From a virus: a stretch of DNA of 51,393 nucleotides. The stretch lies in IMG/VR virus record IMGVR_UViG_3300048925_000223, positions 1 to 51,393 of that record. One strand, written 5' to 3'. The notes under the pieces were generated by a model that saw only the letters and a program-made list of their open reading frames with translations, was not told the origin of the DNA and did not search any database. Of the stretch, positions 1 to 51,393 are shown in pieces. The position numbers were made by a program, and so were the translations under genes. The number at the start of each line of letters is the position of its first letter. The first letter of the stretch is position 1.

Positions 1-2
1 AT

Positions 3-440
3 ATGCCAATATTCGACGATGCGACGCGTCAGGCCTTTACCGCCATCAGTGAAAAAGTGATGGTGAACTCACCAAGCGAAATGTTCGCTAATGCGGTGAT
101 ATCAGGCTGGATTATCGCCACCATGGTATGGATGTTCCCGTATGCGGGTGGCGCAAAGATTGTAGTGATTGTGATGATGACCTGGCTGGTGGCGTTAGGT
201 GATTTAGCGCATATCGTGGTCGGTTCAGTCGAGGTGCTGTATCTGGTGTTTGCGGGCACGCTGCCGTGGTACGAATTCTTCTGGCCATTTGCCTTGCCTA
301 CGCTGCTTGGCAATATCACTGGCGGTACGCTGATATTTGCGTTGATCAGCCATGCGCAGATTCGTAACGATATGAGTGAAGCGGCGAAAGCCAAAGCGCG
401 TGCGGAACAGAAGCGGAAAGAGAAGCAAAAACAGGCGTAA
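3..440 (+). CDS. yfdC: YfdC-like formate/nitrite-transporter-family inner membrane protein (C-terminal part)
   Basis: The reading frame runs in from the window edge, so only about 145 C-terminal residues are visible; the first ATG here is probably internal. Long hydrophobic stretches (about residues 26-55, 60-85 and 92-115) alternate with short loops, and the tail is a charged run rich in K, A, R, E and Q after the last membrane segment. This fits the last helices of a formate/nitrite transporter (FNT) channel. A tRNA-Arg gene follows directly, as argW follows yfdC in E. coli, which supports the YfdC assignment. It is a host gene outside the prophage. The transported substrate of YfdC is not something the sequence shows. 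Confidence 0.75.
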   Translation: MPIFDDATRQAFTAISEKVMVNSPSEMFANAVISGWIIATMVWMFPYAGGAKIVVIVMMTWLVALGDLAHIVVGSVEVLYLVFAGTLPWYEFFWPFALPTLLGNITGGTLIFALISHAQIRNDMSEAAKAKARAEQKRKEKQKQA

Positions 441-487
441 GCCTGGTCTTAAATTGCTGATAGATTGAGCAAACAACCGCTGCATAG

Positions 488-516
488 TTAAAATCAGGTT
501 CGCGGTGCGCTATACT
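488..516 (+). promoter_or_regulatory. Promoter of the tRNA-Arg gene
   Basis: A -10 box TATACT (511-516) lies 17 bp downstream of TTAAAA (488-493). A GC-rich discriminator (GCGCGCCC) follows, typical of stringently controlled stable-RNA promoters. The tRNA begins at 528. After integration this promoter also points into the integrase gene. Confidence 0.55.
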
Positions 517-527
517 GCGCGCCCGGC

Positions 528-602
528 GTCTCCTTAGTTAAATGGATATAACGAGCCCCTCCTAAGGGCTAGTTGCAGGTTCGATTCCTGCAGGGGACAC
601 CA
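528..602 (+). tRNA. argW: tRNA-Arg (anticodon CCU), prophage integration target
   Basis: A 75-nt cloverleaf can be read directly: acceptor stem GTCTCCT pairs with AGGGGAC (one G-U), anticodon loop CTCCTAA gives CCU, the T arm contains GGTTCGATTCC, and the 3' end has an encoded CCA (600-602). The sequence is nearly that of E. coli argW. The prophage enters at the 3' end; the last 15 nt are the attachment core and are repeated at 49799-49813. The tRNA stays intact on the integrase side. Confidence 0.95.
588..602. other. attL: attL core (15 bp, tRNA 3' end)
   Basis: CTGCAGGGGACACCA spans the 3' T-stem/acceptor part of tRNA-Arg and its CCA. The identical 15 bp recur at 49799-49813, and identity stops on both sides (C versus T to the left, T versus G to the right). 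This is the usual geometry for tyrosine integrases that target a tRNA 3' end. Confidence 0.93.
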
Positions 603-764
603 TATAGCAGTTCGCACCCATCCTTCTCCGTTCGCTAAAACCCCATTGCACCAAGCACTCACCCAAATTACCGTTCGCAATCGTTCGCCATAGTTCGTTG
701 ACAGCCAGGTTATTGGCTGGGTAAATTCTGGGTAAATCAATTTTACCCACCCGGATTTTACCCA
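603..764. promoter_or_regulatory. Arm-type repeat cluster between attL and int
   Basis: Four copies of TGGGTAAA lie here: two direct (718-725, 729-736) and two inverted (742-749, 757-764), the last ending on the base before the int ATG. Five GTTCGC-like units (about 607, 628, 670, 681 and 691) precede them. CGGGTAAA and TGGGTAAA also occur beside attR (49719-49738), so these are good candidates for integrase arm-binding or Xis sites. No gene is seen in this stretch. Confidence 0.6.
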
Positions 765-1922
765 ATGCTCACGATTAAGCAGATTGACGCTGCAAAACCC
801 AAAGAGAAGCCTTACAGGGTTGCAGATGGAAACGGACTATTCCTCTATGTGCCGGCATCGGGAAAGAAGGTCTGGCAGGTGCGCTACCAGTTCGACGGAA
901 AAGAGAAGGTGCACACGATCGGGAAATATCCCGAGATTGGCCCGGCGGATGCCCGAAGTATGGCTTTTGAGCTGAAACGCGATTTGGCTGTCGGCCTGAA
1001 TCCGGCCGTGAAGAAAAAACAGAAGGGAAAAGAACCCGACTCGTTTGGTTCAATTTTCGAGGAGTGGTACAAGCATAAGAAGCAGGTGTGGTCTGAAAAG
1101 TACGCCAATGAACTCAGGCGTATGTTTGATGATGACATCCTTCCTTATATTGGCAAGCTGCAGATGGATGACATTGAGCCGATGGCTCTGCTGAAGGTGT
1201 TGCGCAGGTTTGAGGATCGGGGCGCGATGGAGCGAGCCAACAAAGCGCGGCGCCGCTGCGGTGAAGTGTTTCGCTATGCTGTCGTTACCGGTCGCTGCAA
1301 ATACAATCCGGCGCCAGACCTTGCTGATGCAATGAAAGGCTATCGCAAACAGAACTATCCGTTCCTGCCGGCCGACCAGATACCAGCGTTTAACGCAGCG
1401 CTCGCCACTTATTCAGGAAGCGTCATTTCCCGCGTTGCTACCCAAATACTTCAGTACACCGCCCTGCGCACTAAAGAGATGCGTAGCATGCAATGGACAG
1501 ACGTCGATTTCGAGAACGACCTGATTACGATTGCCGCGGGCGTGATGAAAAATCGCAAGCAGCACGTTGTGCCGATGTCACGTCAGGTAAAGTCGTTGCT
1601 GAAGTTCCTGCACCCAATCACCTCCACCTCGGCATTCGTATTCCCCGGTCGCAATGACAAATCAAAATCAATCAGTGACGCGGCCGTGCTGCTGGTAATT
1701 CGCCAGATCGGCTATGAGGGGCTTGCCAGTGGGCATGGTTTCCGGCACCAGTTCAGCACGATTCTGAACGAGCACAGCTGGCCGCATGATGCGATAGAGC
1801 GCCAGTTGGCTCACGTCGACCGCAATAACATCCGAGGCATCTATAACCACGCGCAGTACCTGGAAAAACGCAGGGAGATGATGCAGTGGTGGGCAGATTA
1901 TCTGGAAGGAAATGGGGCGTAA
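765..1922 (+). CDS. int: P4-type tyrosine site-specific integrase
   Basis: This 385-residue protein has the N-terminal arm-binding domain of the P4/DUF4102 class (about residues 1-90), a core-binding domain (about 95-190) and a C-terminal catalytic domain. Catalytic-type residues are visible: Arg in ALRTKE (about 235), His-x-x-Arg in GHGFRH (about 324-327), His in LAH (350), and the likely nucleophile Tyr in IYNHAQY (about 360). The start is close to attL and the gene reads away from it, as in P4-type elements. The last inverted TGGGTAAA repeat abuts the ATG, so integrase binding could repress its own gene. The nearest convergent gene ends 8 bp downstream. Confidence 0.95.
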   Translation: MLTIKQIDAAKPKEKPYRVADGNGLFLYVPASGKKVWQVRYQFDGKEKVHTIGKYPEIGPADARSMAFELKRDLAVGLNPAVKKKQKGKEPDSFGSIFEEWYKHKKQVWSEKYANELRRMFDDDILPYIGKLQMDDIEPMALLKVLRRFEDRGAMERANKARRRCGEVFRYAVVTGRCKYNPAPDLADAMKGYRKQNYPFLPADQIPAFNAALATYSGSVISRVATQILQYTALRTKEMRSMQWTDVDFENDLITIAAGVMKNRKQHVVPMSRQVKSLLKFLHPITSTSAFVFPGRNDKSKSISDAAVLLVIRQIGYEGLASGHGFRHQFSTILNEHSWPHDAIERQLAHVDRNNIRGIYNHAQYLEKRREMMQWWADYLEGNGA

Positions 1923-1929
1923 TGCCCCC

Positions 1930-2172
1930 TCAAATCGTCGGCCTGTCATCCTCATGCATGGTCGTGATTTCGTGAGTCACCACTCCTACCACCGCAATAT
2001 CTTCCAGCAGGTCATCCATCAGGAATGCGCCATCGTCGGTTATCAGGCGCCGCGGCTGAATCATGATCATCGCCCACTCATACATGCCTGACATATCGAT
2101 CAGCACAGTGTCGCCGTTTACCGGGTAACGCTGCTTATCGATTATGCACCTGCGGCCGTTAAGTTCCACCAT
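1930..2172 (-). CDS. Small protein downstream of umuC, distant S24/UmuD-like fold
   Basis: An 80-residue product if translation starts at the ATG at 2172, with a weak GAG upstream. The frame stays open further upstream, overlapping the umuC 3' end. The central segment PVNGDTVLID resembles the DGDxLxVD strand of LexA/UmuD-type S24 domains, but no Ser or Lys catalytic pair is seen, so it would not be a peptidase. It is the last gene of the leftward SOS cassette, 53 bp after umuC. Its function is unknown; it may be a UmuD-like partner or regulator of the polymerase. Confidence 0.55.
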   Translation of the reverse strand: MVELNGRRCIIDKQRYPVNGDTVLIDMSGMYEWAMIMIQPRRLITDDGAFLMDDLLEDIAVVGVVTHEITTMHEDDRPTI

Positions 2173-2225
2173 GCTGGAAGTCTCACGTGTGGACAGGATG
2201 TGCTGCAGCGGCTGCAGCAAAAACG

Positions 2226-3488
2226 TCACTTCGCCACTGGCAGGTCCGACAGTCTGGTGGTGTATGCTGGCGACAACATTTCTCGCTTCATCTCCCAGGA
2301 TTTCTGGATACCCTGTCCTGCAAACCATAATTTCCCCTTCCCGCTCTGGTTGAGACCGTCAACGACACGCATCAGCGATTCGCTGTTGGCCTGTGGTTTG
2401 AATTCGTCAAAGAGATTGAGCTGAGACACGCCCTGACTGTAGAAGTCGCCCAGCATGACGCCTGCTTTCATATACCGGCAGCCGTCGCGCCATATGTGGT
2501 CGAGTCCCTGCATGGCAACCCGGATGATGTCGCGTGTGTCGTTAGACGGCGTAAGCAGCCTGCCCATAGCCTGATTCCCATAGAAAACCTCGCCTTCAGC
2601 GTGCGGGCTGGTACGAACGAACACCGCTACCTGTCGGCAATACTGGCGCTCACGCCTCAGCTTCTCGGCAGCGCGTTCTGCATACGAGCAAACCGCCTGG
2701 CGCATATCCATGTAATCGGTGATGCGTGAACCGAAGGAACGGGAGCAAACAATCTGCTGCTTCGTCGGCGCAAATTCTTCCAGCTCGAGGCATGGTTCGC
2801 CGCGCAGCTCACGCACCGTACGCTCCAGCACCACGTTAAAGTGCTTGCGGATGATGTATGTGCTCTGCTCCGACAGGTCTTTAGCGGTGATGATGCCCAT
2901 TGCGTTCAGCTTCTTACTAATGCGCCTACCGACGCCCCATACTTCTTCCACCGGTACCAGAGCCATTAACTTTCTCTGTCGCTCAATGTTCGACAGGTCA
3001 ACTACTCCGCCTGTCTGCTTCCATTTTTTGGCAGCATAGTTTGCGAGCTTCGCCAACGTTTTGGTTTGCGCGATACCGACGCCCACGGTCAGATGTGTGT
3101 CGCGCTTGATTCGTTCACGAATTTCCCGCCCGAAATCTTCCAGAACCCAACAGTTTCTCAAACCTGTCAGGTCCAGGAAGGCTTCATCGATTGAGTAAAC
3201 CTCCACGGATGGCACCATTTTCTCCAGCGTTGTCATCACTCGATTACTAAAGTCTGCGTATAGCGGGTAGTTGGAGCTAAACACGGTAATCTTGTGCCGC
3301 CGGATTTCGTCCTTTAGCTTGAAGTAAGGCGCACCCATCGGGATTTTCAGCTCCTTCACTTCGGCGTTGCGGGCAATTACGCAGCCATCGTTATTGCTCA
3401 GAACCAGCACCGGTTTTCCACGAAGATCGGGACGAAATACCGTCTCACATCCGCAATAGAAATTATTAACATCCACCAGGGCGAACAT
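2226..3488 (-). CDS. umuC: UmuC-like Y-family DNA polymerase (Pol V catalytic subunit)
   Basis: A 420-residue homologue of UmuC, about the family's usual length. It begins [11 protein letters not shown], giving the first metal-binding Asp of Y-family polymerases, and carries the YSIDEAFLDL palm motif with the catalytic Asp-Glu. The polymerase works with processed UmuD in error-prone translesion synthesis. It is encoded directly after umuD with overlapping stop and start at 3488, so the two are probably translationally coupled. It is read leftward, away from the late tail genes, in an SOS cassette that starts at the LexA box at 4231. Confidence 0.93.
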   Translation of the reverse strand: MFALVDVNNFYCGCETVFRPDLRGKPVLVLSNNDGCVIARNAEVKELKIPMGAPYFKLKDEIRRHKITVFSSNYPLYADFSNRVMTTLEKMVPSVEVYSIDEAFLDLTGLRNCWVLEDFGREIRERIKRDTHLTVGVGIAQTKTLAKLANYAAKKWKQTGGVVDLSNIERQRKLMALVPVEEVWGVGRRISKKLNAMGIITAKDLSEQSTYIIRKHFNVVLERTVRELRGEPCLELEEFAPTKQQIVCSRSFGSRITDYMDMRQAVCSYAERAAEKLRRERQYCRQVAVFVRTSPHAEGEVFYGNQAMGRLLTPSNDTRDIIRVAMQGLDHIWRDGCRYMKAGVMLGDFYSQGVSQLNLFDEFKPQANSESLMRVVDGLNQSGKGKLWFAGQGIQKSWEMKREMLSPAYTTRLSDLPVAK

Positions 3489-3910
3489 TACCGTCTCATC
3501 GATTTTATCGAGTGCCTAACCACCCCGAAAATTTCAAACTGATCCGGTTCGGTAACGGGAATAATGGCGTGTGCCGTGTTCATAGGCTTCAGGTGAAGGA
3601 AAGGCTTGGTCATCAGTAGCTTTACGGTGAACTCACCGGAGATTGCAGCGACAATAATGTCGCCATGCTCGGCTTTGATTGAGCTATCTACAACCAACAT
3701 ATCACCGTCGCTTATCCCGCCATCAATCATTGAGTCGCCGCTTACCCTGATGAAATAGGTTGAGCTGGGATGGCTGACAAGCAGGCTGTTCAAATCAATG
3801 CGCTGTTCGACGTAGTCCTGGGCCGGGGACGGGAACCCACACGGCACACGTTCGATAAATAATGGCAACTCTAATATGGCGCGGATTTCCGCTGGTTTGT
3901 AAAACTTCAT
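3488..3910 (-). CDS. umuD: UmuD-like self-cleaving Pol V subunit (S24 peptidase)
   Basis: Starting at ATG 3910 gives 140 residues, essentially the length of E. coli UmuD. In this numbering the cleavage site is Cys24-Gly25, the nucleophile Ser60 lies in SGDSM and the general base Lys97 in TVK, all at the E. coli positions. A longer frame opens at a TTG at 3928 but is less likely. RecA-stimulated self-cleavage would activate the polymerase made by the next gene. The gene lies downstream of the SOS-box gene at 3973-4206, separated by about 60 bp without an obvious terminator. Confidence 0.93.
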
Positions 3911-3972
3911 AGCTGTTATCTCAGTCAATAATCATCAGGATTTAAGGGCTTATGTTCAGGCGTGATGGGAGT

Positions 3973-4206
3973 TCATCCGTTTGGATTAAATACCTGAAAC
4001 ACGCGATCCTCACCTTCCGATGTTGAGATATCCCGGAAGACTGACTTGTGAGCCTCGATCCAGTTATTCGCTTGCCGTGGCGTGTAATGCCAGTTCAGGC
4101 GCTCAAGTTCACTGACAAAGTCGAGTGTACTTACGGTGTAGCGGCCAGCAGCATCGCGTTTGATAGCGAACCTGAAGGCGTCTTTGATTTCGTAGTCGCG
4201 GGGCAT
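3973..4206 (-). CDS. Small conserved phage protein heading the SOS cassette
   Basis: A 77-residue protein beginning MPRDYEIKDAF. The ATG at 4206 is favoured because AGGGAGG lies about 9 nt upstream; a second ATG at 4212 is too close to that site. It resembles a family of small phage proteins that sit beside umuD homologues, rich in aromatic and charged residues (NWHYTPRQANNWI), without a motif I can name. The LexA box ends only about 25 bp upstream, so this is the first gene induced by SOS in the cassette. A small DNA-binding or UmuDC-related role is possible but not shown. Confidence 0.7.
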   Translation of the reverse strand: MPRDYEIKDAFRFAIKRDAAGRYTVSTLDFVSELERLNWHYTPRQANNWIEAHKSVFRDISTSEGEDRVFQVFNPNG

Positions 4207-4230
4207 GGTCATCTCCCTCCCTGATAGATA

Positions 4231-4246
4231 CTGTATATAAATACAG
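4231..4246 (-). promoter_or_regulatory. LexA (SOS) box upstream of the umuDC cassette
   Basis: CTGTATATAAATACAG has the CTG-N10-CAG layout with an almost ideal alternating AT centre, differing from the E. coli consensus at about one position. It lies just upstream of the small gene starting at 4206. Host LexA should repress the small gene, umuD and umuC together. Confidence 0.88.
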
Positions 4247-4401
4247 TAATATCGATCGGTGGGATCGATCAAGTTGATTGATGGGGGTTTTTGCGAAGGG
4301 ATTGGCGGGGAAGGAAATTTAGGTGGGCGGGTGCGGAGTGAGTGACTAAGCTTTAACCACACATCCCGCAGCCTGCATGAAGATGGACGCGGTCTTGAGC
4401 T

Positions 4402-4423
4402 GCCCCGTCGCCGGGGCTTTTTT
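4402..4423 (+). terminator. Rho-independent terminator, + orientation
   Basis: GCCCCG (4402-4407) pairs perfectly with CGGGGC (4412-4417) around a TCGC loop, followed by six T on the + strand. Genes on both sides are on the - strand, so it would stop transcripts running against them. The T run includes part of the fibre stop codon. Confidence 0.6.
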
Positions 4424-5693
4424 ATGATTCAGGATTAGCTTCAAGCCCAGCTTTAATGCTATCTATGCTGGCTATTGCTTTTTCAGGGTCAACCAATGCC
4501 AACTCTACTAAGCTGAAAAGTGATTTTATTGCTTCAGTGTGGTAGGCCGCTGCGATACTGCCAGGATCAATAGCTCTTACGTCGTTGACCGTTTTGCCAT
4601 CGATCGTTGTTGCGAATCGTGATATCGCATCAGGGAATGACTTTTCGATATCATCAGCTATAAAACCAATACCCCGTTGAGTTCTGGTTTCATCACGCCA
4701 CTCCCATGAAGCGCCACGCCATCCAAGCACCGACTGAAGAGCATTAGGAACTGCTTTAATGTCTTTTTTCAGGCGAGCGTCTGAACCGTTTATCCAGTTA
4801 CCGTTAATAGCGTAAGCATTACCTCCAATATCAAACTGCCACCTTTTAAATTGAACCCCATCTCCGAGCGTTAACACCCCATAAAGCGACTGATTCACTA
4901 CTGCTTCTATGAATGTAGAAAATTGGGCCGTGGTGTTTGCTGTGGAATACATACTTTGGAACCATCCGCCCTGCGTGATTGTTCCGCTTGTTCCGCTCCA
5001 TGGCTGTCTGGCAGTCATGTTGTTGCGTACAGTTTGAACTGCACCAGTGGTTAGACTTAGGTTTCCAGATGAAATGGTTACTCCGGAGCTAATTGTTCCG
5101 CCTGACTTTGCATCAACAGTGCTCAGTCTGCCATCATTGCCTGCAGCAAGAGTACCTGAAGTTGTGCCGGTATTCTTGAACGCTGCATCCCCAAGCCCTA
5201 ACCATGTCATCACCCCAGAGAGAGTTTTCTGTCCGGTACCGCCGTGGGCTACCTCAACCACATCATTAACCAGATTTGCCTTGGAGTTTAATGTCGTGGT
5301 GATTCCACCCCACGCTGGCCCTTGCCAAGAAGTGCCATCTGGCAGCGTTACCGTAACCGTTCCTGTGCCGGTAAAAACCTGCTGCCAGTTAGTCTTATCC
5401 AAGTTCAATCCACGAATGGCGTATGTTACCTGCGCCGCTAACTGAGCCGTAATTGCTGCCATTGTCCCATAGGGTACAGGAGTCCACGACAGGCCTGATA
5501 CGGATGGACCGGTATATTTCTCCATCAATGTCAGTGATGTGTTTGACTCGATCGACTTAACGCCAAGCGTGTAAGCCAGACCACCCACAGTGGATACCAG
5601 AAAGTCATTCACTTTTAATTCAGTAGTGAAACTTGTTCCTGTGCCTGTGACTGTTGCTGAGTTATTCGTTAATGCAATAGTGCCTGCTGGCAT
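4422..5693 (-). CDS. Tail fibre/spike with C-terminal S74 intramolecular chaperone
   Basis: The ATG at 5693 with GGAG upstream gives 423 residues beginning MPAGTIALTNN. The N-terminal part is a Ser/Thr/Gly-rich beta-type region with AHGGTGQ and AAGNDGRL segments common in phage side-tail fibres. The C-terminal third has SDARLKKDI, the signature of the peptidase S74 endosialidase-type chaperone, which assists trimerisation and then cleaves itself off. It would recognise the host surface. It is the last late gene, beyond J and the J-proximal protein, and is preceded by a terminator hairpin in its own leader. Confidence 0.85.
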   Translation of the reverse strand: MPAGTIALTNNSATVTGTGTSFTTELKVNDFLVSTVGGLAYTLGVKSIESNTSLTLMEKYTGPSVSGLSWTPVPYGTMAAITAQLAAQVTYAIRGLNLDKTNWQQVFTGTGTVTVTLPDGTSWQGPAWGGITTTLNSKANLVNDVVEVAHGGTGQKTLSGVMTWLGLGDAAFKNTGTTSGTLAAGNDGRLSTVDAKSGGTISSGVTISSGNLSLTTGAVQTVRNNMTARQPWSGTSGTITQGGWFQSMYSTANTTAQFSTFIEAVVNQSLYGVLTLGDGVQFKRWQFDIGGNAYAINGNWINGSDARLKKDIKAVPNALQSVLGWRGASWEWRDETRTQRGIGFIADDIEKSFPDAISRFATTIDGKTVNDVRAIDPGSIAAAYHTEAIKSLFSLVELALVDPEKAIASIDSIKAGLEANPES

Positions 5694-5710
5694 AGCTTTC
5701 TCCGGGCAAT

Positions 5711-5734
5711 AAAAAACCCGGCGCGGTGGCCGGG
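5711..5734 (-). terminator. Leader terminator upstream of the tail fibre gene
   Basis: On the - strand CCCGGC, a six-base loop and GCCGGG are followed by six T. It ends only about 18 bp before the fibre ATG, so the fibre message must read through it (Q-modified polymerase) or start between the two. Confidence 0.8.
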
Positions 5735-5862
5735 TGAGAATGTGATTTATAATCAATTTCACTCAATGAAATAATTAGATCTAATAGATCTTTTTAATTC
5801 ACTTAATTTATCAATCAATGCATGATTCCATAATCAGCACATCTCAATAAAAGGAATTTTTC

Positions 5863-6087
5863 ATGAAAATGATTATCATTGTCGCTGCCTTGTCGTTTTT
5901 TATCACCGGCTGCGCTTCCAGCAATCCACCGATATGTACTAACAAAGCAAAAATATCTAATCAGCTATATGACATCGCAGTATTCAAAAAGGAGAACGGT
6001 CGTTATTTAGCTGGGTACCCATTTTACACTTGGGCGGATAGCTCACAGTTTGTCGATACCTCTGGCTGCGACAAGCTAAACCCCTAA
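5863..6087 (+). CDS. cor: Cor-like phage exclusion lipoprotein
   Basis: A 74-residue protein with a short signal peptide ending in a lipobox-type ITGC (Cys17), so probably a lipoprotein. After the lipid anchor come PPICTN, a central AGYPF and a terminal SGC, matching my recollection of the Cor family of N15, phi80 and related lambdoid phages. Cor proteins inactivate the FhuA receptor and block superinfection. The position beside the tail-fibre genes on the opposite strand also fits. AAGGA precedes the ATG. The 3' end overlaps the convergent tail gene by 12 bp. The family call is from memory of the motif pattern. Confidence 0.65.
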   Translation: MKMIIIVAALSFFITGCASSNPPICTNKAKISNQLYDIAVFKKENGRYLAGYPFYTWADSSQFVDTSGCDKLNP

Positions 6088-7041
6088 AGCTTGGCGAAAA
6101 TAGCTATCATATATATTTGTATAAATAGCCCCCGGAGGCCCACAAGAATACGGCGGGGGTCTCCCCTGCGATGGAGGCACTGAATAATTTGCTGATGAAT
6201 AAAGATCAGCACCGCTTATTTCAAACTGCCCTGAACTATTAATGCCCCCGCTATAACAGTTGTATAGCGTTACACCCGTCTCAGGGAATGCAGGGTCAAA
6301 TGGCTGGCTCACTACTACTGATACGCCGCTGGTAGAAGCTACTGGTTGGCCTGCATTCACTATGGCGCCGGTCATCATCTGAAGCGGTAGACAGTTGCTA
6401 TGCCAGACCATCTGCCCGTTGTTGTACATGAAGAAACCGCCGGGTGGCACGTTCACCATTATCTTTGCAAAGACATAAATTCTTGTGGATGTCATTGCAT
6501 ACCCAAAGTTTGGTCTGAATTGCAGCGCCCAATATCCATTCTGAACAATTTCAGTCCACCACACGTGATCGAATCCGCTTGCTGCGGTGCACCTGTGAAA
6601 TGCAATCATAGACTGATTTGCAGGAACATTTGTCTGGATTACTTGCCCAAATGATGGCGTGAGGTCAATAACCTGAGTGAGATTAAATGGCGTAAAGTTT
6701 GGCGCTATTTTGAAGACGGGAGGATTTACAGAGTAATCATTGTAAATAAAACCGGCGTAATTCAGCGTAGTATTGGCTGTAGCTGTAACAATAAGTTTGG
6801 ACGCAACATCAACGCCGCTCCATGATACTGTTTGTCCAGATACAGAAACTGAATATGTAATCTGAGTGGATCCCGCTGACGTTCTCCCGCCTATGATTGC
6901 CGCGCTTAATGTAAATCCTCCCAAGCTATACGTTTTACTCCCAGTTCCGGTAATGGTTGCCACGTCAGCAATGAAATTGTAAGACATGGCATTTACAGCA
7001 TCAAAAGATGTTCCATTAATAAATGATTGAAACCCTGCCAC
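6076..7041 (-). CDS. J-proximal tail tip/fibre protein, uncharacterised
   Basis: About 321 residues if the GTG at 7041 is used; this overlaps the last base of J's stop codon and has GGGAG about 10 nt upstream. An earlier GTG at 7065 also stays in frame. The protein is beta-rich, with many Ser, Thr, Gly and Tyr residues and a Pro-rich C-terminus (GRPPPYSCGPPG). The placement right after J suggests a tail-tip decoration or receptor-contact protein. I do not recognise a named catalytic or binding motif. Its end overlaps the convergent cor-like gene. Confidence 0.7.
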   Translation of the reverse strand: MAGFQSFINGTSFDAVNAMSYNFIADVATITGTGSKTYSLGGFTLSAAIIGGRTSAGSTQITYSVSVSGQTVSWSGVDVASKLIVTATANTTLNYAGFIYNDYSVNPPVFKIAPNFTPFNLTQVIDLTPSFGQVIQTNVPANQSMIAFHRCTAASGFDHVWWTEIVQNGYWALQFRPNFGYAMTSTRIYVFAKIMVNVPPGGFFMYNNGQMVWHSNCLPLQMMTGAIVNAGQPVASTSGVSVVVSQPFDPAFPETGVTLYNCYSGGINSSGQFEISGADLYSSANYSVPPSQGRPPPYSCGPPGAIYTNIYDSYFRQALGV

Positions 7042-10000
7042 TATCTCTGCACTCCCATAGCACACACCAGTTGCCCGCTTGGGTTATACCAGGCGGCACC
7101 TCGGTTATCTACAACGAATTTTCCTTGCCCGGATACGGGGCCATTAAGCTCGAAAGAACCATCAGAGCGCATTATTGTCCCAGTCTGACCCGCGACATAA
7201 TTGGCGGAATACCACGAACCAACCTTGGCAAGTGTTATGGATGCATAATTTATGAACGCATCACTGATAAATACTTGCCCATTTACGGCCGAAAATGCCA
7301 GCTGATAGCTGCCAGGATTGCTTCCTGTATAAATGCCAAACTGGTCAGCATTGAAGGCCACAGTTGATTTATATGAGCTGCCGGAAGGCTCAATGCCGAT
7401 TGCCATACCTGCACTGTAATAGGTGTCACCTCGGGTTATGCCCATTCGCAGCGTGTATGAGGCCTTTGCGGTTCCATTATCGGTTACCGTGGCTGTCAGC
7501 TTTTCGTTAACTGCCGCATTCAGATCGCCAATCTGAGCCTGCACCTGCGTTTCAAGCTGCGCCATTGCCTGTGACACTGTCGCCACGGTCGTCCTGATGG
7601 TGATGATGTCTGACCTGACTTCGCCATTGACGGCGAACTGGTGATCTACACTGGCGTTGTTATCGAGGGCGTTCTGCAGCATGCCCTCGATATTGGTGTC
7701 GATTTTACCGGTCAGATTTTCAAAGGCTTCTGAGTCACGAATGGCGTCATCAATCAGGTCAATCATGCCGGGGATATCTGAAGATGCCTGACCAGATGCC
7801 TGAACAAATGATGAAACGCCAAAGGCATTTTTGGTTCGCACATACATGTAGTAGGTGGTGTCAGCCTTCAGTCCGTGCAATGTCCACTGTGACGCGCGAC
7901 CAAGAAACTGAGCTTCATTATCAACGGCACCAATGCTGCTCGCCGGAACTTCACCGGTGTACCAGAATTCGAAGGATGTATCGGTGGTTGCTGACACACT
8001 CATTACCGGCACGATGTCGGCGGAGAAGATGCCAGGCGTCCATTGAATGAATGTCGGAGCAGAAGGTGCGCCGATAACTAAGCTCACCTGAGTCTCTGCG
8101 CCCTTCATACCGTTCTCATTGCGCCCACGCACGCCGAGTGAGTAGTTGCCCGCCTCCAGCCCATAGAAGTCATAGCGGAACTGGTCAGTTTCGTACTGCG
8201 CCACAACTTTGCCATCCATGCTATAGACATAGAGCTCGAAGACTATCTTCTTGGTGAGTGTTGCGGTCTCCCACGTCGCCGTTACCTGAATGGTCTCGCT
8301 GTTGACATTGATGATGCGCAGGTTCTCGATGTTCGGCACACGATAGCCGTTGAGCGTATCTCCGGGAGTATCGAATACCGCGCCATCATCAACCACGGCC
8401 TGCTTGTTAGGGTCGTATAGCGTCGCTGAGATGGAATAGACGGAGTTGTTCTCGTCTTCGGAAATTCCCATGATGCGGAACAGGCGCGGCGCGACTTCAT
8501 CAGTAGAAATCACAAACACTGTTCCATCACGCACCCACGCTGGCGCAGTCTTGAGTCGGATAACGCGACCTGTGACGCTTGCGATTTCGTACTTAATGAA
8601 TTTGCCAGTTGAGCCCATGATCGACATTTTGTCGCCGCTGCCGGCCAGCTCAGACACGTCAGCATCCACCGTAATAGACGTGCCGCTGTGCGAGATGATG
8701 CGGCCGCCGAGGCGAGTCGCTGCGTAGTTGTTATCCAGCACCTCAACAACATCGCCTGGAATAAAGCGAATTGCCTCACGCGCCATCTTGAAGGTGGTCT
8801 TCTTGGTTTCACGTTTGGCGGTTTCGATTAACCATTTGCCGGTGCGGAATGCCTGACCGCGTGACGTGCAGCCGAAAGCCTCCATGGTGGTTTCGTTGTA
8901 GCCATAGCGGTCAATCAACCCATCATCAGATACGTATTCCTTCACCTGAGACCAGCCGTTGTTCGGGTCAGTCCACGAAACAATTACTGCGTTATAGCGC
9001 TCTGACCGCTTCATGGAGCTGTAGGTAAACAGCCCATCAACCACGTTTGCATTGGTGATTGATGCAACCGGGTCTTGCGGATTATCCAACATTACGGAGA
9101 AACGCATGCCATCCCAGAGCGCGATACCACGGAACATGCCAGCGATATCATCAAGAAGGTCACGCGCGCTTTTCTGCTCGGTAATATAGGCATTAAGCGT
9201 GAAACGTGGCTCCTTGCCGCCAAAGCCATCATCAACAAGCTGATCGCAAAACTGCGAAAGCACGTACAGGCTGCCGTCATCGACATCAACATAGCCAGCG
9301 CGGCGTGCCAGACCGTAGCGCGTGTTCTTCACCAGTGCGCGGAACAGCCAGGCGGGATTGTTGGTCCAGGCCGATTTGAAGCCACCGGTCCAGATGCCAG
9401 TGTAAGTTCTGGCGATCGGGTCATAATTATCTGGCACATCGACAATCAGCCCGCGCAGATGATAGGTGCGCGAAGGGGTGTCTGTGTACTGGTCACGGTC
9501 AACCACGCAACCAGCGACGGCCGCATAGGGGTATGACAGGTTATCGTCGGTGATTTCGGTGAAGCTGTTCCAGATGGTGCCGTTGTTCAGCAGGTCGCTA
9601 GAGCTGTCAGCTGTTACGCGACGCAGGCGGATATCGAACGGCTTCGTTTCCGGCGCATCAAACAGGTGTGCTTCGAGATACTCGCCAGACTGCTTACCTG
9701 TGATTGTCACAGTCTTCTGAATTTGCCAAGCACCGGCACTGCCCGCACGCGTTTCAATCACCATCGTCACAGATGTTTCGTGCTGATTGCCTTTGGTGTC
9801 CTGCTCAACAAGGCTGGACACGCCGATGTTCATGCGTACGCGATCGACATCAGTGTCCGTAACCGTGCGCACTAGCGGTGTCGCCTGAGTCACGTCGGTG
9901 TTCACAACCGTGGTCGCTTCAATGGTATTGAAGCCGTTGATGGGGGTCTGCGTCGCCGTTCCCGGACGCCATGCCACGCTCACACCATTAATCGTCGTTC

Positions 10001-10178
10001 CGCCGAGAGAATCGGTGACCGGCGTCTTATTCAGCATGAACGAGGAAAGGTGCTGCTGGTCTACCGGACCCCATATTGGCCCTTCACTGATGAGGTCGAG
10101 AACGCGGAGGAATTGCTTCGATTTGAGGTTGTCGTCGATTAATTTTGGAGTGCTGCCACCGCCGCCGCCTGAGCCCAT
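7041..10178 (-). CDS. J: Lambda J-like central tail fibre (host specificity) protein
   Basis: This 1045-residue protein starts with the Gly-rich MGSGGGGGSTPK typical of J homologues. It continues with the conserved tail-hub region (for example DLISEGPI near residue 30 and a TipJ-like middle with NPAWLFRALVKN and TRYGLARR), fibronectin-like segments around residues 620-800, a helical stretch around 810-890, and a C-terminal DUF1983-like region with a beta-rich tip. In lambda, J forms the tail tip and binds the receptor; the C-terminal 150 residues should fix host range here. It follows I by about 9 bp in the M-L-K-I-J order. Confidence 0.95.
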   Translation of the reverse strand: MGSGGGGGSTPKLIDDNLKSKQFLRVLDLISEGPIWGPVDQQHLSSFMLNKTPVTDSLGGTTINGVSVAWRPGTATQTPINGFNTIEATTVVNTDVTQATPLVRTVTDTDVDRVRMNIGVSSLVEQDTKGNQHETSVTMVIETRAGSAGAWQIQKTVTITGKQSGEYLEAHLFDAPETKPFDIRLRRVTADSSSDLLNNGTIWNSFTEITDDNLSYPYAAVAGCVVDRDQYTDTPSRTYHLRGLIVDVPDNYDPIARTYTGIWTGGFKSAWTNNPAWLFRALVKNTRYGLARRAGYVDVDDGSLYVLSQFCDQLVDDGFGGKEPRFTLNAYITEQKSARDLLDDIAGMFRGIALWDGMRFSVMLDNPQDPVASITNANVVDGLFTYSSMKRSERYNAVIVSWTDPNNGWSQVKEYVSDDGLIDRYGYNETTMEAFGCTSRGQAFRTGKWLIETAKRETKKTTFKMAREAIRFIPGDVVEVLDNNYAATRLGGRIISHSGTSITVDADVSELAGSGDKMSIMGSTGKFIKYEIASVTGRVIRLKTAPAWVRDGTVFVISTDEVAPRLFRIMGISEDENNSVYSISATLYDPNKQAVVDDGAVFDTPGDTLNGYRVPNIENLRIINVNSETIQVTATWETATLTKKIVFELYVYSMDGKVVAQYETDQFRYDFYGLEAGNYSLGVRGRNENGMKGAETQVSLVIGAPSAPTFIQWTPGIFSADIVPVMSVSATTDTSFEFWYTGEVPASSIGAVDNEAQFLGRASQWTLHGLKADTTYYMYVRTKNAFGVSSFVQASGQASSDIPGMIDLIDDAIRDSEAFENLTGKIDTNIEGMLQNALDNNASVDHQFAVNGEVRSDIITIRTTVATVSQAMAQLETQVQAQIGDLNAAVNEKLTATVTDNGTAKASYTLRMGITRGDTYYSAGMAIGIEPSGSSYKSTVAFNADQFGIYTGSNPGSYQLAFSAVNGQVFISDAFINYASITLAKVGSWYSANYVAGQTGTIMRSDGSFELNGPVSGQGKFVVDNRGAAWYNPSGQLVCAMGVQR

Positions 10179-10187
10179 GCTTTCACC

Positions 10188-10712
10188 TTAACTAATTGAG
10201 ATATTCCAGTCCTGGTTGTTCGATGTGTCGATGCCAAGGCTGATTACGTTTGAGCCAACAACCATCTCACCCAATAGCAGAGGAACCGGTCTGCCCTGCC
10301 CAATGCGGTTCTCCGCGCTGGTGAATGAGTTGTTGGTGATGGAATTGCTGTCCTGATCCGCTGATGAGCTCGTTTTCATGTGCGAGGTCATATAGAGCGA
10401 ATAGGCGACTGAAGCGACAGTAACCGCGACCATAATCCAAACCGCCGCCACCGCCGAAATCGAACCTTCGACGATCGGCACGAACAACACCGTTGCGCCG
10501 TCTTTGATGTGCCTGTTCATGTGGAACTCGAGGTTGTCACCTGAGATGTCGTTGCCATCGATGCGCATACGAAGCCGGGTCTGGTAGAAGTCGCGTTTGA
10601 ATGCGGGGCACTGAGCCAGCAACAGTCGAAGCCCCTGTGATGGGGTATCGACGTTTAAAGTGATTTGGCGGAAATGTCGTCGTAAATTCCCCGCAAATCT
10701 AAAGATGAGCAT
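10188..10712 (-). CDS. I: Lambda I-like tail assembly protein
   Basis: 174 residues. An N-terminal ubiquitin-like region (about 1-85) is followed by a hydrophobic segment around 85-110 (AAVWIMVAVTVASVAYSLYM) and a C-terminus ending in TSNNQDWNISIS, typical of lambda gpI homologues. It is needed for tail-tip assembly with K, L and J. The ATG at 10712 lies inside the K gene (57-bp overlap) with GGAGG about 10 nt upstream. Confidence 0.9.
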   Translation of the reverse strand: MLIFRFAGNLRRHFRQITLNVDTPSQGLRLLLAQCPAFKRDFYQTRLRMRIDGNDISGDNLEFHMNRHIKDGATVLFVPIVEGSISAVAAVWIMVAVTVASVAYSLYMTSHMKTSSSADQDSNSITNNSFTSAENRIGQGRPVPLLLGEMVVGSNVISLGIDTSNNQDWNISIS

Positions 10713-11380
10713 TGTTCATGCCTCCAGATGGAGTGGATCAGGGGTACGTGAATCTGACGAAGCGGTTCGCGGCGGCTAAGCCTGCCGTGCACTTCGTGAT
10801 GCAGGACGATGTTGTCACCAAGCCAGATCATGGCGTGGCATGGGTCGCACTCGGGAAAGGCGCGGCGGATAATCACATCGCCTGGCTGAATAGCCTCGAA
10901 GCCAACCTCGTGAAATCCGTTGGATGCCATGTTCTTTAGGTAGAGGTTTTCACCGCGGACCCACCAACCGTTGGTTCTCTCGAAGTCGGGCAAATAAATG
11001 CCGCACAGATGATATGCGTCCCGAAACAGCGTGTAGCAGTCCATCACGCCATGCTCGAACCGGCGACCCAGCAAATGCGGCACAGGCCTAAATTTGCGTA
11101 GCTCTCCCCCGCTAGCCAGCCACCAGTCGATGCCGGATGCCAGTTGTGCAGTGCGATCGGCAGCGGACAGCACCAGTTTTTGCTCAGGATGAGAATGAAA
11201 AACGGCGGTGATTTCTCCCGCCGCTTCTGCTTCAAGCCAGTCCTTTTCGCCTATCCGGAAATTTCGCCCCGGTTCGGGATGTTCATTCGCGCAACGCCAC
11301 AACCGGTTGCCGTCAATTATCAGCCCGCACACTTCATTTGCTGACTCTGCGGCATACGCCAGGCATTCAGATTCAATCAT
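10655..11380 (-). CDS. K: Lambda K-like tail assembly protein with JAB/MPN and NlpC/P60 domains
   Basis: 241 residues in two enzyme-like domains. The N-terminal JAB/MPN metallopeptidase has Glu in NEVCGL (about 16) and HSHPEQ...SAADR (about 62-76), giving the His-x-His...Asp zinc site. The C-terminal NlpC/P60 domain has the Cys in VMDCYTL and the His in CHAMIWLGD. Lambda gpK is thought to process tail-tip proteins or cell-wall peptides during assembly or entry. The gene overlaps L by a base at 11380, indicating coupling. Confidence 0.92.
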   Translation of the reverse strand: MIESECLAYAAESANEVCGLIIDGNRLWRCANEHPEPGRNFRIGEKDWLEAEAAGEITAVFHSHPEQKLVLSAADRTAQLASGIDWWLASGGELRKFRPVPHLLGRRFEHGVMDCYTLFRDAYHLCGIYLPDFERTNGWWVRGENLYLKNMASNGFHEVGFEAIQPGDVIIRRAFPECDPCHAMIWLGDNIVLHHEVHGRLSRREPLRQIHVPLIHSIWRHEQCSSLDLRGIYDDISAKSL

Positions 11381-12084
11381 CAGGACACCTTAGCTGAGCC
11401 GGGATAGCCGCCGTACGGCAGCGCACTAGGTTTGGCAAAACGAAGACGGCATCCGCTGCGATGCTTGGAGCATTTATCTCGCGACATGTCGGAGGTTGGG
11501 TTGTCTTTCTCGTCAGCAACGGGGCCGCCGGAGTAACCGCAACCGTCTCCGCGATATACCCACTGACAGACGTCAGCCAGAATCGTACGAGCCGGGATAA
11601 TCGCATTGTCGCAATCGACCGGCGTGGCTAGGTTGTAGGTCACCGTCTCGAAGGTTTCTTCCGCCATTTCCTCGATAACGTAGCGCGAAACAGCCTCCAT
11701 CGTCGGATCTGCATTTGCGTTTCCATTCGGGAAATTGACCACGTCTAGATGCTTAACCAACACCTGCCGGCGCGTCACAACTGCACCCAGCGCATCCTCG
11801 AAATCGTGGTTGATGCCGGTTATCAGCCCGGTGATGTTTGCCACTTTCATCGTTGGCCGAGAATAGGTGCCTTCAGATTTAACCTCAAATCCTTCGACGG
11901 CGATCGGATACGCCGAGTAAGCGCGCCCTTGCCAGATGACATCGTTGAAATAACCGTTGGTGCCAGAGTGGAAGCGGAGAACGTCGCCGCCAAATGCCTG
12001 CAGGTCCACTTCGTACAGGTCGAGCATTGCGCCGACACCGGCGTCAACACTCTCTATGATGAGTTCTGCTGGTATATCTCTCAT
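11380..12084 (-). CDS. L: Lambda L-like minor tail protein (Fe-S type)
   Basis: 234 residues beginning MRDIPAELI. The N-terminal two thirds are beta-rich. The C-terminal part holds the Cys set seen in gpL: Cys in PVDCDN, ADVCQW, GDGCGY and the DKC...GC pair near the end. In lambda gpL these Cys bind a [4Fe-4S] cluster. It is a tail-tip hub component and overlaps M by 4 bp. Confidence 0.9.
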   Translation of the reverse strand: MRDIPAELIIESVDAGVGAMLDLYEVDLQAFGGDVLRFHSGTNGYFNDVIWQGRAYSAYPIAVEGFEVKSEGTYSRPTMKVANITGLITGINHDFEDALGAVVTRRQVLVKHLDVVNFPNGNANADPTMEAVSRYVIEEMAEETFETVTYNLATPVDCDNAIIPARTILADVCQWVYRGDGCGYSGGPVADEKDNPTSDMSRDKCSKHRSGCRLRFAKPSALPYGGYPGSAKVS

Positions 12085-12434
12085 CTCGGCACCTGCTCAA
12101 AGGTTGCTGTCAGCTGGCTTAGGCTTCCCGTTGTTTGCAGTGACCATGACCGACACACATACAGCCCCTGCACGCCGGTATCCGATGGCGTCCAGTTGAA
12201 CGACTCCACCGCCATGCGTGCCTTTAGGAATGCATCTGCAGCTTTAGCCGTGTTTGGGCGGCTGCACTTCGAATCGTCACGCCCAATAAACGTGAGAGAG
12301 TATTTTCCCATCAATGGGTTGATGCCCTTAACCTGACGCTGTTCATATCCATCGCCCAGCTTCACGACAGCTACATCAGGCGTGCGATCGCCCGTGAAGC
12401 CCTTTTGAGGGCTCCATGTAAAAGTTTCTGGCAT
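12081..12434 (-). CDS. M: Lambda M-like minor tail protein
   Basis: 117 residues, the usual length of gpM, with the signature start MPETFTWSP, the conserved VKLGDGYEQR and a C-terminal TATFEQVPR. It forms part of the distal tail hub to which L, K and J attach. It lies 11 bp after the tape-measure gene and overlaps L by ATGA-type coupling. Confidence 0.9.
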   Translation of the reverse strand: MPETFTWSPQKGFTGDRTPDVAVVKLGDGYEQRQVKGINPLMGKYSLTFIGRDDSKCSRPNTAKAADAFLKARMAVESFNWTPSDTGVQGLYVCRSWSLQTTGSLSQLTATFEQVPR

Positions 12435-12445
12435 GGGATTTCCTG

Positions 12446-15400
12446 TTATTTACGAGGTTGAAGCATGCCGCCCGGGCGAGTGCTCTGGTCTTTCATCTGA
12501 TAAAGCGCGACCTGCTTCATCATGCCTGCCATTTTATTCATGGTGGCGTCGTCAATGCCGTTTGTGGTCTGAATGTGGAAATGCACTTCCTGCTGAATAG
12601 TGCTGCCACTTCCTCCCGCACCGCCAATATCCCGGTTGCTGATTACCGATCCATTGTCGCCGGGGATCATGTACTGGCTGCCATTGCTGGCTTTGAAGAT
12701 TTCAGGCTTACCGCCTTCACCTACGCGGTACATGCTGCTCGCGCTGACGGGGCCGCCATGTTCGCGAGCACCGCCCATTGAGATGCTGCCAATACTTGTC
12801 AGGAGCGAGGCGCCAGCGCTGGCGATCGCAGCGTAGTTAGCGAATTTTTGCGCCGGTGTCAGTGCCGTGGGGTCTGCCATTGCCTGCGAGATAGCCAGTT
12901 GCAGGTTTAAAGCAGCCTGAGCCACTGCAAAACCTTTGCTTAACGCGAACATTGCTTGGTACGCGCCGCTGCTCTTTCCGGCGGCACCTGCCGCCAGGTT
13001 AGCGAGACCATCAAAGCCCTGAGATACCGACCCCACGATAGATGAAATGGCTTGTGACTGCATATTGGCTTCGTTCACTGCAATCTGCTGGCGTGCGTTA
13101 GCTGCTTGCTCCTGAATTGCAGTTTTAGCGTCTTCATAAAGCTGAGCATTTTGAAGATCGAGAGCCTGATATTTTGCCAACGCATCGAGCTTTTGCTGCT
13201 CACGTAAATCAATTTCTGCAGTTGGGTTTTGCACAGCACCGGTTTGGGCGTCAGGCATCACAGCTGCCGCTGCAATCTCCTGCGTAGCGAACTTTCTACC
13301 TTGCTCTGCCTGAGCCAAGTCACGCACGGCCTTGGCGCTATCAAAGGTTTTGGCGGCATACTCACCCGCCTGACGAATTTGCTCGTCGGTGGCACCTTTG
13401 CCTAGTGATTGCTGCGCACGAAGAATGGCCTGCTCTCTACTCATCTCAACTGTGGAGCTTGCTGCCAGCTCGGACTGCTCTTTGAGCTTCGCAAGTTTTT
13501 GCGCCACTGATTCAGATGATGCTGCCGAGCGTTTGTCCTGAGATTCGGCATCGGCAGCAGCTTTTTTCCGGTCATCTTCTTTTTTCTGTAAATCGTAATT
13601 CTCACCAGCGAGTCGCTTGGCTGCCTCAATCTGATTGGGATTGTTCGTTACTTTAGCTTGCTCCATGCCCGCTTTCGTAACGGCGCGTAGGCGCTCATCC
13701 TGAATTTTGAGCAGCTCGTTTCTCTGCTCAAGGTCGAGGATTGCGTCATCGCCTTTTTCTGTAGCGGGTGAAACCTGCATTGATTTAGGGTTGTAACCCT
13801 GACCGGCCTGATTGGCGCGATTGATCTCGTCCGCAGTAGTGCCAAAAGCCTTTGCAACAGCGCCCTGTACACGCTCCAGCGTCGTTCCACGCTCGATTAA
13901 TTTGTCATGAATACCCATGGCCGCCAGCATGTTGTTGCTTAACGTAACCTGAGCGTCATCACGCAACTTCATCGTGCTGGCGAGCTTACTTTCTGTAGAC
14001 TCGAGGTCGCGCTGTTTCTGATTTATCTGATCAGTTAGTTGCGCTGCACGCTGGAGAAGTCCATTCCCTTGCTCAATTGTGGTGCCGTACTTTCTGCCGC
14101 TGGCCTCAGCCTCGTCACGCTCTTTAGTAAGTGCTGATATTTCACTTTTAAGGTCTGCTACAACGTCCTGCTGGCCTCTCAATGCGGTATTGGCATCTGC
14201 GATCGTTCCGCGCAATGACGTGTTACTCATTGCTTTTAGCGAGTCAGTCAGTCGGTCTACGCCATCAGCGAATGAAACTGCTTCCTGTTTCGCTTGCTGG
14301 GCCTGCTGCCAGAAGTAGAAAATTGCAGCACCTGCAATCATAGCCACGCCAGCAGGACCGCCGACAAGACCCATTGCTCCACGAAGCAATCCGAGAGACG
14401 TTGATGCTGCCCGGGTTGCTATTACCGTAGCCTCTTGAGACGCTCGATATGCACCGTTGGCGGCTGTAGCTACTCCGGTCGCATCCGCTGTCGCTAAACG
14501 TGCTGCGCTTACCTGCGCTTCTGCCGCTGTGATTGCTGCTGCACGCGCCTGAGCTGTAGCTGCCTCCGCAGATGCTAGTCGTTGATTCAATGCCGCGGAT
14601 GCCTGTTGAAGCTGGGCCATTCGAGTAGCAGTGGCGATTCGGCCTTGCTCTGTGATTTGCGATCTCATTCGCTGTACTTCAAGTGCCTTTTCAGACTCTA
14701 TTTGCGCAATCGTAGTCCTTATTGACGAAGCCTCAGCTTCAGCCAGTCGCACTTCTGAAGCTACAGAGGCGTTTGTTGCTTTGAGCGTTGCAAGCCTTCC
14801 CTGTGCGAGCTGGAGGGTTTGAACAGTTGCAGCCTTCTCCACTTCAGCTAACCGCAGCTTGGCGCCAGCCTCTAATTCTGCATCTTTAGCAGCCACTGCT
14901 GATGCTTTAGCTGATGCAATAGTTGCGGCCGTGTCTTTTACTTTGGCAGCAGTAGCCATAGCCAGTGCGCCAGCAAAACGACTACCCATCACCGCTGTCA
15001 AAGCGACCAGAACTGTGCTGATGGTGTCCAGATTTTGCGAAAGAGAAATAATGCCTGTATTGAATGCTTTTATGCCGGTCGAAACAGTTGAGCTTTCACC
15101 GACAAACTTTACGATGTTGTTTGTCGCGATGGTCATCGCCTGACCCATGGTCATGGCGGTATTGGAGAATTCCTTCGCGATCTTATCGCTCTGCTGCAGC
15201 AACCCATTCACAACCACTTCAGTTGTCAGCTTTCCCTGTGCAGCCATCGCTCGGAGCTGACCAATTGTTACACCCAGAGAATCCGCAAGCGCCACAGCTA
15301 AGCGGCTTCCGTTTTCAGAGATAGAGTTGAACTCTTCGCCACGCAGAACGCCTGATGCAAGCGCCTGAGAAAGCTGCGTCATCGTTGAGCTTGCTTCTTC

Positions 15401-15889
15401 TGTGGTGGCGCCTGATACCGCTAGCCCCTTGTTGATGGTTTCAGTCAGGGTGATGAGATCTTGCGTGCTAGTGCCGGCGCTTCGAGTTGCACGCTCAAGA
15501 CGGCCATAGAGCGTTGCCGTCGCCGTAAGGCTGCTCATGGTGCCCTGAGAAATATCAAACACACGCTGAGTAACATCAGCAAGCTGTTCAGTCGAGCGAA
15601 CGGAGTTGGCTAATTTGTTATTGACCGTTACCCACTCATTGCCCCATTCAGCTACCTGATTGACTGACAGCGCCGCTAGTAAGCCTTTTGCTACACCAGT
15701 CAAACTTGATACAGCGCCTTCCATTGAAGAAATAGAGCGCTCGGTACGCGTAACGCTGGCTTCAAGGCGGTTCATATTTCCGCTTAGGCCATTTAATGCC
15801 GCATCAACCTCGCGCCGGGCTGCGATAAGCTTTGCTGTATCCATATCTACTTCATAAACAATGCTGCCAGCATTTACTGATCCAGCCAT
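12446..15889 (-). CDS. H: Tape measure protein (lambda H-like)
   Basis: 1147 residues. Early there is a tape-measure core (ERATRSAGTS and LRGEEFNSISENG near 130-190), then long Ala/Gln/Glu-rich helices with coiled-coil character (about 330-480 and 570-960), a hydrophobic GlyAla segment (about 500-530) that may be membrane-active during DNA entry, and a Gly-rich C-terminus. It sets tail length and would suggest a tail near lambda's size or longer. GGAG precedes the ATG. A terminator hairpin lies in the short leader, separating it from an upstream accessory gene pair. Confidence 0.92.
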   Translation of the reverse strand: MAGSVNAGSIVYEVDMDTAKLIAARREVDAALNGLSGNMNRLEASVTRTERSISSMEGAVSSLTGVAKGLLAALSVNQVAEWGNEWVTVNNKLANSVRSTEQLADVTQRVFDISQGTMSSLTATATLYGRLERATRSAGTSTQDLITLTETINKGLAVSGATTEEASSTMTQLSQALASGVLRGEEFNSISENGSRLAVALADSLGVTIGQLRAMAAQGKLTTEVVVNGLLQQSDKIAKEFSNTAMTMGQAMTIATNNIVKFVGESSTVSTGIKAFNTGIISLSQNLDTISTVLVALTAVMGSRFAGALAMATAAKVKDTAATIASAKASAVAAKDAELEAGAKLRLAEVEKAATVQTLQLAQGRLATLKATNASVASEVRLAEAEASSIRTTIAQIESEKALEVQRMRSQITEQGRIATATRMAQLQQASAALNQRLASAEAATAQARAAAITAAEAQVSAARLATADATGVATAANGAYRASQEATVIATRAASTSLGLLRGAMGLVGGPAGVAMIAGAAIFYFWQQAQQAKQEAVSFADGVDRLTDSLKAMSNTSLRGTIADANTALRGQQDVVADLKSEISALTKERDEAEASGRKYGTTIEQGNGLLQRAAQLTDQINQKQRDLESTESKLASTMKLRDDAQVTLSNNMLAAMGIHDKLIERGTTLERVQGAVAKAFGTTADEINRANQAGQGYNPKSMQVSPATEKGDDAILDLEQRNELLKIQDERLRAVTKAGMEQAKVTNNPNQIEAAKRLAGENYDLQKKEDDRKKAAADAESQDKRSAASSESVAQKLAKLKEQSELAASSTVEMSREQAILRAQQSLGKGATDEQIRQAGEYAAKTFDSAKAVRDLAQAEQGRKFATQEIAAAAVMPDAQTGAVQNPTAEIDLREQQKLDALAKYQALDLQNAQLYEDAKTAIQEQAANARQQIAVNEANMQSQAISSIVGSVSQGFDGLANLAAGAAGKSSGAYQAMFALSKGFAVAQAALNLQLAISQAMADPTALTPAQKFANYAAIASAGASLLTSIGSISMGGAREHGGPVSASSMYRVGEGGKPEIFKASNGSQYMIPGDNGSVISNRDIGGAGGSGSTIQQEVHFHIQTTNGIDDATMNKMAGMMKQVALYQMKDQSTRPGGMLQPRK

Positions 15890-15907
15890 TTGCTTTTCTC
15901 CAGGCGT

Positions 15908-15930
15908 AAAAAAGCCCGCAAGAAGCGGGC
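15908..15930 (-). terminator. Terminator between the lipoprotein moron and the tape measure
   Basis: GCCCGC/GCGGGC stem (15914-15919 with 15925-15930) and a T run on the - strand (A run 15908-15913). It stops about 18 bp before the tape-measure start and closes the accessory unit 15955-16838. Confidence 0.85.
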
Positions 15931-15954
15931 TATTTGTATTTCTTTCTCTGAATT

Positions 15955-16497
15955 TTACTGCCTCAGAGCTTCCTTAATTTCATCAGTGTCAAACATTAGA
16001 GAGGTGGTGCCATCACCCGATGAGACCATCGCGCTCACATCATTCTTTCTAAATACCGAGTATTTTTGTGTAGGGCATGAGCTCTGCTTAACGCATCCGT
16101 ACGGGATTTTATCAACCTCTGAAGGGTCAGAAACGCCCTCGTCGGTGGCGATAGGATCGCCAAGTTTGGTTTTGGCATACTCAACCGCCCCTTTATAAAA
16201 GGCCCCCTGAGAATCGACTACGCTTCCTCGAACTCCGATTACTTTACCGTTTACCGAGTTGACTGTGTAATCAGCTGCATCACCCAGCGCGGGATCTGGA
16301 GCTTTATCGAGCTGAATCTCAAGGAAGTGCTGCTTGGAAGGGATAAGGTTTTCTCGCTTAACTAAACCATCTTTTTTCAACTGCTCGGATTTACTATCAA
16401 GCTTGATGCCAAATGCATCTACGGCATAGTTACATCCAGCTAACATGGTAACAATCGCTAGCCCTATAATGATCTTCTTCAACTCTGTCACCCCCAT
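15955..16497 (-). CDS. Putative phage-encoded lipoprotein (moron)
   Basis: 180 residues with an N-terminal signal peptide and lipobox LAGC (Cys22). The mature part is polar with a Cys pair (YGCVKQSSC) about 30 residues before the end. It starts in an overlapping TAATG with the upstream gene's stop and is followed directly by a terminator, so the pair forms a self-contained accessory unit inside the tail operon. A surface or periplasmic role in the lysogen, such as receptor masking, is possible. I do not recognise the family. Confidence 0.7.
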   Translation of the reverse strand: MGVTELKKIIIGLAIVTMLAGCNYAVDAFGIKLDSKSEQLKKDGLVKRENLIPSKQHFLEIQLDKAPDPALGDAADYTVNSVNGKVIGVRGSVVDSQGAFYKGAVEYAKTKLGDPIATDEGVSDPSEVDKIPYGCVKQSSCPTQKYSVFRKNDVSAMVSSGDGTTSLMFDTDEIKEALRQ

Positions 16498-16838
16498 TAT
16501 TCAGCCCAACCTTCGGAACGTTTTTTCTTTTCAATTTTATCCAACTTACCAAAAGCTTTCTGCCGCTTAAGAATGATGGCGTATTGGCGATAACCGTGGT
16601 GTGCTGGCGCTATAAATTCGCCATTAGAATACATGTGAGGGTTTTGCTTCAGTGCCTGTATCGCAAGCGGCGCCAAAGCAATGTGCTGCTCGCAAAGGGC
16701 TATCGCTTTATTCAGATGCTTAGGGTCAGCGCGGAGTTTATAGTGTTTTTTTATCTGTTCTTGCAGGCTGAAGTGCGACTGTAGTATCTGATCGTGACTA
16801 AGGTGGCGCAGGCCATCTAGCCATTCCTCTTCGGTCAT
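16497..16838 (-). CDS. Hypothetical helical protein (moron, TPR-like)
   Basis: 113 residues from the ATG at 16838 (AGGG upstream); the frame extends to a TTG at 16892 but that start is weaker. The sequence is mainly helical, with an ALCEQHIALAP segment and a later APAHHGYRQYAIILKRQK segment that resemble tetratricopeptide-like repeats in small prophage proteins. The C-terminus is Lys-rich and ends GWAE. It is translationally coupled to the lipoprotein gene that follows. The role is unknown. Confidence 0.65.
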   Translation of the reverse strand: MTEEEWLDGLRHLSHDQILQSHFSLQEQIKKHYKLRADPKHLNKAIALCEQHIALAPLAIQALKQNPHMYSNGEFIAPAHHGYRQYAIILKRQKAFGKLDKIEKKKRSEGWAE

Positions 16839-17234
16839 ATCCCTATCCCAGTTGGTATCAGTGGGATAAATCCTAGCATGGAGTGGGCGCAAGATGGTGC
16901 AAAACCATAAGCACTGATCATCTATCAGGATGGCACTGCTACTTCATTACGCGTTAAGATTACTCTTATGCCAGTGAGCTTTTATCTGGTAATCCATCGT
17001 GATTCGTTTTCTGATGCTTCAAGAATTAAAGCCAGAATTAGACAAGAAGTAGCCTTCAATGCTTATGTTTTGGCATTTTTCTGATTTTTTGCTTCCCAAG
17101 CTAAAGGTTTTGACGCTTCTGCCGACTTGATCGTACATGCAGGTCGGCTTTAGTCGATCAATCAGATAAAACGATTAGTCATCGATTTTCAAGTAATGTA
17201 AAGTCGTCGAACTTTTTACAAGGAAACCTGTCGT
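16839..17234. other. Divergent intergenic region of the tail-operon accessory locus
   Basis: About 400 bp between the leftward moron pair and the rightward Ntn-hydrolase-like gene. It is AT-richer than the flanking genes. A GCCGAC...GTCGGC hairpin (17121-17148) followed by TTTA lies mid-way. An unsupported 38-codon + frame (16978-17094) is present and shows no clear family. Promoters for both directions are expected here, but I cannot fix them with confidence. Confidence 0.5.
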
Positions 17235-18032
17235 ATGACCACTACAGCATATGACGTAAAAAACAATTTAGTCGCCTGCGACACTCGTTGGTCTGCGGAT
17301 TTTAGTCTCATTGACGGTAACTACATTCTGTTGGTTGACGACACTGGATTCAATAAAATTGCTTATCGCCCAGGTGGTGCAATTTTTTGCGCAGGTGATG
17401 GCAAGACTATCGAGAAATTGAAAAAATGGTGGTTGGCCGAGCCGTTTGACCCTGAAGCGCTTCCAGACCTTGAGCATGAACATGAAAAAAAATTCAAGGT
17501 ATCTGTCATGGTTGTTTCTTCTGAGGGCGAGAAACTCTTTGATGCTGGCCCAAAGCAAGCCCTCGTTGACCCGGAAAAAGAAAATTTTATTCATGCAGTT
17601 TTCTCAGGGTCTGGTGGTGCTTTTGCCGGGCATACTTTCATGCAGTGCGGTTGCGTAAAAACATCTGTTACTGCAGCTGAAACGTTCGACCCTTACTCAG
17701 GCGGACAAGTTAAATTCTGTAACATTACATCAGGGGACAGTAACCTTGATGACGAAACGATGGACTACAATAGTATTATGACCGCAATGGATGAAAGGGG
17801 GATTCTGATGAAATACACAGGATTTTATGCAGCCAATGCAGAAAATGTGCAGACCATTCCGCTAAAAGAGCACCCACAATTCAAAGATGTATCTGCTCAA
17901 CTCCAAGCTGGCTCAGTAAGAGCTTACGCCCCGATGGGTGGTAACGAAGTTGAATGGAACGCCGAGAGAATCAATAAGCTTAAAGCTGCTGCCCGAAAGG
18001 TTGCAGATATTGAGCGTCGCTTAAAAGCATAA
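17235..18032 (+). CDS. Putative Ntn-hydrolase of the HslV/proteasome-beta type (moron)
   Basis: 265 residues. The start MTTTAYD followed by VACDTRW (Asp16) resembles the N-terminal catalytic strand pair of proteasome beta/HslV proteins, in which the Thr after the initiator Met is the nucleophile. A DDTGFNKIAYR segment supplies a Lys near the expected position (Lys41). AVFSGSGGAFAG (about 121-132) matches the GSGGxxA turn of HslV, and the following segment ends in KFCNIT, like the next strand. It stands alone on the + strand inside the leftward tail genes, with its own terminator. Target and activity are unknown; the C-terminal 90 residues have no counterpart in HslV. Confidence 0.6.
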   Translation: MTTTAYDVKNNLVACDTRWSADFSLIDGNYILLVDDTGFNKIAYRPGGAIFCAGDGKTIEKLKKWWLAEPFDPEALPDLEHEHEKKFKVSVMVVSSEGEKLFDAGPKQALVDPEKENFIHAVFSGSGGAFAGHTFMQCGCVKTSVTAAETFDPYSGGQVKFCNITSGDSNLDDETMDYNSIMTAMDERGILMKYTGFYAANAENVQTIPLKEHPQFKDVSAQLQAGSVRAYAPMGGNEVEWNAERINKLKAAARKVADIERRLKA

Positions 18033-18040
18033 TTCTCCAA

Positions 18041-18060
18041 CCCGGCTCCGGCCGGGTTTT
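18041..18060 (+). terminator. Terminator of the Ntn-hydrolase-like gene
   Basis: CCCGGC-TCCG-GCCGGG stem-loop (18041-18056) then TTTT CTTT. It separates the + strand moron from the convergent tail chaperone gene ending at 18063. Confidence 0.85.
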
Positions 18061-18062
18061 CT

Positions 18063-18734
18063 TTACCCCTTTTCCAACCGCCTCGCCTTCCTCGCCAGAT
18101 AGTCATCAGCAACCGAATCATATTCTTCCTTCGTGAAGCCCTTCTGCTCCGGAAATTTGGCAGTCAGCAGCAACTGAAAATCAGTCATCGTAAGCTGCTC
18201 CGCCTCTTCTCGGCTCATGCCAAGATGCGTTCTAGCTGCGCTGATGTATTCGAATGCGTTGAACTCACTGGATGCCTGCGCACCTTCGTGGCGCTGTAGT
18301 TTGCGCACTTTGGCCTTGCCGATGACACCATGCGCCATAAGCGATCGGGCAATGATGACCATCTCCTCCGGCGCCATCCGGCCTTTGCGATAAACGAAAG
18401 TCCACTTGCCAGACCTGCCCGGCACAATCTCCCCGGTCAGCGCCGATACATCTTGCGGTGAGCAAGCCTGAAGCACCGACATCGCAGTGACGATCGCTTT
18501 CTTACTGTATTGGGGCGAAGCGAGGTGTGATGTAAGCCAGGCGGGGATGGTGCCGAACGCTTTGAGCGCCTTACGCATCAATTCGCCTACTTCATCGTTA
18601 TACAGGTCATACAACGCCTGCACGATTTCATCTGGCTCACCGATTCGCGTCATGTTGATGAACGACGGACGGAAGAAGTATTCATTCTCGCCGTCGCTAA
18701 TCACGCACTCGCCAATTTCCTTCAGTGGCGTCAT
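18063..18734 (-). CDS. DUF6246-family tail assembly chaperone (lambda G-like position)
   Basis: 223 residues from the ATG at 18734, which has GGAGGAAAC upstream. The frame is open further back, but that part overlaps the tail-tube gene. It begins MTPLKEIGECVI and contains FFRPSFINMTRIG and a C-terminal SREEAEQLTMTDFQLLL, which I recognise as the DUF6246 family of siphovirus tail proteins. Between tail tube and tape measure this is where lambda has G/GT, so a chaperone coating the tape measure is likely. No second frameshifted product is obvious. Confidence 0.75.
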   Translation of the reverse strand: MTPLKEIGECVISDGENEYFFRPSFINMTRIGEPDEIVQALYDLYNDEVGELMRKALKAFGTIPAWLTSHLASPQYSKKAIVTAMSVLQACSPQDVSALTGEIVPGRSGKWTFVYRKGRMAPEEMVIIARSLMAHGVIGKAKVRKLQRHEGAQASSEFNAFEYISAARTHLGMSREEAEQLTMTDFQLLLTAKFPEQKGFTKEEYDSVADDYLARKARRLEKG

Positions 18735-18783
18735 GTTTCCTCCATAAGCATTATCAAGGGCTGAATCCAGCCCTTTGGAATGG

Positions 18784-19527
18784 TTACGAAGAAGTGACTG
18801 TAACCACTGTGGTGCCGGTGAAATTTCCATCGGTCGAGGTGAACGTGATAGTCGCAGAACCCGCAGCCACCGCAGTGACCAGGCCGGTATTGCTAACTGT
18901 CGCTTTGGTTGCGTCCGAGGTCGTCCAGGTGCCGGTGCGTTCGGTTGCATCGGCAGGCTGAACTGAGCCGGTCAACTGGCGGGTCGCGCCAACAGCGAGG
19001 GAAGCTGTAGCCGGTGTCACGGTCACGCCGGTCGCTGGCACGGTTTCATCAGTGTCGAGAATATCAATAGTCGTGGCATCGCCAACCTTGAACTCGGTGG
19101 TAAAGGTAACAATGTCGTTCGTGCCACCGTCTGAGCTCAGCGCTGTAATGACCATGTAACCAACAAAGGTCACCGCACCAAACTCCATGCGCACCCAAAT
19201 GCCGGGCTGGCGGCGAGCTTTAAGTTCAGCAGTAAAGTATTTAATAAAGCGATAAATACCGTACTGATCCAGCTTGTCGTTTTTACGCACCTCACCCTCA
19301 AAGCTGATGGTGAAATCTGAGTTGGTGATGATGCTCTCAACAAAGCCGCCACCGTCATCCGCATCGGAAGTTACTGTGTTAGGTGAGAAGTCCCACCCTT
19401 TGCTCGTTCCGGCAGCCAGCGCTTTCCATTCCGATTCCTGCGGCAGCGCATCGCTGCAGCCATCGGCAACTTCAAGCACAACGGCGCCACCGAACAAACG
19501 TTCGTTGCTGTTCTGGCAATCAGCCAT
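18784..19527 (-). CDS. Major tail tube protein with C-terminal Ig-like (Big_2) domain
   Basis: 247 residues. The N-terminal about 155 form a tail-tube fold of the lambda V type (FEGEVRKNDKLDQYG; VTFTTEFKVGD). The C-terminal about 85 (from VTVTPATASLAVG to the end) are a bacterial Ig-like group 2 domain, with TWTTSDATKATV and GLVTAVAAGSATIT as signatures. Such domains decorate the outside of siphovirus tails, as in lambda gpV, and probably give weak adhesion to surfaces. It lies between the tail terminator and the tail chaperone. Confidence 0.9.
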   Translation of the reverse strand: MADCQNSNERLFGGAVVLEVADGCSDALPQESEWKALAAGTSKGWDFSPNTVTSDADDGGGFVESIITNSDFTISFEGEVRKNDKLDQYGIYRFIKYFTAELKARRQPGIWVRMEFGAVTFVGYMVITALSSDGGTNDIVTFTTEFKVGDATTIDILDTDETVPATGVTVTPATASLAVGATRQLTGSVQPADATERTGTWTTSDATKATVSNTGLVTAVAAGSATITFTSTDGNFTGTTVVTVTSS

Positions 19528-19552
19528 GGGGTAATTCCTCTTTGACGTTTAT

Positions 19553-19936
19553 TTAGCTGCCGAAAGTGGCAACAAACTGAAGCCGATAGACAAGTCTGCC
19601 TTCGGTTGTTTGGACGGGGGCTGGAATGCCGCCGAGGTTTTCCAGATAGCCGACACAGGCGTCAGCCATTGGGTTTTGCTGAACGAAATCGATGATGTCC
19701 TGCACGCGCTGGTCCACTGCACCATTGCCTGACTTCGCGCCGACTACATCGACGATGATGTAATATTGTCCGCCGAGTTGATTGCGAATAGACCCGCCGC
19801 CATTGGGACGAAACACCATAAATTTGTCGGCCTGGTTGCCGGTGTCGTTCCACACGAGCAACTGAATGTTGAATCCTGTCGTCAGGCCAGCATCATTGAA
19901 GAAGTTACGCACGCGCGTATGCATTGGAGGATTCAA
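19553..19936 (-). CDS. Tail terminator (lambda U-like) protein
   Basis: 127 residues. The position between the HK97-gp10-like protein and the tail tube, the length and the DIIDFVQQNPMADACVGYLENLGG/YRLQFVATFGS pattern fit phage tail-terminator proteins, which cap the tube at its final length. It overlaps its upstream neighbour by 4 bp at 19933-19936, so it is coupled. Confidence 0.75.
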   Translation of the reverse strand: MNPPMHTRVRNFFNDAGLTTGFNIQLLVWNDTGNQADKFMVFRPNGGGSIRNQLGGQYYIIVDVVGAKSGNGAVDQRVQDIIDFVQQNPMADACVGYLENLGGIPAPVQTTEGRLVYRLQFVATFGS

Positions 19937-20301
19937 AATGACATCTCCTTCTGCACAACGCGGTCGATAACATCGCGGCTCTCTTCGAACCCTTTAGTCA
20001 GGAATTCTTTCTCAGCCGTGGCGCGACGGAACCGCTGCGGATTTGCCGGGTCATGCACGTATGCGGCGTATGAAGCCGTGTAGCCAACCCTGCCAGTGAT
20101 GCGTGCACCATTAACGACGATTTCCCTGAACTGGCTGTTGAGCAGATAAGACGTATCGATTGGCGTGTAGATTGCTGCCTGTGACGCGCCGACAATCATC
20201 GCGCTGGTGAGGGCGCGAACAACACGTCGGTCCTGAATGTTATCGATAGCGCGGTTAACGTTGCGTGAAACCTGCCTGATGCCTTTTACTTTCACGCCCA
20301 T
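19933..20301 (-). CDS. HK97 gp10-like tail completion protein
   Basis: 122 residues, with the family's TPIDTSYLLNSQF (the TPxDTGxLr motif) around residues 60-73 and VGYTASYAAYVHDP around 90-104. These mark the HK97-gp10/tail-completion family found at the head-tail junction. It is rich in Arg near the N-terminus. It lies in the connector gene cluster and overlaps the tail terminator gene. Confidence 0.85.
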   Translation of the reverse strand: MGVKVKGIRQVSRNVNRAIDNIQDRRVVRALTSAMIVGASQAAIYTPIDTSYLLNSQFREIVVNGARITGRVGYTASYAAYVHDPANPQRFRRATAEKEFLTKGFEESRDVIDRVVQKEMSF

Positions 20302-20303
20302 GG

Positions 20304-20651
20304 CTAAACTCCAGTGATAATCGCAAAATCGTCCGCGGTGCGCTCAAAGGTGTCTGCATAGCGGATCGCCTGCATTACCTCATCGGCACCGGCTGCAATC
20401 GGGTCGGGGTTGCCAGAGACTCCGATGAGAAGGTAATCGCCAGTGTCAGCCAGCGCATACTCTGTCCACACTGTGTTCTTAACTACCTTCTCGCCGCCGA
20501 TATCGCCAAGCCGCTTTGAAAGCCCACCCTGATAATCGCAGGCAATAACCAGCGGCGCTTCGAACGCAGGGTCACCGTAATCATTGCTCGCGCCTGATCG
20601 TTTCCAAATCGTCGCCTGAGCGCTGTATGACCAATTGGCTAAAGATGACAT
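20304..20651 (-). CDS. Head-tail connector/stopper-type protein
   Basis: 115 residues beginning MSSLANWSYSAQATIWKR, a pattern of small head-tail joining proteins, with beta-strand-rich content. Synteny (between the adaptor protein and the gp10-like protein) supports a stopper or head-closure role. The ATG at 20651 lies at the stop of the preceding 55-codon gene. Confidence 0.65.
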   Translation of the reverse strand: MSSLANWSYSAQATIWKRSGASNDYGDPAFEAPLVIACDYQGGLSKRLGDIGGEKVVKNTVWTEYALADTGDYLLIGVSGNPDPIAAGADEVMQAIRYADTFERTADDFAIITGV

Positions 20652-20652
20652 G

Positions 20653-20820
20653 TCATTTCCTCCAGCTGGTCACTGCGGGCTTCTCAGCAGCAATTCGCGG
20701 GCAGTTAATCACCCACTCGCCGCCGCTGTTCACGTAGCCGGTTGTCTGCCGACCGCTTGAAGTCTTCACCCACACGCGCTCGAATGGTTTTGGTGGTTGA
20801 GATGCCGGTAGCCAGCTCAT
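20653..20820 (-). CDS. Small 55-residue connector-region protein
   Basis: This short frame fills the gap between two connector genes. It starts MSWLPASQPPKPFERVWVK, has GEWVINCPR, and ends TSWRK. The ATG (20820-20818) overlaps the end of the upstream gene, and the stop falls at the SD/start of the next gene, so it is embedded in a tightly coupled cluster. The composition is real-looking and it resembles small proteins seen in this location in other enterobacterial siphoviruses. The function is unknown. Confidence 0.7.
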   Translation of the reverse strand: MSWLPASQPPKPFERVWVKTSSGRQTTGYVNSGGEWVINCPRIAAEKPAVTSWRK

Positions 20821-21218
20821 CGCTTATCACCACACATGCATCCCCCCTTACCAATCCAGATTCCGGCAAAAGCCTGTTGAGTCGGGTCGGCCGGTATCAG
20901 TTCAGACGCGCAACCGAACTTATCAAGACCGCGTAGCAATCCCAGAGAGCCCTTCCACCGATCGGCGAAGGAGCCGTAACGAAATGACCGCGACGCACCA
21001 GATGGGGCTGACTGAGAGCTGATGTATTTATCACCCTGCCCCAGCCCCATCAGTCCTAACAGGTACATCTGAATCAGTAAGGCTGTCGCTGGCGTGTAGT
21101 TAGCGTCCAGACATTCCTGAATGCTGTTCGCCTGCTCAACCAGCGCCGCGAGGATAAAGTCTGGCAGCGTAATACCCTGGCTCACCAGATACTCTTTTGC
21201 CTGTTCCTGGGTAACCAT
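20817..21218 (-). CDS. Head-tail adaptor protein
   Basis: 133 residues; N-terminal helices (VTQEQAKEYLVSQGITLPDF) resemble gp6-like adaptor proteins that bind the portal. The C-terminal part carries Cys in GCAS and GGCMC. Synteny directly after the capsid block supports the call. It overlaps the 55-residue gene by 4 bp. Confidence 0.65.
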   Translation of the reverse strand: MVTQEQAKEYLVSQGITLPDFILAALVEQANSIQECLDANYTPATALLIQMYLLGLMGLGQGDKYISSQSAPSGASRSFRYGSFADRWKGSLGLLRGLDKFGCASELIPADPTQQAFAGIWIGKGGCMCGDKR

Positions 21219-21250
21219 GAATACCTCTTAGCCCCGCCGAAACAGGGCAT

Positions 21251-21272
21251 AAAAAAACCGCCATCGCGGCGG
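21251..21272 (-). terminator. Terminator between capsid-region and connector genes
   Basis: On the - strand a GCCGCC...GGCGG hairpin (21258-21272) is followed by seven T (A run 21251-21257). It lies 4 bp past the stop of the 98-residue gene and upstream of the adaptor gene's leader. Confidence 0.8.
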
Positions 21273-21275
21273 CTG

Positions 21276-21572
21276 TTATTCAGCAGGGAAAAGCTTTTCG
21301 AGTTCGCCGTCTGGCAAGAGCTCCGCCAGCTTGTCGGCGCCGAGGGTGCCTTTGTACTCGATGCCGAGTTCATCCAGACGTTTGGCGATCGCGTCTTTGC
21401 GTGCCTGCTTATCGGTGCCAGCACTAGGTGTTGCCGGGACCAGTTCAGTTGCTGCTTTGCCTGATAGTTTGCGCAGGTGCGGTTTCAACGAGGGATGGAC
21501 GGTTTCAAATTCAAACACATCACCCTCTTTCACGCCGTGCCACGGCTTAATCACTTCGTATTTGTCAGCCAT
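21276..21572 (-). CDS. Small head-region protein with C-terminal HeH/SAP-like motif
   Basis: 98 residues. The N-terminal half (KYEVIKPWHGVKEGDVFEF) looks like a small beta domain. The C-terminal half (DAIAKRLDELGIEYKGTLGADKLAELLP) has the helix-extension-helix look of SAP/HeH domains in small phage head proteins. It follows the capsid gene by 9 bp and is followed by a terminator. It may assist head completion or DNA packaging, as lambda FI does, but this is only positional. Confidence 0.6.
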   Translation of the reverse strand: MADKYEVIKPWHGVKEGDVFEFETVHPSLKPHLRKLSGKAATELVPATPSAGTDKQARKDAIAKRLDELGIEYKGTLGADKLAELLPDGELEKLFPAE

Positions 21573-21581
21573 GATTGCTCC

Positions 21582-22679
21582 TTAATTCAGGTTAGCGCCG
21601 TAAACCACACCAGACAGGCCTTCGCCGTCTTTCTTAACCTGCAAGCCTTCAGCAGACATGATTTGGTTGTTGTAGTTGCTCTGAGGCATTGGGCGTGGAA
21701 GCGGAACAATACCGACAGCCATGCCAATCAGAGGCGATACAACATCCTGACGACGTTCATAGGCAATGAATTCGTTGCCGGTCAGCGCGTAAGTCATCTG
21801 AATAGATTCAGCCGGAATGAATTTGGCGATCGCATCCAGAACGGTTCCGCTCATCAGCGCATTGGTGCCACCGTTTACGTCGATAAGGTATGGCTTGGAC
21901 AGGTTCGCCATAATTTCAGCACTCAGCCAGAGCTTGCTGTAGCGAGTGACCTTGTTGCGGCGCGCGTTGACACCAAATGCACCGGTCGGCCCAAAGAACG
22001 CCAACACTTGTGCAGGTGTTGCAGTGGTCAGGTCGATGTTTGCACCACCTGCGCCGCTACCAAGGTTGATTTTTGTGGTGTTGCGGTGGTTTTTCAGACC
22101 TTGAGCTTTGTAGCCATCAACTGAAATTGATGCATCACCGTTCAGGTAATAGTTCACGCGGCGCTTATGGAACTTGCGCATTTTTGCGCCCTGCGCATCA
22201 AGCATCATATCGATACCGACAGTGCTCAGGCCTGCTGCATGACGCCAGTTAACGCCATAACCGGCAGTGAACACCGGGATTGGGTCGCCATCGCTACCGT
22301 AATCAGTGTGGTCGAAGGAATACGGAGCCTGACCATCGATACTGATTGATACGTCGTCTGCAATATCACCTGACACGTTATAAAGCTTCGCGGTTTTCCC
22401 GATCGGCAAGATGGTTTGAACAGCCATCAGGTCATTGACGATTTCCATGCCAATTTCCTGATCGCGCATCTGAATAACCTGACGATCAAGCTCAGCCCAG
22501 AACTCACGCGCAAAGCCGCCGACGGCATTAGCCGCTAGCATTTCAGGGGTCATGCTGGAGCGATACGCATTCACCATCATGTCATGCTGCACGTTCCAGA
22601 TATTGCGGTTCGCCCACAGCTCATTCCAGTGTCCGCGCAGTCGGCTGTTAGCAGCCAGTGTTTCAGCGGTAAAATACAT
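21582..22679 (-). CDS. Major capsid protein
   Basis: 365 residues. N-terminal MYFTAETLAANSRLRGHWNELW, a central GYGVNWRHAAGLSTVGIDMMLDAQ region and C-terminal PLIGMAVGIVPLPRPMPQSNYNNQIMSAEG match the capsid-type family (DUF6260-like) found between cement and connector genes in enterobacterial siphoviruses. The position after the protease-scaffold and cement genes is decisive. No N-terminal prodomain is evident, in keeping with a separate scaffold. Confidence 0.82.
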   Translation of the reverse strand: MYFTAETLAANSRLRGHWNELWANRNIWNVQHDMMVNAYRSSMTPEMLAANAVGGFAREFWAELDRQVIQMRDQEIGMEIVNDLMAVQTILPIGKTAKLYNVSGDIADDVSISIDGQAPYSFDHTDYGSDGDPIPVFTAGYGVNWRHAAGLSTVGIDMMLDAQGAKMRKFHKRRVNYYLNGDASISVDGYKAQGLKNHRNTTKINLGSGAGGANIDLTTATPAQVLAFFGPTGAFGVNARRNKVTRYSKLWLSAEIMANLSKPYLIDVNGGTNALMSGTVLDAIAKFIPAESIQMTYALTGNEFIAYERRQDVVSPLIGMAVGIVPLPRPMPQSNYNNQIMSAEGLQVKKDGEGLSGVVYGANLN

Positions 22680-22693
22680 TATCTATCTCCTGA

Positions 22694-23146
22694 TTACGGG
22701 GTTACGGCAGCGGCAACAGTACCGACGCGCGTACGGACACGGATGAAATCGAAAGAGGCGGCAGCAATTGTCGCTTCATCCTGGCTGTAACCAATCACCG
22801 AATCGGTGTCGTCAGTTGCCAGTGTGAAGTTGCCATTGGTGCCGAGCTTGATCGGGGAATCCTTCTCATAGGTTCCCGGCACACAGCGCAGAGCGAGCTC
22901 ACGACCTTCTTCGACGTAATTACCCACAGCGGAGTCACCAGCAGGCACTGCCTCGGTGATATTCAGGCCTTGGTGATAAGCAACGTCGATGATGTAGATG
23001 CGACCAGTCAGCGCGGTGGCTTGCGCAAACTCATTGTCGTCATTGATGACTGCCGCGGTGCCCGGCTGCAAAGCTGCAGCGGTAACGCGGGTTTCGGTCT
23101 TGTACAGAGACTGACCGTCGATATTAACGCGACGATAACGTGCCAT
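22694..23146 (-). CDS. Capsid cement/decoration-type protein
   Basis: 150 residues, beta-rich, with regular short strands (VTAAALQPGTAAVIN; GRIYIIDVAYHQGLN). The length and place between scaffold and capsid correspond to head decoration proteins such as lambda gpD. Its ATG overlaps the stop of the upstream gene (TAATG at 23146), so the two are coupled. Confidence 0.7.
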   Translation of the reverse strand: MARYRRVNIDGQSLYKTETRVTAAALQPGTAAVINDDNEFAQATALTGRIYIIDVAYHQGLNITEAVPAGDSAVGNYVEEGRELALRCVPGTYEKDSPIKLGTNGNFTLATDDTDSVIGYSQDEATIAAASFDFIRVRTRVGTVAAAVTP

Positions 23147-23499
23147 TAAGCAGCACCTCCGAAGTAAGCAGCCGGATCAGGTGCGCCGGTTACGGGTGGA
23201 TTCTTGGCGTTGTTAGTGCCGATATTGGTTGCTTCGCCCAGCTTGCTAAACATCTCTTTCAGCGGTTCACCGGACAATGCGTTTGCGATGATTTCGCCGT
23301 GCACCGCAGCCACCGCATCACGCATGGTTTTCTCTTCAGCGCGTGAGTTGGCTGTCAGTGAGTCTGAAATCTCTTTCTGGTTGGCCTGCAACTGCTGAAT
23401 CTGTTCAGTAACAGGCTTCAGCGCTTCAGCGAAGTTCGCAGCGAAGCCTTTACCGATTTCAGTGATCAGTTCTTGTTTCTCTTCTGTGGTTAAAGGCAT
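23146..23499 (-). CDS. Possible nested scaffold from an internal start
   Basis: In the same frame as the protease fusion, ATG at 23499 begins MPLTTEEKQELITEIGKGF with GGAGGG about 6 nt upstream, a better site than that of the full gene. The product would be 117 helical residues, a sensible scaffold. The arrangement copies lambda Nu3 within C. It is inferred from sequence only. Confidence 0.5.
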   Translation of the reverse strand: MPLTTEEKQELITEIGKGFAANFAEALKPVTEQIQQLQANQKEISDSLTANSRAEEKTMRDAVAAVHGEIIANALSGEPLKEMFSKLGEATNIGTNNAKNPPVTGAPDPAAYFGGAA

Positions 23500-24420
23500 G
23501 TCGCCCTCCGTTTGGTGGTTTGTTGCAGGAGCGTCCTGCGGAGTAAAAAGGGATTTGAATTTGTTGGCAGCGATCGCAACCCATGATTCCTGACGAGCAA
23601 CTTTTGAACCGGTATCATCGAATGTGATTTTTCCGCCGTCGCTGCTGTAACCGTAAACCTGTGCGTCGCCGCCGTTACGAATCACTATCGCCTGCGAATC
23701 TGTGAAGTCTGCAATCCACGCGTAGTCGTCTGGACCGGTTACAAACTTATCGCGAGCCGCCTGTTCGATGCGGCGCTCTCGCTCGCGATACGATTCGCCA
23801 ACCAGTGCGCCAGAGTTGGCCTTCAGTGATTTGGCCTGGTCAGCATTTACCATTAGGCCAACGCCCTGTTCTGGCTGTGCGGCGCCAACCTCATGCAAAA
23901 GGATCGCGTCATGGTCCATAGCGTTAATTTTCGCTACCCACTCAATGCCCTGCGCCTTTTGCTCTTCGTTGGCCTCCAGTTGCTCAAGGAATACGGCGAC
24001 GCTGGTATGAATCGGGGGAACATCTTCACCGCGTTCAATGGCCTCCACGCGCTCGAGAAGCTCACGACCGCCCTCGCTCTGGTTTGCTACAACGGTGTCT
24101 ACCCACTTCTCCGCATAGATACGGTTGCCGGATTTCTTCACGTTGCGATTCCATGCCCCGATGTGACCAGCGTTGATGCCTTCTGGTGAGAAAGCGGAAA
24201 CAAACTGGCCGTCTACGGTTGGGTGTCCAAGCGGTGCTAACGTGCCTTCCAGCCCCTGATAGTGGGCGTCGATTTCTGCCGCCGAATACAGGCCGCCGTT
24301 CATCACAACGTTCGCCGGCAGTGTGTAACTTGGCAGTACCAGATGCGCGCGGCCGTTATGCGTTTCGCGGCGAATAGCCTGACTGTTCACCTTTGTGGTG
24401 ACGTTGACCTGCATAGTCAT
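23146..24420 (-). CDS. DUF2213 prohead-protease fused to a scaffold region
   Basis: 424 residues from the ATG at 24420 (GAGAG upstream); an open extension to 24663 overlaps the previous gene and is not coding. The N-terminal about 260 residues fit the DUF2213 protease-like family (PSYTLPANVVMNGGLYS; LGHPTVDGQFVSAFSPEG). The C-terminal about 115 are charged and helical with ITEQIQQLQANQKEI-type coils, as in scaffolds. An in-frame start with a strong SD at 23499 could make the scaffold alone, as lambda C/Nu3 does. Confidence 0.8.
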   Translation of the reverse strand: MTMQVNVTTKVNSQAIRRETHNGRAHLVLPSYTLPANVVMNGGLYSAAEIDAHYQGLEGTLAPLGHPTVDGQFVSAFSPEGINAGHIGAWNRNVKKSGNRIYAEKWVDTVVANQSEGGRELLERVEAIERGEDVPPIHTSVAVFLEQLEANEEQKAQGIEWVAKINAMDHDAILLHEVGAAQPEQGVGLMVNADQAKSLKANSGALVGESYRERERRIEQAARDKFVTGPDDYAWIADFTDSQAIVIRNGGDAQVYGYSSDGGKITFDDTGSKVARQESWVAIAANKFKSLFTPQDAPATNHQTEGDMPLTTEEKQELITEIGKGFAANFAEALKPVTEQIQQLQANQKEISDSLTANSRAEEKTMRDAVAAVHGEIIANALSGEPLKEMFSKLGEATNIGTNNAKNPPVTGAPDPAAYFGGAA

Positions 24421-24433
24421 GGTTATCTCTCGA

Positions 24434-25396
24434 TTAAGCCGCGAGCTTATGTCCGCAGCAGTGATGTGATTGATTTGCGGCGAGTGACTTCCACTGCCTG
24501 AATTCTTTCTGCGCCATCTCGACAACTTTCGAATTAACCGGGTTGCCTTTCGCATCGACAAGAACTTCAACCTGCGAACACTTGCAGTTGATCGCATTCG
24601 CGCCCGTGGCGTACCACGCCCTGACCTCTTCGACGGTGTAAATGTGATAGTGCCGGGCAGCATGGGATTGGCGGGTTGTCGGGCTTAGTGCCGAGTAGTG
24701 CATGAGCCGTATATTTAGCCCGAGGTTTTTCTTTGCCTCGTCCGCTTCATCCCATCTGGCCCTGCGCAGCGCTGTAGTCAGTTCTGTGCGAGCGATGGTG
24801 TTAGCCCTGCGCGATTCAATGCCAACCTGACTTCTAAGATTGCGAGCAACAAGTGATGGGTGAAGACCGCGACCCATGCCATCAGTCAGCACACGAGCCA
24901 TGTTGCGTTTTGTCTCAGCTGACAGCCCTTTCATCTCCTCAAACTGGCGCGCATAGACTAGCGACATTCGACGCTGATACGGCTCGCTGAGCAGAAGTGA
25001 CTGAAGTGATTGCCGGTCAGCCAAGTAGGTTGCTGACTGCTGCGAAAGGTTTGCAAAGGTCTGCGCTGTACCGCGCACCACCGCCGCCTCAACATAGGCC
25101 TCAGTGAACCAGTTGTGGCTCTGGTCTCCCTCAAGAAGAACGGAGTCCGTAAGCGCGCTGGCATCATTGAGCGTCATGGTGAGAATCAGAGGGTCGATCT
25201 GGTATTCGTAGCTGGCGTTAACGACGAGTGTTGCAGGGAAACGGTCAAGAGCGGCTATGTAGACTTTGCCAATCCGTTTAATGCGGCTGGCGAAATCCTT
25301 CATCGCCTTACGCTCTAACCGGTCGATGCCGGTCGGGTCTTGCTTATTGCTGGGCAGAATCGCCGGTTTGGGCGTTGTCGTCCTCTTCGCCATCAT
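24434..25396 (-). CDS. Head morphogenesis protein (SPP1 gp7/Mu F family)
   Basis: 320 residues from ATG 25396 (GGAG upstream; a second ATG follows at 25393). The frame upstream overlaps the portal gene by 53 bp from this start. The family's middle signature is visible: TIARTELTTALRRARWDEA and later the NC-containing ATGANAINCKCSQVEVLV, with conserved Cys. The C-terminal HHCCGHKL adds a His/Cys cluster. It is a minor head protein that associates with the portal. Confidence 0.85.
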   Translation of the reverse strand: MMAKRTTTPKPAILPSNKQDPTGIDRLERKAMKDFASRIKRIGKVYIAALDRFPATLVVNASYEYQIDPLILTMTLNDASALTDSVLLEGDQSHNWFTEAYVEAAVVRGTAQTFANLSQQSATYLADRQSLQSLLLSEPYQRRMSLVYARQFEEMKGLSAETKRNMARVLTDGMGRGLHPSLVARNLRSQVGIESRRANTIARTELTTALRRARWDEADEAKKNLGLNIRLMHYSALSPTTRQSHAARHYHIYTVEEVRAWYATGANAINCKCSQVEVLVDAKGNPVNSKVVEMAQKEFRQWKSLAANQSHHCCGHKLAA

Positions 25397-26684
25397 CAAT
25401 CTCCGGCAGTGGTTCACTGCCGCCCGGTTCATAACCTGCAGCAACGCGAATTTCATCAACCGTGAAGACCTGCTCACCTGATGCAAGTGAGGTCTGGTTG
25501 ATGGTGCTCATTTTGGTGGCGCTATCCAGCTTGTCAGATGGTGACTGCTCGTTGAGCTCATCCCACACAATGCTGAACTTGCCGACAGGCTTGATGATTT
25601 GCAGATAGGTCAGCTTGTCGACCATGTCCTCGATATCGAACGACAGGTCGCCACGGCGTGACTGACAGCGGCCATTGAAGTAAATCTGGTCTTCAGTGCT
25701 GGCTCGCTCACCTGACTGGTTACCGACGATGATGCGCGATGGCATGTCCACGGATGAGCTGAAGGTTTTCAGGTTCACTTCATACGTTGGCGACGGGTCA
25801 GCAACGGCTGATACCAGTGGCGTAACAGTCGCGCCTTGGGTCGTGAGCGTGGTGTCATTCCCACGGTTAACCTCGACCGCCACCTCATCAAACCGGGCCT
25901 GCAGCTCATTGACGCTTACGCCATACAGCGAGGCCAGATTGTTGAAGTCGATTTCTTTGTCGAAGTTAATATTGAGCTGGCGTGCGGCATTCTTCAGGAA
26001 TGACTCACCCGAACCGCCTTCGACTTTCTCCAGGCTAACGCAGGCGTTATAACCCGGCTCAAGGAAGCCGATTTCATCATCAGACATATCACCGATAATC
26101 AGCACGCGATCTGGATGTATGTTGCGCTGTGCCGTGCTGCCGTCAGATAACGATTCGTTGTATTGCCACATCGTGATGGCGCCATTGTTGTCACGGCTAC
26201 CAACCTTCAGTGCGCTGGCCCACACCGGCGTAATTTTCTGGAGCGCCTTACCTTTGATTACAGGCTGGTCCCAGTTTTTGCTGTCCCTGATGTGCAGGAG
26301 GATGCCAGCCCAGCGACCAACAAGGCGACGCGTGTCAGCTTTGGCGAAGGTTCGCCAGAATCGGTGAGTGAAGATCTGATTACTGGCCTTTTCCCACACG
26401 GTTAACTCGCGTGAATCGTCGGATTGTTCACCCTCGATTACCTGCGGATTCGTTTTCCAGCAGTTGGAGACGAGCTTATTAACTGCACCGTGAGCGATAC
26501 CGCCGCGACGGTAGAGTTTGTACAGGTCATCAAACGTCAGTTCGTCTTTAAAGCCGTATTCGCACCATGCGCTTTCACGCTTAGCATCCAATCCCATGCC
26601 GGGGTTGATTAGCATGGCGCGCGCACGGGCAAGCCTGACGTCATTCAGCGCGTGATTGACGGCTAGCGTTAATTTGTCAGTCAT
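25344..26684 (-). CDS. Portal protein (DUF1073 family)
   Basis: 446 residues with DUF1073-type portal features: LYRRGGIAHGAVNKLVSNCWKTNP near residue 55-80, the RLVGRWAGILLHI segment, and a C-terminal SGERASTEDQIYFNGRCQSRR around 330-350. It forms the dodecameric DNA gate. The last 25 residues are strongly acidic (PEIDDGEEDD). The database label Acb1 is sometimes attached to this family by domain name; the synteny here (between terminase and SPP1 gp7-like genes) clearly indicates portal. Confidence 0.88.
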   Translation of the reverse strand: MTDKLTLAVNHALNDVRLARARAMLINPGMGLDAKRESAWCEYGFKDELTFDDLYKLYRRGGIAHGAVNKLVSNCWKTNPQVIEGEQSDDSRELTVWEKASNQIFTHRFWRTFAKADTRRLVGRWAGILLHIRDSKNWDQPVIKGKALQKITPVWASALKVGSRDNNGAITMWQYNESLSDGSTAQRNIHPDRVLIIGDMSDDEIGFLEPGYNACVSLEKVEGGSGESFLKNAARQLNINFDKEIDFNNLASLYGVSVNELQARFDEVAVEVNRGNDTTLTTQGATVTPLVSAVADPSPTYEVNLKTFSSSVDMPSRIIVGNQSGERASTEDQIYFNGRCQSRRGDLSFDIEDMVDKLTYLQIIKPVGKFSIVWDELNEQSPSDKLDSATKMSTINQTSLASGEQVFTVDEIRVAAGYEPGGSEPLPEIDDGEEDDNAQTGDSAQQ

Positions 26685-26702
26685 GGTTTGTCCGTCGGTG
26701 GG

Positions 26703-27956
26703 TTATCTGCCTTGAAGGCGTTTTGGAATCATCATGCCCATCGTCTGAGCTTTGCGTTTGATGTGGCCGTCGAGACCGTAGCGAATACCATCCCAGCAGT
26801 GCTCATCACCATCTGCCAGCTTAGGCAGCACCTCGCCAGTGATGCGGTCGGTTTTGTATGACCACATACGCGCTTCACGCGCCACGTTCTTACAGCGGGG
26901 GTGGATGATGATTTCGTCAAAGCCACGAAGGTGAGCAATGCCATCCTCAACACTACCCTGCCACTTTTCAGCAGCTGATATTTTGAAGCCCTGACGCTTG
27001 AGATAGCTGATTGTTTCGGGTCGCGCGGAGTCGGCCTTGATGGGCCATTCACGCGCGCCGGGGATGGTGTCGTACAACGCTGGCATATGGTCTAGTTCGG
27101 TTTGCTGACCGTATGCCTCGTATTCGATGTAAAGCCGGTTATGCAGAATGAATGATCTGGTCAGCGTATTCGGGTCTTTTGCAAAACCGAAGTCAGCGCC
27201 AAAGAACAAACGCTCAGCCTCTTTCCACAGATCATCAGAGAATTCAGCAATACGATATTTACCGGCCAACACCTGCTTATCAGAGTTTTCGAGATAAGCA
27301 CCCTCCCACACCCATGCATAGGTTGCTGGATCGAGACGTCGTTGGTCGTTCAGTCGCTCGCCTTCCAGCACATCAGGAAACCACGGGTTGTCGGTGTAAT
27401 TCATCTCGACCGTTACGCAGTCGTCATCAGCCTCTTTGCGAAAGCGTTTATCCGTGGCGCTACCATCGCGCTCCGGGTTCCAAGTCACCCAAATCTCTGA
27501 GCCTTCTTCACGCACTGTCGGGCTAAGCTTCTGCCAGGCGATTTCACTGACAGATTCGGCTTCATCTACCCAGCACAACAGGATGCGTGCTTTCGACTTG
27601 ATGCTGTCGAGGTTATGACGCAGCCCAGCGAAAACGTACGTCACCGTCTTGTCGATGGTGCGAATGTATTTTTCACCAATGTCGAAGTTCGAAGCCAGCC
27701 ACGGAACTGACAGGATCGCCTGCTTCACTTCCTGCATGCTCGACTCTTCCAGCGAGTTCATGAACTCACGTGCACACAGGATTACGCCGCTCTCGCCATT
27801 CATCATTGCCTGATACGCCTTAACGGCCGTCATCAGTGCGAATGTGCGCGTCTTTGCGCTGCCGCGCCCACCATGTGAGCAGCGATAACGCTTACCGACT
27901 GCAGTGAACAGTGGAGCTAGTTTCGCAGGGATCGGAAGTTGAACGGCTTCACTCAT
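26703..27956 (-). CDS. terL: Terminase large subunit (ATPase/nuclease)
   Basis: 417 residues. The ATPase domain has Walker A GGRGSAKT (29-36) and Walker B ILLCWVDEAE with Asp131-Glu132; a coupling motif (TWNPE) follows. The RNase H-like nuclease domain shows Asp in FFGADFG (253), Asp in IKADSAR (307) and Asp in HCWDGIR (388). The sequence style is of the Terminase_3 (P22/Sf6/SPP1) group. It overlaps the small subunit gene by 4 bp. Headful (pac) packaging would be usual for this group, but the ends of the virion DNA cannot be told from a prophage. Confidence 0.95.
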   Translation of the reverse strand: MSEAVQLPIPAKLAPLFTAVGKRYRCSHGGRGSAKTRTFALMTAVKAYQAMMNGESGVILCAREFMNSLEESSMQEVKQAILSVPWLASNFDIGEKYIRTIDKTVTYVFAGLRHNLDSIKSKARILLCWVDEAESVSEIAWQKLSPTVREEGSEIWVTWNPERDGSATDKRFRKEADDDCVTVEMNYTDNPWFPDVLEGERLNDQRRLDPATYAWVWEGAYLENSDKQVLAGKYRIAEFSDDLWKEAERLFFGADFGFAKDPNTLTRSFILHNRLYIEYEAYGQQTELDHMPALYDTIPGAREWPIKADSARPETISYLKRQGFKISAAEKWQGSVEDGIAHLRGFDEIIIHPRCKNVAREARMWSYKTDRITGEVLPKLADGDEHCWDGIRYGLDGHIKRKAQTMGMMIPKRLQGR

Positions 27957-28408
27957 GCTTTTGGCTCAACAGGTAGCAGCTGGATAACGGTCGGTTTGGG
28001 CGCCATGCTTCCATCAGGGCTTGAGTGTTCAACCTTTTGCCGGTTGGTGTACGCATCTCCCACTTCCTTTGCGGCCTGCTCCATAAGAGATGCAGCCAGC
28101 GCCATGTTTCGCATGTTCTCGGCCTTCGTCATCATTCGGTCAAGCGTTCGCAAGCGGTAAGCTTTGTTGGCGATAGGGATGTCGGTTATTTCGGTCTGAA
28201 AGCGGGTGCGAGTCGTGTTGAATAAATCGACCCATTTCTGCCCTAAGTTTTTAGCAATTGCCTTCGTCGGGTCGTAAGAAGATACCTGCTGAATGGTGAT
28301 GCTAAGACCAAACTCTTGTTTCACCTGGGCGGCTATTTGCGTTGGTGTGTCGAAGCAGGCTAAAGCCTGAACTATAAAGGCTTTAACCTCCGGTGATAAT
28401 GCAGCCAT
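27953..28408 (-). CDS. terS: Terminase small subunit (DUF2280 family)
   Basis: 151 residues starting MAALSPEVKAFIVQALACFDTP, with an N-terminal helix-turn-helix (QIAAQVKQEFGLSITIQQVSSYDP) typical of DUF2280 small terminases that bind the packaging site. The C-terminus is flexible and Pro-rich. The gene begins the packaging operon and overlaps terL by ATGA. Any pac site is likely in or near this gene. Confidence 0.88.
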   Translation of the reverse strand: MAALSPEVKAFIVQALACFDTPTQIAAQVKQEFGLSITIQQVSSYDPTKAIAKNLGQKWVDLFNTTRTRFQTEITDIPIANKAYRLRTLDRMMTKAENMRNMALAASLMEQAAKEVGDAYTNRQKVEHSSPDGSMAPKPTVIQLLPVEPKA

Positions 28409-28440
28409 TGGTCGCCTCCATAGCTAACTTAATATAACAA

Positions 28441-29073
28441 TTACGCCAGTTTCATTAGGCACGTTCCGCATGCCCTGGCTATGTCGATGTTTGACACTTC
28501 TGCCGGATTGGCAGCGGCATCAATAAGTGTTTGCACATCAGCACTTGCACCATAGCGGCGAACCACTCCGGTGAACTCTTCCACGTCGTGTCCACGCATG
28601 CATAGCTTGGGTAATCCTGAGTCGCGGTAGAATTTTGGTGCACCAAATTCATCGGTGGCCTGAGCAATGTGATAAAGCTCATGCTCTACCAATGCGCAGA
28701 ATTCGAGGTCACTGCATTGCGAGCAGAAGTCACCGGCTAGCGTGATGATGAAATCGGGTTTGCGTCCGAACCACTCATACATTTGCTGTTCCATTCTGGC
28801 CTTCTGCCATCCGCCGGCGCGCATCATTACCTCTTCAGCCTGACCGAGTACGGTACGACCCTGCTTGGTGAATGCTGTGGCCGCCCAAAGGAATGCAATG
28901 TCAGCTTCAAGCAGGTGCGAGTGATCCGGGTTATGCAGCTCACCATCTTCACTGATGATTTGCTCTATGACCCACTCATGGACGCCCTTTGCCGGGATGA
29001 GCTTGATGTAAGGCGCGAACTCTTCAACAAATTCGACTGGAGGATATGGGCGGTTTAAGTTCTCGTTTGCCAT
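28441..29073 (-). CDS. Putative phage metallopeptidase (HExxH)
   Basis: 210 residues. HELYH at 131-135 within LVEHELYHIAQ is the zinc protease signature, with a preceding CSQCSDLEFC Cys cluster and a downstream CMRGHDVEEFTGVVRRYG (candidate third ligand). It fits the putative phage metallopeptidase domain family found next to small terminase genes. The substrate is unknown. GGAGCAAAT precedes the ATG, and a terminator lies directly upstream of that SD. Confidence 0.8.
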   Translation of the reverse strand: MANENLNRPYPPVEFVEEFAPYIKLIPAKGVHEWVIEQIISEDGELHNPDHSHLLEADIAFLWAATAFTKQGRTVLGQAEEVMMRAGGWQKARMEQQMYEWFGRKPDFIITLAGDFCSQCSDLEFCALVEHELYHIAQATDEFGAPKFYRDSGLPKLCMRGHDVEEFTGVVRRYGASADVQTLIDAAANPAEVSNIDIARACGTCLMKLA

Positions 29074-29085
29074 ATTTGCTCCAAT

Positions 29086-29105
29086 AAAAAACCGCCCGGA
29101 GGCGG
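29086..29105 (-). terminator. Leader terminator upstream of the metallopeptidase gene
   Basis: CCGCC-TCCG-GGCGG on the - strand followed by six T, ending 13 bp before the metallopeptidase start, and close after the upstream gene's stop at 29124. Confidence 0.82.
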
Positions 29106-29123
29106 ATGTTATTTAAAGTGATC

Positions 29124-29384
29124 TTATGGTATTTCGTTTTCTGTTAAGTCCCTTTGTAGACAAAAAGAATTTTTCTCTCCTAGTAGGAGTTCGAATTTGC
29201 CTAAAGAAACGAGCGACTCAAAAAGTTCAATGTCGGATGCTCTCCCAATGTCTTTGAAAACATTTTGGCTAATTTCATCGCCCTCAAAAGATAGGTAGAA
29301 CTTTTTGGTTACCTCATCGTAGAACTTATTAGCCTTTAAAGGCAGCGAGTCAAATCCGGCTATTCTTACTAAACACGTTAGCAT
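29124..29384 (-). CDS. Hypothetical protein between lysis and packaging genes
   Basis: 86 residues from ATG 29384, supported by GAGAGGTG about 6-13 nt upstream; an extension to 29447 is open but lacks a site. The sequence (KFYDEVTKKFYLSFEGDEI; IELFESLVSLGKFELLLGEK) is AT-richer than its neighbours and looks recently acquired. No family recognised. It is bounded by the terminator at 29086-29105. Confidence 0.55.
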   Translation of the reverse strand: MLTCLVRIAGFDSLPLKANKFYDEVTKKFYLSFEGDEISQNVFKDIGRASDIELFESLVSLGKFELLLGEKNSFCLQRDLTENEIP

Positions 29385-29447
29385 GGCTACACCTCTCACA
29401 GGACATCCTAATAACAGGCTAGCCAACAATACATTCCATGTAAACAA

Positions 29448-29778
29448 TTGATTTATAATGACGAACTCGTCAATCCAGTTTGCAACGCTTTACAGCGTGG
29501 CTAACCGTTATCCCTTGTCGGAGATATTCATCATCAGGCGCACTCGCAAATGCGCCTTGGGATGCTCACTCTTCTTGCTCGTCTGAGTGCTTATCCCATT
29601 ACTCGCGGAAATGTGACGGGTTTTGACTACCTTGTAGTGACATAATGACCTCAATGCTAAGTGGGCCGATGCCGCAACGATTCACAGCGTGGATCGCCTG
29701 TGCTTCTTTTCAGATTTTTCTTTGTGTGGCTTCTTGTCATAATAAAAGCACTGATAACTGACTGTATTGATTATACAA
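29448..29778. other. Gene-poor stretch upstream of the secreted moron
   Basis: About 330 bp with no supported gene. It holds a GGCGCA...TGCGCC hairpin within the left copy of a 34-bp imperfect repeat (29537-29570). The segment just before 29779 is AT-rich (TATTGATTATACAA), a plausible promoter for the + strand moron. Confidence 0.5.
29537..29570. repeat. Left copy of an imperfect hairpin repeat flanking the moron
   Basis: 34 bp starting GGCGCACTC and ending GATGCTCACT; 28 of 34 positions match the copy at 30245-30278. Each copy contains an inverted GGCGCA/TGCGCC core. The two copies bracket the + strand gene 29779-30237. Confidence 0.6.
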
Positions 29779-30237
29779 ATGAAAAAGATGTTCTTATCCA
29801 CACTGTGTCTAGTTAGCTGCTTATCATACGCTGACGACAAATTTTTGGATTTACCTGTAATCGCCCCTATAAGTCCCAATGTGGAAATGACTTCTCCTAG
29901 TATTGGGCAGATTTATAGCTATTGCGTGAGTGGCTCTAACTCCGAAGAAACAAAACAAAGCAGAAGTGACTGGTCTTATTGCTCTGGATTCATAGCGGCA
30001 GCTATGCAGCAAGCGGCGCGTGGTGGTGCAGGGACTTGCCCTCCAGTCACATTGCGCCAAATCTTTAATCCTATAGACAACCGAAACAAGAAGTACGAAT
30101 CCAGCCACTCTGACCCGCTTTACGATAAGGCCGGTAAACTTGTAGGTTCTACTCTTCACTCAGACTTCATCGATCCATGGAGTTCGCCAGCATTACCTGT
30201 TTTGGTTGACACTCTGAAAAGCCTAGGCTGCCAGTGA
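29779..30237 (+). CDS. Secreted protein with Rap1a/Tai-like features (moron)
   Basis: 152 residues from ATG 29779. An N-terminal signal peptide (about 1-18, ending SCLSYA) points to the periplasm. The mature part has Cys in YSYCVSG, then WSYCSGFIAAAMQQAA and a CPP...LRQIF segment. This order (C, C-x-G-[FY]-I-x-A, C-P, helix) resembles the Rap1a/Tai4-type immunity fold known from type VI secretion immunity proteins. It is alone on the + strand against the late operon. Immunity or another periplasmic function in the lysogen is an inference. Confidence 0.55.
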   Translation: MKKMFLSTLCLVSCLSYADDKFLDLPVIAPISPNVEMTSPSIGQIYSYCVSGSNSEETKQSRSDWSYCSGFIAAAMQQAARGGAGTCPPVTLRQIFNPIDNRNKKYESSHSDPLYDKAGKLVGSTLHSDFIDPWSSPALPVLVDTLKSLGCQ

Positions 30238-30244
30238 TGCACAG

Positions 30245-30278
30245 GGCGCACTCATATATGCGCCCTGTGATGCTCATT
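30245..30278. repeat. Right copy of the hairpin repeat flanking the moron
   Basis: Starts GGCGCACTC and ends GATGCTCATT. The extended palindrome CAGGGCGCA...TGCGCCCTG (30242-30268) can serve as a hairpin for transcripts leaving the moron. It overlaps the end of the Rz1 gene on the other strand. Confidence 0.6.
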
Positions 30279-30513
30279 CCGAAGCTCTATACCACGCCTG
30301 CCATCGGTAAGTGTTGAGTCGAAGCGTTCTCACACACTCCGCATTCTCAACGTCCGATTGCAGATCCGCATCACTGTCCTTTCCCGCTGGGCTCAGTTTG
30401 CACGGTGGGCTCATTAAATCCTGAGATATTGTTGGCCGCGTCGATTGCTCGCTGCCGCATGCTGACAGCGTCATCATCAAACCGGCACACAGTGCGATTC
30501 GGATCCTGAACAT
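30274..30513 (-). CDS. Rz1: Rz1-like outer-membrane spanin lipoprotein
   Basis: 79 residues with signal peptide and lipobox LSAC (Cys19). The mature part includes a Pro-containing linker (PPCKLSP) and a C-terminal helix. It starts inside Rz in another frame, the classic nested arrangement. With Rz it fuses inner and outer membranes in the last step of lysis. Confidence 0.85.
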   Translation of the reverse strand: MFRIRIALCAGLMMTLSACGSEQSTRPTISQDLMSPPCKLSPAGKDSDADLQSDVENAECVRTLRLNTYRWQAWYRASE

Positions 30514-30754
30514 ATTTCACCACATCGCGGTAAATGGTTTTGTATATGACCCTTCCCTCAGCGTTGGCTGTTGCAGCTTTTGCTTCAGTGGGAGCCAGTT
30601 TTGCTTCGGCCTTCTGCTTCTTAGCTGCATGATCGGCGTTTACTTTGTCGCTGTGGGCATACCAGCCATTCAGATAGCGGATTTCTCCGTAACCTACGGC
30701 TGCAGCAAACATCAATGCGATGGTGACCAGTAATGTGCGAAGGGTGAATGTCAT
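30371..30754 (-). CDS. Rz: Rz-like inner-membrane spanin
   Basis: 127 residues; one N-terminal membrane anchor (about 5-25), then an Ala/Lys/Glu-rich periplasmic coiled coil (HAAKKQKAEAKLAPTEAKAA) and a VIYKTIYRDVVKYVQ segment common to Rz proteins. Its start overlaps the endolysin end by 4 bp, and Rz1 is nested in its 3' half. Confidence 0.87.
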   Translation of the reverse strand: MTFTLRTLLVTIALMFAAAVGYGEIRYLNGWYAHSDKVNADHAAKKQKAEAKLAPTEAKAATANAEGRVIYKTIYRDVVKYVQDPNRTVCRFDDDAVSMRQRAIDAANNISGFNEPTVQTEPSGKGQ

Positions 30755-31290
30755 TTATCCAAGCCCCAGCATGTTAACTCTGATTCCTGGTCGCGCCGCT
30801 CAACTTGCCCGAAGCAGTTATTCGAACGAATGCGGCAGTCTTTGCCGCCATCGAATATCCAGCGCTTCATTTCAGCGCACGCGCCTTTGCGATCGCCTGC
30901 ATTAAGCTTGCGGTAGAACGTGGAAGGCAGGCATTTGCCGGGGCCGATATTCCACGGGCAGAATGAAGCGATACCGACCTTTTGCGGATTGGTCAGCGGT
31001 ACGCGAACGTTCTTCTCGACCCACGCCAGCGCTTTAGCCTGCTCGGCCCTGTCGATAGCTTCACACTGAGCGGTAGTTAACTTCATTCCCCTCACTACCG
31101 GCTTCCCATCAACTCGCGTGACGCCACCGCAAATAGTCCAGATGCCGCCTGCGTCCTGATAGGCCGTCAGGCTGGAACCTTCTTTCTCTTTCTGGAATTG
31201 AGACATTAACGCCGGAGCAGATGCGCCAGCTGCAATCAAAGCCAGCATTGCAGCACTAAGGCGCGTTTTTAGCTGAGGCGATAAGGCCAT
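30751..31290 (-). CDS. SAR-type endolysin (GH24 lysozyme)
   Basis: 179 residues. The catalytic triad has the canonical spacing Glu37-x8-Asp46-x5-Thr52. The N-terminal hydrophobic, Ala/Gly-rich segment (about 13-31) without a cleavage site looks like a signal-anchor-release domain, as in P21 endolysin, so export would be Sec-dependent and release triggered by depolarisation. Cys54 and several later Cys could support the disulphide switching seen in this class. It follows the holin gene by 2 bp. Confidence 0.9.
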   Translation of the reverse strand: MALSPQLKTRLSAAMLALIAAGASAPALMSQFQKEKEGSSLTAYQDAGGIWTICGGVTRVDGKPVVRGMKLTTAQCEAIDRAEQAKALAWVEKNVRVPLTNPQKVGIASFCPWNIGPGKCLPSTFYRKLNAGDRKGACAEMKRWIFDGGKDCRIRSNNCFGQVERRDQESELTCWGLDK

Positions 31291-31292
31291 AT

Positions 31293-31643
31293 CTATTCCT
31301 TCGCAGCGTCGAGAACCCGGTTAATCCCCTGAATGACTTCTGGAGATTTCTGTACAGCTGGCGAATCTTTTGCCCCTTGCAGATAGTCGAGCACTGCTTG
31401 TGCACGGACGCGGTCCAGTTCGAGGCGCTCGCGCTCACTGCGCATGCTTTCCTCAATTTCCTGCCGCTTCAGTTTTTCAGTGCGTCGCTTATCCAGATAC
31501 CCAAAGATGGCTATCACTAAACCTGCCACGGCGGTGATCATGTACACACGGTCGAGTGTCACTACACCGGCAAGGCTCGAAAGAGTTGCCATCCAGGTGC
31601 CCCCGCTGATTGCCGCATCGGCATGTTGATTCATACGCGTCAT
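31293..31643 (-). CDS. Holin (class II, P21-like pinholin type)
   Basis: About 116 residues from ATG 31643 (GGGGG about 5 nt upstream). ATGs at 31655 and 31634 are also in frame, so a dual-start holin/antiholin is possible. Two hydrophobic segments (about residues 17-30 and 34-48) are followed by a long charged helix (DKRRTEKLKRQEIEESMR). It is the first gene of the lysis cassette holin-endolysin-Rz/Rz1. A SAR endolysin next door suits a pinholin. Confidence 0.75.
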   Translation of the reverse strand: MTRMNQHADAAISGGTWMATLSSLAGVVTLDRVYMITAVAGLVIAIFGYLDKRRTEKLKRQEIEESMRSERERLELDRVRAQAVLDYLQGAKDSPAVQKSPEVIQGINRVLDAAKE

Positions 31644-31771
31644 ACCTACCCCCATTCATGCGGGGACCTGATCAATTAGGAGTTGTCTACTTTCTGAACT
31701 GAGCAAGTCCGGTTAGTCTTTTCTTGTCGAGAGAAAACACCGTTCCGCCGTTGGGTAGCCAATAAGAAAGA

Positions 31772-31795
31772 ATCCGCCTGAGTGCGGATTTTTTT
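31772..31795 (+). terminator. Terminator, + orientation, upstream of the holin
   Basis: ATCCGC-CTGAGT-GCGGAT followed by six T on the + strand. It opposes the late message and would stop antisense transcription into the tRNA-Gly region. A second, weaker hairpin CAGGCA...TGCCTG then TTTT lies near 31899-31926. Confidence 0.6.
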
Positions 31796-31929
31796 ATGCA
31801 TAAAAGACGCCCGATGCCACACAGGATAACGAGGGATGTTTGGATTGATTGGCACGGGCGAAAGAAGTGATCAGCTCTATGGCTGACCTTTAATCTCAGG
31901 CAATCGCAAAAGTGCCTGATTTTGAGATT

Positions 31930-32005
31930 TGGAGCATCCTGCCGGATTCGAACCGGCGTCATCTGGTTGGAAGCCAGAGATACTTAGCCGCTGTACGAAG
32001 GATGC
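31930..32005 (-). tRNA. Phage-encoded tRNA-Gly (anticodon UCC)
   Basis: A complete 76-nt cloverleaf on the - strand: acceptor GCATCCT pairs perfectly with AGGATGC, D arm GTAC/GTAT, anticodon stem TCTGG/CCAGA with loop CTTCCAA (UCC), variable TGAC, T stem GCCGG/CCGGC with loop TTCGAAT, discriminator T and encoded CCA. It is in the late operon upstream of the lysis genes, so it would be made with late messages. It reads GGA/GGG codons. Confidence 0.95.
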
Positions 32006-32056
32006 AGAAACGAAAAAGGCACCGCCAAAGCAATGCCTTCTTCATAAGATGAAAAA

Positions 32057-32515
32057 TTATAATCTCGTTTTTTTGAATTCGAAAAAACGAAGAGACTTTA
32101 CAAAAGTCATGACAACGTAGCTTATTAAATTTCTTCTAAGGCGAATGAAATCTATGGTTTCGTCAATTTCTCTAAGGTGACTTGCATCATAGCTACTATT
32201 AGCACTCCAGAACTTCTTCAACCTTTCAAGCAGCCAAAGTGTTCTTGGATAATACTTTCTATGATATCTAAGCTCGTAAACAGCATCTAATTGATATGCA
32301 ATGTAAACTTGACCGTCATCACCGCGCCCTTCGTTTATTTCTTTAATGAGCAGTCTGTATCGGTCAAATCTTTTTTGTTCTCTCTCTGACAAAACCTTTT
32401 GAAAGAAAACCAAAGCAGTCCAAAGACCGCCTGCGAAGAGACCTATTGCAGCGGACAAAACTTGCCATGAGCTTGCAATATCAGCTTTGAACCAACTTAT
32501 GATTCCATCAATCAT
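32057..32515 (-). CDS. Single-pass membrane protein of unknown function
   Basis: 152 residues from ATG 32515 with AAGGAGG about 6 nt upstream (a GTG at 32521 is weaker). A hydrophobic segment around residues 18-40 (WQVLSAAIGLFAGGLWTALVFF) is followed by a long basic, cytoplasmic-looking region with many Arg, Lys and Tyr (LRYHRKYYPRTLWLLERLKKF). It is AT-richer than the neighbours and is the first gene after the late promoter, a typical moron spot. A role in superinfection exclusion is conceivable but unsupported. Confidence 0.6.
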   Translation of the reverse strand: MIDGIISWFKADIASSWQVLSAAIGLFAGGLWTALVFFQKVLSEREQKRFDRYRLLIKEINEGRGDDGQVYIAYQLDAVYELRYHRKYYPRTLWLLERLKKFWSANSSYDASHLREIDETIDFIRLRRNLISYVVMTFVKSLRFFEFKKTRL

Positions 32516-32565
32516 ACCCACCTCCTTAATCAGAAGGGATGATCGGCAGAATCAATTTAAACTTT

Positions 32566-32602
32566 AAAAAAAACGCCTCGTGATTGGTGAGATCGGAGGC
32601 GC
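32566..32602 (-). terminator. Late leader terminator (tR'-like)
   Basis: CGCCTC (32601-32596) pairs with GAGGCG (32579-32574) on the - strand, then eight T. It is about 75-105 nt downstream of the PR'-like promoter. In lambda, Q protein loaded at the promoter lets polymerase pass such a terminator. Confidence 0.85.
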
Positions 32603-32680
32603 TTTTAATTATCACAGAGTGATGGAATTGCTCTTTAAATTTACGCGTCAAACATCAGTGCGCAACTTCAACTGTTGAGA

Positions 32681-32709
32681 ATCATATCCCCAGCTTCCTG
32701 AAAAGTAAA
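32681..32709 (-). promoter_or_regulatory. Late promoter (PR'-like)
   Basis: On the - strand TTTACT (32709-32704), a 17-bp spacer and TATGAT (32686-32681): a strong sigma-70 match directly after the Q gene. Transcription would begin near 32674 and enter the leader terminator, then tRNA-Gly, lysis and morphogenesis genes. Confidence 0.75.
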
Positions 32710-32746
32710 TAGCCCACGATAAATTAATGAGCTATTTCCTATTGCG

Positions 32747-33514
32747 CTATGCGGTGACCTTATTCAATGTTGTGTTAGCCCATGATTCCTCTATCTCCAA
32801 CTTGCCAATAAGTTGGTCATAGAACGGCTTTCCACTTCGGTCCCATGTTGCCAGACCAATACTCTCGGCAATCTCGCAAATAGCCCTGAATGCTTCCACG
32901 GCTGGGATGCGCTCATACCCTCTCCCGAGGCAGCGCTTACAGTCGCCCATTACCGGCACGCCCTGCTTCTCTGTCTCTACTTTCATCACTGCCCGCCCGC
33001 GCCCGTTGCAGTCCCGGCACGCTGTCGAAATCACACCTTTGCCACCGCACTGTTTGCACAGCACGCGCACCGTTTCTTCTACGCTTCTGGCATAACCACC
33101 TGATAGCGGTGATTTCATCGAGAATACATCGGCTTCGATAAACCCTTTGGCATGGCAGCATTCGCACGGCTTCACACTGGCAGCGCTGCGGCAGTAATCC
33201 ATGTAGGCATAAGTTGCGAGAGTTTGCATAACGGCTGGTTTAATATCAGTGTCGAGTTTGCGTAAGGCTGGAACCTTATCGCAGGTTTGAAGTGCATATT
33301 CAGTTAACAGGGATACGGCGCGTGCGGCGTCGTTCTCACTTACTCCAACTTTCCCCATGAAAGCGCTGTAACCAAGTGGTGCGATACTCAAAGCCATTCC
33401 CATGGCAGCAATGTAGTCAGTGCCGGTAAGCGTGTCTGGTGAAGTCTGTGGCGCTGTTCCGCTGAAGTTCTGCCCCTTCGGAAAATGGTACTTCACTGTC
33501 GCTTCAAGCCCCAT
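32747..33514 (-). CDS. Q: Late antitermination protein Q
   Basis: 255 residues from ATG 33514 (GAGAGGTG upstream; a GTG at 33523 is less likely). Central DnaJ-like zinc motifs are plain: CECCHAKG, CKQCGGKG, CRDCNGRG and CKRCLGRG, the feature of the lambdoid phage antitermination Q family (PF03589). The C-terminus ends TTLNKVTA like other members. It should act at PR' immediately downstream. It overlaps the small gene at 33504. Confidence 0.9.
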   Translation of the reverse strand: MGLEATVKYHFPKGQNFSGTAPQTSPDTLTGTDYIAAMGMALSIAPLGYSAFMGKVGVSENDAARAVSLLTEYALQTCDKVPALRKLDTDIKPAVMQTLATYAYMDYCRSAASVKPCECCHAKGFIEADVFSMKSPLSGGYARSVEETVRVLCKQCGGKGVISTACRDCNGRGRAVMKVETEKQGVPVMGDCKRCLGRGYERIPAVEAFRAICEIAESIGLATWDRSGKPFYDQLIGKLEIEESWANTTLNKVTA

Positions 33515-33629
33515 AACGCGCACCTCTCAATTTAAGTTCAAGTTTGATGATCCGGTAATTTATCTCCGCCATGCCGCGCATCTTCATAATGCGTAGCCGG
33601 AGCCACTTCTGTCTGAGATATTCGGTCAT
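33504..33629 (-). CDS. Small basic protein between ninG and Q
   Basis: 41 residues, MTEYLRQKWLRLRIMKMRG..., very basic and helical. GAGAGG lies upstream of the ATG (33629). Its start overlaps the ninG stop and its end overlaps the Q start, so it is tightly coupled. Similar short frames occupy this place in related phages. The function is unknown. Confidence 0.6.
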   Translation of the reverse strand: MTEYLRQKWLRLRIMKMRGMAEINYRIIKLELKLRGARYGA

Positions 33630-34231
33630 GCGGCCTCTCTTTGCTTATTCAGCTCTCTGGTTTTTTGCCGGTAATGCGCCGTCAGCTCCTGCAGCTCTTC
33701 CCGCGTCCACTTTTTCAGCTCATGCGGCCCCATAAGGCGATCGAACGCAGCCTGACCGATTTTCTTGATCAGGTTTGGCGTGTAGTTTTCGATGTTGCCG
33801 GAGAGGTGCTGGTTACAGGGAACGCACTGCTTATGGCAGTTGGTTTCGTCGTAACGTGTGGCCGGTGATGCGCCGCGGGTGCGATAGTGGCCTGCGTCAT
33901 ATTTGCCCTCATGAAAACGCCCGCAGCTGATGCACGGCTCGGCGGCGTCACGGGTGCGGATATATTCGTTGAAGGCGGCTTGTGCTTGTTTGTGGAAGTG
34001 GCTGAGGGGTTGTAGTGCTAACTTGCGGACTTTGATACTGCGTCGTTCCTGCTGGGCTTCATCCTTTCGTCGTCGTTCTGCTTCCTGTATCGACTTCTGC
34101 CGGTCTTTTTCTCTTTTGGCTAATGCGATTACCGTTCCGCATTCCGGGCTGCACCACGTTTGATTCTGAAAGGCTGGATGGAACCATTCGCGGCAGTCGG
34201 GGTTTTTACATCGTCTTCTGACTTTCCTCAT
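33626..34231 (-). CDS. ninG: NinG/Rap recombination endonuclease
   Basis: 201 residues of the NinG family (lambda Rap). N-terminal zinc motif CKNPDC...WCSPEC, a Lys/Arg/Glu-rich helical linker, then PCISCGRFHEGKYDAGHYRTRGA and NCHKQCVPCNQHLSGN, the conserved His-Cys nuclease-like core. Rap resolves D-loops and Holliday junctions in Red recombination, here likely alongside RecT and NinB. Confidence 0.92.
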   Translation of the reverse strand: MRKVRRRCKNPDCREWFHPAFQNQTWCSPECGTVIALAKREKDRQKSIQEAERRRKDEAQQERRSIKVRKLALQPLSHFHKQAQAAFNEYIRTRDAAEPCISCGRFHEGKYDAGHYRTRGASPATRYDETNCHKQCVPCNQHLSGNIENYTPNLIKKIGQAAFDRLMGPHELKKWTREELQELTAHYRQKTRELNKQREAA

Positions 34232-34397
34232 CGCTTCCTCCGCACATCCTGAAATTCGGGTCGCTCATTAGCTCCACCTCGCAAGCGCTGCAGCAATAGG
34301 TCTCGCAATCGGCCAGGGTAATGGCGCAGAACACGCACACCAAAGCAGATAGCTCGCCAGCGCCAGTAGGCGGATTTGATGGTGAGGTGTTGTTCAT
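34206..34397 (-). CDS. ninF: NinF-like Cys-rich protein
   Basis: 63 residues from ATG 34397. The Cys pattern VCVFCAITLADCETYCCSACEVELMSDPN closely matches my recollection of NinF of lambda and relatives (CANCGQ...CEACCAELMSDPN). It overlaps ninG by 26 bp and lies over a different frame (34228-34503) that also has Cys motifs. The SD is weak. Function unknown even in lambda. Confidence 0.7.
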   Translation of the reverse strand: MNNTSPSNPPTGAGELSALVCVFCAITLADCETYCCSACEVELMSDPNFRMCGGSDEESQKTM

Positions 34398-34503
34398 AAT
34401 CTTCCCATTGCATGTCGCAGTCGCAGGTTTCGCAGCTGATGGAGTAGTGATGCTTATCTTCACTGGTGAGGATGGTGTGGCAGCGGTGGCAGCGTTCACG
34501 CAT
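34228..34503 (-). CDS. Small zinc-ribbon-like protein overlapping ninF
   Basis: 91 residues from ATG 34503, which overlaps the methyltransferase stop. The first half, CHRCHTILTSEDKHHYSISCETCDCD, is a convincing zinc-binding motif. The second half runs over ninF in another frame and reads like shadow translation, so the protein may be shorter in relatives or frameshifted here. Confidence 0.45.
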   Translation of the reverse strand: MRERCHRCHTILTSEDKHHYSISCETCDCDMQWEDYEQHLTIKSAYWRWRAICFGVRVLRHYPGRLRDLLLQRLRGGANERPEFQDVRRKR

Positions 34504-35521
34504 GTTGAACCTCCATGAATGCCTCTATGAATCCTTTCGCGACTTCCGCGTTGATCGCGTTACCGTAGGCGCGCAATCGTCCCACTCTTTGGGTAGCGCC
34601 ATGAGCCAGCGGGAATGAGCCGGGTTCAACTGGCCTCCACTTTCCATCCCGGCAGAGGAGCCAGTCAGAATCTCTCCAGAACCCGTTAACCGGATTGGCT
34701 GGGCTATCGACGCAAAATCCTGCAGGCGCTGCTGTATTTTCGTGCCGTCCTTTCTCTTCATGCTCATTGCATTTTCCGGGGTCGGCGTCCTGTCGTTGCT
34801 CGCTGCTGTAGGCGTCGGCCATCCCGACAATTTCGCTGTACCCGGCAGCTTCAGGCAAACTTTCGGTGCCCCGTCCGGATGCTTCCCGCTGTAACAGTGG
34901 GTTGAACCTGTCGCATCGTTCGCCACTGGCGTCTGCCAGCCCGCTAGCTGTGCTTCCGATTGAAGGTTCATTCCACCTTGACGGCCGCTCGTTCCTGCTC
35001 CGGTTCCGTTGTTCGCTGTCGGAGTTGGCCACCCAGAAGAGTCGCTGCCTGATGTGCGGCGCACCGAAGCCCGCAGCGCAGATATCAAGAGCTGCTGCGG
35101 CGTATCCCGTTCCTTCCAGGTCAGTTTGTACAAGGTCGAACCAAGCAAGGCCGTCTTTGCTCGCAACCTGCTCTCCAAAGACTGTCTCAGGTCGCAACTT
35201 TTCGATGAGGTAGTGGAAGTGGGGCCAAAGGTGCCGCTCGTCATCAAACCCAGCGCCCTTGCCCGCGTCGCTGAAAGGTTGGCATGGGCAGCTTCCTGTC
35301 CACACTGGCCGATCGTCACTCCATCCTGACTGGCGGAGCGCGTAACTCCAGACGCCGATTCCAGCGAAGAAATGACACTGTGTGAAGCCTCGCAAATCTC
35401 CGGGTGTAACATCCTCAATACTCCTTTCATCAACAACGCCGGCGGCGATGTGTCCTGCTTCAATTAAGTTACGCAGCCATTGGGCGGCGTAGGGGTCGAT
35501 TTCGTTGTAGTAAGCCGTCAT
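34496..35521 (-). CDS. DNA cytosine-C5 methyltransferase
   Basis: 341 residues. Motif I is FFAGIGVWSYAL, motif IV is CPCQPFSDAGKG with the catalytic Cys, motif VI is degenerate (FGEQV), motif VIII is RQRLFWVA and motif X is RLRAYGNAIN near the end. The variable region between VIII and X carries repeated GLADA/GMADA units. It would methylate a short DNA target, most likely to protect phage DNA from host restriction. The start overlaps ninE by ATGA. A long second frame runs through the same DNA. Confidence 0.88.
   Translation of the reverse strand: MTAYYNEIDPYAAQWLRNLIEAGHIAAGVVDERSIEDVTPGDLRGFTQCHFFAGIGVWSYALRQSGWSDDRPVWTGSCPCQPFSDAGKGAGFDDERHLWPHFHYLIEKLRPETVFGEQVASKDGLAWFDLVQTDLEGTGYAAAALDICAAGFGAPHIRQRLFWVANSDSEQRNRSRNERPSRWNEPSIGSTASGLADASGERCDRFNPLLQREASGRGTESLPEAAGYSEIVGMADAYSSEQRQDADPGKCNEHEEKGRHENTAAPAGFCVDSPANPVNGFWRDSDWLLCRDGKWRPVEPGSFPLAHGATQRVGRLRAYGNAINAEVAKGFIEAFMEVQHA
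34525..35430 (-). other. Long overlapping reading frame inside the methyltransferase gene
   Basis: In the +1 frame the DNA is open from a TTG at 35463 to 34525; the first ATG is 35430. Its product resembles proteins I know from phage genomes, with repeated GWPTPTA-type units and a terminal NPAHSRWLMALPKEWDDCA. There is no SD at the ATG, so expression would need frameshifting. It may instead be a by-product of constraint in the main frame. Confidence 0.35.
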
Positions 35522-35688
35522 CGCGTGAACCTCACTCTGTTAGCCACAGATTGGCGCAGCCCTTCCAGGTAGCTGAAAGTGGTCACTTGGGATTCAGTGG
35601 GTTGTGGCTGGCGTTTCTTGCGGGGTGATTTGGTGTCGTAGATGGCGTGGTTTTCGTAGCGTTCCCAGATGGACTTGCGTCTCTTCAT
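35518..35688 (-). CDS. ninE: NinE-like protein
   Basis: 56 residues. MKRRKSIWERYENH, then a Lys/Arg/Pro linker and ESQVTTFSYLEGLR match the layout of lambda/P22 NinE (KPxPxESxVxTFNYxxxL...RRxxR). GGAG and GGTGAG lie upstream of the ATG. It is coupled by ATGA to the methyltransferase and overlaps the upstream HTH gene. Its function is unknown. Confidence 0.7.
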   Translation of the reverse strand: MKRRKSIWERYENHAIYDTKSPRKKRQPQPTESQVTTFSYLEGLRQSVANRVRFTR

Positions 35689-35891
35689 CTCACCCTTCTC
35701 CTGCTATCAGTCGCGTTGTGCCTGATTTGTGAAAGCATGGCTGGCGTTTTCTTCAGGCCAAGAAATGTCGCCTTGGAGTTGATTGCCTGCTGGCTTTTGC
35801 CAAGCAGCTCGACAAGTAAATCTGTGGGTGATGAGGGGTATTCATTGCAGAGGATTTCGATTTCCTCTCGACTCCAGTGGCGTTTAGGCAT
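35685..35891 (-). CDS. Small SANT/HTH-like DNA-binding protein
   Basis: 68 residues. KRHWSREEIEILCNEYPSSP...LLVELLGKSQQAINSKATFLGLKK is the compact trihelical pattern (tryptophan, acidic run, then Q/S-rich recognition helix) of small phage Myb/SANT-like proteins. The basic tail supports nucleic-acid binding. It sits between ninB and ninE with 4-8 bp overlaps. Confidence 0.65.
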   Translation of the reverse strand: MPKRHWSREEIEILCNEYPSSPTDLLVELLGKSQQAINSKATFLGLKKTPAMLSQIRHNATDSRRRVR

Positions 35892-36342
35892 TTTGTTTTT
35901 CCTTCAGCTTTTGGTATTCGCAGTCGTGCGGGATTGTCAGCGCCAGGCCGAACTGCGCACACCACCGTTCAACCTGGTTCAGAAAGAAATGCATCTCTCC
36001 GGTATCAAGGCTGGATGTGTGCCGGGGTTCGTAGGTGGTGACCTTCTCGCCGGTGACGAAGTCGGTGTAGGTGATTTCTTCGCAGCCAAGATAGGTGCGC
36101 TTGAGGTTTCGCTTTACCCATTCAGGCGTGGCGTCGGCACGGCCGGATTTAATCAGATAGGCGCTGATTTCGGCGTACCACATATGGGATAAGGAGTTCT
36201 GGTTAATGCTGCGTTTTTCTTTCCACGGCTTAACGATTAGCCGGTAGCTTTCGCCAGATTCGAGCAGAGGAAGAAGTTGTTGCCCGATGGCGAAGAAGTT
36301 CGATTTGTGCAACCGAACCCCATTTTTAGAGATATCGGTCAT
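35884..36342 (-). CDS. ninB: NinB recombination mediator (lambda Orf)
   Basis: 152 residues with the family's core: PWKEKRSINQNSLSHMWYAEIS, VKRNLKRTYLGCEEI and a GEMHFFLNQVERWCAQFGLALTIP tail. NinB (Orf) binds ssDNA and SSB, replacing RecFOR in phage recombination. It begins the nin operon segment downstream of a 450-bp region of small genes. Confidence 0.92.
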   Translation of the reverse strand: MTDISKNGVRLHKSNFFAIGQQLLPLLESGESYRLIVKPWKEKRSINQNSLSHMWYAEISAYLIKSGRADATPEWVKRNLKRTYLGCEEITYTDFVTGEKVTTYEPRHTSSLDTGEMHFFLNQVERWCAQFGLALTIPHDCEYQKLKEKQNA

Positions 36343-36397
36343 GTGATTTATTATGTTTATATTTAAGCGGTGCTTATTTCCCTGGTGTTGTTCCTAG

Positions 36398-36535
36398 TTA
36401 CTTATTCGGATACGGCCAGGAGTGATCTATGCCCGCAGATGAAAGGATTCCGGTAACGGCCAGATAAGCCAAAACCAGCGCGAATATAACAATTGCTGAT
36501 ATTTCAAGTGTTTTAATGAAATGATGCTTAGCCAT
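36398..36535 (-). CDS. Small membrane protein (45 residues)
   Basis: ATG 36535 with GAGGGATA upstream. MAKHHFIKTLEISAIVIFALVL... has one membrane helix (about 8-30) and a short polar C-terminus ending SWPYPNK. It is not linked by overlap to neighbours. Unknown function. Confidence 0.55.
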   Translation of the reverse strand: MAKHHFIKTLEISAIVIFALVLAYLAVTGILSSAGIDHSWPYPNK

Positions 36536-36687
36536 AAATATCCCTCTTCAGTTTGGGTGTATTGAACTCTCCATCTGAAAATAAGATGTTACCGGTAAAG
36601 CGCAAGTCGAATTCACACCATGAAACATAAAGCAGAACTTATTGATTTTTTGCGGTGCGAAAATACAACTTCCAGGATTAACAGCAA

Positions 36688-36798
36688 TCAGCGCCCTTGG
36701 TTTGGTCGTTGATGCTCGACTTTTGCTGCCGGTTTGCTCTCACCAAATACCCGCTTAATCAGCTCAGCGCGGGTCAGTCCGTGAATTACCTGTGTCAT
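36688..36798 (-). CDS. Short conserved-looking protein (36 residues)
   Basis: MTQVIHGLTRAELIKRVFGES... with a Lys/Pro-rich tail. The ATG overlaps the stop of the LexA-like gene (ATGA at 36795-36798), which supports translation. No family recognised. Confidence 0.5.
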   Translation of the reverse strand: MTQVIHGLTRAELIKRVFGESKPAAKVEHQRPNQGR

Positions 36799-37139
36799 GC
36801 GAACTCCTTAACTTTCATGCCGGCCGATTTGATAGCGTCCACCACGTCACGCTGGTAAAGCTGTGGCTTGAACACGCCTTCGTACCAGTATTCGCTGTCG
36901 TTAATGTCGGGCATTTCTACTGCGGCCGTATCAGTCAGCGTTATGCCGCGGCTGATACCCTTCACGCGATGGATATGGCCCTTTCTGACCAGTACATCGA
37001 CGTGCAGATAAGCGTTGCTGGGGCAGTAGCCGAAGTGCTTACCAATTTCGGTGTAGGTGGGTGCGATGCCGTTTTCAGCGATTTGCGAGCTGATGAACTG
37101 CAACACTTCGCTCTGGCACTGTGTGAGGTATTTGCTCAT
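36795..37139 (-). CDS. LexA-like DNA-binding domain protein without peptidase domain
   Basis: 114 residues. The first about 70 align by eye with the LexA winged HTH: LTQCQSEVLQFISSQIAENGIAPTYTEI, then CPSNAYLHVDVLVRKGHIHRVKG and SRGITL, matching LTxRQxEV...PTRxEI...NAxxxHLxxLxRKGxI...SRGIRL of LexA. The C-terminal 45 residues lack the S24 Ser/Lys dyad and cleavage site. It cannot therefore be auto-inactivated by RecA. It is coupled by ATGA on both sides in the P-nin interval. Confidence 0.75.
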   Translation of the reverse strand: MSKYLTQCQSEVLQFISSQIAENGIAPTYTEIGKHFGYCPSNAYLHVDVLVRKGHIHRVKGISRGITLTDTAAVEMPDINDSEYWYEGVFKPQLYQRDVVDAIKSAGMKVKEFA

Positions 37140-37291
37140 GATGCGGCTCCTTCGCGGCCTTCAAGCCAGAAGAAAAACGCGCGATCGACAACGGCATCCC
37201 GATAGCCCAGATATGTGCGGCGTAGGTCATGCTTATCTCCGTGCACGCTGCGGTACAGACGTTCAAACCTGATGCGGATTCCTTCGCTCAT
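37136..37291 (-). CDS. Small protein coupled to P
   Basis: 51 residues, MSEGIRIRFERLYRSVHGD..., basic and aromatic, ending GREGAAS. ATGA overlaps with P upstream and with the LexA-like gene downstream show it is part of a coupled operon. The function is unknown. Confidence 0.6.
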   Translation of the reverse strand: MSEGIRIRFERLYRSVHGDKHDLRRTYLGYRDAVVDRAFFFWLEGREGAAS

Positions 37292-37983
37292 GATTTACCT
37301 CGCTTCAGGGTGGCGCGAAGCATCGCAACGCCGTCCATTGCCTTCTCGCTGGTTGATGGGATGGAGAGCTTCAGCAGCTGCTTTCGCGGCTCCGGTATGT
37401 CTTCGCCAGATTCGATGCGCTGCGACATCTTGCGGAGCTCTGACCGGCACTTAACGCGCAACTCTGCTTCGCTGAGATTTCCGGCGCGCATCATGCTGTA
37501 CAGGCCAGTGACCATCCAGTAATCAGCGTTGGTCTTCCACGGGTATTGCTCAGGCGATGCATAGTCGCCACGCTTGGCGCAGTAGGTCATGACCGTCGAA
37601 TACAGCTCGTCTTCGTCGGGCATGCCTGCAGCGCTGAATGACGCCTCCTTGCACCACTCAATGAACTGGCCCGGTGATGGCAGGAACGGCGATCCGCTGG
37701 CGCGAGCGTGTTTCATGCCCGCTGATAGCTGCTGCTTGCTGTGAATGCCGTTCTCGGCGAAAGCGGCGATCCACTGGCGCTTTGCCGCGGCTTCGTCATT
37801 CGGGTTCTTCCAGGCGGTGCTGACCGATGCTGGAAATACCTGCTTCAGGTTGGTGAACAGCGCGTCAACCAGTCGCTCGACGCCTTCATGCACGCCACGG
37901 TCTAACGGCTGCGGGCCGTCACCAGCCAGGCGGGCCAGCGCGCTACCATCTCGGTTCTGAATTGCTGATACGAGTTGTCTCAT
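37288..37983 (-). CDS. P: Replication protein P (helicase loader)
   Basis: 231 residues. VERLVDALFTNLKQVFPA, SGSPFLPSPGQFIEWC and a C-terminal SELRKMSQRIESGEDIPEP are characteristic of lambda gpP homologues, which load host DnaB at the O-bound origin. It overlaps O by ATGA at 37980-37983. Confidence 0.93.
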   Translation of the reverse strand: MRQLVSAIQNRDGSALARLAGDGPQPLDRGVHEGVERLVDALFTNLKQVFPASVSTAWKNPNDEAAAKRQWIAAFAENGIHSKQQLSAGMKHARASGSPFLPSPGQFIEWCKEASFSAAGMPDEDELYSTVMTYCAKRGDYASPEQYPWKTNADYWMVTGLYSMMRAGNLSEAELRVKCRSELRKMSQRIESGEDIPEPRKQLLKLSIPSTSEKAMDGVAMLRATLKRGKS

Positions 37984-38897
37984 AGGAATTCATTCTCCCA
38001 GGCATCACGGCTGTTCCAGTGCTGAGCGGGTTGCTGCGGCTCTGGCGCCTGTCGGTTTCGGTTAGGTTGGTTCATTTGGGCTTTGAGCGTGTCCCACTTC
38101 TCGCGGAGCTTTGCAGGGCTCATAACGTTTGTTTGCCAGAAGTGATCGGCGTTGGCCCATTTGAACAGCTCACATATTTCGTGATGGCTGACGTTCAGGG
38201 CATTGCGCATCAGTCGGATGTCGTTCGACCAAGCTGGAAAATTAGGCTGCTGCGCAGTAGGTGCGACGATCACCACCTTGCAGAACATCCACTCAGCAGC
38301 CTTCAGGTCGTCAGCCGTTCCCCACTTGTCACCCTTGGGTGATTGAATGGCTGCATCAGGACGAAGAACTGGAAGCTGCCTGGAGGGTGTGTCAGGGGAT
38401 TCGTTAGAATTCTCTGACGTAGTGTTTTTAATACTGTTCTTGTTCTTGTATTGGGTGGCTACCGTTTTCGGGAAGGTTTTTCCTGCTTTCGGGAAGGATT
38501 TTCCCGTTTTCGGGAATTTTGTTCCCGCTTCCGGTTTATCTAAAATCCATGCTGAAATCTCAGTATTTACCCCTACAAGTTTCATCATCCCTTGCTTCTG
38601 GCTGAAGATAATTTTTCTCTCTGCCAGAGATTTGATGGCGTCCGATACATGCGTATCGCTCAACCCTGTTAAGTCGGCGATCACCGTGTTCGTCACCCTG
38701 TCCTGTTTTTTATTCCATCCGTAGGTGAGCCATATCACCGCTTCGAAACATTGCCATTCCCTCCCTGATAATCTCAGGCGTGGTTTTAGCTTCTGGATTT
38801 CATTGGCGGTCTTGGTGTACCCGTTGGACAGGTCGGCCATGTGACCTCCTGTTTGCTCGGTTTTCTTGGGGAATGTAATGACCTGGGCGAGGCTCAT
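37980..38897 (-). CDS. O: Replication initiator O
   Basis: 305 residues. The N-terminal winged HTH (about 25-115: YTKTANEIQKLKPRL, SGREWQCFEAVIWLTYGW, SDTHVSDAIKSLAERKII) is the O/replication-protein family. The middle has a 7-residue repeat (FPKTGKS, FPKAGKT, FPKT) coded by the DNA iterons, followed by an Asn/Lys/Thr-rich AT-rich segment. The C-terminal part would contact P. GGAGG lies 5 nt before the ATG, which overlaps the ParB stop. Confidence 0.93.
   Translation of the reverse strand: MSLAQVITFPKKTEQTGGHMADLSNGYTKTANEIQKLKPRLRLSGREWQCFEAVIWLTYGWNKKQDRVTNTVIADLTGLSDTHVSDAIKSLAERKIIFSQKQGMMKLVGVNTEISAWILDKPEAGTKFPKTGKSFPKAGKTFPKTVATQYKNKNSIKNTTSENSNESPDTPSRQLPVLRPDAAIQSPKGDKWGTADDLKAAEWMFCKVVIVAPTAQQPNFPAWSNDIRLMRNALNVSHHEICELFKWANADHFWQTNVMSPAKLREKWDTLKAQMNQPNRNRQAPEPQQPAQHWNSRDAWENEFL
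38462..38545 (-). other. ori: Replication origin iterons inside O
   Basis: Four 21-bp units, 38462-38482, 38483-38503, 38504-38524 and 38525-38545 (last one degenerate), share TTTTCGGGAAGG/TTTCGGGAA and a C-rich end. An AT-rich segment lies next to them (38400-38450), where O-some melting would start, as at lambda ori. Confidence 0.8.
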
Positions 38898-39730
38898 GAG
38901 TCCTCCCTAATGCCATAGTGGGATTTGGCTTCATTGATGATTGCGATGGCTTCCAGTGCCTGAAGGCCAGTTTCAAAGTCGAGGCTGATTGCGAATGTTT
39001 CTTCTGCTAATTCCGCTTCACAGTTCTTAGCGATCAGCTCAATCAATTTCCGCATCTTGGCTGAACTAAACTGCGGCATAGCAGCGCTGCGTGACAGCTT
39101 GGTTTTGCCAGCAGCCTTTACCTTAGCCATCTGCTCAAGCGCTACCGATCCAGCTTTTGTCCCATGCTCGCGTGAGAGCGCCACTGCTGTTGTAGCCGCC
39201 ACGGCGCCAGACTTAACCATTTCGATCAGCTCGTCGCCACAGGTAAGCAACTGGAGATGGTGATCGACATCAGATTGTGAGCGTTTAACGCGCTTAGCGA
39301 TCTCTGCCGGTTCCCATCCCTGATTAGCAAGGCGCTGATATGCCGCCGCGCGCTCCAGTGAAGTGAGCGGCTTACCCTGGCTGCTGGTGACCATGAAAGC
39401 AATGCGCTCGGCTTCGGTGCCGGAAAAATCCTTGCACTCAAGGCGTGGGATTTCGGTACCGGATTGAGTCGCCAGCAACGCACCGTGATAGCGGTGGTGA
39501 CCGTCGATTATCTTGATGCCTTTGTCGGTCACCTGGACCGCCAGAGGCGGCACAAATTCTCCGGCGATATAAGCGTCGCGGAATTCTTCGATATGCGCCT
39601 GATCGATTTCACGCACGTTGTAACCCGGCTCGATATATAGCTCAGACAGCGGCACCAAGAAAGTTTTCTTGGCTGACATTTCGGTGCCGTTTTTCTCTTT
39701 AGCCTTGTAAAGCGAAAGTAAACTACTCAT
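38894..39730 (-). CDS. ParB/Spo0J-family protein, orphan
   Basis: 278 residues. The N-terminal ParB-like domain has LYIEPGYNVREID, FVPPLAVQVTDKG and KIIDGHHRYHGALLA (the region that binds nucleotide in ParB). A central HTH follows (EPAEIAKRVKRSQSDVDHHLQLL). No parA gene is nearby. It lies between cII and O, where lambda has only oop and the O leader, and overlaps O by ATGA, so it is made with the replication genes. It may aid replication, gene regulation or nucleic-acid cleavage. Confidence 0.85.
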   Translation of the reverse strand: MSSLLSLYKAKEKNGTEMSAKKTFLVPLSELYIEPGYNVREIDQAHIEEFRDAYIAGEFVPPLAVQVTDKGIKIIDGHHRYHGALLATQSGTEIPRLECKDFSGTEAERIAFMVTSSQGKPLTSLERAAAYQRLANQGWEPAEIAKRVKRSQSDVDHHLQLLTCGDELIEMVKSGAVAATTAVALSREHGTKAGSVALEQMAKVKAAGKTKLSRSAAMPQFSSAKMRKLIELIAKNCEAELAEETFAISLDFETGLQALEAIAIINEAKSHYGIREDS

Positions 39731-39738
39731 AATTACTC

Positions 39739-39754
39739 CTGTATGTTGATCCAG
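39739..39754 (+). promoter_or_regulatory. LexA-like box at the OOP-like RNA promoter
   Basis: CTGTATGTTGATCCAG keeps CTG-N10-CAG and matches the E. coli consensus at 12 of 16 positions. It lies between the parB start and cII, just upstream of the putative antisense RNA. In lambda the oop promoter pO is LexA-controlled. Confidence 0.5.
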
Positions 39755-39804
39755 TTAATCCATACATCAGGCCGAGAATGAGTTACCGCTCATCTCGGCT
39801 TTTT
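39755..39804 (+). ncRNA. oop: OOP-like antisense RNA to the cII 3' end (approximate limits)
   Basis: On the + strand a strong hairpin, GCCGAGA (39771-39777) pairing with TCTCGGC (39793-39799) plus an inner TGAG/CTCA, is followed by TTTTT (39800-39804). It lies within the last codons of cII on the opposite strand. This is the location and polarity of lambda oop RNA. The 5' end is uncertain; a promoter near 39731-39760 is assumed. Confidence 0.6.
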
Positions 39805-40057
39805 CTTTGCCCAAAATCAGGGCCACTTCTTTCGCCACTGCTTTAGCCAGTTGCGCTGCGTCGTCATCAACAATCCCGTATTCCAGAATGTCGATAGCCA
39901 TGCTCATCTGCCGGAAGAAATTTTTCTTCATGCGGCTGACCTGGTACTCGGCGATACCCAGCCTTTCAGCAAAGGTTTTCTGGCTGATTGATGCCAGCTT
40001 ATTCAGCAGTGCCGACTCGATGCGGCGTGCGTTCTTGCTTTGAGTTGCTTGTTCCAT
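39767..40057 (-). CDS. cII: CII-like transcription activator
   Basis: 96 residues. RIESALLNKLASISQKTFAERLGIAEYQVSRMKKNF and VDDDAAQLAKAVAKEVALIL follow lambda CII closely: N-terminal HTH and the tetramerisation helix. CII activates pRE-type promoters with TTGC-N6-TTGC; one such site lies just upstream at 40088. Its 3' end is covered by the OOP-like RNA. Confidence 0.9.
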   Translation of the reverse strand: MEQATQSKNARRIESALLNKLASISQKTFAERLGIAEYQVSRMKKNFFRQMSMAIDILEYGIVDDDAAQLAKAVAKEVALILGKEKAEMSGNSFSA

Positions 40058-40087
40058 AGTTGATACTTGTCCTTGTTAGTTAATTGG

Positions 40088-40101
40088 TTGCGTGACATTG
40101 C
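40088..40101 (+). promoter_or_regulatory. CII-binding site of a pRE-type promoter
   Basis: TTGCGTGACATTGC has the exact TTGC-N6-TTGC CII recognition pattern. It lies between cro and cII and is oriented to transcribe rightward, antisense to cro and into cI, as pRE does. Confidence 0.75.
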
Positions 40102-40124
40102 GGTGAGCAAGTCACATGGGTTTT

Positions 40125-40163
40125 GCCCTGGTGTTCCGAGGGCGGTCAGATTGATAAAGAGCG
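40125..40163 (-). promoter_or_regulatory. nutR: nutR-like site
   Basis: On the - strand boxA CGCTCTTTA (40163-40155) is followed by a hairpin GCCCT...AGGGC (40143-40125) as boxB. It lies between cro and cII, where N would load on the pR transcript. Confidence 0.75.
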
Positions 40164-40170
40164 GTGCCGC

Positions 40171-40368
40171 TTATGCGGCGGCGTTTTTGCTGCTTGGGAA
40201 TGGTCGGGTTTCTTCTGCAACAACCTGACCATCAGGCAAGGTCGTGATAAAAATCTTCCGGCCAACTCGTACTGCTTTGCTGATTGCCGTCTGGTGAACG
40301 CCGATAATGTCGGCGGCTTTTGCCTGACCGTTCTCCTTGACGTAATCAGCGAGAGTGATCTTTTCCAT
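40171..40368 (-). CDS. cro: Cro-like repressor
   Basis: 65 residues. MEKITLADYVKENGQAKAA, GVHQTAISKAVRVGRKIF and a C-terminal FPSSKNAAA parallel lambda Cro nearly position by position. It is the first gene of the pR operon, divergent from cI, and acts at the three OR operators. Confidence 0.95.
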   Translation of the reverse strand: MEKITLADYVKENGQAKAADIIGVHQTAISKAVRVGRKIFITTLPDGQVVAEETRPFPSSKNAAA

Positions 40369-40399
40369 CGGTTTCCTCCGCGTGATTACCGATGGAGTA

Positions 40400-40465
40400 A
40401 TAATACTACGAGTATTAATTAAATCAATACCTACGGTATTTCATATTTTAATAACTGAGGTATTA
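40400..40465. promoter_or_regulatory. OR operators and promoter pR
   Basis: Three 17-bp operators: TAATACTACGAGTATTA (40401-40417), CAATACCTACGGTATTT (40425-40441) and TAATAACTGAGGTATTA (40449-40465), spaced exactly 24 bp. pR on the - strand has TTGATT (40427-40422), 16 bp and TATTAT (40405-40400), overlapping the first two. cI starts 10 bp past the third. Confidence 0.9.
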
Positions 40466-40475
40466 GAATCAGGGA

Positions 40476-41189
40476 ATGAAAAACACAAAGACGTTGACGC
40501 CGGAACAGCTGGAAGACGCTAAGCGCCTCAAGGCTCTGTACGAGTCGAAGAAGAAAAGCCTGGGCATTACCCAGCAACATATCGCGGACGCTCTGGACAT
40601 TACACAGGGTGCCGTAGGTCATTACCTGAATGGCCGCAACGCGCTTAACTTAAGCGCAGCTTTAACTTTTTCTCGCTTACTCCAGGTTCCTGTTTCTGAT
40701 TTCAGTCCATCGTTGGCAAAAGAAGTGGATGGAGCCTCTGCGCCCGCGCTCGATAAAAACGTGACCTACGCTGGACCATACGAACCAAAAGGAAGGTATC
40801 CTATGCTCAGTTGGGTCAGCGCAGGACAATGGGAAGAAGCAATGGAGCCCTATTCGATCAGCGAGATAAACGAATGGTATGAATCTGATGTGCCGATTCA
40901 GGGCACAGGATTCTGGCTGAAAGTCGAGGGCGATTCGATGACGGCACCGATCGGGCAAAGCATTCCCGAAGGCCACAGTGTGCTGGTTGATACCGGTAGA
41001 GAAGCAAAAAATGGATCGCTTGTAGTCGCTAAACTAATTGATGCTAATGAAGCGACATTTAAGAAGCTCGTCATCGACGGCGGGCAGCGCTACCTAAAAG
41101 GCCTTAATCCTGCATGGCCGATGACACCCATCAACGGTAACTGCCGCATCATTGGTGTTGTTGTTGAATCCAAAGTTAGATACGTGTAG
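40476..41189 (+). CDS. cI: CI-like prophage repressor (HTH plus S24 domain)
   Basis: 237 residues. The N-terminal HTH (LGITQQHIADALDITQGAVGHYLNGRN) is lambda CI-like. The C-terminal S24 domain has cleavage site Ala116-Gly117 (SWVSAGQW), nucleophile Ser154 (EGDSM) and a Lys in TFKKLV (about 196-197). RecA should therefore induce the prophage. It is divergent from cro and followed by a terminator; both flanks carry its operators. Confidence 0.95.
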   Translation: MKNTKTLTPEQLEDAKRLKALYESKKKSLGITQQHIADALDITQGAVGHYLNGRNALNLSAALTFSRLLQVPVSDFSPSLAKEVDGASAPALDKNVTYAGPYEPKGRYPMLSWVSAGQWEEAMEPYSISEINEWYESDVPIQGTGFWLKVEGDSMTAPIGQSIPEGHSVLVDTGREAKNGSLVVAKLIDANEATFKKLVIDGGQRYLKGLNPAWPMTPINGNCRIIGVVVESKVRYV

Positions 41190-41207
41190 CTACACCCCAC
41201 TTAATCG

Positions 41208-41229
41208 AGCCGCCTAGAGCGGCTTTTTT
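41208..41229 (+). terminator. Terminator of cI
   Basis: AGCCGC-CTAGA-GCGGCT followed by five T, 19 bp after the cI stop codon. It separates the cI message from OL/pL. Confidence 0.88.
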
Positions 41230-41269
41230 ATTACCTGCAAAAAATAAATTCCTTTCACAATCATAATTT

Positions 41270-41333
41270 TAATACTTCCCATATTATTTTTAATACTCTG
41301 GGTATTGCCATAAAATAATACCTAGAGTATTGT
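41270..41333 (+). promoter_or_regulatory. OL operators and promoter pL
   Basis: Three operators of the same type as OR: TAATACTTCCCATATTA (41270-41286), TAATACTCTGGGTATTG (41291-41307) and TAATACCTAGAGTATTG (41316-41332). pL has TTGCCA (41305-41310), 17 bp and TATTGT (41328-41333), with two operators overlapping it. Confidence 0.88.
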
Positions 41334-41377
41334 TTACCCCATCAGCAGGACGCTGACGAACAACGAAACGGATTTCA

Positions 41378-41411
41378 GCTCTTTAAAAATTTAGCCCTGT
41401 GAATACACAGG
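41378..41411 (+). promoter_or_regulatory. nutL: nutL-like site
   Basis: boxA-like GCTCTTTA (41378-41385) is followed by a perfect 6-bp hairpin CCTGTG-AATA-CACAGG (41396-41411) as boxB. It lies about 40 bp past the expected pL start. The rest of the leader to 41543 holds other GC-rich stems and no gene. Confidence 0.75.
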
Positions 41412-41543
41412 CCGAGGCGAGTGCTTCGGGCAAGAGATAGGTGGAGCTTACGCCAGTCAGGATGGTGGACCTGAGAAGCCTATGAAGTTCGGAAACGTCA
41501 CGGGTTCCGGCTCTTGCACCCAAGCACTCATTGAGGAATACCC

Positions 41544-41798
41544 ATGAACAGAAATCAACGTCGTATGGCTGCGTACAACGCACGTAAAGCCACTGAACAG
41601 ATTGAGCGTGACGGTTACACCAAAAGAATCGATCGGGCCTTTACGAAGCTCTCATTGGGCTGCACGGCGAAGGTTGCCCGCGCCACCTCCTCCCCTAGTC
41701 TGCGTGATAAGCAGGAAGGTGGAGGGGTATGTTTACCGGATGTTGCTCAGTTCGCAGCTGGCTATCGGAAATCTAAAGACAACGTGACGGCGAGGTGA
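41544..41798 (+). CDS. N: N-like early antitermination protein
   Basis: 84 residues, first gene of the pL operon after nutL. The N-terminal MNRNQRRMAAYNARK is an arginine-rich RNA-binding motif as in N proteins, which bind boxB. The C-terminal VCLPDVAQFAAGYRKSK is shared with N homologues of lambdoid phages as far as I recall. GAGGAA lies upstream of the ATG. Length (lambda N 107) and position support the call. Confidence 0.8.
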   Translation: MNRNQRRMAAYNARKATEQIERDGYTKRIDRAFTKLSLGCTAKVARATSSPSLRDKQEGGGVCLPDVAQFAAGYRKSKDNVTAR

Positions 41799-41802
41799 AT
41801 GC

Positions 41803-41964
41803 ATGAAGCAAATCAAATCGATATTGAGAAGTCGCAATCCTGAAGAAAGAGCAAAGGCTGCGGCAGGCTTATATCTCCATGGTAATTGGGTGTACATCCT
41901 GCCAAAGGAAGACAGATTCCTGAAGCGATACATCCGAATGCACAACCATGTAACGGCTGCCTAA
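41803..41964 (+). CDS. Small basic early protein (53 residues)
   Basis: MKQIKSILRSRNPEERAKA..., with a YLHGNWVYILPKEDRFLKRYI centre; basic and compact. It starts 4 bp after N and ends in the terminator hairpin that follows. No family recognised. Confidence 0.6.
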   Translation: MKQIKSILRSRNPEERAKAAAGLYLHGNWVYILPKEDRFLKRYIRMHNHVTAA

Positions 41965-41979
41965 CCAGCAGCTTTTTTT
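41956..41979 (+). terminator. Early leftward-type terminator (tL1-like)
   Basis: GCTGC (41956-41960) pairs with GCAGC (41968-41972), then seven T. It overlaps the stop codon of the previous gene and would be passed only by N-modified polymerase. Confidence 0.75.
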
Positions 41980-42001
41980 ACGCCACCTGTTCACTAAACA
42001 G

Positions 42002-42036
42002 CGTGGACGCAGCAGACATTTAAGAGGTGAGTATGA
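42002..42036 (+). repeat. Duplicated gene leader, copy A
   Basis: CGTGGACGCAGCAGA, a 5-bp spacer and AAGAGGTGAGTATGA. The same blocks with a 6-bp spacer occur at 42519-42554. Each copy includes the SD and ATG of an early gene. Confidence 0.75.
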
Positions 42037-42506
42037 GTAAATCATGGCTCGTGCCATTCCCGGATTCAGAAGCAATACATGAGGGAATGCCAGTGTTCTG
42101 GAAGTTCCAAACCACCGTCGAAGAGGATGGCATAAAGGTTTATGCGCTCCAGTACTTGGCATTCCATCAGACGGAGCATTATGCCTGGCTAGTTCCGGCT
42201 CACTGGATGGATCAGTTTGGCGGTAAAGCTGAGCCTGAACGCTGGCTTGCAGAATGGAAAAGCAAGAAAGGTCGCTATGCAATCAAGAAGGTCGCCAAGT
42301 CAGCTGAGCGGTCATTTGCCTTCCCCTCCAAGCAACTGGCAATTGAAAGCCTGCTGCGCCGCAAGAAATACCATCTCATGCGACTCAAGCAGGATATTGC
42401 CGTGGTTACCACGGTTGTAGCTGAACTCAAGCAGATTGACAGAGAAAGCCCTCTGATTGACTACAACTTCGGTCATAACGCCGAAACAGAAGCTTGGGTT
42501 TTCTAG
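42033..42506 (+). CDS. Hypothetical early protein (157 residues)
   Basis: ATG 42033 with AAGAGGTGAG upstream. WLVPFPDSEAIHEGMPVFWKF then a middle with HYAWLVPAHWMDQFGGKAEPE and a basic C-terminal half (KKGRYAIKKVAKSAERSFAFPSKQLAIESLLRRKKYHLMRL) that ends acidic. The leader is repeated almost exactly in front of the next gene. The family is not recognised; expressed early after N. Confidence 0.65.
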   Translation: MSKSWLVPFPDSEAIHEGMPVFWKFQTTVEEDGIKVYALQYLAFHQTEHYAWLVPAHWMDQFGGKAEPERWLAEWKSKKGRYAIKKVAKSAERSFAFPSKQLAIESLLRRKKYHLMRLKQDIAVVTTVVAELKQIDRESPLIDYNFGHNAETEAWVF

Positions 42507-42518
42507 TATTAGCCCCAT

Positions 42519-42554
42519 CGTGGACGCAGCAGAACTGATAAGAGGTGAGTATGA
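42519..42554 (+). repeat. Duplicated gene leader, copy B
   Basis: Second copy, supplying the SD and ATG of the interrupted gene at 42551. Identity ends at the fourth codon base, so only the leader was copied. Confidence 0.75.
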
Positions 42555-42772
42555 AAGTTAGAGAGCTGATTCAGGCACTTCAGGAGGAAGCAGAAAAACG
42601 GCCTGACTTTCTGGATAAGGATGTCACGGCGCAGGCGTAAGAGCTGGATGCAACCGCGACAGTAAACGGCTTCGCTGAAGCCAGCACGTTCATCTATCTG
42701 ACCACTGATTGCCCTGAGCCTGATGAAGATGGTTGGGATGACGATTTCGAGTACGAAGATTCAAACAATTAA
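42551..42772 (+). pseudogene. Early gene interrupted by an in-frame TAA
   Basis: The frame from ATG 42551 encodes MKVRELIQALQEEAEKRPDF..., then stops at TAA (42638-42640) after 29 codons. It continues in the same frame as ELDATATVNGFAEAST... to an acidic end and a proper TAA at 42772, 74 codons in all. The reading on both sides looks coding, and a terminator follows. A CAA-to-TAA change (Gln30) would explain it. Confidence 0.65.
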
Positions 42773-42797
42773 GCCCGCCCCCGAGCGGGTTTCTTTT
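42773..42797 (+). terminator. Terminator after the interrupted early gene
   Basis: GCCCGC (42773-42778) pairs with GCGGGT (42785-42790), followed by TTCTTTTT. Confidence 0.75.
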
Positions 42798-42819
42798 TAC
42801 CTACACAAAGGCCAAAACC

Positions 42820-42897
42820 ATGAGCACACAAGATTGCATTATCTGCTGGGTAGTGACTGTTTTGCTGATGGGGTTGGCGATGATAGCGAGGATTTGA
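42820..42897 (+). CDS. 25-residue membrane peptide
   Basis: MSTQDCIICWVVTVLLMGLAMIARI is one hydrophobic helix with a short polar start. The stop lies 1 bp before the next ATG, which argues for coupling. Very short, so only moderate support. Confidence 0.45.
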   Translation: MSTQDCIICWVVTVLLMGLAMIARI

Positions 42898-42898
42898 G

Positions 42899-43165
42899 AT
42901 GGAAGGATTTAAAGGCACACCAGGGCCGTGGCACATCAGGTCAAAGGATGTAGGTAGCGTAGGAACAGATATCCAGATGGTTCACATCTGTATGAACCCA
43001 ATTGATGTTGTTTTGGGAATGACTGATGAAGACGAAGCCAATGTCAACTTAATAGCCGCAGCGCCTGAGCTTCTTGAGGCGCTCCAGGAAGCAATGAAAT
43101 TCTCAATGAGCGAAGAAGCTTACAACAAATGCGCTGCCGCAGTGAGTAAGGCGCTGGGCCAGTAA
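42899..43165 (+). CDS. Small conserved phage protein (TPGPW...AAPELLEAL type)
   Basis: 88 residues. GTPGPWHIRS at the start and ANVNLIAAAPELLEALQEAM near the middle are the recurrent pattern of many small proteins in enterobacterial phage early regions. The function of this family is unknown to me. Confidence 0.75.
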   Translation: MEGFKGTPGPWHIRSKDVGSVGTDIQMVHICMNPIDVVLGMTDEDEANVNLIAAAPELLEALQEAMKFSMSEEAYNKCAAAVSKALGQ

Positions 43166-43178
43166 CCACTGACAACGC

Positions 43179-43304
43179 TCACTGCCTCCGGCAACGCTCC
43201 GAGCACTTACACACTTCATCCCAGCATTTCGCCCACTTTTTACGCCATGTGAAAGGCCGTCCACACACGGTGCAGACTTTGGTTGGGAGTTCACTTTTCT
43301 TCAT
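43179..43304 (-). CDS. DUF2256-family zinc-binding protein
   Basis: 41 residues. [31 protein letters not shown] matches the DUF2256 pattern ([28 protein letters not shown]). Here the segment before CSERC reads VCKCS, where relatives I recall have VKYCS. It is on the opposite strand to the early operon, so it needs its own promoter. It probably binds one zinc through four Cys; the role is unknown. Confidence 0.75.
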
Positions 43305-43401
43305 AACGCACCTCATCTGGAAAGTGATGCAGAGGGATTATTTTAGATGAATTTAGAGTGGTCGCAACGATGCGGCCAGTAACAACTGACAGGAGATAGA
43401 G

Positions 43402-43647
43402 ATGGAGTGGATTAAATGTAGTGAGCAACTTCCCGAGTTAATCGATGATTTGTGCCTGGTATATTCGGCAACTGGTGGTGACCAGTATGGATTCCCGGTT
43501 GGCGGTTACGATTGCGTGCATGTCCAAGATTACTTTGGTGACGTAACAAACGGTCTGAGCGTGAATGGCGAACAGTTATACACAAAAAGGTACCTTCATA
43601 GCGGCATCACGCATTGGATGCCATACCCCAAATTACCCACAGACTAG
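43402..43647 (+). CDS. DUF551-like protein
   Basis: 81 residues with MEWIKCSEQLPE at the start, a central YDCVHVQDYFGD and THWMPYPKLP at the end: the DUF551 layout (WIxxxexLPe...THWmPLPxPP). AGGAGATAGAG lies upstream. Common in phage early regions; role unknown. Confidence 0.8.
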   Translation: MEWIKCSEQLPELIDDLCLVYSATGGDQYGFPVGGYDCVHVQDYFGDVTNGLSVNGEQLYTKRYLHSGITHWMPYPKLPTD

Positions 43648-43744
43648 CAGCGCAATGGCTTGTGTTTACAGGCCATGACGGTGCTAGTCACCAACGCTTA
43701 AGAGTCGAGCCCTTGAGCAACAAATAGAAAGTTAGACACCTTAT

Positions 43745-43772
43745 GGGCTGCGCAATGCGGCCCTTCTTTTTT
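43745..43772 (+). terminator. Early-operon terminator
   Basis: GGGCTGC...GCGGCCC hairpin followed by TTCTTTTTT. It lies between the DUF551-like gene and the next small gene cluster. Confidence 0.8.
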
Positions 43773-43805
43773 CCAACACCAATCAACCTAAATTTTCAGG
43801 AACCC

Positions 43806-43949
43806 ATGATGAACTACGCCATCGTGGGTGGACCCGTCGTGGGTTTCACCCAGCATAACGAATCACAACTTGACCGTCTCGTTCGCCGCCTCCGCTCTGG
43901 ATGGCGCTCTCTTATCGACACACTGAATCAGCCAGGCAACTCATTATGA
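43806..43949 (+). CDS. Small early protein, possible Kil-type
   Basis: 47 residues from ATG 43806 (AGGAA upstream). It begins MMNYAIVGGPVVGFTQ and continues LDRLVRRLRSGWRSLIDTLNQPG, an amphipathic basic helix. The position before the recombination genes is where lambda has kil, and the helix recalls small division inhibitors, but I cannot confirm that. It overlaps the next start. Confidence 0.5.
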   Translation: MMNYAIVGGPVVGFTQHNESQLDRLVRRLRSGWRSLIDTLNQPGNSL

Positions 43950-44059
43950 AAATCCGCTATTTCAATAAGGCCCAAGAGCTTTCCAGAGAAGCGCATCTGT
44001 TTGGCGATAGCGCTAAGTGGGCAATGGCAATGCAGTTACTACGGAGGGCGCACCAATGA
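43946..44059 (+). CDS. 37-residue protein, ANR-like
   Basis: MKIRYFNKAQELSREAHLFGDSAKWAMAM... shows the A-x7-G-x5-W-x2-A spacing of small ANR-type regulators. ATG overlaps the previous stop and the stop overlaps the next ATG, so it is coupled on both sides. Confidence 0.5.
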   Translation: MKIRYFNKAQELSREAHLFGDSAKWAMAMQLLRRAHQ

Positions 44060-44373
44060 AATTTCGAACTTACGAAAAAGACGGCAAGGAAGTTCAGGCG
44101 ATTGCCGACAGCCTGCCGGATGACGAGCTGGACATCATCGCCGCGCGCGTTGACGAGATGATGGAGCAGCACAAGAGCAACCCGCTATTAGCGCCTATGT
44201 GCACTTTCATGCTGCGTCATTTTGATAACCCGGTTATCGGCATGTTCGATATGGATGACGAAGCGGTGGAGGCGGCTGAGGCGTTCCTGCGCGACATGAT
44301 GGTAACGGCGGCAAAACGTGAGCGTGCGATCGAGATTTGGAAGCACAACCACAGCTATGACGAGGTGGCGTGA
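44056..44373 (+). CDS. Hypothetical acidic protein upstream of recT
   Basis: 105 residues from ATG 44056. LPDDELDIIAARVDEMMEQHKSNPLLAPMC and DMDDEAVEAAEAFLRDMM give a strongly acidic helical protein; the tail is basic. GGAGG precedes the start. Overlaps of 4 bp with the upstream gene and 1 bp with recT show operon coupling. No known family recalled. Confidence 0.65.
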   Translation: MKFRTYEKDGKEVQAIADSLPDDELDIIAARVDEMMEQHKSNPLLAPMCTFMLRHFDNPVIGMFDMDDEAVEAAEAFLRDMMVTAAKRERAIEIWKHNHSYDEVA

Positions 44374-45284
44374 TGAGTTTTGACCTTATCGAATTCGTTA
44401 AGAAGCAGGAGCCGCTATTCGTTGGAGCGGTTTCCGACCAATCAATCACATGGGCCAAGGAAAGCCAATTTGCCATTCAGCTGTTCCAGAAAAATGACTT
44501 CCTCGCAAAGACAGCAATCAGCAACCCAATCAGCGCACAGAACGCGATCATCAACGTCGCTGCTATTGGCATCAGTCTAAACCCGGCGAGCAAGTTGGCT
44601 TATCTGGTGCCGCGTGACGGGATGATATGCCTCGATATCAGCTATATGGGGCTACTGCACATTGCTCAGGCGGCAGGCGTCATTAAGTGGGGTCAGTGCA
44701 AGCTGGTTCACGCCAGCGACACATATGAAACCAACGGACTGGATAAGGCACCGACGCATAAATACAACGCTTTTGTTAAGCCAGAAGAGCGCGGCGCGGT
44801 CATAGGTGGCTACTGCACAGTCAAGACGGCTGACGGCGACTATCTCACGGAAGAGATGAGCCTGGCGGAAATTGAAGATATCAGGAAGGTAAGCAAGGCT
44901 GGCACTTCACCCAAAGGTCCGTGGGTGAACTTTTGGTCGGAGATGGCAAGGAAGACCATCGTGAAACGCGCCAGCAAGTACTGGCCTCGCGCTGACCGCC
45001 TCGATAACGCAACGGACATGCTGAACGAAACGGAAGGCGTATTTACCGAACCAACAATGCCCTACACGCCAGAGGAAAAAGTAATTGAGGATGCGCAGCA
45101 GAAACAGGCTGAGTTTGATAAGCAGCTGAATGAGCTGTGTGAACTCATGCCGCTGTGCGCCTCGCTCAACGAACTAAAGGGCGTCTTCAAGACGGCATAT
45201 CGATTGACTGCTGGTATGCCTGTCCAGCAGAACGTTCAGCAAATTTATCATGAAGCCAAAAACAAACTGGAGATAGCCGCATGA
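44373..45284 (+). CDS. recT: RecT-family single-strand annealing protein
   Basis: 303 residues from ATG 44373. Features of RecT/RedB-type annealing proteins: TAISNPISAQNAIINVAAIGISLNPAS near 50-75, YLVPRDGMICLDISYMGLLHIA near 80-100 and a MARKTIVKRASKYWP segment near 190. It catalyses strand annealing in phage recombination. No RecE/exo partner is evident next to it; NinB and NinG are on the other operon. The C-terminal region is helical. Confidence 0.93.
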   Translation: MSFDLIEFVKKQEPLFVGAVSDQSITWAKESQFAIQLFQKNDFLAKTAISNPISAQNAIINVAAIGISLNPASKLAYLVPRDGMICLDISYMGLLHIAQAAGVIKWGQCKLVHASDTYETNGLDKAPTHKYNAFVKPEERGAVIGGYCTVKTADGDYLTEEMSLAEIEDIRKVSKAGTSPKGPWVNFWSEMARKTIVKRASKYWPRADRLDNATDMLNETEGVFTEPTMPYTPEEKVIEDAQQKQAEFDKQLNELCELMPLCASLNELKGVFKTAYRLTAGMPVQQNVQQIYHEAKNKLEIAA

Positions 45285-45763
45285 CAGCCCTTTACCAAAT
45301 CGCCAATGACTTTGCCGCGCTTACCGATTCTGGCATGGAGCCGGAGATGATCGCCGACACGCTGGACGCTATCGAATGGGAGTTGGAAGGGAAAGTTGAG
45401 CAATGTCTGGCAGTGTGCAAAAACGAGTCTGCCTATGCAGAAACCCTCAAGGAAGAGAGTCGTAAATTGGCAGAACGTGCACGCGCGGCGGAGAACCGCG
45501 TAACCAGCATAAAGGAATATGTTGCCAAATCACTGGAGACCGCTGGAAAGAAATCGCTTAAGGCAGGCATCCATCAGGTCACAGTGCGCGCCCCGTCAAA
45601 GTCGGTTGAAATCACTGACGCCGGCTCTATTCCGGCTGATTTTGTTGAGTATGAAACCACGATTAAGCCTAACAAACTGGCTATCAAGCAGCAGATTGAA
45701 GCCGGCATTGAGATTCCCGGCGCTCACATTAAGCTGGGCAAACCATCACTCATCATTAAATAG
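45281..45763 (+). CDS. Siphovirus Gp157-family protein
   Basis: 160 residues. N-terminal MTALYQIANDFAAL, a long Ala/Glu/Lys coiled coil (about 35-80) and a C-terminal beta part with PADFVEYETTIKPNKLAIKQQIEAG fit the Gp157 family. These lie beside recT or SSB genes and are thought to work with recombination, though function is unproven. ATGA overlap with recT. Confidence 0.87.
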   Translation: MTALYQIANDFAALTDSGMEPEMIADTLDAIEWELEGKVEQCLAVCKNESAYAETLKEESRKLAERARAAENRVTSIKEYVAKSLETAGKKSLKAGIHQVTVRAPSKSVEITDAGSIPADFVEYETTIKPNKLAIKQQIEAGIEIPGAHIKLGKPSLIIK

Positions 45764-45773
45764 GCGGTGATGC

Positions 45774-46169
45774 ATGCGCACCCTGCCAAATTACCGGCGG
45801 AATGGACGCCCCAACGAAGGCTTTAAGGAGAAAGTCGTTTATCAACTCAGCAAGCACGACATGACAGGGCGCGAATTAAGCGCCCTTTTTCATATGTCGC
45901 TCGGTCAGTTTAATAGCCTGATGCGTGGATGCCTGCGCGGTGAGACGGCGGTAATTGCCGCCAGCAATCCGGTGCCGGTGGATGCCTGCACCGACTACAC
46001 CTACACGCTGGTCAGCACAAAGCGCACAACGCACCAAAACCCGAAGGCGATCGTCGTTTCATGGCGAGCTTTCGGCATGGCGACAGATGACAGTCAGCGC
46101 ATAAAAACAGAGGCGGCACGGCGCCGCGCCAGATTAATCGACGCTGGCCTGTACCCGGTTGGCGAATGA
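45774..46169 (+). CDS. Hypothetical HTH-like early protein
   Basis: 131 residues. The first 55 (KVVYQLSKHDMTGRELSALFHMSLGQFNSLMRG) look like a helix-turn-helix. The rest is polar, with Arg-rich AARRRARLIDAGLYPVG at the end. It begins 10 bp after the Gp157 gene. The family is not recognised. Confidence 0.6.
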   Translation: MRTLPNYRRNGRPNEGFKEKVVYQLSKHDMTGRELSALFHMSLGQFNSLMRGCLRGETAVIAASNPVPVDACTDYTYTLVSTKRTTHQNPKAIVVSWRAFGMATDDSQRIKTEAARRRARLIDAGLYPVGE

Positions 46170-46179
46170 GGGGAAAGAG

Positions 46180-46557
46180 ATGAGTGAAGATAAGCGCGTA
46201 GAGATTGACCACAAGGGATTGCCTTTTTGGGATGACAAAGGCGTTTATGTCTTTTACGAAGACTACGCCGCCCTGCAGCAGAAGCTAGATGCGGTGCTGG
46301 CGGAGAACGTGGCGCTGAAGGACAGCCGTAAGCGTTTAGGTGAATTCATCATTGAGGAGATTGATGCTGAATACCCGCTGAATATGGAAATACAAACCCC
46401 AGCGACTGACGCCACCCTCAACGAGGTGCGGGCGGAGGGGGTTGAGTATGTCGCTAAGCACATGGACTCTTTACAGCATAACCTGATGGTTTCTTCAACA
46501 TCAATCCGGGAGTATGCCACCCAACTCCGCGCCGGCAGCACCGAAGGAGGTGTGTGA
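46180..46557 (+). CDS. Hypothetical coiled-coil protein (Ead/Ea22-like)
   Basis: 125 residues from ATG 46180 (GGGGAAAGAG upstream). VYVFYEDYAALQQKLDAVLAENVALKDS is a leucine-rich coiled coil typical of Ead/Ea22-like phage proteins; VRAEGVEYVAKHMDSLQH follows. Its end overlaps the next ATG. Confidence 0.6.
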   Translation: MSEDKRVEIDHKGLPFWDDKGVYVFYEDYAALQQKLDAVLAENVALKDSRKRLGEFIIEEIDAEYPLNMEIQTPATDATLNEVRAEGVEYVAKHMDSLQHNLMVSSTSIREYATQLRAGSTEGGV

Positions 46558-46727
46558 TGAGTGGACACTGTGAAAATTGCGGATGCCGTAAGGTTTCAGG
46601 CTACTGCACCAATTGTCAGGAGGAAGCTTATATCGCGTTTGAGCAGGCTCCCGAAATGCAATTCAGTGAAGAATTCATGCAGAAAGCATGGCGTCAGGAA
46701 TCCGAGCGCGAGGCCAACCATGACTAA
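46557..46727 (+). CDS. Small zinc-ribbon protein (56 residues)
   Basis: MSGHCENCGCRKVSGYCTNCQEEAYIAFEQAP... has four spaced Cys (C-x2-C...C-x2-C) of a zinc ribbon and an acidic helical end. GGAGG precedes the ATG, which overlaps the previous stop (TGATG). Similar proteins occur in many enterobacterial phages. Confidence 0.75.
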   Translation: MSGHCENCGCRKVSGYCTNCQEEAYIAFEQAPEMQFSEEFMQKAWRQESEREANHD

Positions 46728-47100
46728 CCAGCAACTAAAAGCACATTGCGAAGACGTTATCGCCAATCCGCAAGGCCATTCCGAGATGGTGCTCGCTATG
46801 GCTAAGGCGCTGCTGTCGTGTCTGGAGGCGGTGCCAGTTGGCTGGACTGATGAGGATGAAATTCGTGACTTACAAAAATGCGGGGTTGGATATCTCTTTA
46901 AGAATGACGAGGGCTCCAATAAATTCGCTGACCCTAGACGCATGTTGCTGATATACGCCGATCCGCCAATGCCAGAACTGAAGCCGATTGAGTTGCCAGA
47001 GATAATTTATGTGCGCGAACCTGGGTTTATTGGCTATGTATACGACGCCAATGAAATTGAAGAGGCACTAAAAAGGAACGGCATCCAGGTGAAATCATGA
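46720..47100 (+). CDS. Hypothetical early protein (126 residues)
   Basis: ATG 46720 lies in the end of the zinc-ribbon gene. MTNQQLKAHCEDVIANPQG..., then DEDEIRDLQKCGVGYLFKNDEG and a PPMPELKP linker before EIIYVREPGFIGYVYDANE. The shape (helical N-terminus, Pro linker, DUF551/Ead-like modules) is typical of mosaic early phage proteins. Unknown function. Confidence 0.6.
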   Translation: MTNQQLKAHCEDVIANPQGHSEMVLAMAKALLSCLEAVPVGWTDEDEIRDLQKCGVGYLFKNDEGSNKFADPRRMLLIYADPPMPELKPIELPEIIYVREPGFIGYVYDANEIEEALKRNGIQVKS

Positions 47101-47681
47101 TGACCGAAGAGCATCACTTAGCGAACGCATTGACGGCCTTCATCGGTCGCCCACTGGATAACCCGTTAACTCGCAGCGAAATCATGGAGACGGCTCGCAT
47201 CGCACTTGCCGCACTCGCCCAACCTGCAAGCCCGGCTTTGAAGCTGCCTGATGGCTGGGTGGCGGTGCCGCGAGAAGCAACGCGTGAAATGATTGAGTCA
47301 GGCTGGACGTATTCTGTGCTGGAGAAGAACGCAACAGCAAAAGGCACATGGGCTTGCATGGTTGCAGCAGCACCCGCTGTTCCACACACAGCACCAATAG
47401 AGCCTATATGTGCCACAGGTGGTGCAGAGTGGGTGAGCAACGAGCGAGTCGAGGAGATTATCTACCGTACTGAAATGCTCGGGCATGGCGCTGGATATCT
47501 GCCTGATGAGGTGATTCCATTGGCGAAGGAACTGCTGGCGCTGCGCAAGGCATTCACGCAGCCAATTGTTTGGATTCACCAGACAACAGGCGCAAAGCTG
47601 AATAACTCTGTAATTGAGGATGCCAGAAAGCAATCCGGCGTATGGATACCACTCTACCGCAAACCTAACCTTCCCCTCTGA
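47097..47681 (+). CDS. Hypothetical mosaic early protein (194 residues)
   Basis: The N-terminal helical part is followed by LPDGWVAVPREATREMIESGW, a module shared by many small phage proteins, an Ala/Pro-rich linker (VAAAPAVPHTAPIEP), and a C-terminal QPIVWIHQTTGAKL...GVWIPLYRKP. It overlaps the upstream gene by ATGATG and is likely accessory. Confidence 0.65.
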   Translation: MMTEEHHLANALTAFIGRPLDNPLTRSEIMETARIALAALAQPASPALKLPDGWVAVPREATREMIESGWTYSVLEKNATAKGTWACMVAAAPAVPHTAPIEPICATGGAEWVSNERVEEIIYRTEMLGHGAGYLPDEVIPLAKELLALRKAFTQPIVWIHQTTGAKLNNSVIEDARKQSGVWIPLYRKPNLPL

Positions 47682-47717
47682 CGCCATAGCGATATACTCC
47701 ATCCAGGAGGATTCGCC

Positions 47718-47960
47718 ATGTCACACAACTTAGCAGCACGCAGCAGAGAAGAGCGCGACAGGATAAACGTCGATTTGGCAGCATCTGGCGTTGCGTTTAA
47801 AGAGCGTATGAATCTGCCGGTTATCGCCATGGAAGTAGAGATGCAACAGCCAGCAGAGCTTCGTGAATACTTCAAAGAACGCCTGCAGCATTACAGGAAT
47901 GTCGCGCTACAGTTCCCGCGCGGAAGCGATCCGGTTTATCAGAAGGAGGATATCAAGTGA
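47718..47960 (+). CDS. Hypothetical early protein (80 residues)
   Basis: AGGAGG lies 7 nt before the ATG. MSHNLAARSREERDRINVDLAASGVAFKERMNLP and a second half with AELREYFKERLQHYRNVALQFP; charged and helical. The stop overlaps the next GTG start. No family recognised. Confidence 0.65.
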   Translation: MSHNLAARSREERDRINVDLAASGVAFKERMNLPVIAMEVEMQQPAELREYFKERLQHYRNVALQFPRGSDPVYQKEDIK

Positions 47961-48199
47961 TTGAGATAATAGTGTTCAGACCACATCAATTCAGTTACAA
48001 GACCCTGCTTGAAATGTCTGGAGAGGAAGCTATGCATCATGGACTTATCTTCGAAGGAAAGAACTTCTCTGTTAATTATGTTGAATACCCGGCGCCAAAG
48101 AATGGTGGCATCAAGCGAATATGGTATGCGGTAGAAGAAGGGCTAGCTGTAGCTGAGGAGCAAGTTCTACATGCTGAGAGAAACCTGGATGCAAAATAA
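47957..48199 (+). CDS. Hypothetical early protein (80 residues, GTG start)
   Basis: GTG 47957 overlaps the previous stop (GTGA). Its own AGAAGGAGG precedes it. IEIIVFRPHQFSYKTLLEM, a central FEGKNFSVNYVEYP and a helical Glu-rich end. It is followed by a terminator. Unknown. Confidence 0.6.
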   Translation: MIEIIVFRPHQFSYKTLLEMSGEEAMHHGLIFEGKNFSVNYVEYPAPKNGGIKRIWYAVEEGLAVAEEQVLHAERNLDAK

Positions 48200-48218
48200 G
48201 TAAGTCTTTTTAAATCAA

Positions 48219-48240
48219 CCTCGCCGCGGCGGGGTTTTTT
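48219..48240 (+). terminator. Early-operon terminator
   Basis: CCTCGCC-GC-GGCGGGG (48219-48234) followed by six T. It lies 20 bp after the preceding stop codon. Confidence 0.85.
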
Positions 48241-48265
48241 ATTACCTAAATTCTGGAAATAAATC

Positions 48266-48472
48266 ATGTCTGACGAACTAGACCAAGCCTCAGAACTCGA
48301 AATGCTCAACACGCAGATAGCTTTGGCTAACCGGCCAAAACCAACCATGAAATTCACCGGCGCCTGTCACTACTGCGAAGAGAAAGTGGATAAGGGCTTC
48401 TTCTGCTGCCCTGAATGCAAAGATGATTATGAGCGCATTGAGCGTGCGGCTAAGCACCGGAGGGCGGCATGA
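48266..48472 (+). CDS. Small zinc-finger protein
   Basis: 68 residues. CHYCEEKVDKGFFCCPECKDDYERIERAAKHRRAA is a four-Cys zinc motif and basic tail, with an acidic N-terminal helix. The stop overlaps the next start (ATGA). Probably nucleic-acid or protein binding. Confidence 0.7.
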   Translation: MSDELDQASELEMLNTQIALANRPKPTMKFTGACHYCEEKVDKGFFCCPECKDDYERIERAAKHRRAA

Positions 48473-49010
48473 AAATAACGCAGAGCACCATTCAGTAAAT
48501 CGTCATCAGGGATGTCAAATCACTCGACCCGGTGAAAGTGATGATTGAAAACATCCAGCCTGGCGTAGGCAATATCACGATCACCTGCTTCGGCAAATCA
48601 TGGACGTCATATTGGGGCTCGATGTCAGACCGTTCGATTCAGGAGTTCTTCGTAGACTGCAACGATTCCTACCTGGTTAACTGCCTTGATCGTGGAATCA
48701 GCAGCGTACTGGACGGTGATGATAATGACGCCAACATTGAGTTTGTTAAGCGTGAAATTTGCCAGCTGCGCAGGGATGGAGAAATATCACGACATGAAGC
48801 CGTGAGTTTTGGGAAGAGGCTGAAGTCTCGAACGACGTTAGAGAGAAGTGCTGTAGTTTTAGTTTAGGATCACCGCTCTTAAAACTGTTTGGTGATGAAC
48901 CGTGGTACGCCGGCTGGCCGACCGTGCCTAATCCTGACTACGAATATCTGAATCGCATCGTGCAAACCGTCCGCGAAGCCATCAAGCAAACGTTAGCCGT
49001 TCCAGCCTAA
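48469..49010 (+). pseudogene. Degraded early phage gene: in-frame stop and frameshift
   Basis: From ATG 48469 nine codons precede TAA (48496-48498). The same frame then reads IVIRDVKSLDP and WTSYWGSMSDRSIQEFF, a pattern I know from one phage early protein family. Near 48807-48810 the coding sense moves to another frame: after HEAVS the continuing sense is FWEEAEVSND and GDEPWYAGWP...NPDYEYL to a stop at 49010. One lost T in a T run (TTTTT to TTTT) explains it. The internal GTG at 48532 could yield a shortened, altered 111-residue product. Confidence 0.85.
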
Positions 49011-49056
49011 TCCCCCACCCCATTAACCTTTATCGCGCTCTGCGTGAGGAGTTGTT

Positions 49057-49353
49057 ATGCCTAAAAGTTTATTCGTAACCATGCCAGATGAAAGCGTATG
49101 GGCAGTTCCAGTTGAAATCATCGCCCGCAATCGCGCTGCTTATTACGCACATGAAGTAGGCGGTGATATTGAGCGGATCCTTGCAGAAGACACAATGCCG
49201 CTATTCGATGCCAACCCGTTCGAGGTAGAGGATTGGGCAGCAAACAATATGAATTGGTCTGATGTTGTTCAGCATGCAGTGTTGATTGAAAAAGGAGATA
49301 CGGATTTCGAGGAGGGATGGGCGAATGGTGAGAAAGAAGTTAAAGAGCTGTGA
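49057..49353 (+). CDS. Hypothetical early protein (98 residues)
   Basis: MPKSLFVTMPDESVWAVPVEIIARNRAAYYAHE then an acidic ERILAEDTMPLFDANPFEVEDWAANNMNW. GAGGAG precedes the ATG. Similar small acidic proteins are frequent near xis in phages. Function unknown. Confidence 0.7.
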   Translation: MPKSLFVTMPDESVWAVPVEIIARNRAAYYAHEVGGDIERILAEDTMPLFDANPFEVEDWAANNMNWSDVVQHAVLIEKGDTDFEEGWANGEKEVKEL

Positions 49354-49457
49354 CAACCACCTGCGAAGACATCACCCAGGCTGAGGTCATCATCGATTTC
49401 AGCCTTCTCGCTGCAGTAATCATCGCTTTTATCATCGGCAAACCACCTAAGGAGTGA
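49350..49457 (+). CDS. 35-residue membrane peptide (GTG start)
   Basis: The GTG at 49350 overlaps the previous stop (GTGA). MTTTCEDITQAEVIIDFSLLAAVIIAFIIGKPPKE has one hydrophobic helix. Coupling and a clean hydrophobic pattern support it; the role is unknown. Confidence 0.5.
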   Translation: MTTTCEDITQAEVIIDFSLLAAVIIAFIIGKPPKE

Positions 49458-49530
49458 GTGTGGCTATATGGTCACATTTGCTCTGATTGGGTGGGTTTGT
49501 TGCTATATACCGACACTGGAGAATTCGATT

Positions 49531-49725
49531 ATGGAATTGCGCGAAGACACGCTCGTTGACCTGAAATTCATCATGGCCGATACTGGTTTCGGCAAGACCT
49601 ACATCTATGACCGTGTAAAAGACGGCACCCTCTGCAAGCCCATCAAAATCAGCGGACGCTCTCGCTGGAAATATCGCGATCATCTGGAGTTCAAAAACAA
49701 GCTCATTTCCGGATGCGGCGGGTAA
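49531..49725 (+). CDS. xis: AlpA/Xis-like excisionase
   Basis: 64 residues from ATG 49531 with GGAG upstream. LKFIMADTGFGKTYIYDRVKDGTL and ISGRSRWKYRDHLEFK are the winged-HTH pattern of AlpA/MerR-like excisionases. It is the last gene before attR and faces the integrase across the att site in the circular phage. TGGGTAAA-type arm sites overlap and follow its stop codon. It should direct Int toward excision. Confidence 0.8.
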   Translation: MELREDTLVDLKFIMADTGFGKTYIYDRVKDGTLCKPIKISGRSRWKYRDHLEFKNKLISGCGG

Positions 49726-49738
49726 AATGCTGGGTAAA
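49719..49738. promoter_or_regulatory. Arm-type repeats beside attR
   Basis: CGGGTAAA (49719-49726) and TGGGTAAA (49731-49738) share the octamer found four times before int. The first overlaps the xis stop codon. They lie 60 bp from the att core. Confidence 0.6.
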
Positions 49739-49798
49739 GAATTCTTCCAATCAAAGAAACTCTATATGGTGCAACTTGTTAGGCGGTGGATTAGACGT

Positions 49799-49813
49799 CT
49801 GCAGGGGACACCA
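49799..49813. other. attR: attR core (15 bp)
   Basis: CTGCAGGGGACACCA identical to 588-602, with unrelated sequence on both sides. It marks the host/prophage boundary; host coding begins again at 49834. Confidence 0.93.
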
Positions 49814-49833
49814 GATTTTCATCGTTCTCCCGC

Positions 49834-50022
49834 TTAAAACAGCCATCTTGCCAGAGCAAGTGTCAGTCTAGCGGTGCTCATTATTCCCGCCACAATCCAT
49901 TTCGTTTGTTGATTTATCGCCTGATGAAGATCGCTTTTAGTGGCGTAGTTCGATTTGATCACCGCGATATCCGTTTTCATTTCATGAATATCCGCTTCCA
50001 GCTTTGATACGCGCTTTTCCAT
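49834..50022 (-). CDS. Small coiled-coil/membrane protein, host copy 1
   Basis: 62 residues from ATG 50022 (GGAG 5 nt upstream; a GTG at 50028 is weaker). MEKRVSKLEADIHEMKTDIAVIKSNY is a coiled coil and the C-terminus (KWIVAGIMSTARLTLALARWLF) a membrane anchor, resembling XhlA-like proteins. It is a shorter paralogue of the next gene and lies just outside attR. Confidence 0.75.
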   Translation of the reverse strand: MEKRVSKLEADIHEMKTDIAVIKSNYATKSDLHQAINQQTKWIVAGIMSTARLTLALARWLF

Positions 50023-50047
50023 GTTCACTCCTTGATTAGTTATTCAC

Positions 50048-50281
50048 TCAAAACAACCAGCGAGCCAGTGCCAGCGTCATACCTGCGGTACTCAGCATCC
50101 CCGCGACTATCCATTTTGTCTGCTTACTTAACTCCTGATGAATTCTCCCAATATCCTGATGCACTTTGCCGATCTCCTGATAAAGATCGCTCTTGGTGAC
50201 GTAATTCGACTTGATCACCGCGATATCCATTTTCATTTCATGAATATCCGCTTCCAGCTTTGACACGCGCTTTTCCATCAT
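50048..50281 (-). CDS. Small coiled-coil/membrane protein, host copy 2
   Basis: 77 residues. Same plan as copy 1 with an extra coiled-coil segment (YQEIGKVHQDIGRIHQELSK) before the KWIVAGMLSTAGMTLALARWLF anchor. The pair are a tandem duplication with an internal length difference. The function is unknown. Confidence 0.78.
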   Translation of the reverse strand: MMEKRVSKLEADIHEMKMDIAVIKSNYVTKSDLYQEIGKVHQDIGRIHQELSKQTKWIVAGMLSTAGMTLALARWLF

Positions 50282-50465
50282 TATGGCTTCTCGTAACTTG
50301 TTATTTTAATCAATGGGATAGATTAAATTTCCTGCAAAGCATCCTACTCCAAAATCCATAGAAAAAATGCCTCACTGAGTTTGAGAATGCCTAATTGAGA
50401 GATGTGTTCAGAAAAAAAAAGGGGTTCTTGCAGCCGATTACAACGTTTTAAAAGTGAGATCGTAA

Positions 50466-51335
50466 TCAGACGTGATCTTGGCGCCATGCCGATGGCGTCA
50501 CGCCATGCAGCTGACGGAAGCGGTTACTGAAGTGACTCGAGGAGTGAAAACCGCAGCGCAATGCGATTTCTGTTAGCGTTAAACGGCTGAATTTCAGCAG
50601 CTGCAGCGCAGCATCCATACGGCGACGCATCACATATTGATGCGGGGCCTCGCCAACGCTGCTGCGGAACATGCGGGCAAAATGGTATTCGCTCAGCGCC
50701 GCTTCAGCTGCCAGTTGCGCCAGCGTTAATGGCTGATCGAGCTGCGCATCAATATACGCCATGACTCGCCGCAACACGGCGGGCGCCAGTCCGCCACGCA
50801 CCTGCGGCGCTTGCCATTGCACATCGCTGTAGCGTTGCAGCAGATGCGTCATCAGCAACGTTGATGCGCTGCTGAGCATCAATTGATTCGCCGGCTGTTG
50901 CCAGTCGGTGCTCAGCAAGAAGTGGCGATAAAGTTGGGTGATGCGATCGTCCGCCGCGAAGATCTTTTCATGCAGATTGAGCTGCGACGGACTCCGATCC
51001 CAAATCTGCTCGCCCAAATGCCGCAGATGTTCGTCGGTGCAATAGAGATGCACAAACGACAAATCGGCGCGAATATCCCACACCGATTCTACCCCGCTGG
51101 GCATCAGGCAAAAGCGATCCGGGCCGCCGCCGTTGCGCCAGCCGTTTTGGGTTTTATGCCAGGTTTCATAGCCGTCTGCGGTATACAGGCTCAGCGTATG
51201 ATGATCGCTAAGATTGGTGACGCGATCGCCGCTGTTAAACCAGGCCGCCAGCTTAATGCCGCTCGACAACTGCACACTGTCGCGCAGCTGCGCTTTGTGG
51301 CGCTGCAGCATGTTGAAGGTCTGGTAATCGGCCAT
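50466..51335 (-). CDS. AraC-family transcriptional regulator
   Basis: 289 residues. The C-terminal about 100 hold the two-HTH AraC domain: LTLAQLAAEAALSEYHFARMFRSSVGEAPHQYVMRRRMDAALQLL and LTEIALRCGFHSSSHFSNRFRQLHGVTPSAW. The N-terminal part is a cupin-like sensing domain with no ligand signature I can name. It is a host gene, separated by about 185 bp without a gene from the coiled-coil pair. Confidence 0.93.
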   Translation of the reverse strand: MADYQTFNMLQRHKAQLRDSVQLSSGIKLAAWFNSGDRVTNLSDHHTLSLYTADGYETWHKTQNGWRNGGGPDRFCLMPSGVESVWDIRADLSFVHLYCTDEHLRHLGEQIWDRSPSQLNLHEKIFAADDRITQLYRHFLLSTDWQQPANQLMLSSASTLLMTHLLQRYSDVQWQAPQVRGGLAPAVLRRVMAYIDAQLDQPLTLAQLAAEAALSEYHFARMFRSSVGEAPHQYVMRRRMDAALQLLKFSRLTLTEIALRCGFHSSSHFSNRFRQLHGVTPSAWRQDHV

Positions 51336-51393
51336 GGTTCATATCACTCGAAGTTCATGAGCGCCCAGTGTACGGATCTCCGCAGACAGAAAA

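Follow-up and report, generated by a model that had tools for sequence, protein, structure and literature searches.

The gene at 17235-18032 on the plus strand of a viral DNA stretch of 51,393 nucleotides (the whole of which we call the window) encodes a proteasome-like Ntn-hydrolase of 265 residues, an assignment well supported by both fold and active site. Relatives of this gene on viral contigs recur directly behind the cI repressor gene, so that one subfamily of phage proteasome homologues has a repeated and informative context, a slot of exclusion or repressor-protecting genes, and this makes the question of function approachable by simple lysogen tests. As far as open-licence papers show, the context appears unreported. 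It favours a role in defence or immunity, and we consider it about evenly balanced whether the protein acts as a lysogen-expressed, propeptide-free threonine protease, whose purpose, because of the position of the gene, would most likely be superinfection exclusion or abortive infection. The analysis was entirely computational.

The gene, its product and the proteasome fold

The reading frame starts with ATG and runs opposite to the tail genes, as a preliminary description made from the letters of the window had stated, and the features named there (the MTTTAYD start, VACDTRW, Lys41 and AVFSGSGGAFAG) are all found in the 265-residue product. Purifying selection on the frame is strong in all seven of the pairs compared, with pN between 0.16 and 0.23 against pS between 0.71 and 0.81, and because synonymous sites are near saturation while pN is low throughout, we regard it as a real gene. 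Its GC content of 0.45 is lower than that of the record (0.51), a difference common in late-acquired cargo, which this gene may be. Downstream, a terminator-like hairpin with a T-rich tail (18039-18058, plus strand) agrees with the terminator of its own that had been described for the gene. Some copies of the protease gene have a conserved leader of their own, and the one before the start in the window (17197-17232, plus strand) shows 83% identity over 36 bp to the leader of an E. coli island copy. A consensus scan found no sigma-70 promoter upstream of the window copy; such scans mostly did no better than shuffled sequences and are not counted as promoter evidence, and promoter and terminator calls alike are consensus matches.

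Residues 1-188 match the PHROGs family phrog_1040, 'peptidase HslV family', with an E value of 1e-14, a profile that also matches E. coli and 8 other control genomes. The protein has no match in Pfam, in NCBIfam or in a single-sequence search of the PDB, and because the PF00227 search of its own record was also empty, the family appears too divergent for the standard proteasome model. When the family was aligned by hhalign with 11 phage HslV-like proteins, the two were in register over residues 1-185 (98% probability, E 3e-13), against at most 0.5% for 20 column-shuffled versions. A PDB search with a profile of 23 sequences comprising the family and phage homologues (A5) gave proteasome beta-8 and beta-5 as the best matches (E 1.4e-9 for beta-8), and all 60 of the chains listed are proteasome beta subunits. 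In the alignment with beta-5 and beta-8, the elements TT, D.R, K, G, GSG and D..SGG follow one another in that order. The proteasome class proposed in the preliminary description is thus borne out by phrog_1040, by hhalign with its shuffled controls and by the A5 profile.

The catalytic positions, all encoded on the plus strand, are invariant among the 10 family members aligned. Thr2 (17238-17240), the presumed N-terminal nucleophile after removal of the methionine, corresponds to proteasome Thr1 and is also invariant in the aligned phage homologues. Asp16 (17280-17282; proteasome Asp17) is followed by Thr-Arg, Lys41 (17355-17357; proteasome Lys33) is kept in an 18-sequence alignment as well, and Gly54 (17394-17396) is the oxyanion-hole glycine, Gly47 in the proteasome. 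Gly125-Ser126-Gly127 (17607-17615) falls in the region of proteasome Ser129 and aligns with the GSG of beta-5 and beta-8, and the segment Asp152-Pro-Tyr-Ser155-Gly-Gly157 (17688-17705; Asp166..Ser169-Gly-Gly in the proteasome), of which Asp152 and Gly156-Gly157 are invariant, is in register with their D..SGG. Homologues without Thr2, Asp16 and Lys41 had been named in advance as evidence against the assignment, and all three residues are kept. From a conserved active site of this kind, catalysis by the protein is likely.

The AlphaFold model built on the A5 alignment (pLDDT 87.8, pTM 0.86) has the strand-helix order of an Ntn hydrolase and lacks helix H2, which would follow the first helix and precede the next strand. 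Foldseek returned 37 matches below 1e-3 for this model, and 50 of the 50 matches listed are proteasome chains, with modest TM-scores of 0.36-0.53 by target length; the Ntn sandwich, whose absence had been named as the other argument against the class, is therefore not refuted by the predicted fold. An initial model from close relatives only (A1) was poor (pLDDT 57.5), and the five best PDB matches of this low-confidence model were all HslV. Because HslV already came out on top there, the fold result does not depend on the homologues added later. The C-terminal extension, residues ~165-265 (17727-18029, plus strand), is absent from most phage HslV-like proteins and contains helices at 178-188, 216-225 and 243-264 in the A5 model. 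A weak match of the C-terminal part to an LSm protein (E 1) was discarded.

With regard to its place among proteasome homologues, the preliminary description was right about the proteasome class; profiles and fold put the protein not with HslV proper but in the phage HslV-like branch (PPH/RPC). HslV (ClpQ, the HslVU peptidase) has in common with it the Ntn fold, an active site of the Thr1/Asp17/Lys33 type and the top matches of the A1 model, whereas the window protein has a proteasome-beta-like D..SGG ending and an extra C-terminal extension, lacks a Pfam or NCBIfam match to HslV and has no HslU partner in the record. The hhalign comparison with E. coli HslV alone gave 1.8% and no meaningful alignment, as expected for so shallow a family. 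The earlier remark that there is no ATPase partner nearby agrees with our family searches of the 51-kb record, which found no AAA or AAA_2 ATPase match while all 14 control genomes were positive; a host unfoldase, host HslU among them, may serve instead, or the protein may act without one.

The nearest solved chains by profile and fold are those of 20S proteasome beta-5 and beta-8, which contain the same GSG and D..SGG; the window protein differs from them in having no propeptide and no H2 and in being the product of a single phage gene. PPH is a proteasome homologue of phages and hosts, of ~140 residues and without H2 (Fuchs, Alva and Lupas 2021, PMC8665760). Members of phrog_1040 such as VpV262 ORF47 and Shewanella phage 3/49 gp63 are of this type, and they share with the window protein the MTT start, the lack of a propeptide and of H2, the Asp/Lys/Gly catalytic set, GSG and the A..D..SGG ending. 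This core signature and the lack of H2 are seen in hhalign, in the alignment and in the model. The window protein is longer (265 residues), with its unique C-terminal extension and a ~10-residue insertion around 22-34, and many of the PPH-type proteins compared come from other phage groups, whereas its own family belongs to temperate phages and islands. RPC is a relative of PPH that has a C-terminal extension and also lacks H2, and for which the published table marks no phage occurrence (PMC8665760). Compared by published description only, the window protein fits RPC, with a PPH-like core, no H2, a C-terminal extra domain of unknown fold and a proteobacterial setting. HslV-like relatives of VpV262 ORF47 are common among phages, with matches in 532 phage records; most are annotated as hypothetical, and many of the weaker matches are partial. 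Aeromonas phage vB_AceP_PAc encodes a 276-residue HslV-like protein (L028:601-1431) with a C-terminal extension of its own that is not obviously homologous to that of the window protein.

Genomic positions of the protease gene

We found 8 relatives on viral contigs and 9 in E. coli, the latter in 9 of 5426 genomes. Members of the family are rare within the collections searched, and pattern-based genome scans can miss some of them; tblastn against named phages and plasmids found no relative, and neither did two pattern-based contig scans, which are weak negatives. In six of the eight viral-contig relatives (L001, L002, L003, L004, L005 and L007), the protease gene lies directly behind cI on the same strand, and in each of these cI encodes a repressor with a peptidase S24 domain. 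The order in L005 is cII-like, cI, protease and N-like. Between cI and the protease gene there is no convincing terminator in L001, L002, L003, L004 and L007, and L005 has a terminator-like hairpin that overlaps with the stop of cI. In L008 and L009, the protease gene is found beyond the tail-fibre genes on the opposite strand.

The place behind cI is where the rexAB genes of phage lambda lie. Genes of lambdoid phages that are cotranscribed from PRM and expressed in the lysogen include RexAB, the 933W kinase and 434 Hex, with phage-exclusion effects (PMC3564112). Like lambda rexA/rexB, 434 hex and 933W stk, the protease gene follows cI and shares its strand in most relatives; the proteins themselves are unrelated to the protease. 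In the window, cI (40476-41189, plus strand; HTH and peptidase S24, HK620 type) and the N-like antiterminator gene (41544-41798, plus strand) border the rex position (41190-41543, plus strand), to which no open reading frame of at least 80 residues is confined; the window copy of the protease gene is itself not behind cI. HK620 and HK630, with the same cI type, carry hkaS in that place, and the HK620 record marks tIMM, 'termination of cI transcript', downstream of hkaS. Erwinia phage vB_EhrS_49, whose cI is also of this type, carries a gene for a TPR protein directly behind cI, and Serratia phage OS31 has no annotated gene there.

The window copy lies between the DUF6246/phrog_791 tail-region gene (18063-18950, minus strand; 65% to Midgardsormr38 gp15) and the gene for the tape measure protein (12446-15889, minus strand; 71% to Midgardsormr38 gp22 in the best segment). 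The same interval contains three genes annotated 'possible moron' in ES18, antirepressor and Arc genes in Midgardsormr38 and, in Salmonella phage S107, a dozen small genes, two Rha among them; in CobraSix it is empty. Because its contents vary in this way and can be missing altogether, the interval is a moron slot, and the earlier view of the protease gene, which sits reversed within it, as a moron is supported. The tie to the tail operon drawn at the same time did not hold, since in relatives the gene follows cI, lies past the tail-fibre genes or belongs to an E. coli island.

For the E. coli copies, all three of the genomes inspected carry the protease gene in integrase-bearing islands that adjoin the dsd genes, outside any full prophage, and the far end, where read, is a tRNA-Arg. 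These islands contain a tyrosine integrase, a rolling-circle replication-associated protein, resolvases and strain-variable cargo, and may be satellites. In the tree, copies from the rex position, the tail slot and the islands are intermingled, with few branches strongly supported.

Proposed function and alternatives

A Met-Thr start is a good substrate for methionine aminopeptidase. The host enzyme would remove Met1 and expose Thr2, with no need for a propeptide, and Thr2 would then serve as the N-terminal nucleophile together with Asp16, Lys41 and the Gly54 oxyanion hole. Instead of a dedicated AAA+ unfoldase, residues 165-265 probably determine how the protein assembles or which substrates it takes. 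The gene would travel as a mobile cargo unit, and since it is usually behind cI, the lysogen presumably expresses it, either on the repressor transcript or from a promoter of its own. When another phage infects, the protease would most likely attack a specific host or phage protein. More tentatively, and as a possibility that we would not yet back, threonine proteases at the rex position and at moron sites may form a lysogen-expressed anti-phage system of temperate phages and phage-like islands, in which the extension senses infection or picks the target; if true, no proteasome homologue before it would have had a part in conflict between phages.

The same position behind cI in six relatives could also point to the control of lysogeny, with the protease acting on the prophage's own cI, CII, antirepressor or N, or on the RecA-dependent cleavage of cI, and so setting the stability of the lysogen. 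In 434, Hex at this position slows RecA-driven repressor cleavage, so that a gene in the rex slot can protect the repressor (PMC3564112), and the slot used in the window is the one that holds the antirepressor and Arc genes in the related phage Midgardsormr38. However, the copies in the window, in L008 and L009 and in the E. coli islands are not beside cI, and the repressors that do adjoin the protease gene are diverse; we consider this reading unlikely, if still worth weighing. Slightly less probable in our judgement is lysogenic conversion, in which a protein-quality or stress-response protease would aid the host rather than exclude phages. The presence of the gene in 9 of 5426 E. coli genomes, with the inspected copies in small integrated islands outside full prophages, is consistent with it, as is the ATP-independent action proposed for such proteasome homologues (PMC8665760), but the gene is rare and sits at phage immunity and moron sites, and its island neighbours are themselves cargo of unknown function.

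With respect to chemistry, the protein could have the proteasome fold and yet be a non-proteolytic enzyme of the Ntn class, perhaps a specific ligase or amidase, similar to connectase, a monomeric proteasome homologue that acts as a ligase (PMC8665760). The extension and the insertion around 22-34 have been added to a PPH core, yet the core catalytic positions of the proteasome, D..SGG among them, all match those of the protease beta-5, and we regard this as improbable. A lytic or virion role, in which the protease would be produced along with the tail operon and serve in tail or head maturation, would suit the location of the window copy inside the tail gene cluster. The gene runs opposite to the tail genes and has a terminator-like site of its own, every other relative has it in another position, and related phages have no copy at this site, so that such a role is very improbable; a reading as a tail protein was rejected on position and strand. 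The preferred reading, exclusion or abortive infection by a lysogen-expressed threonine protease, is suggested by genomic context. Against it, PADLOC has no model that matches the protease, and the cargo genes around it include no proven defence gene. For phage proteasome homologues in general, the 2021 paper gave no function and found no suggestive genomic context (PMC8665760).

Cargo beside the protease gene

On the tape-measure side of the protease gene, the window slot holds two smaller genes. One of these (16497-16892, minus strand) encodes a 131-residue TPR-like protein of phrog_22434, with 47% identity to L002:10865-11239, which adjoins the protease gene in the L002 immunity region, and 38% identity to the vB_EhrS_49 TPR protein behind cI. 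Because of these two matches, both the protease and its neighbour have relatives in immunity regions, which makes 16497-16892 a candidate for a second immunity-region cargo gene. A relative was not found at the other protease loci, and the partner is thus not obligate. Next to the tape measure gene lies that of a probable lipoprotein (15955-16497, minus strand), with a weak LPAM match below the Pfam cut-off; the corresponding place in Midgardsormr38 is taken by gp21, a lipoprotein-like gene of weak similarity.

Island cargo differs between strains. L010 carries a gene pair of 821 and 330 residues beside the protease (L010:10227-13681) with no Pfam or PADLOC match, and other strains, L012 among them, carry a HEPN-like protein of 313 residues, a match below the cut-off, together with one of 227 residues (L012:10305-12061). 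This swapped cargo may possibly include new defence genes. Near the start of the window, a tRNA-Arg (CCT) at 528-602 adjoins a tyrosine integrase gene at 765-1922, and the protease-bearing E. coli island L051 also ends at a tRNA-Arg.
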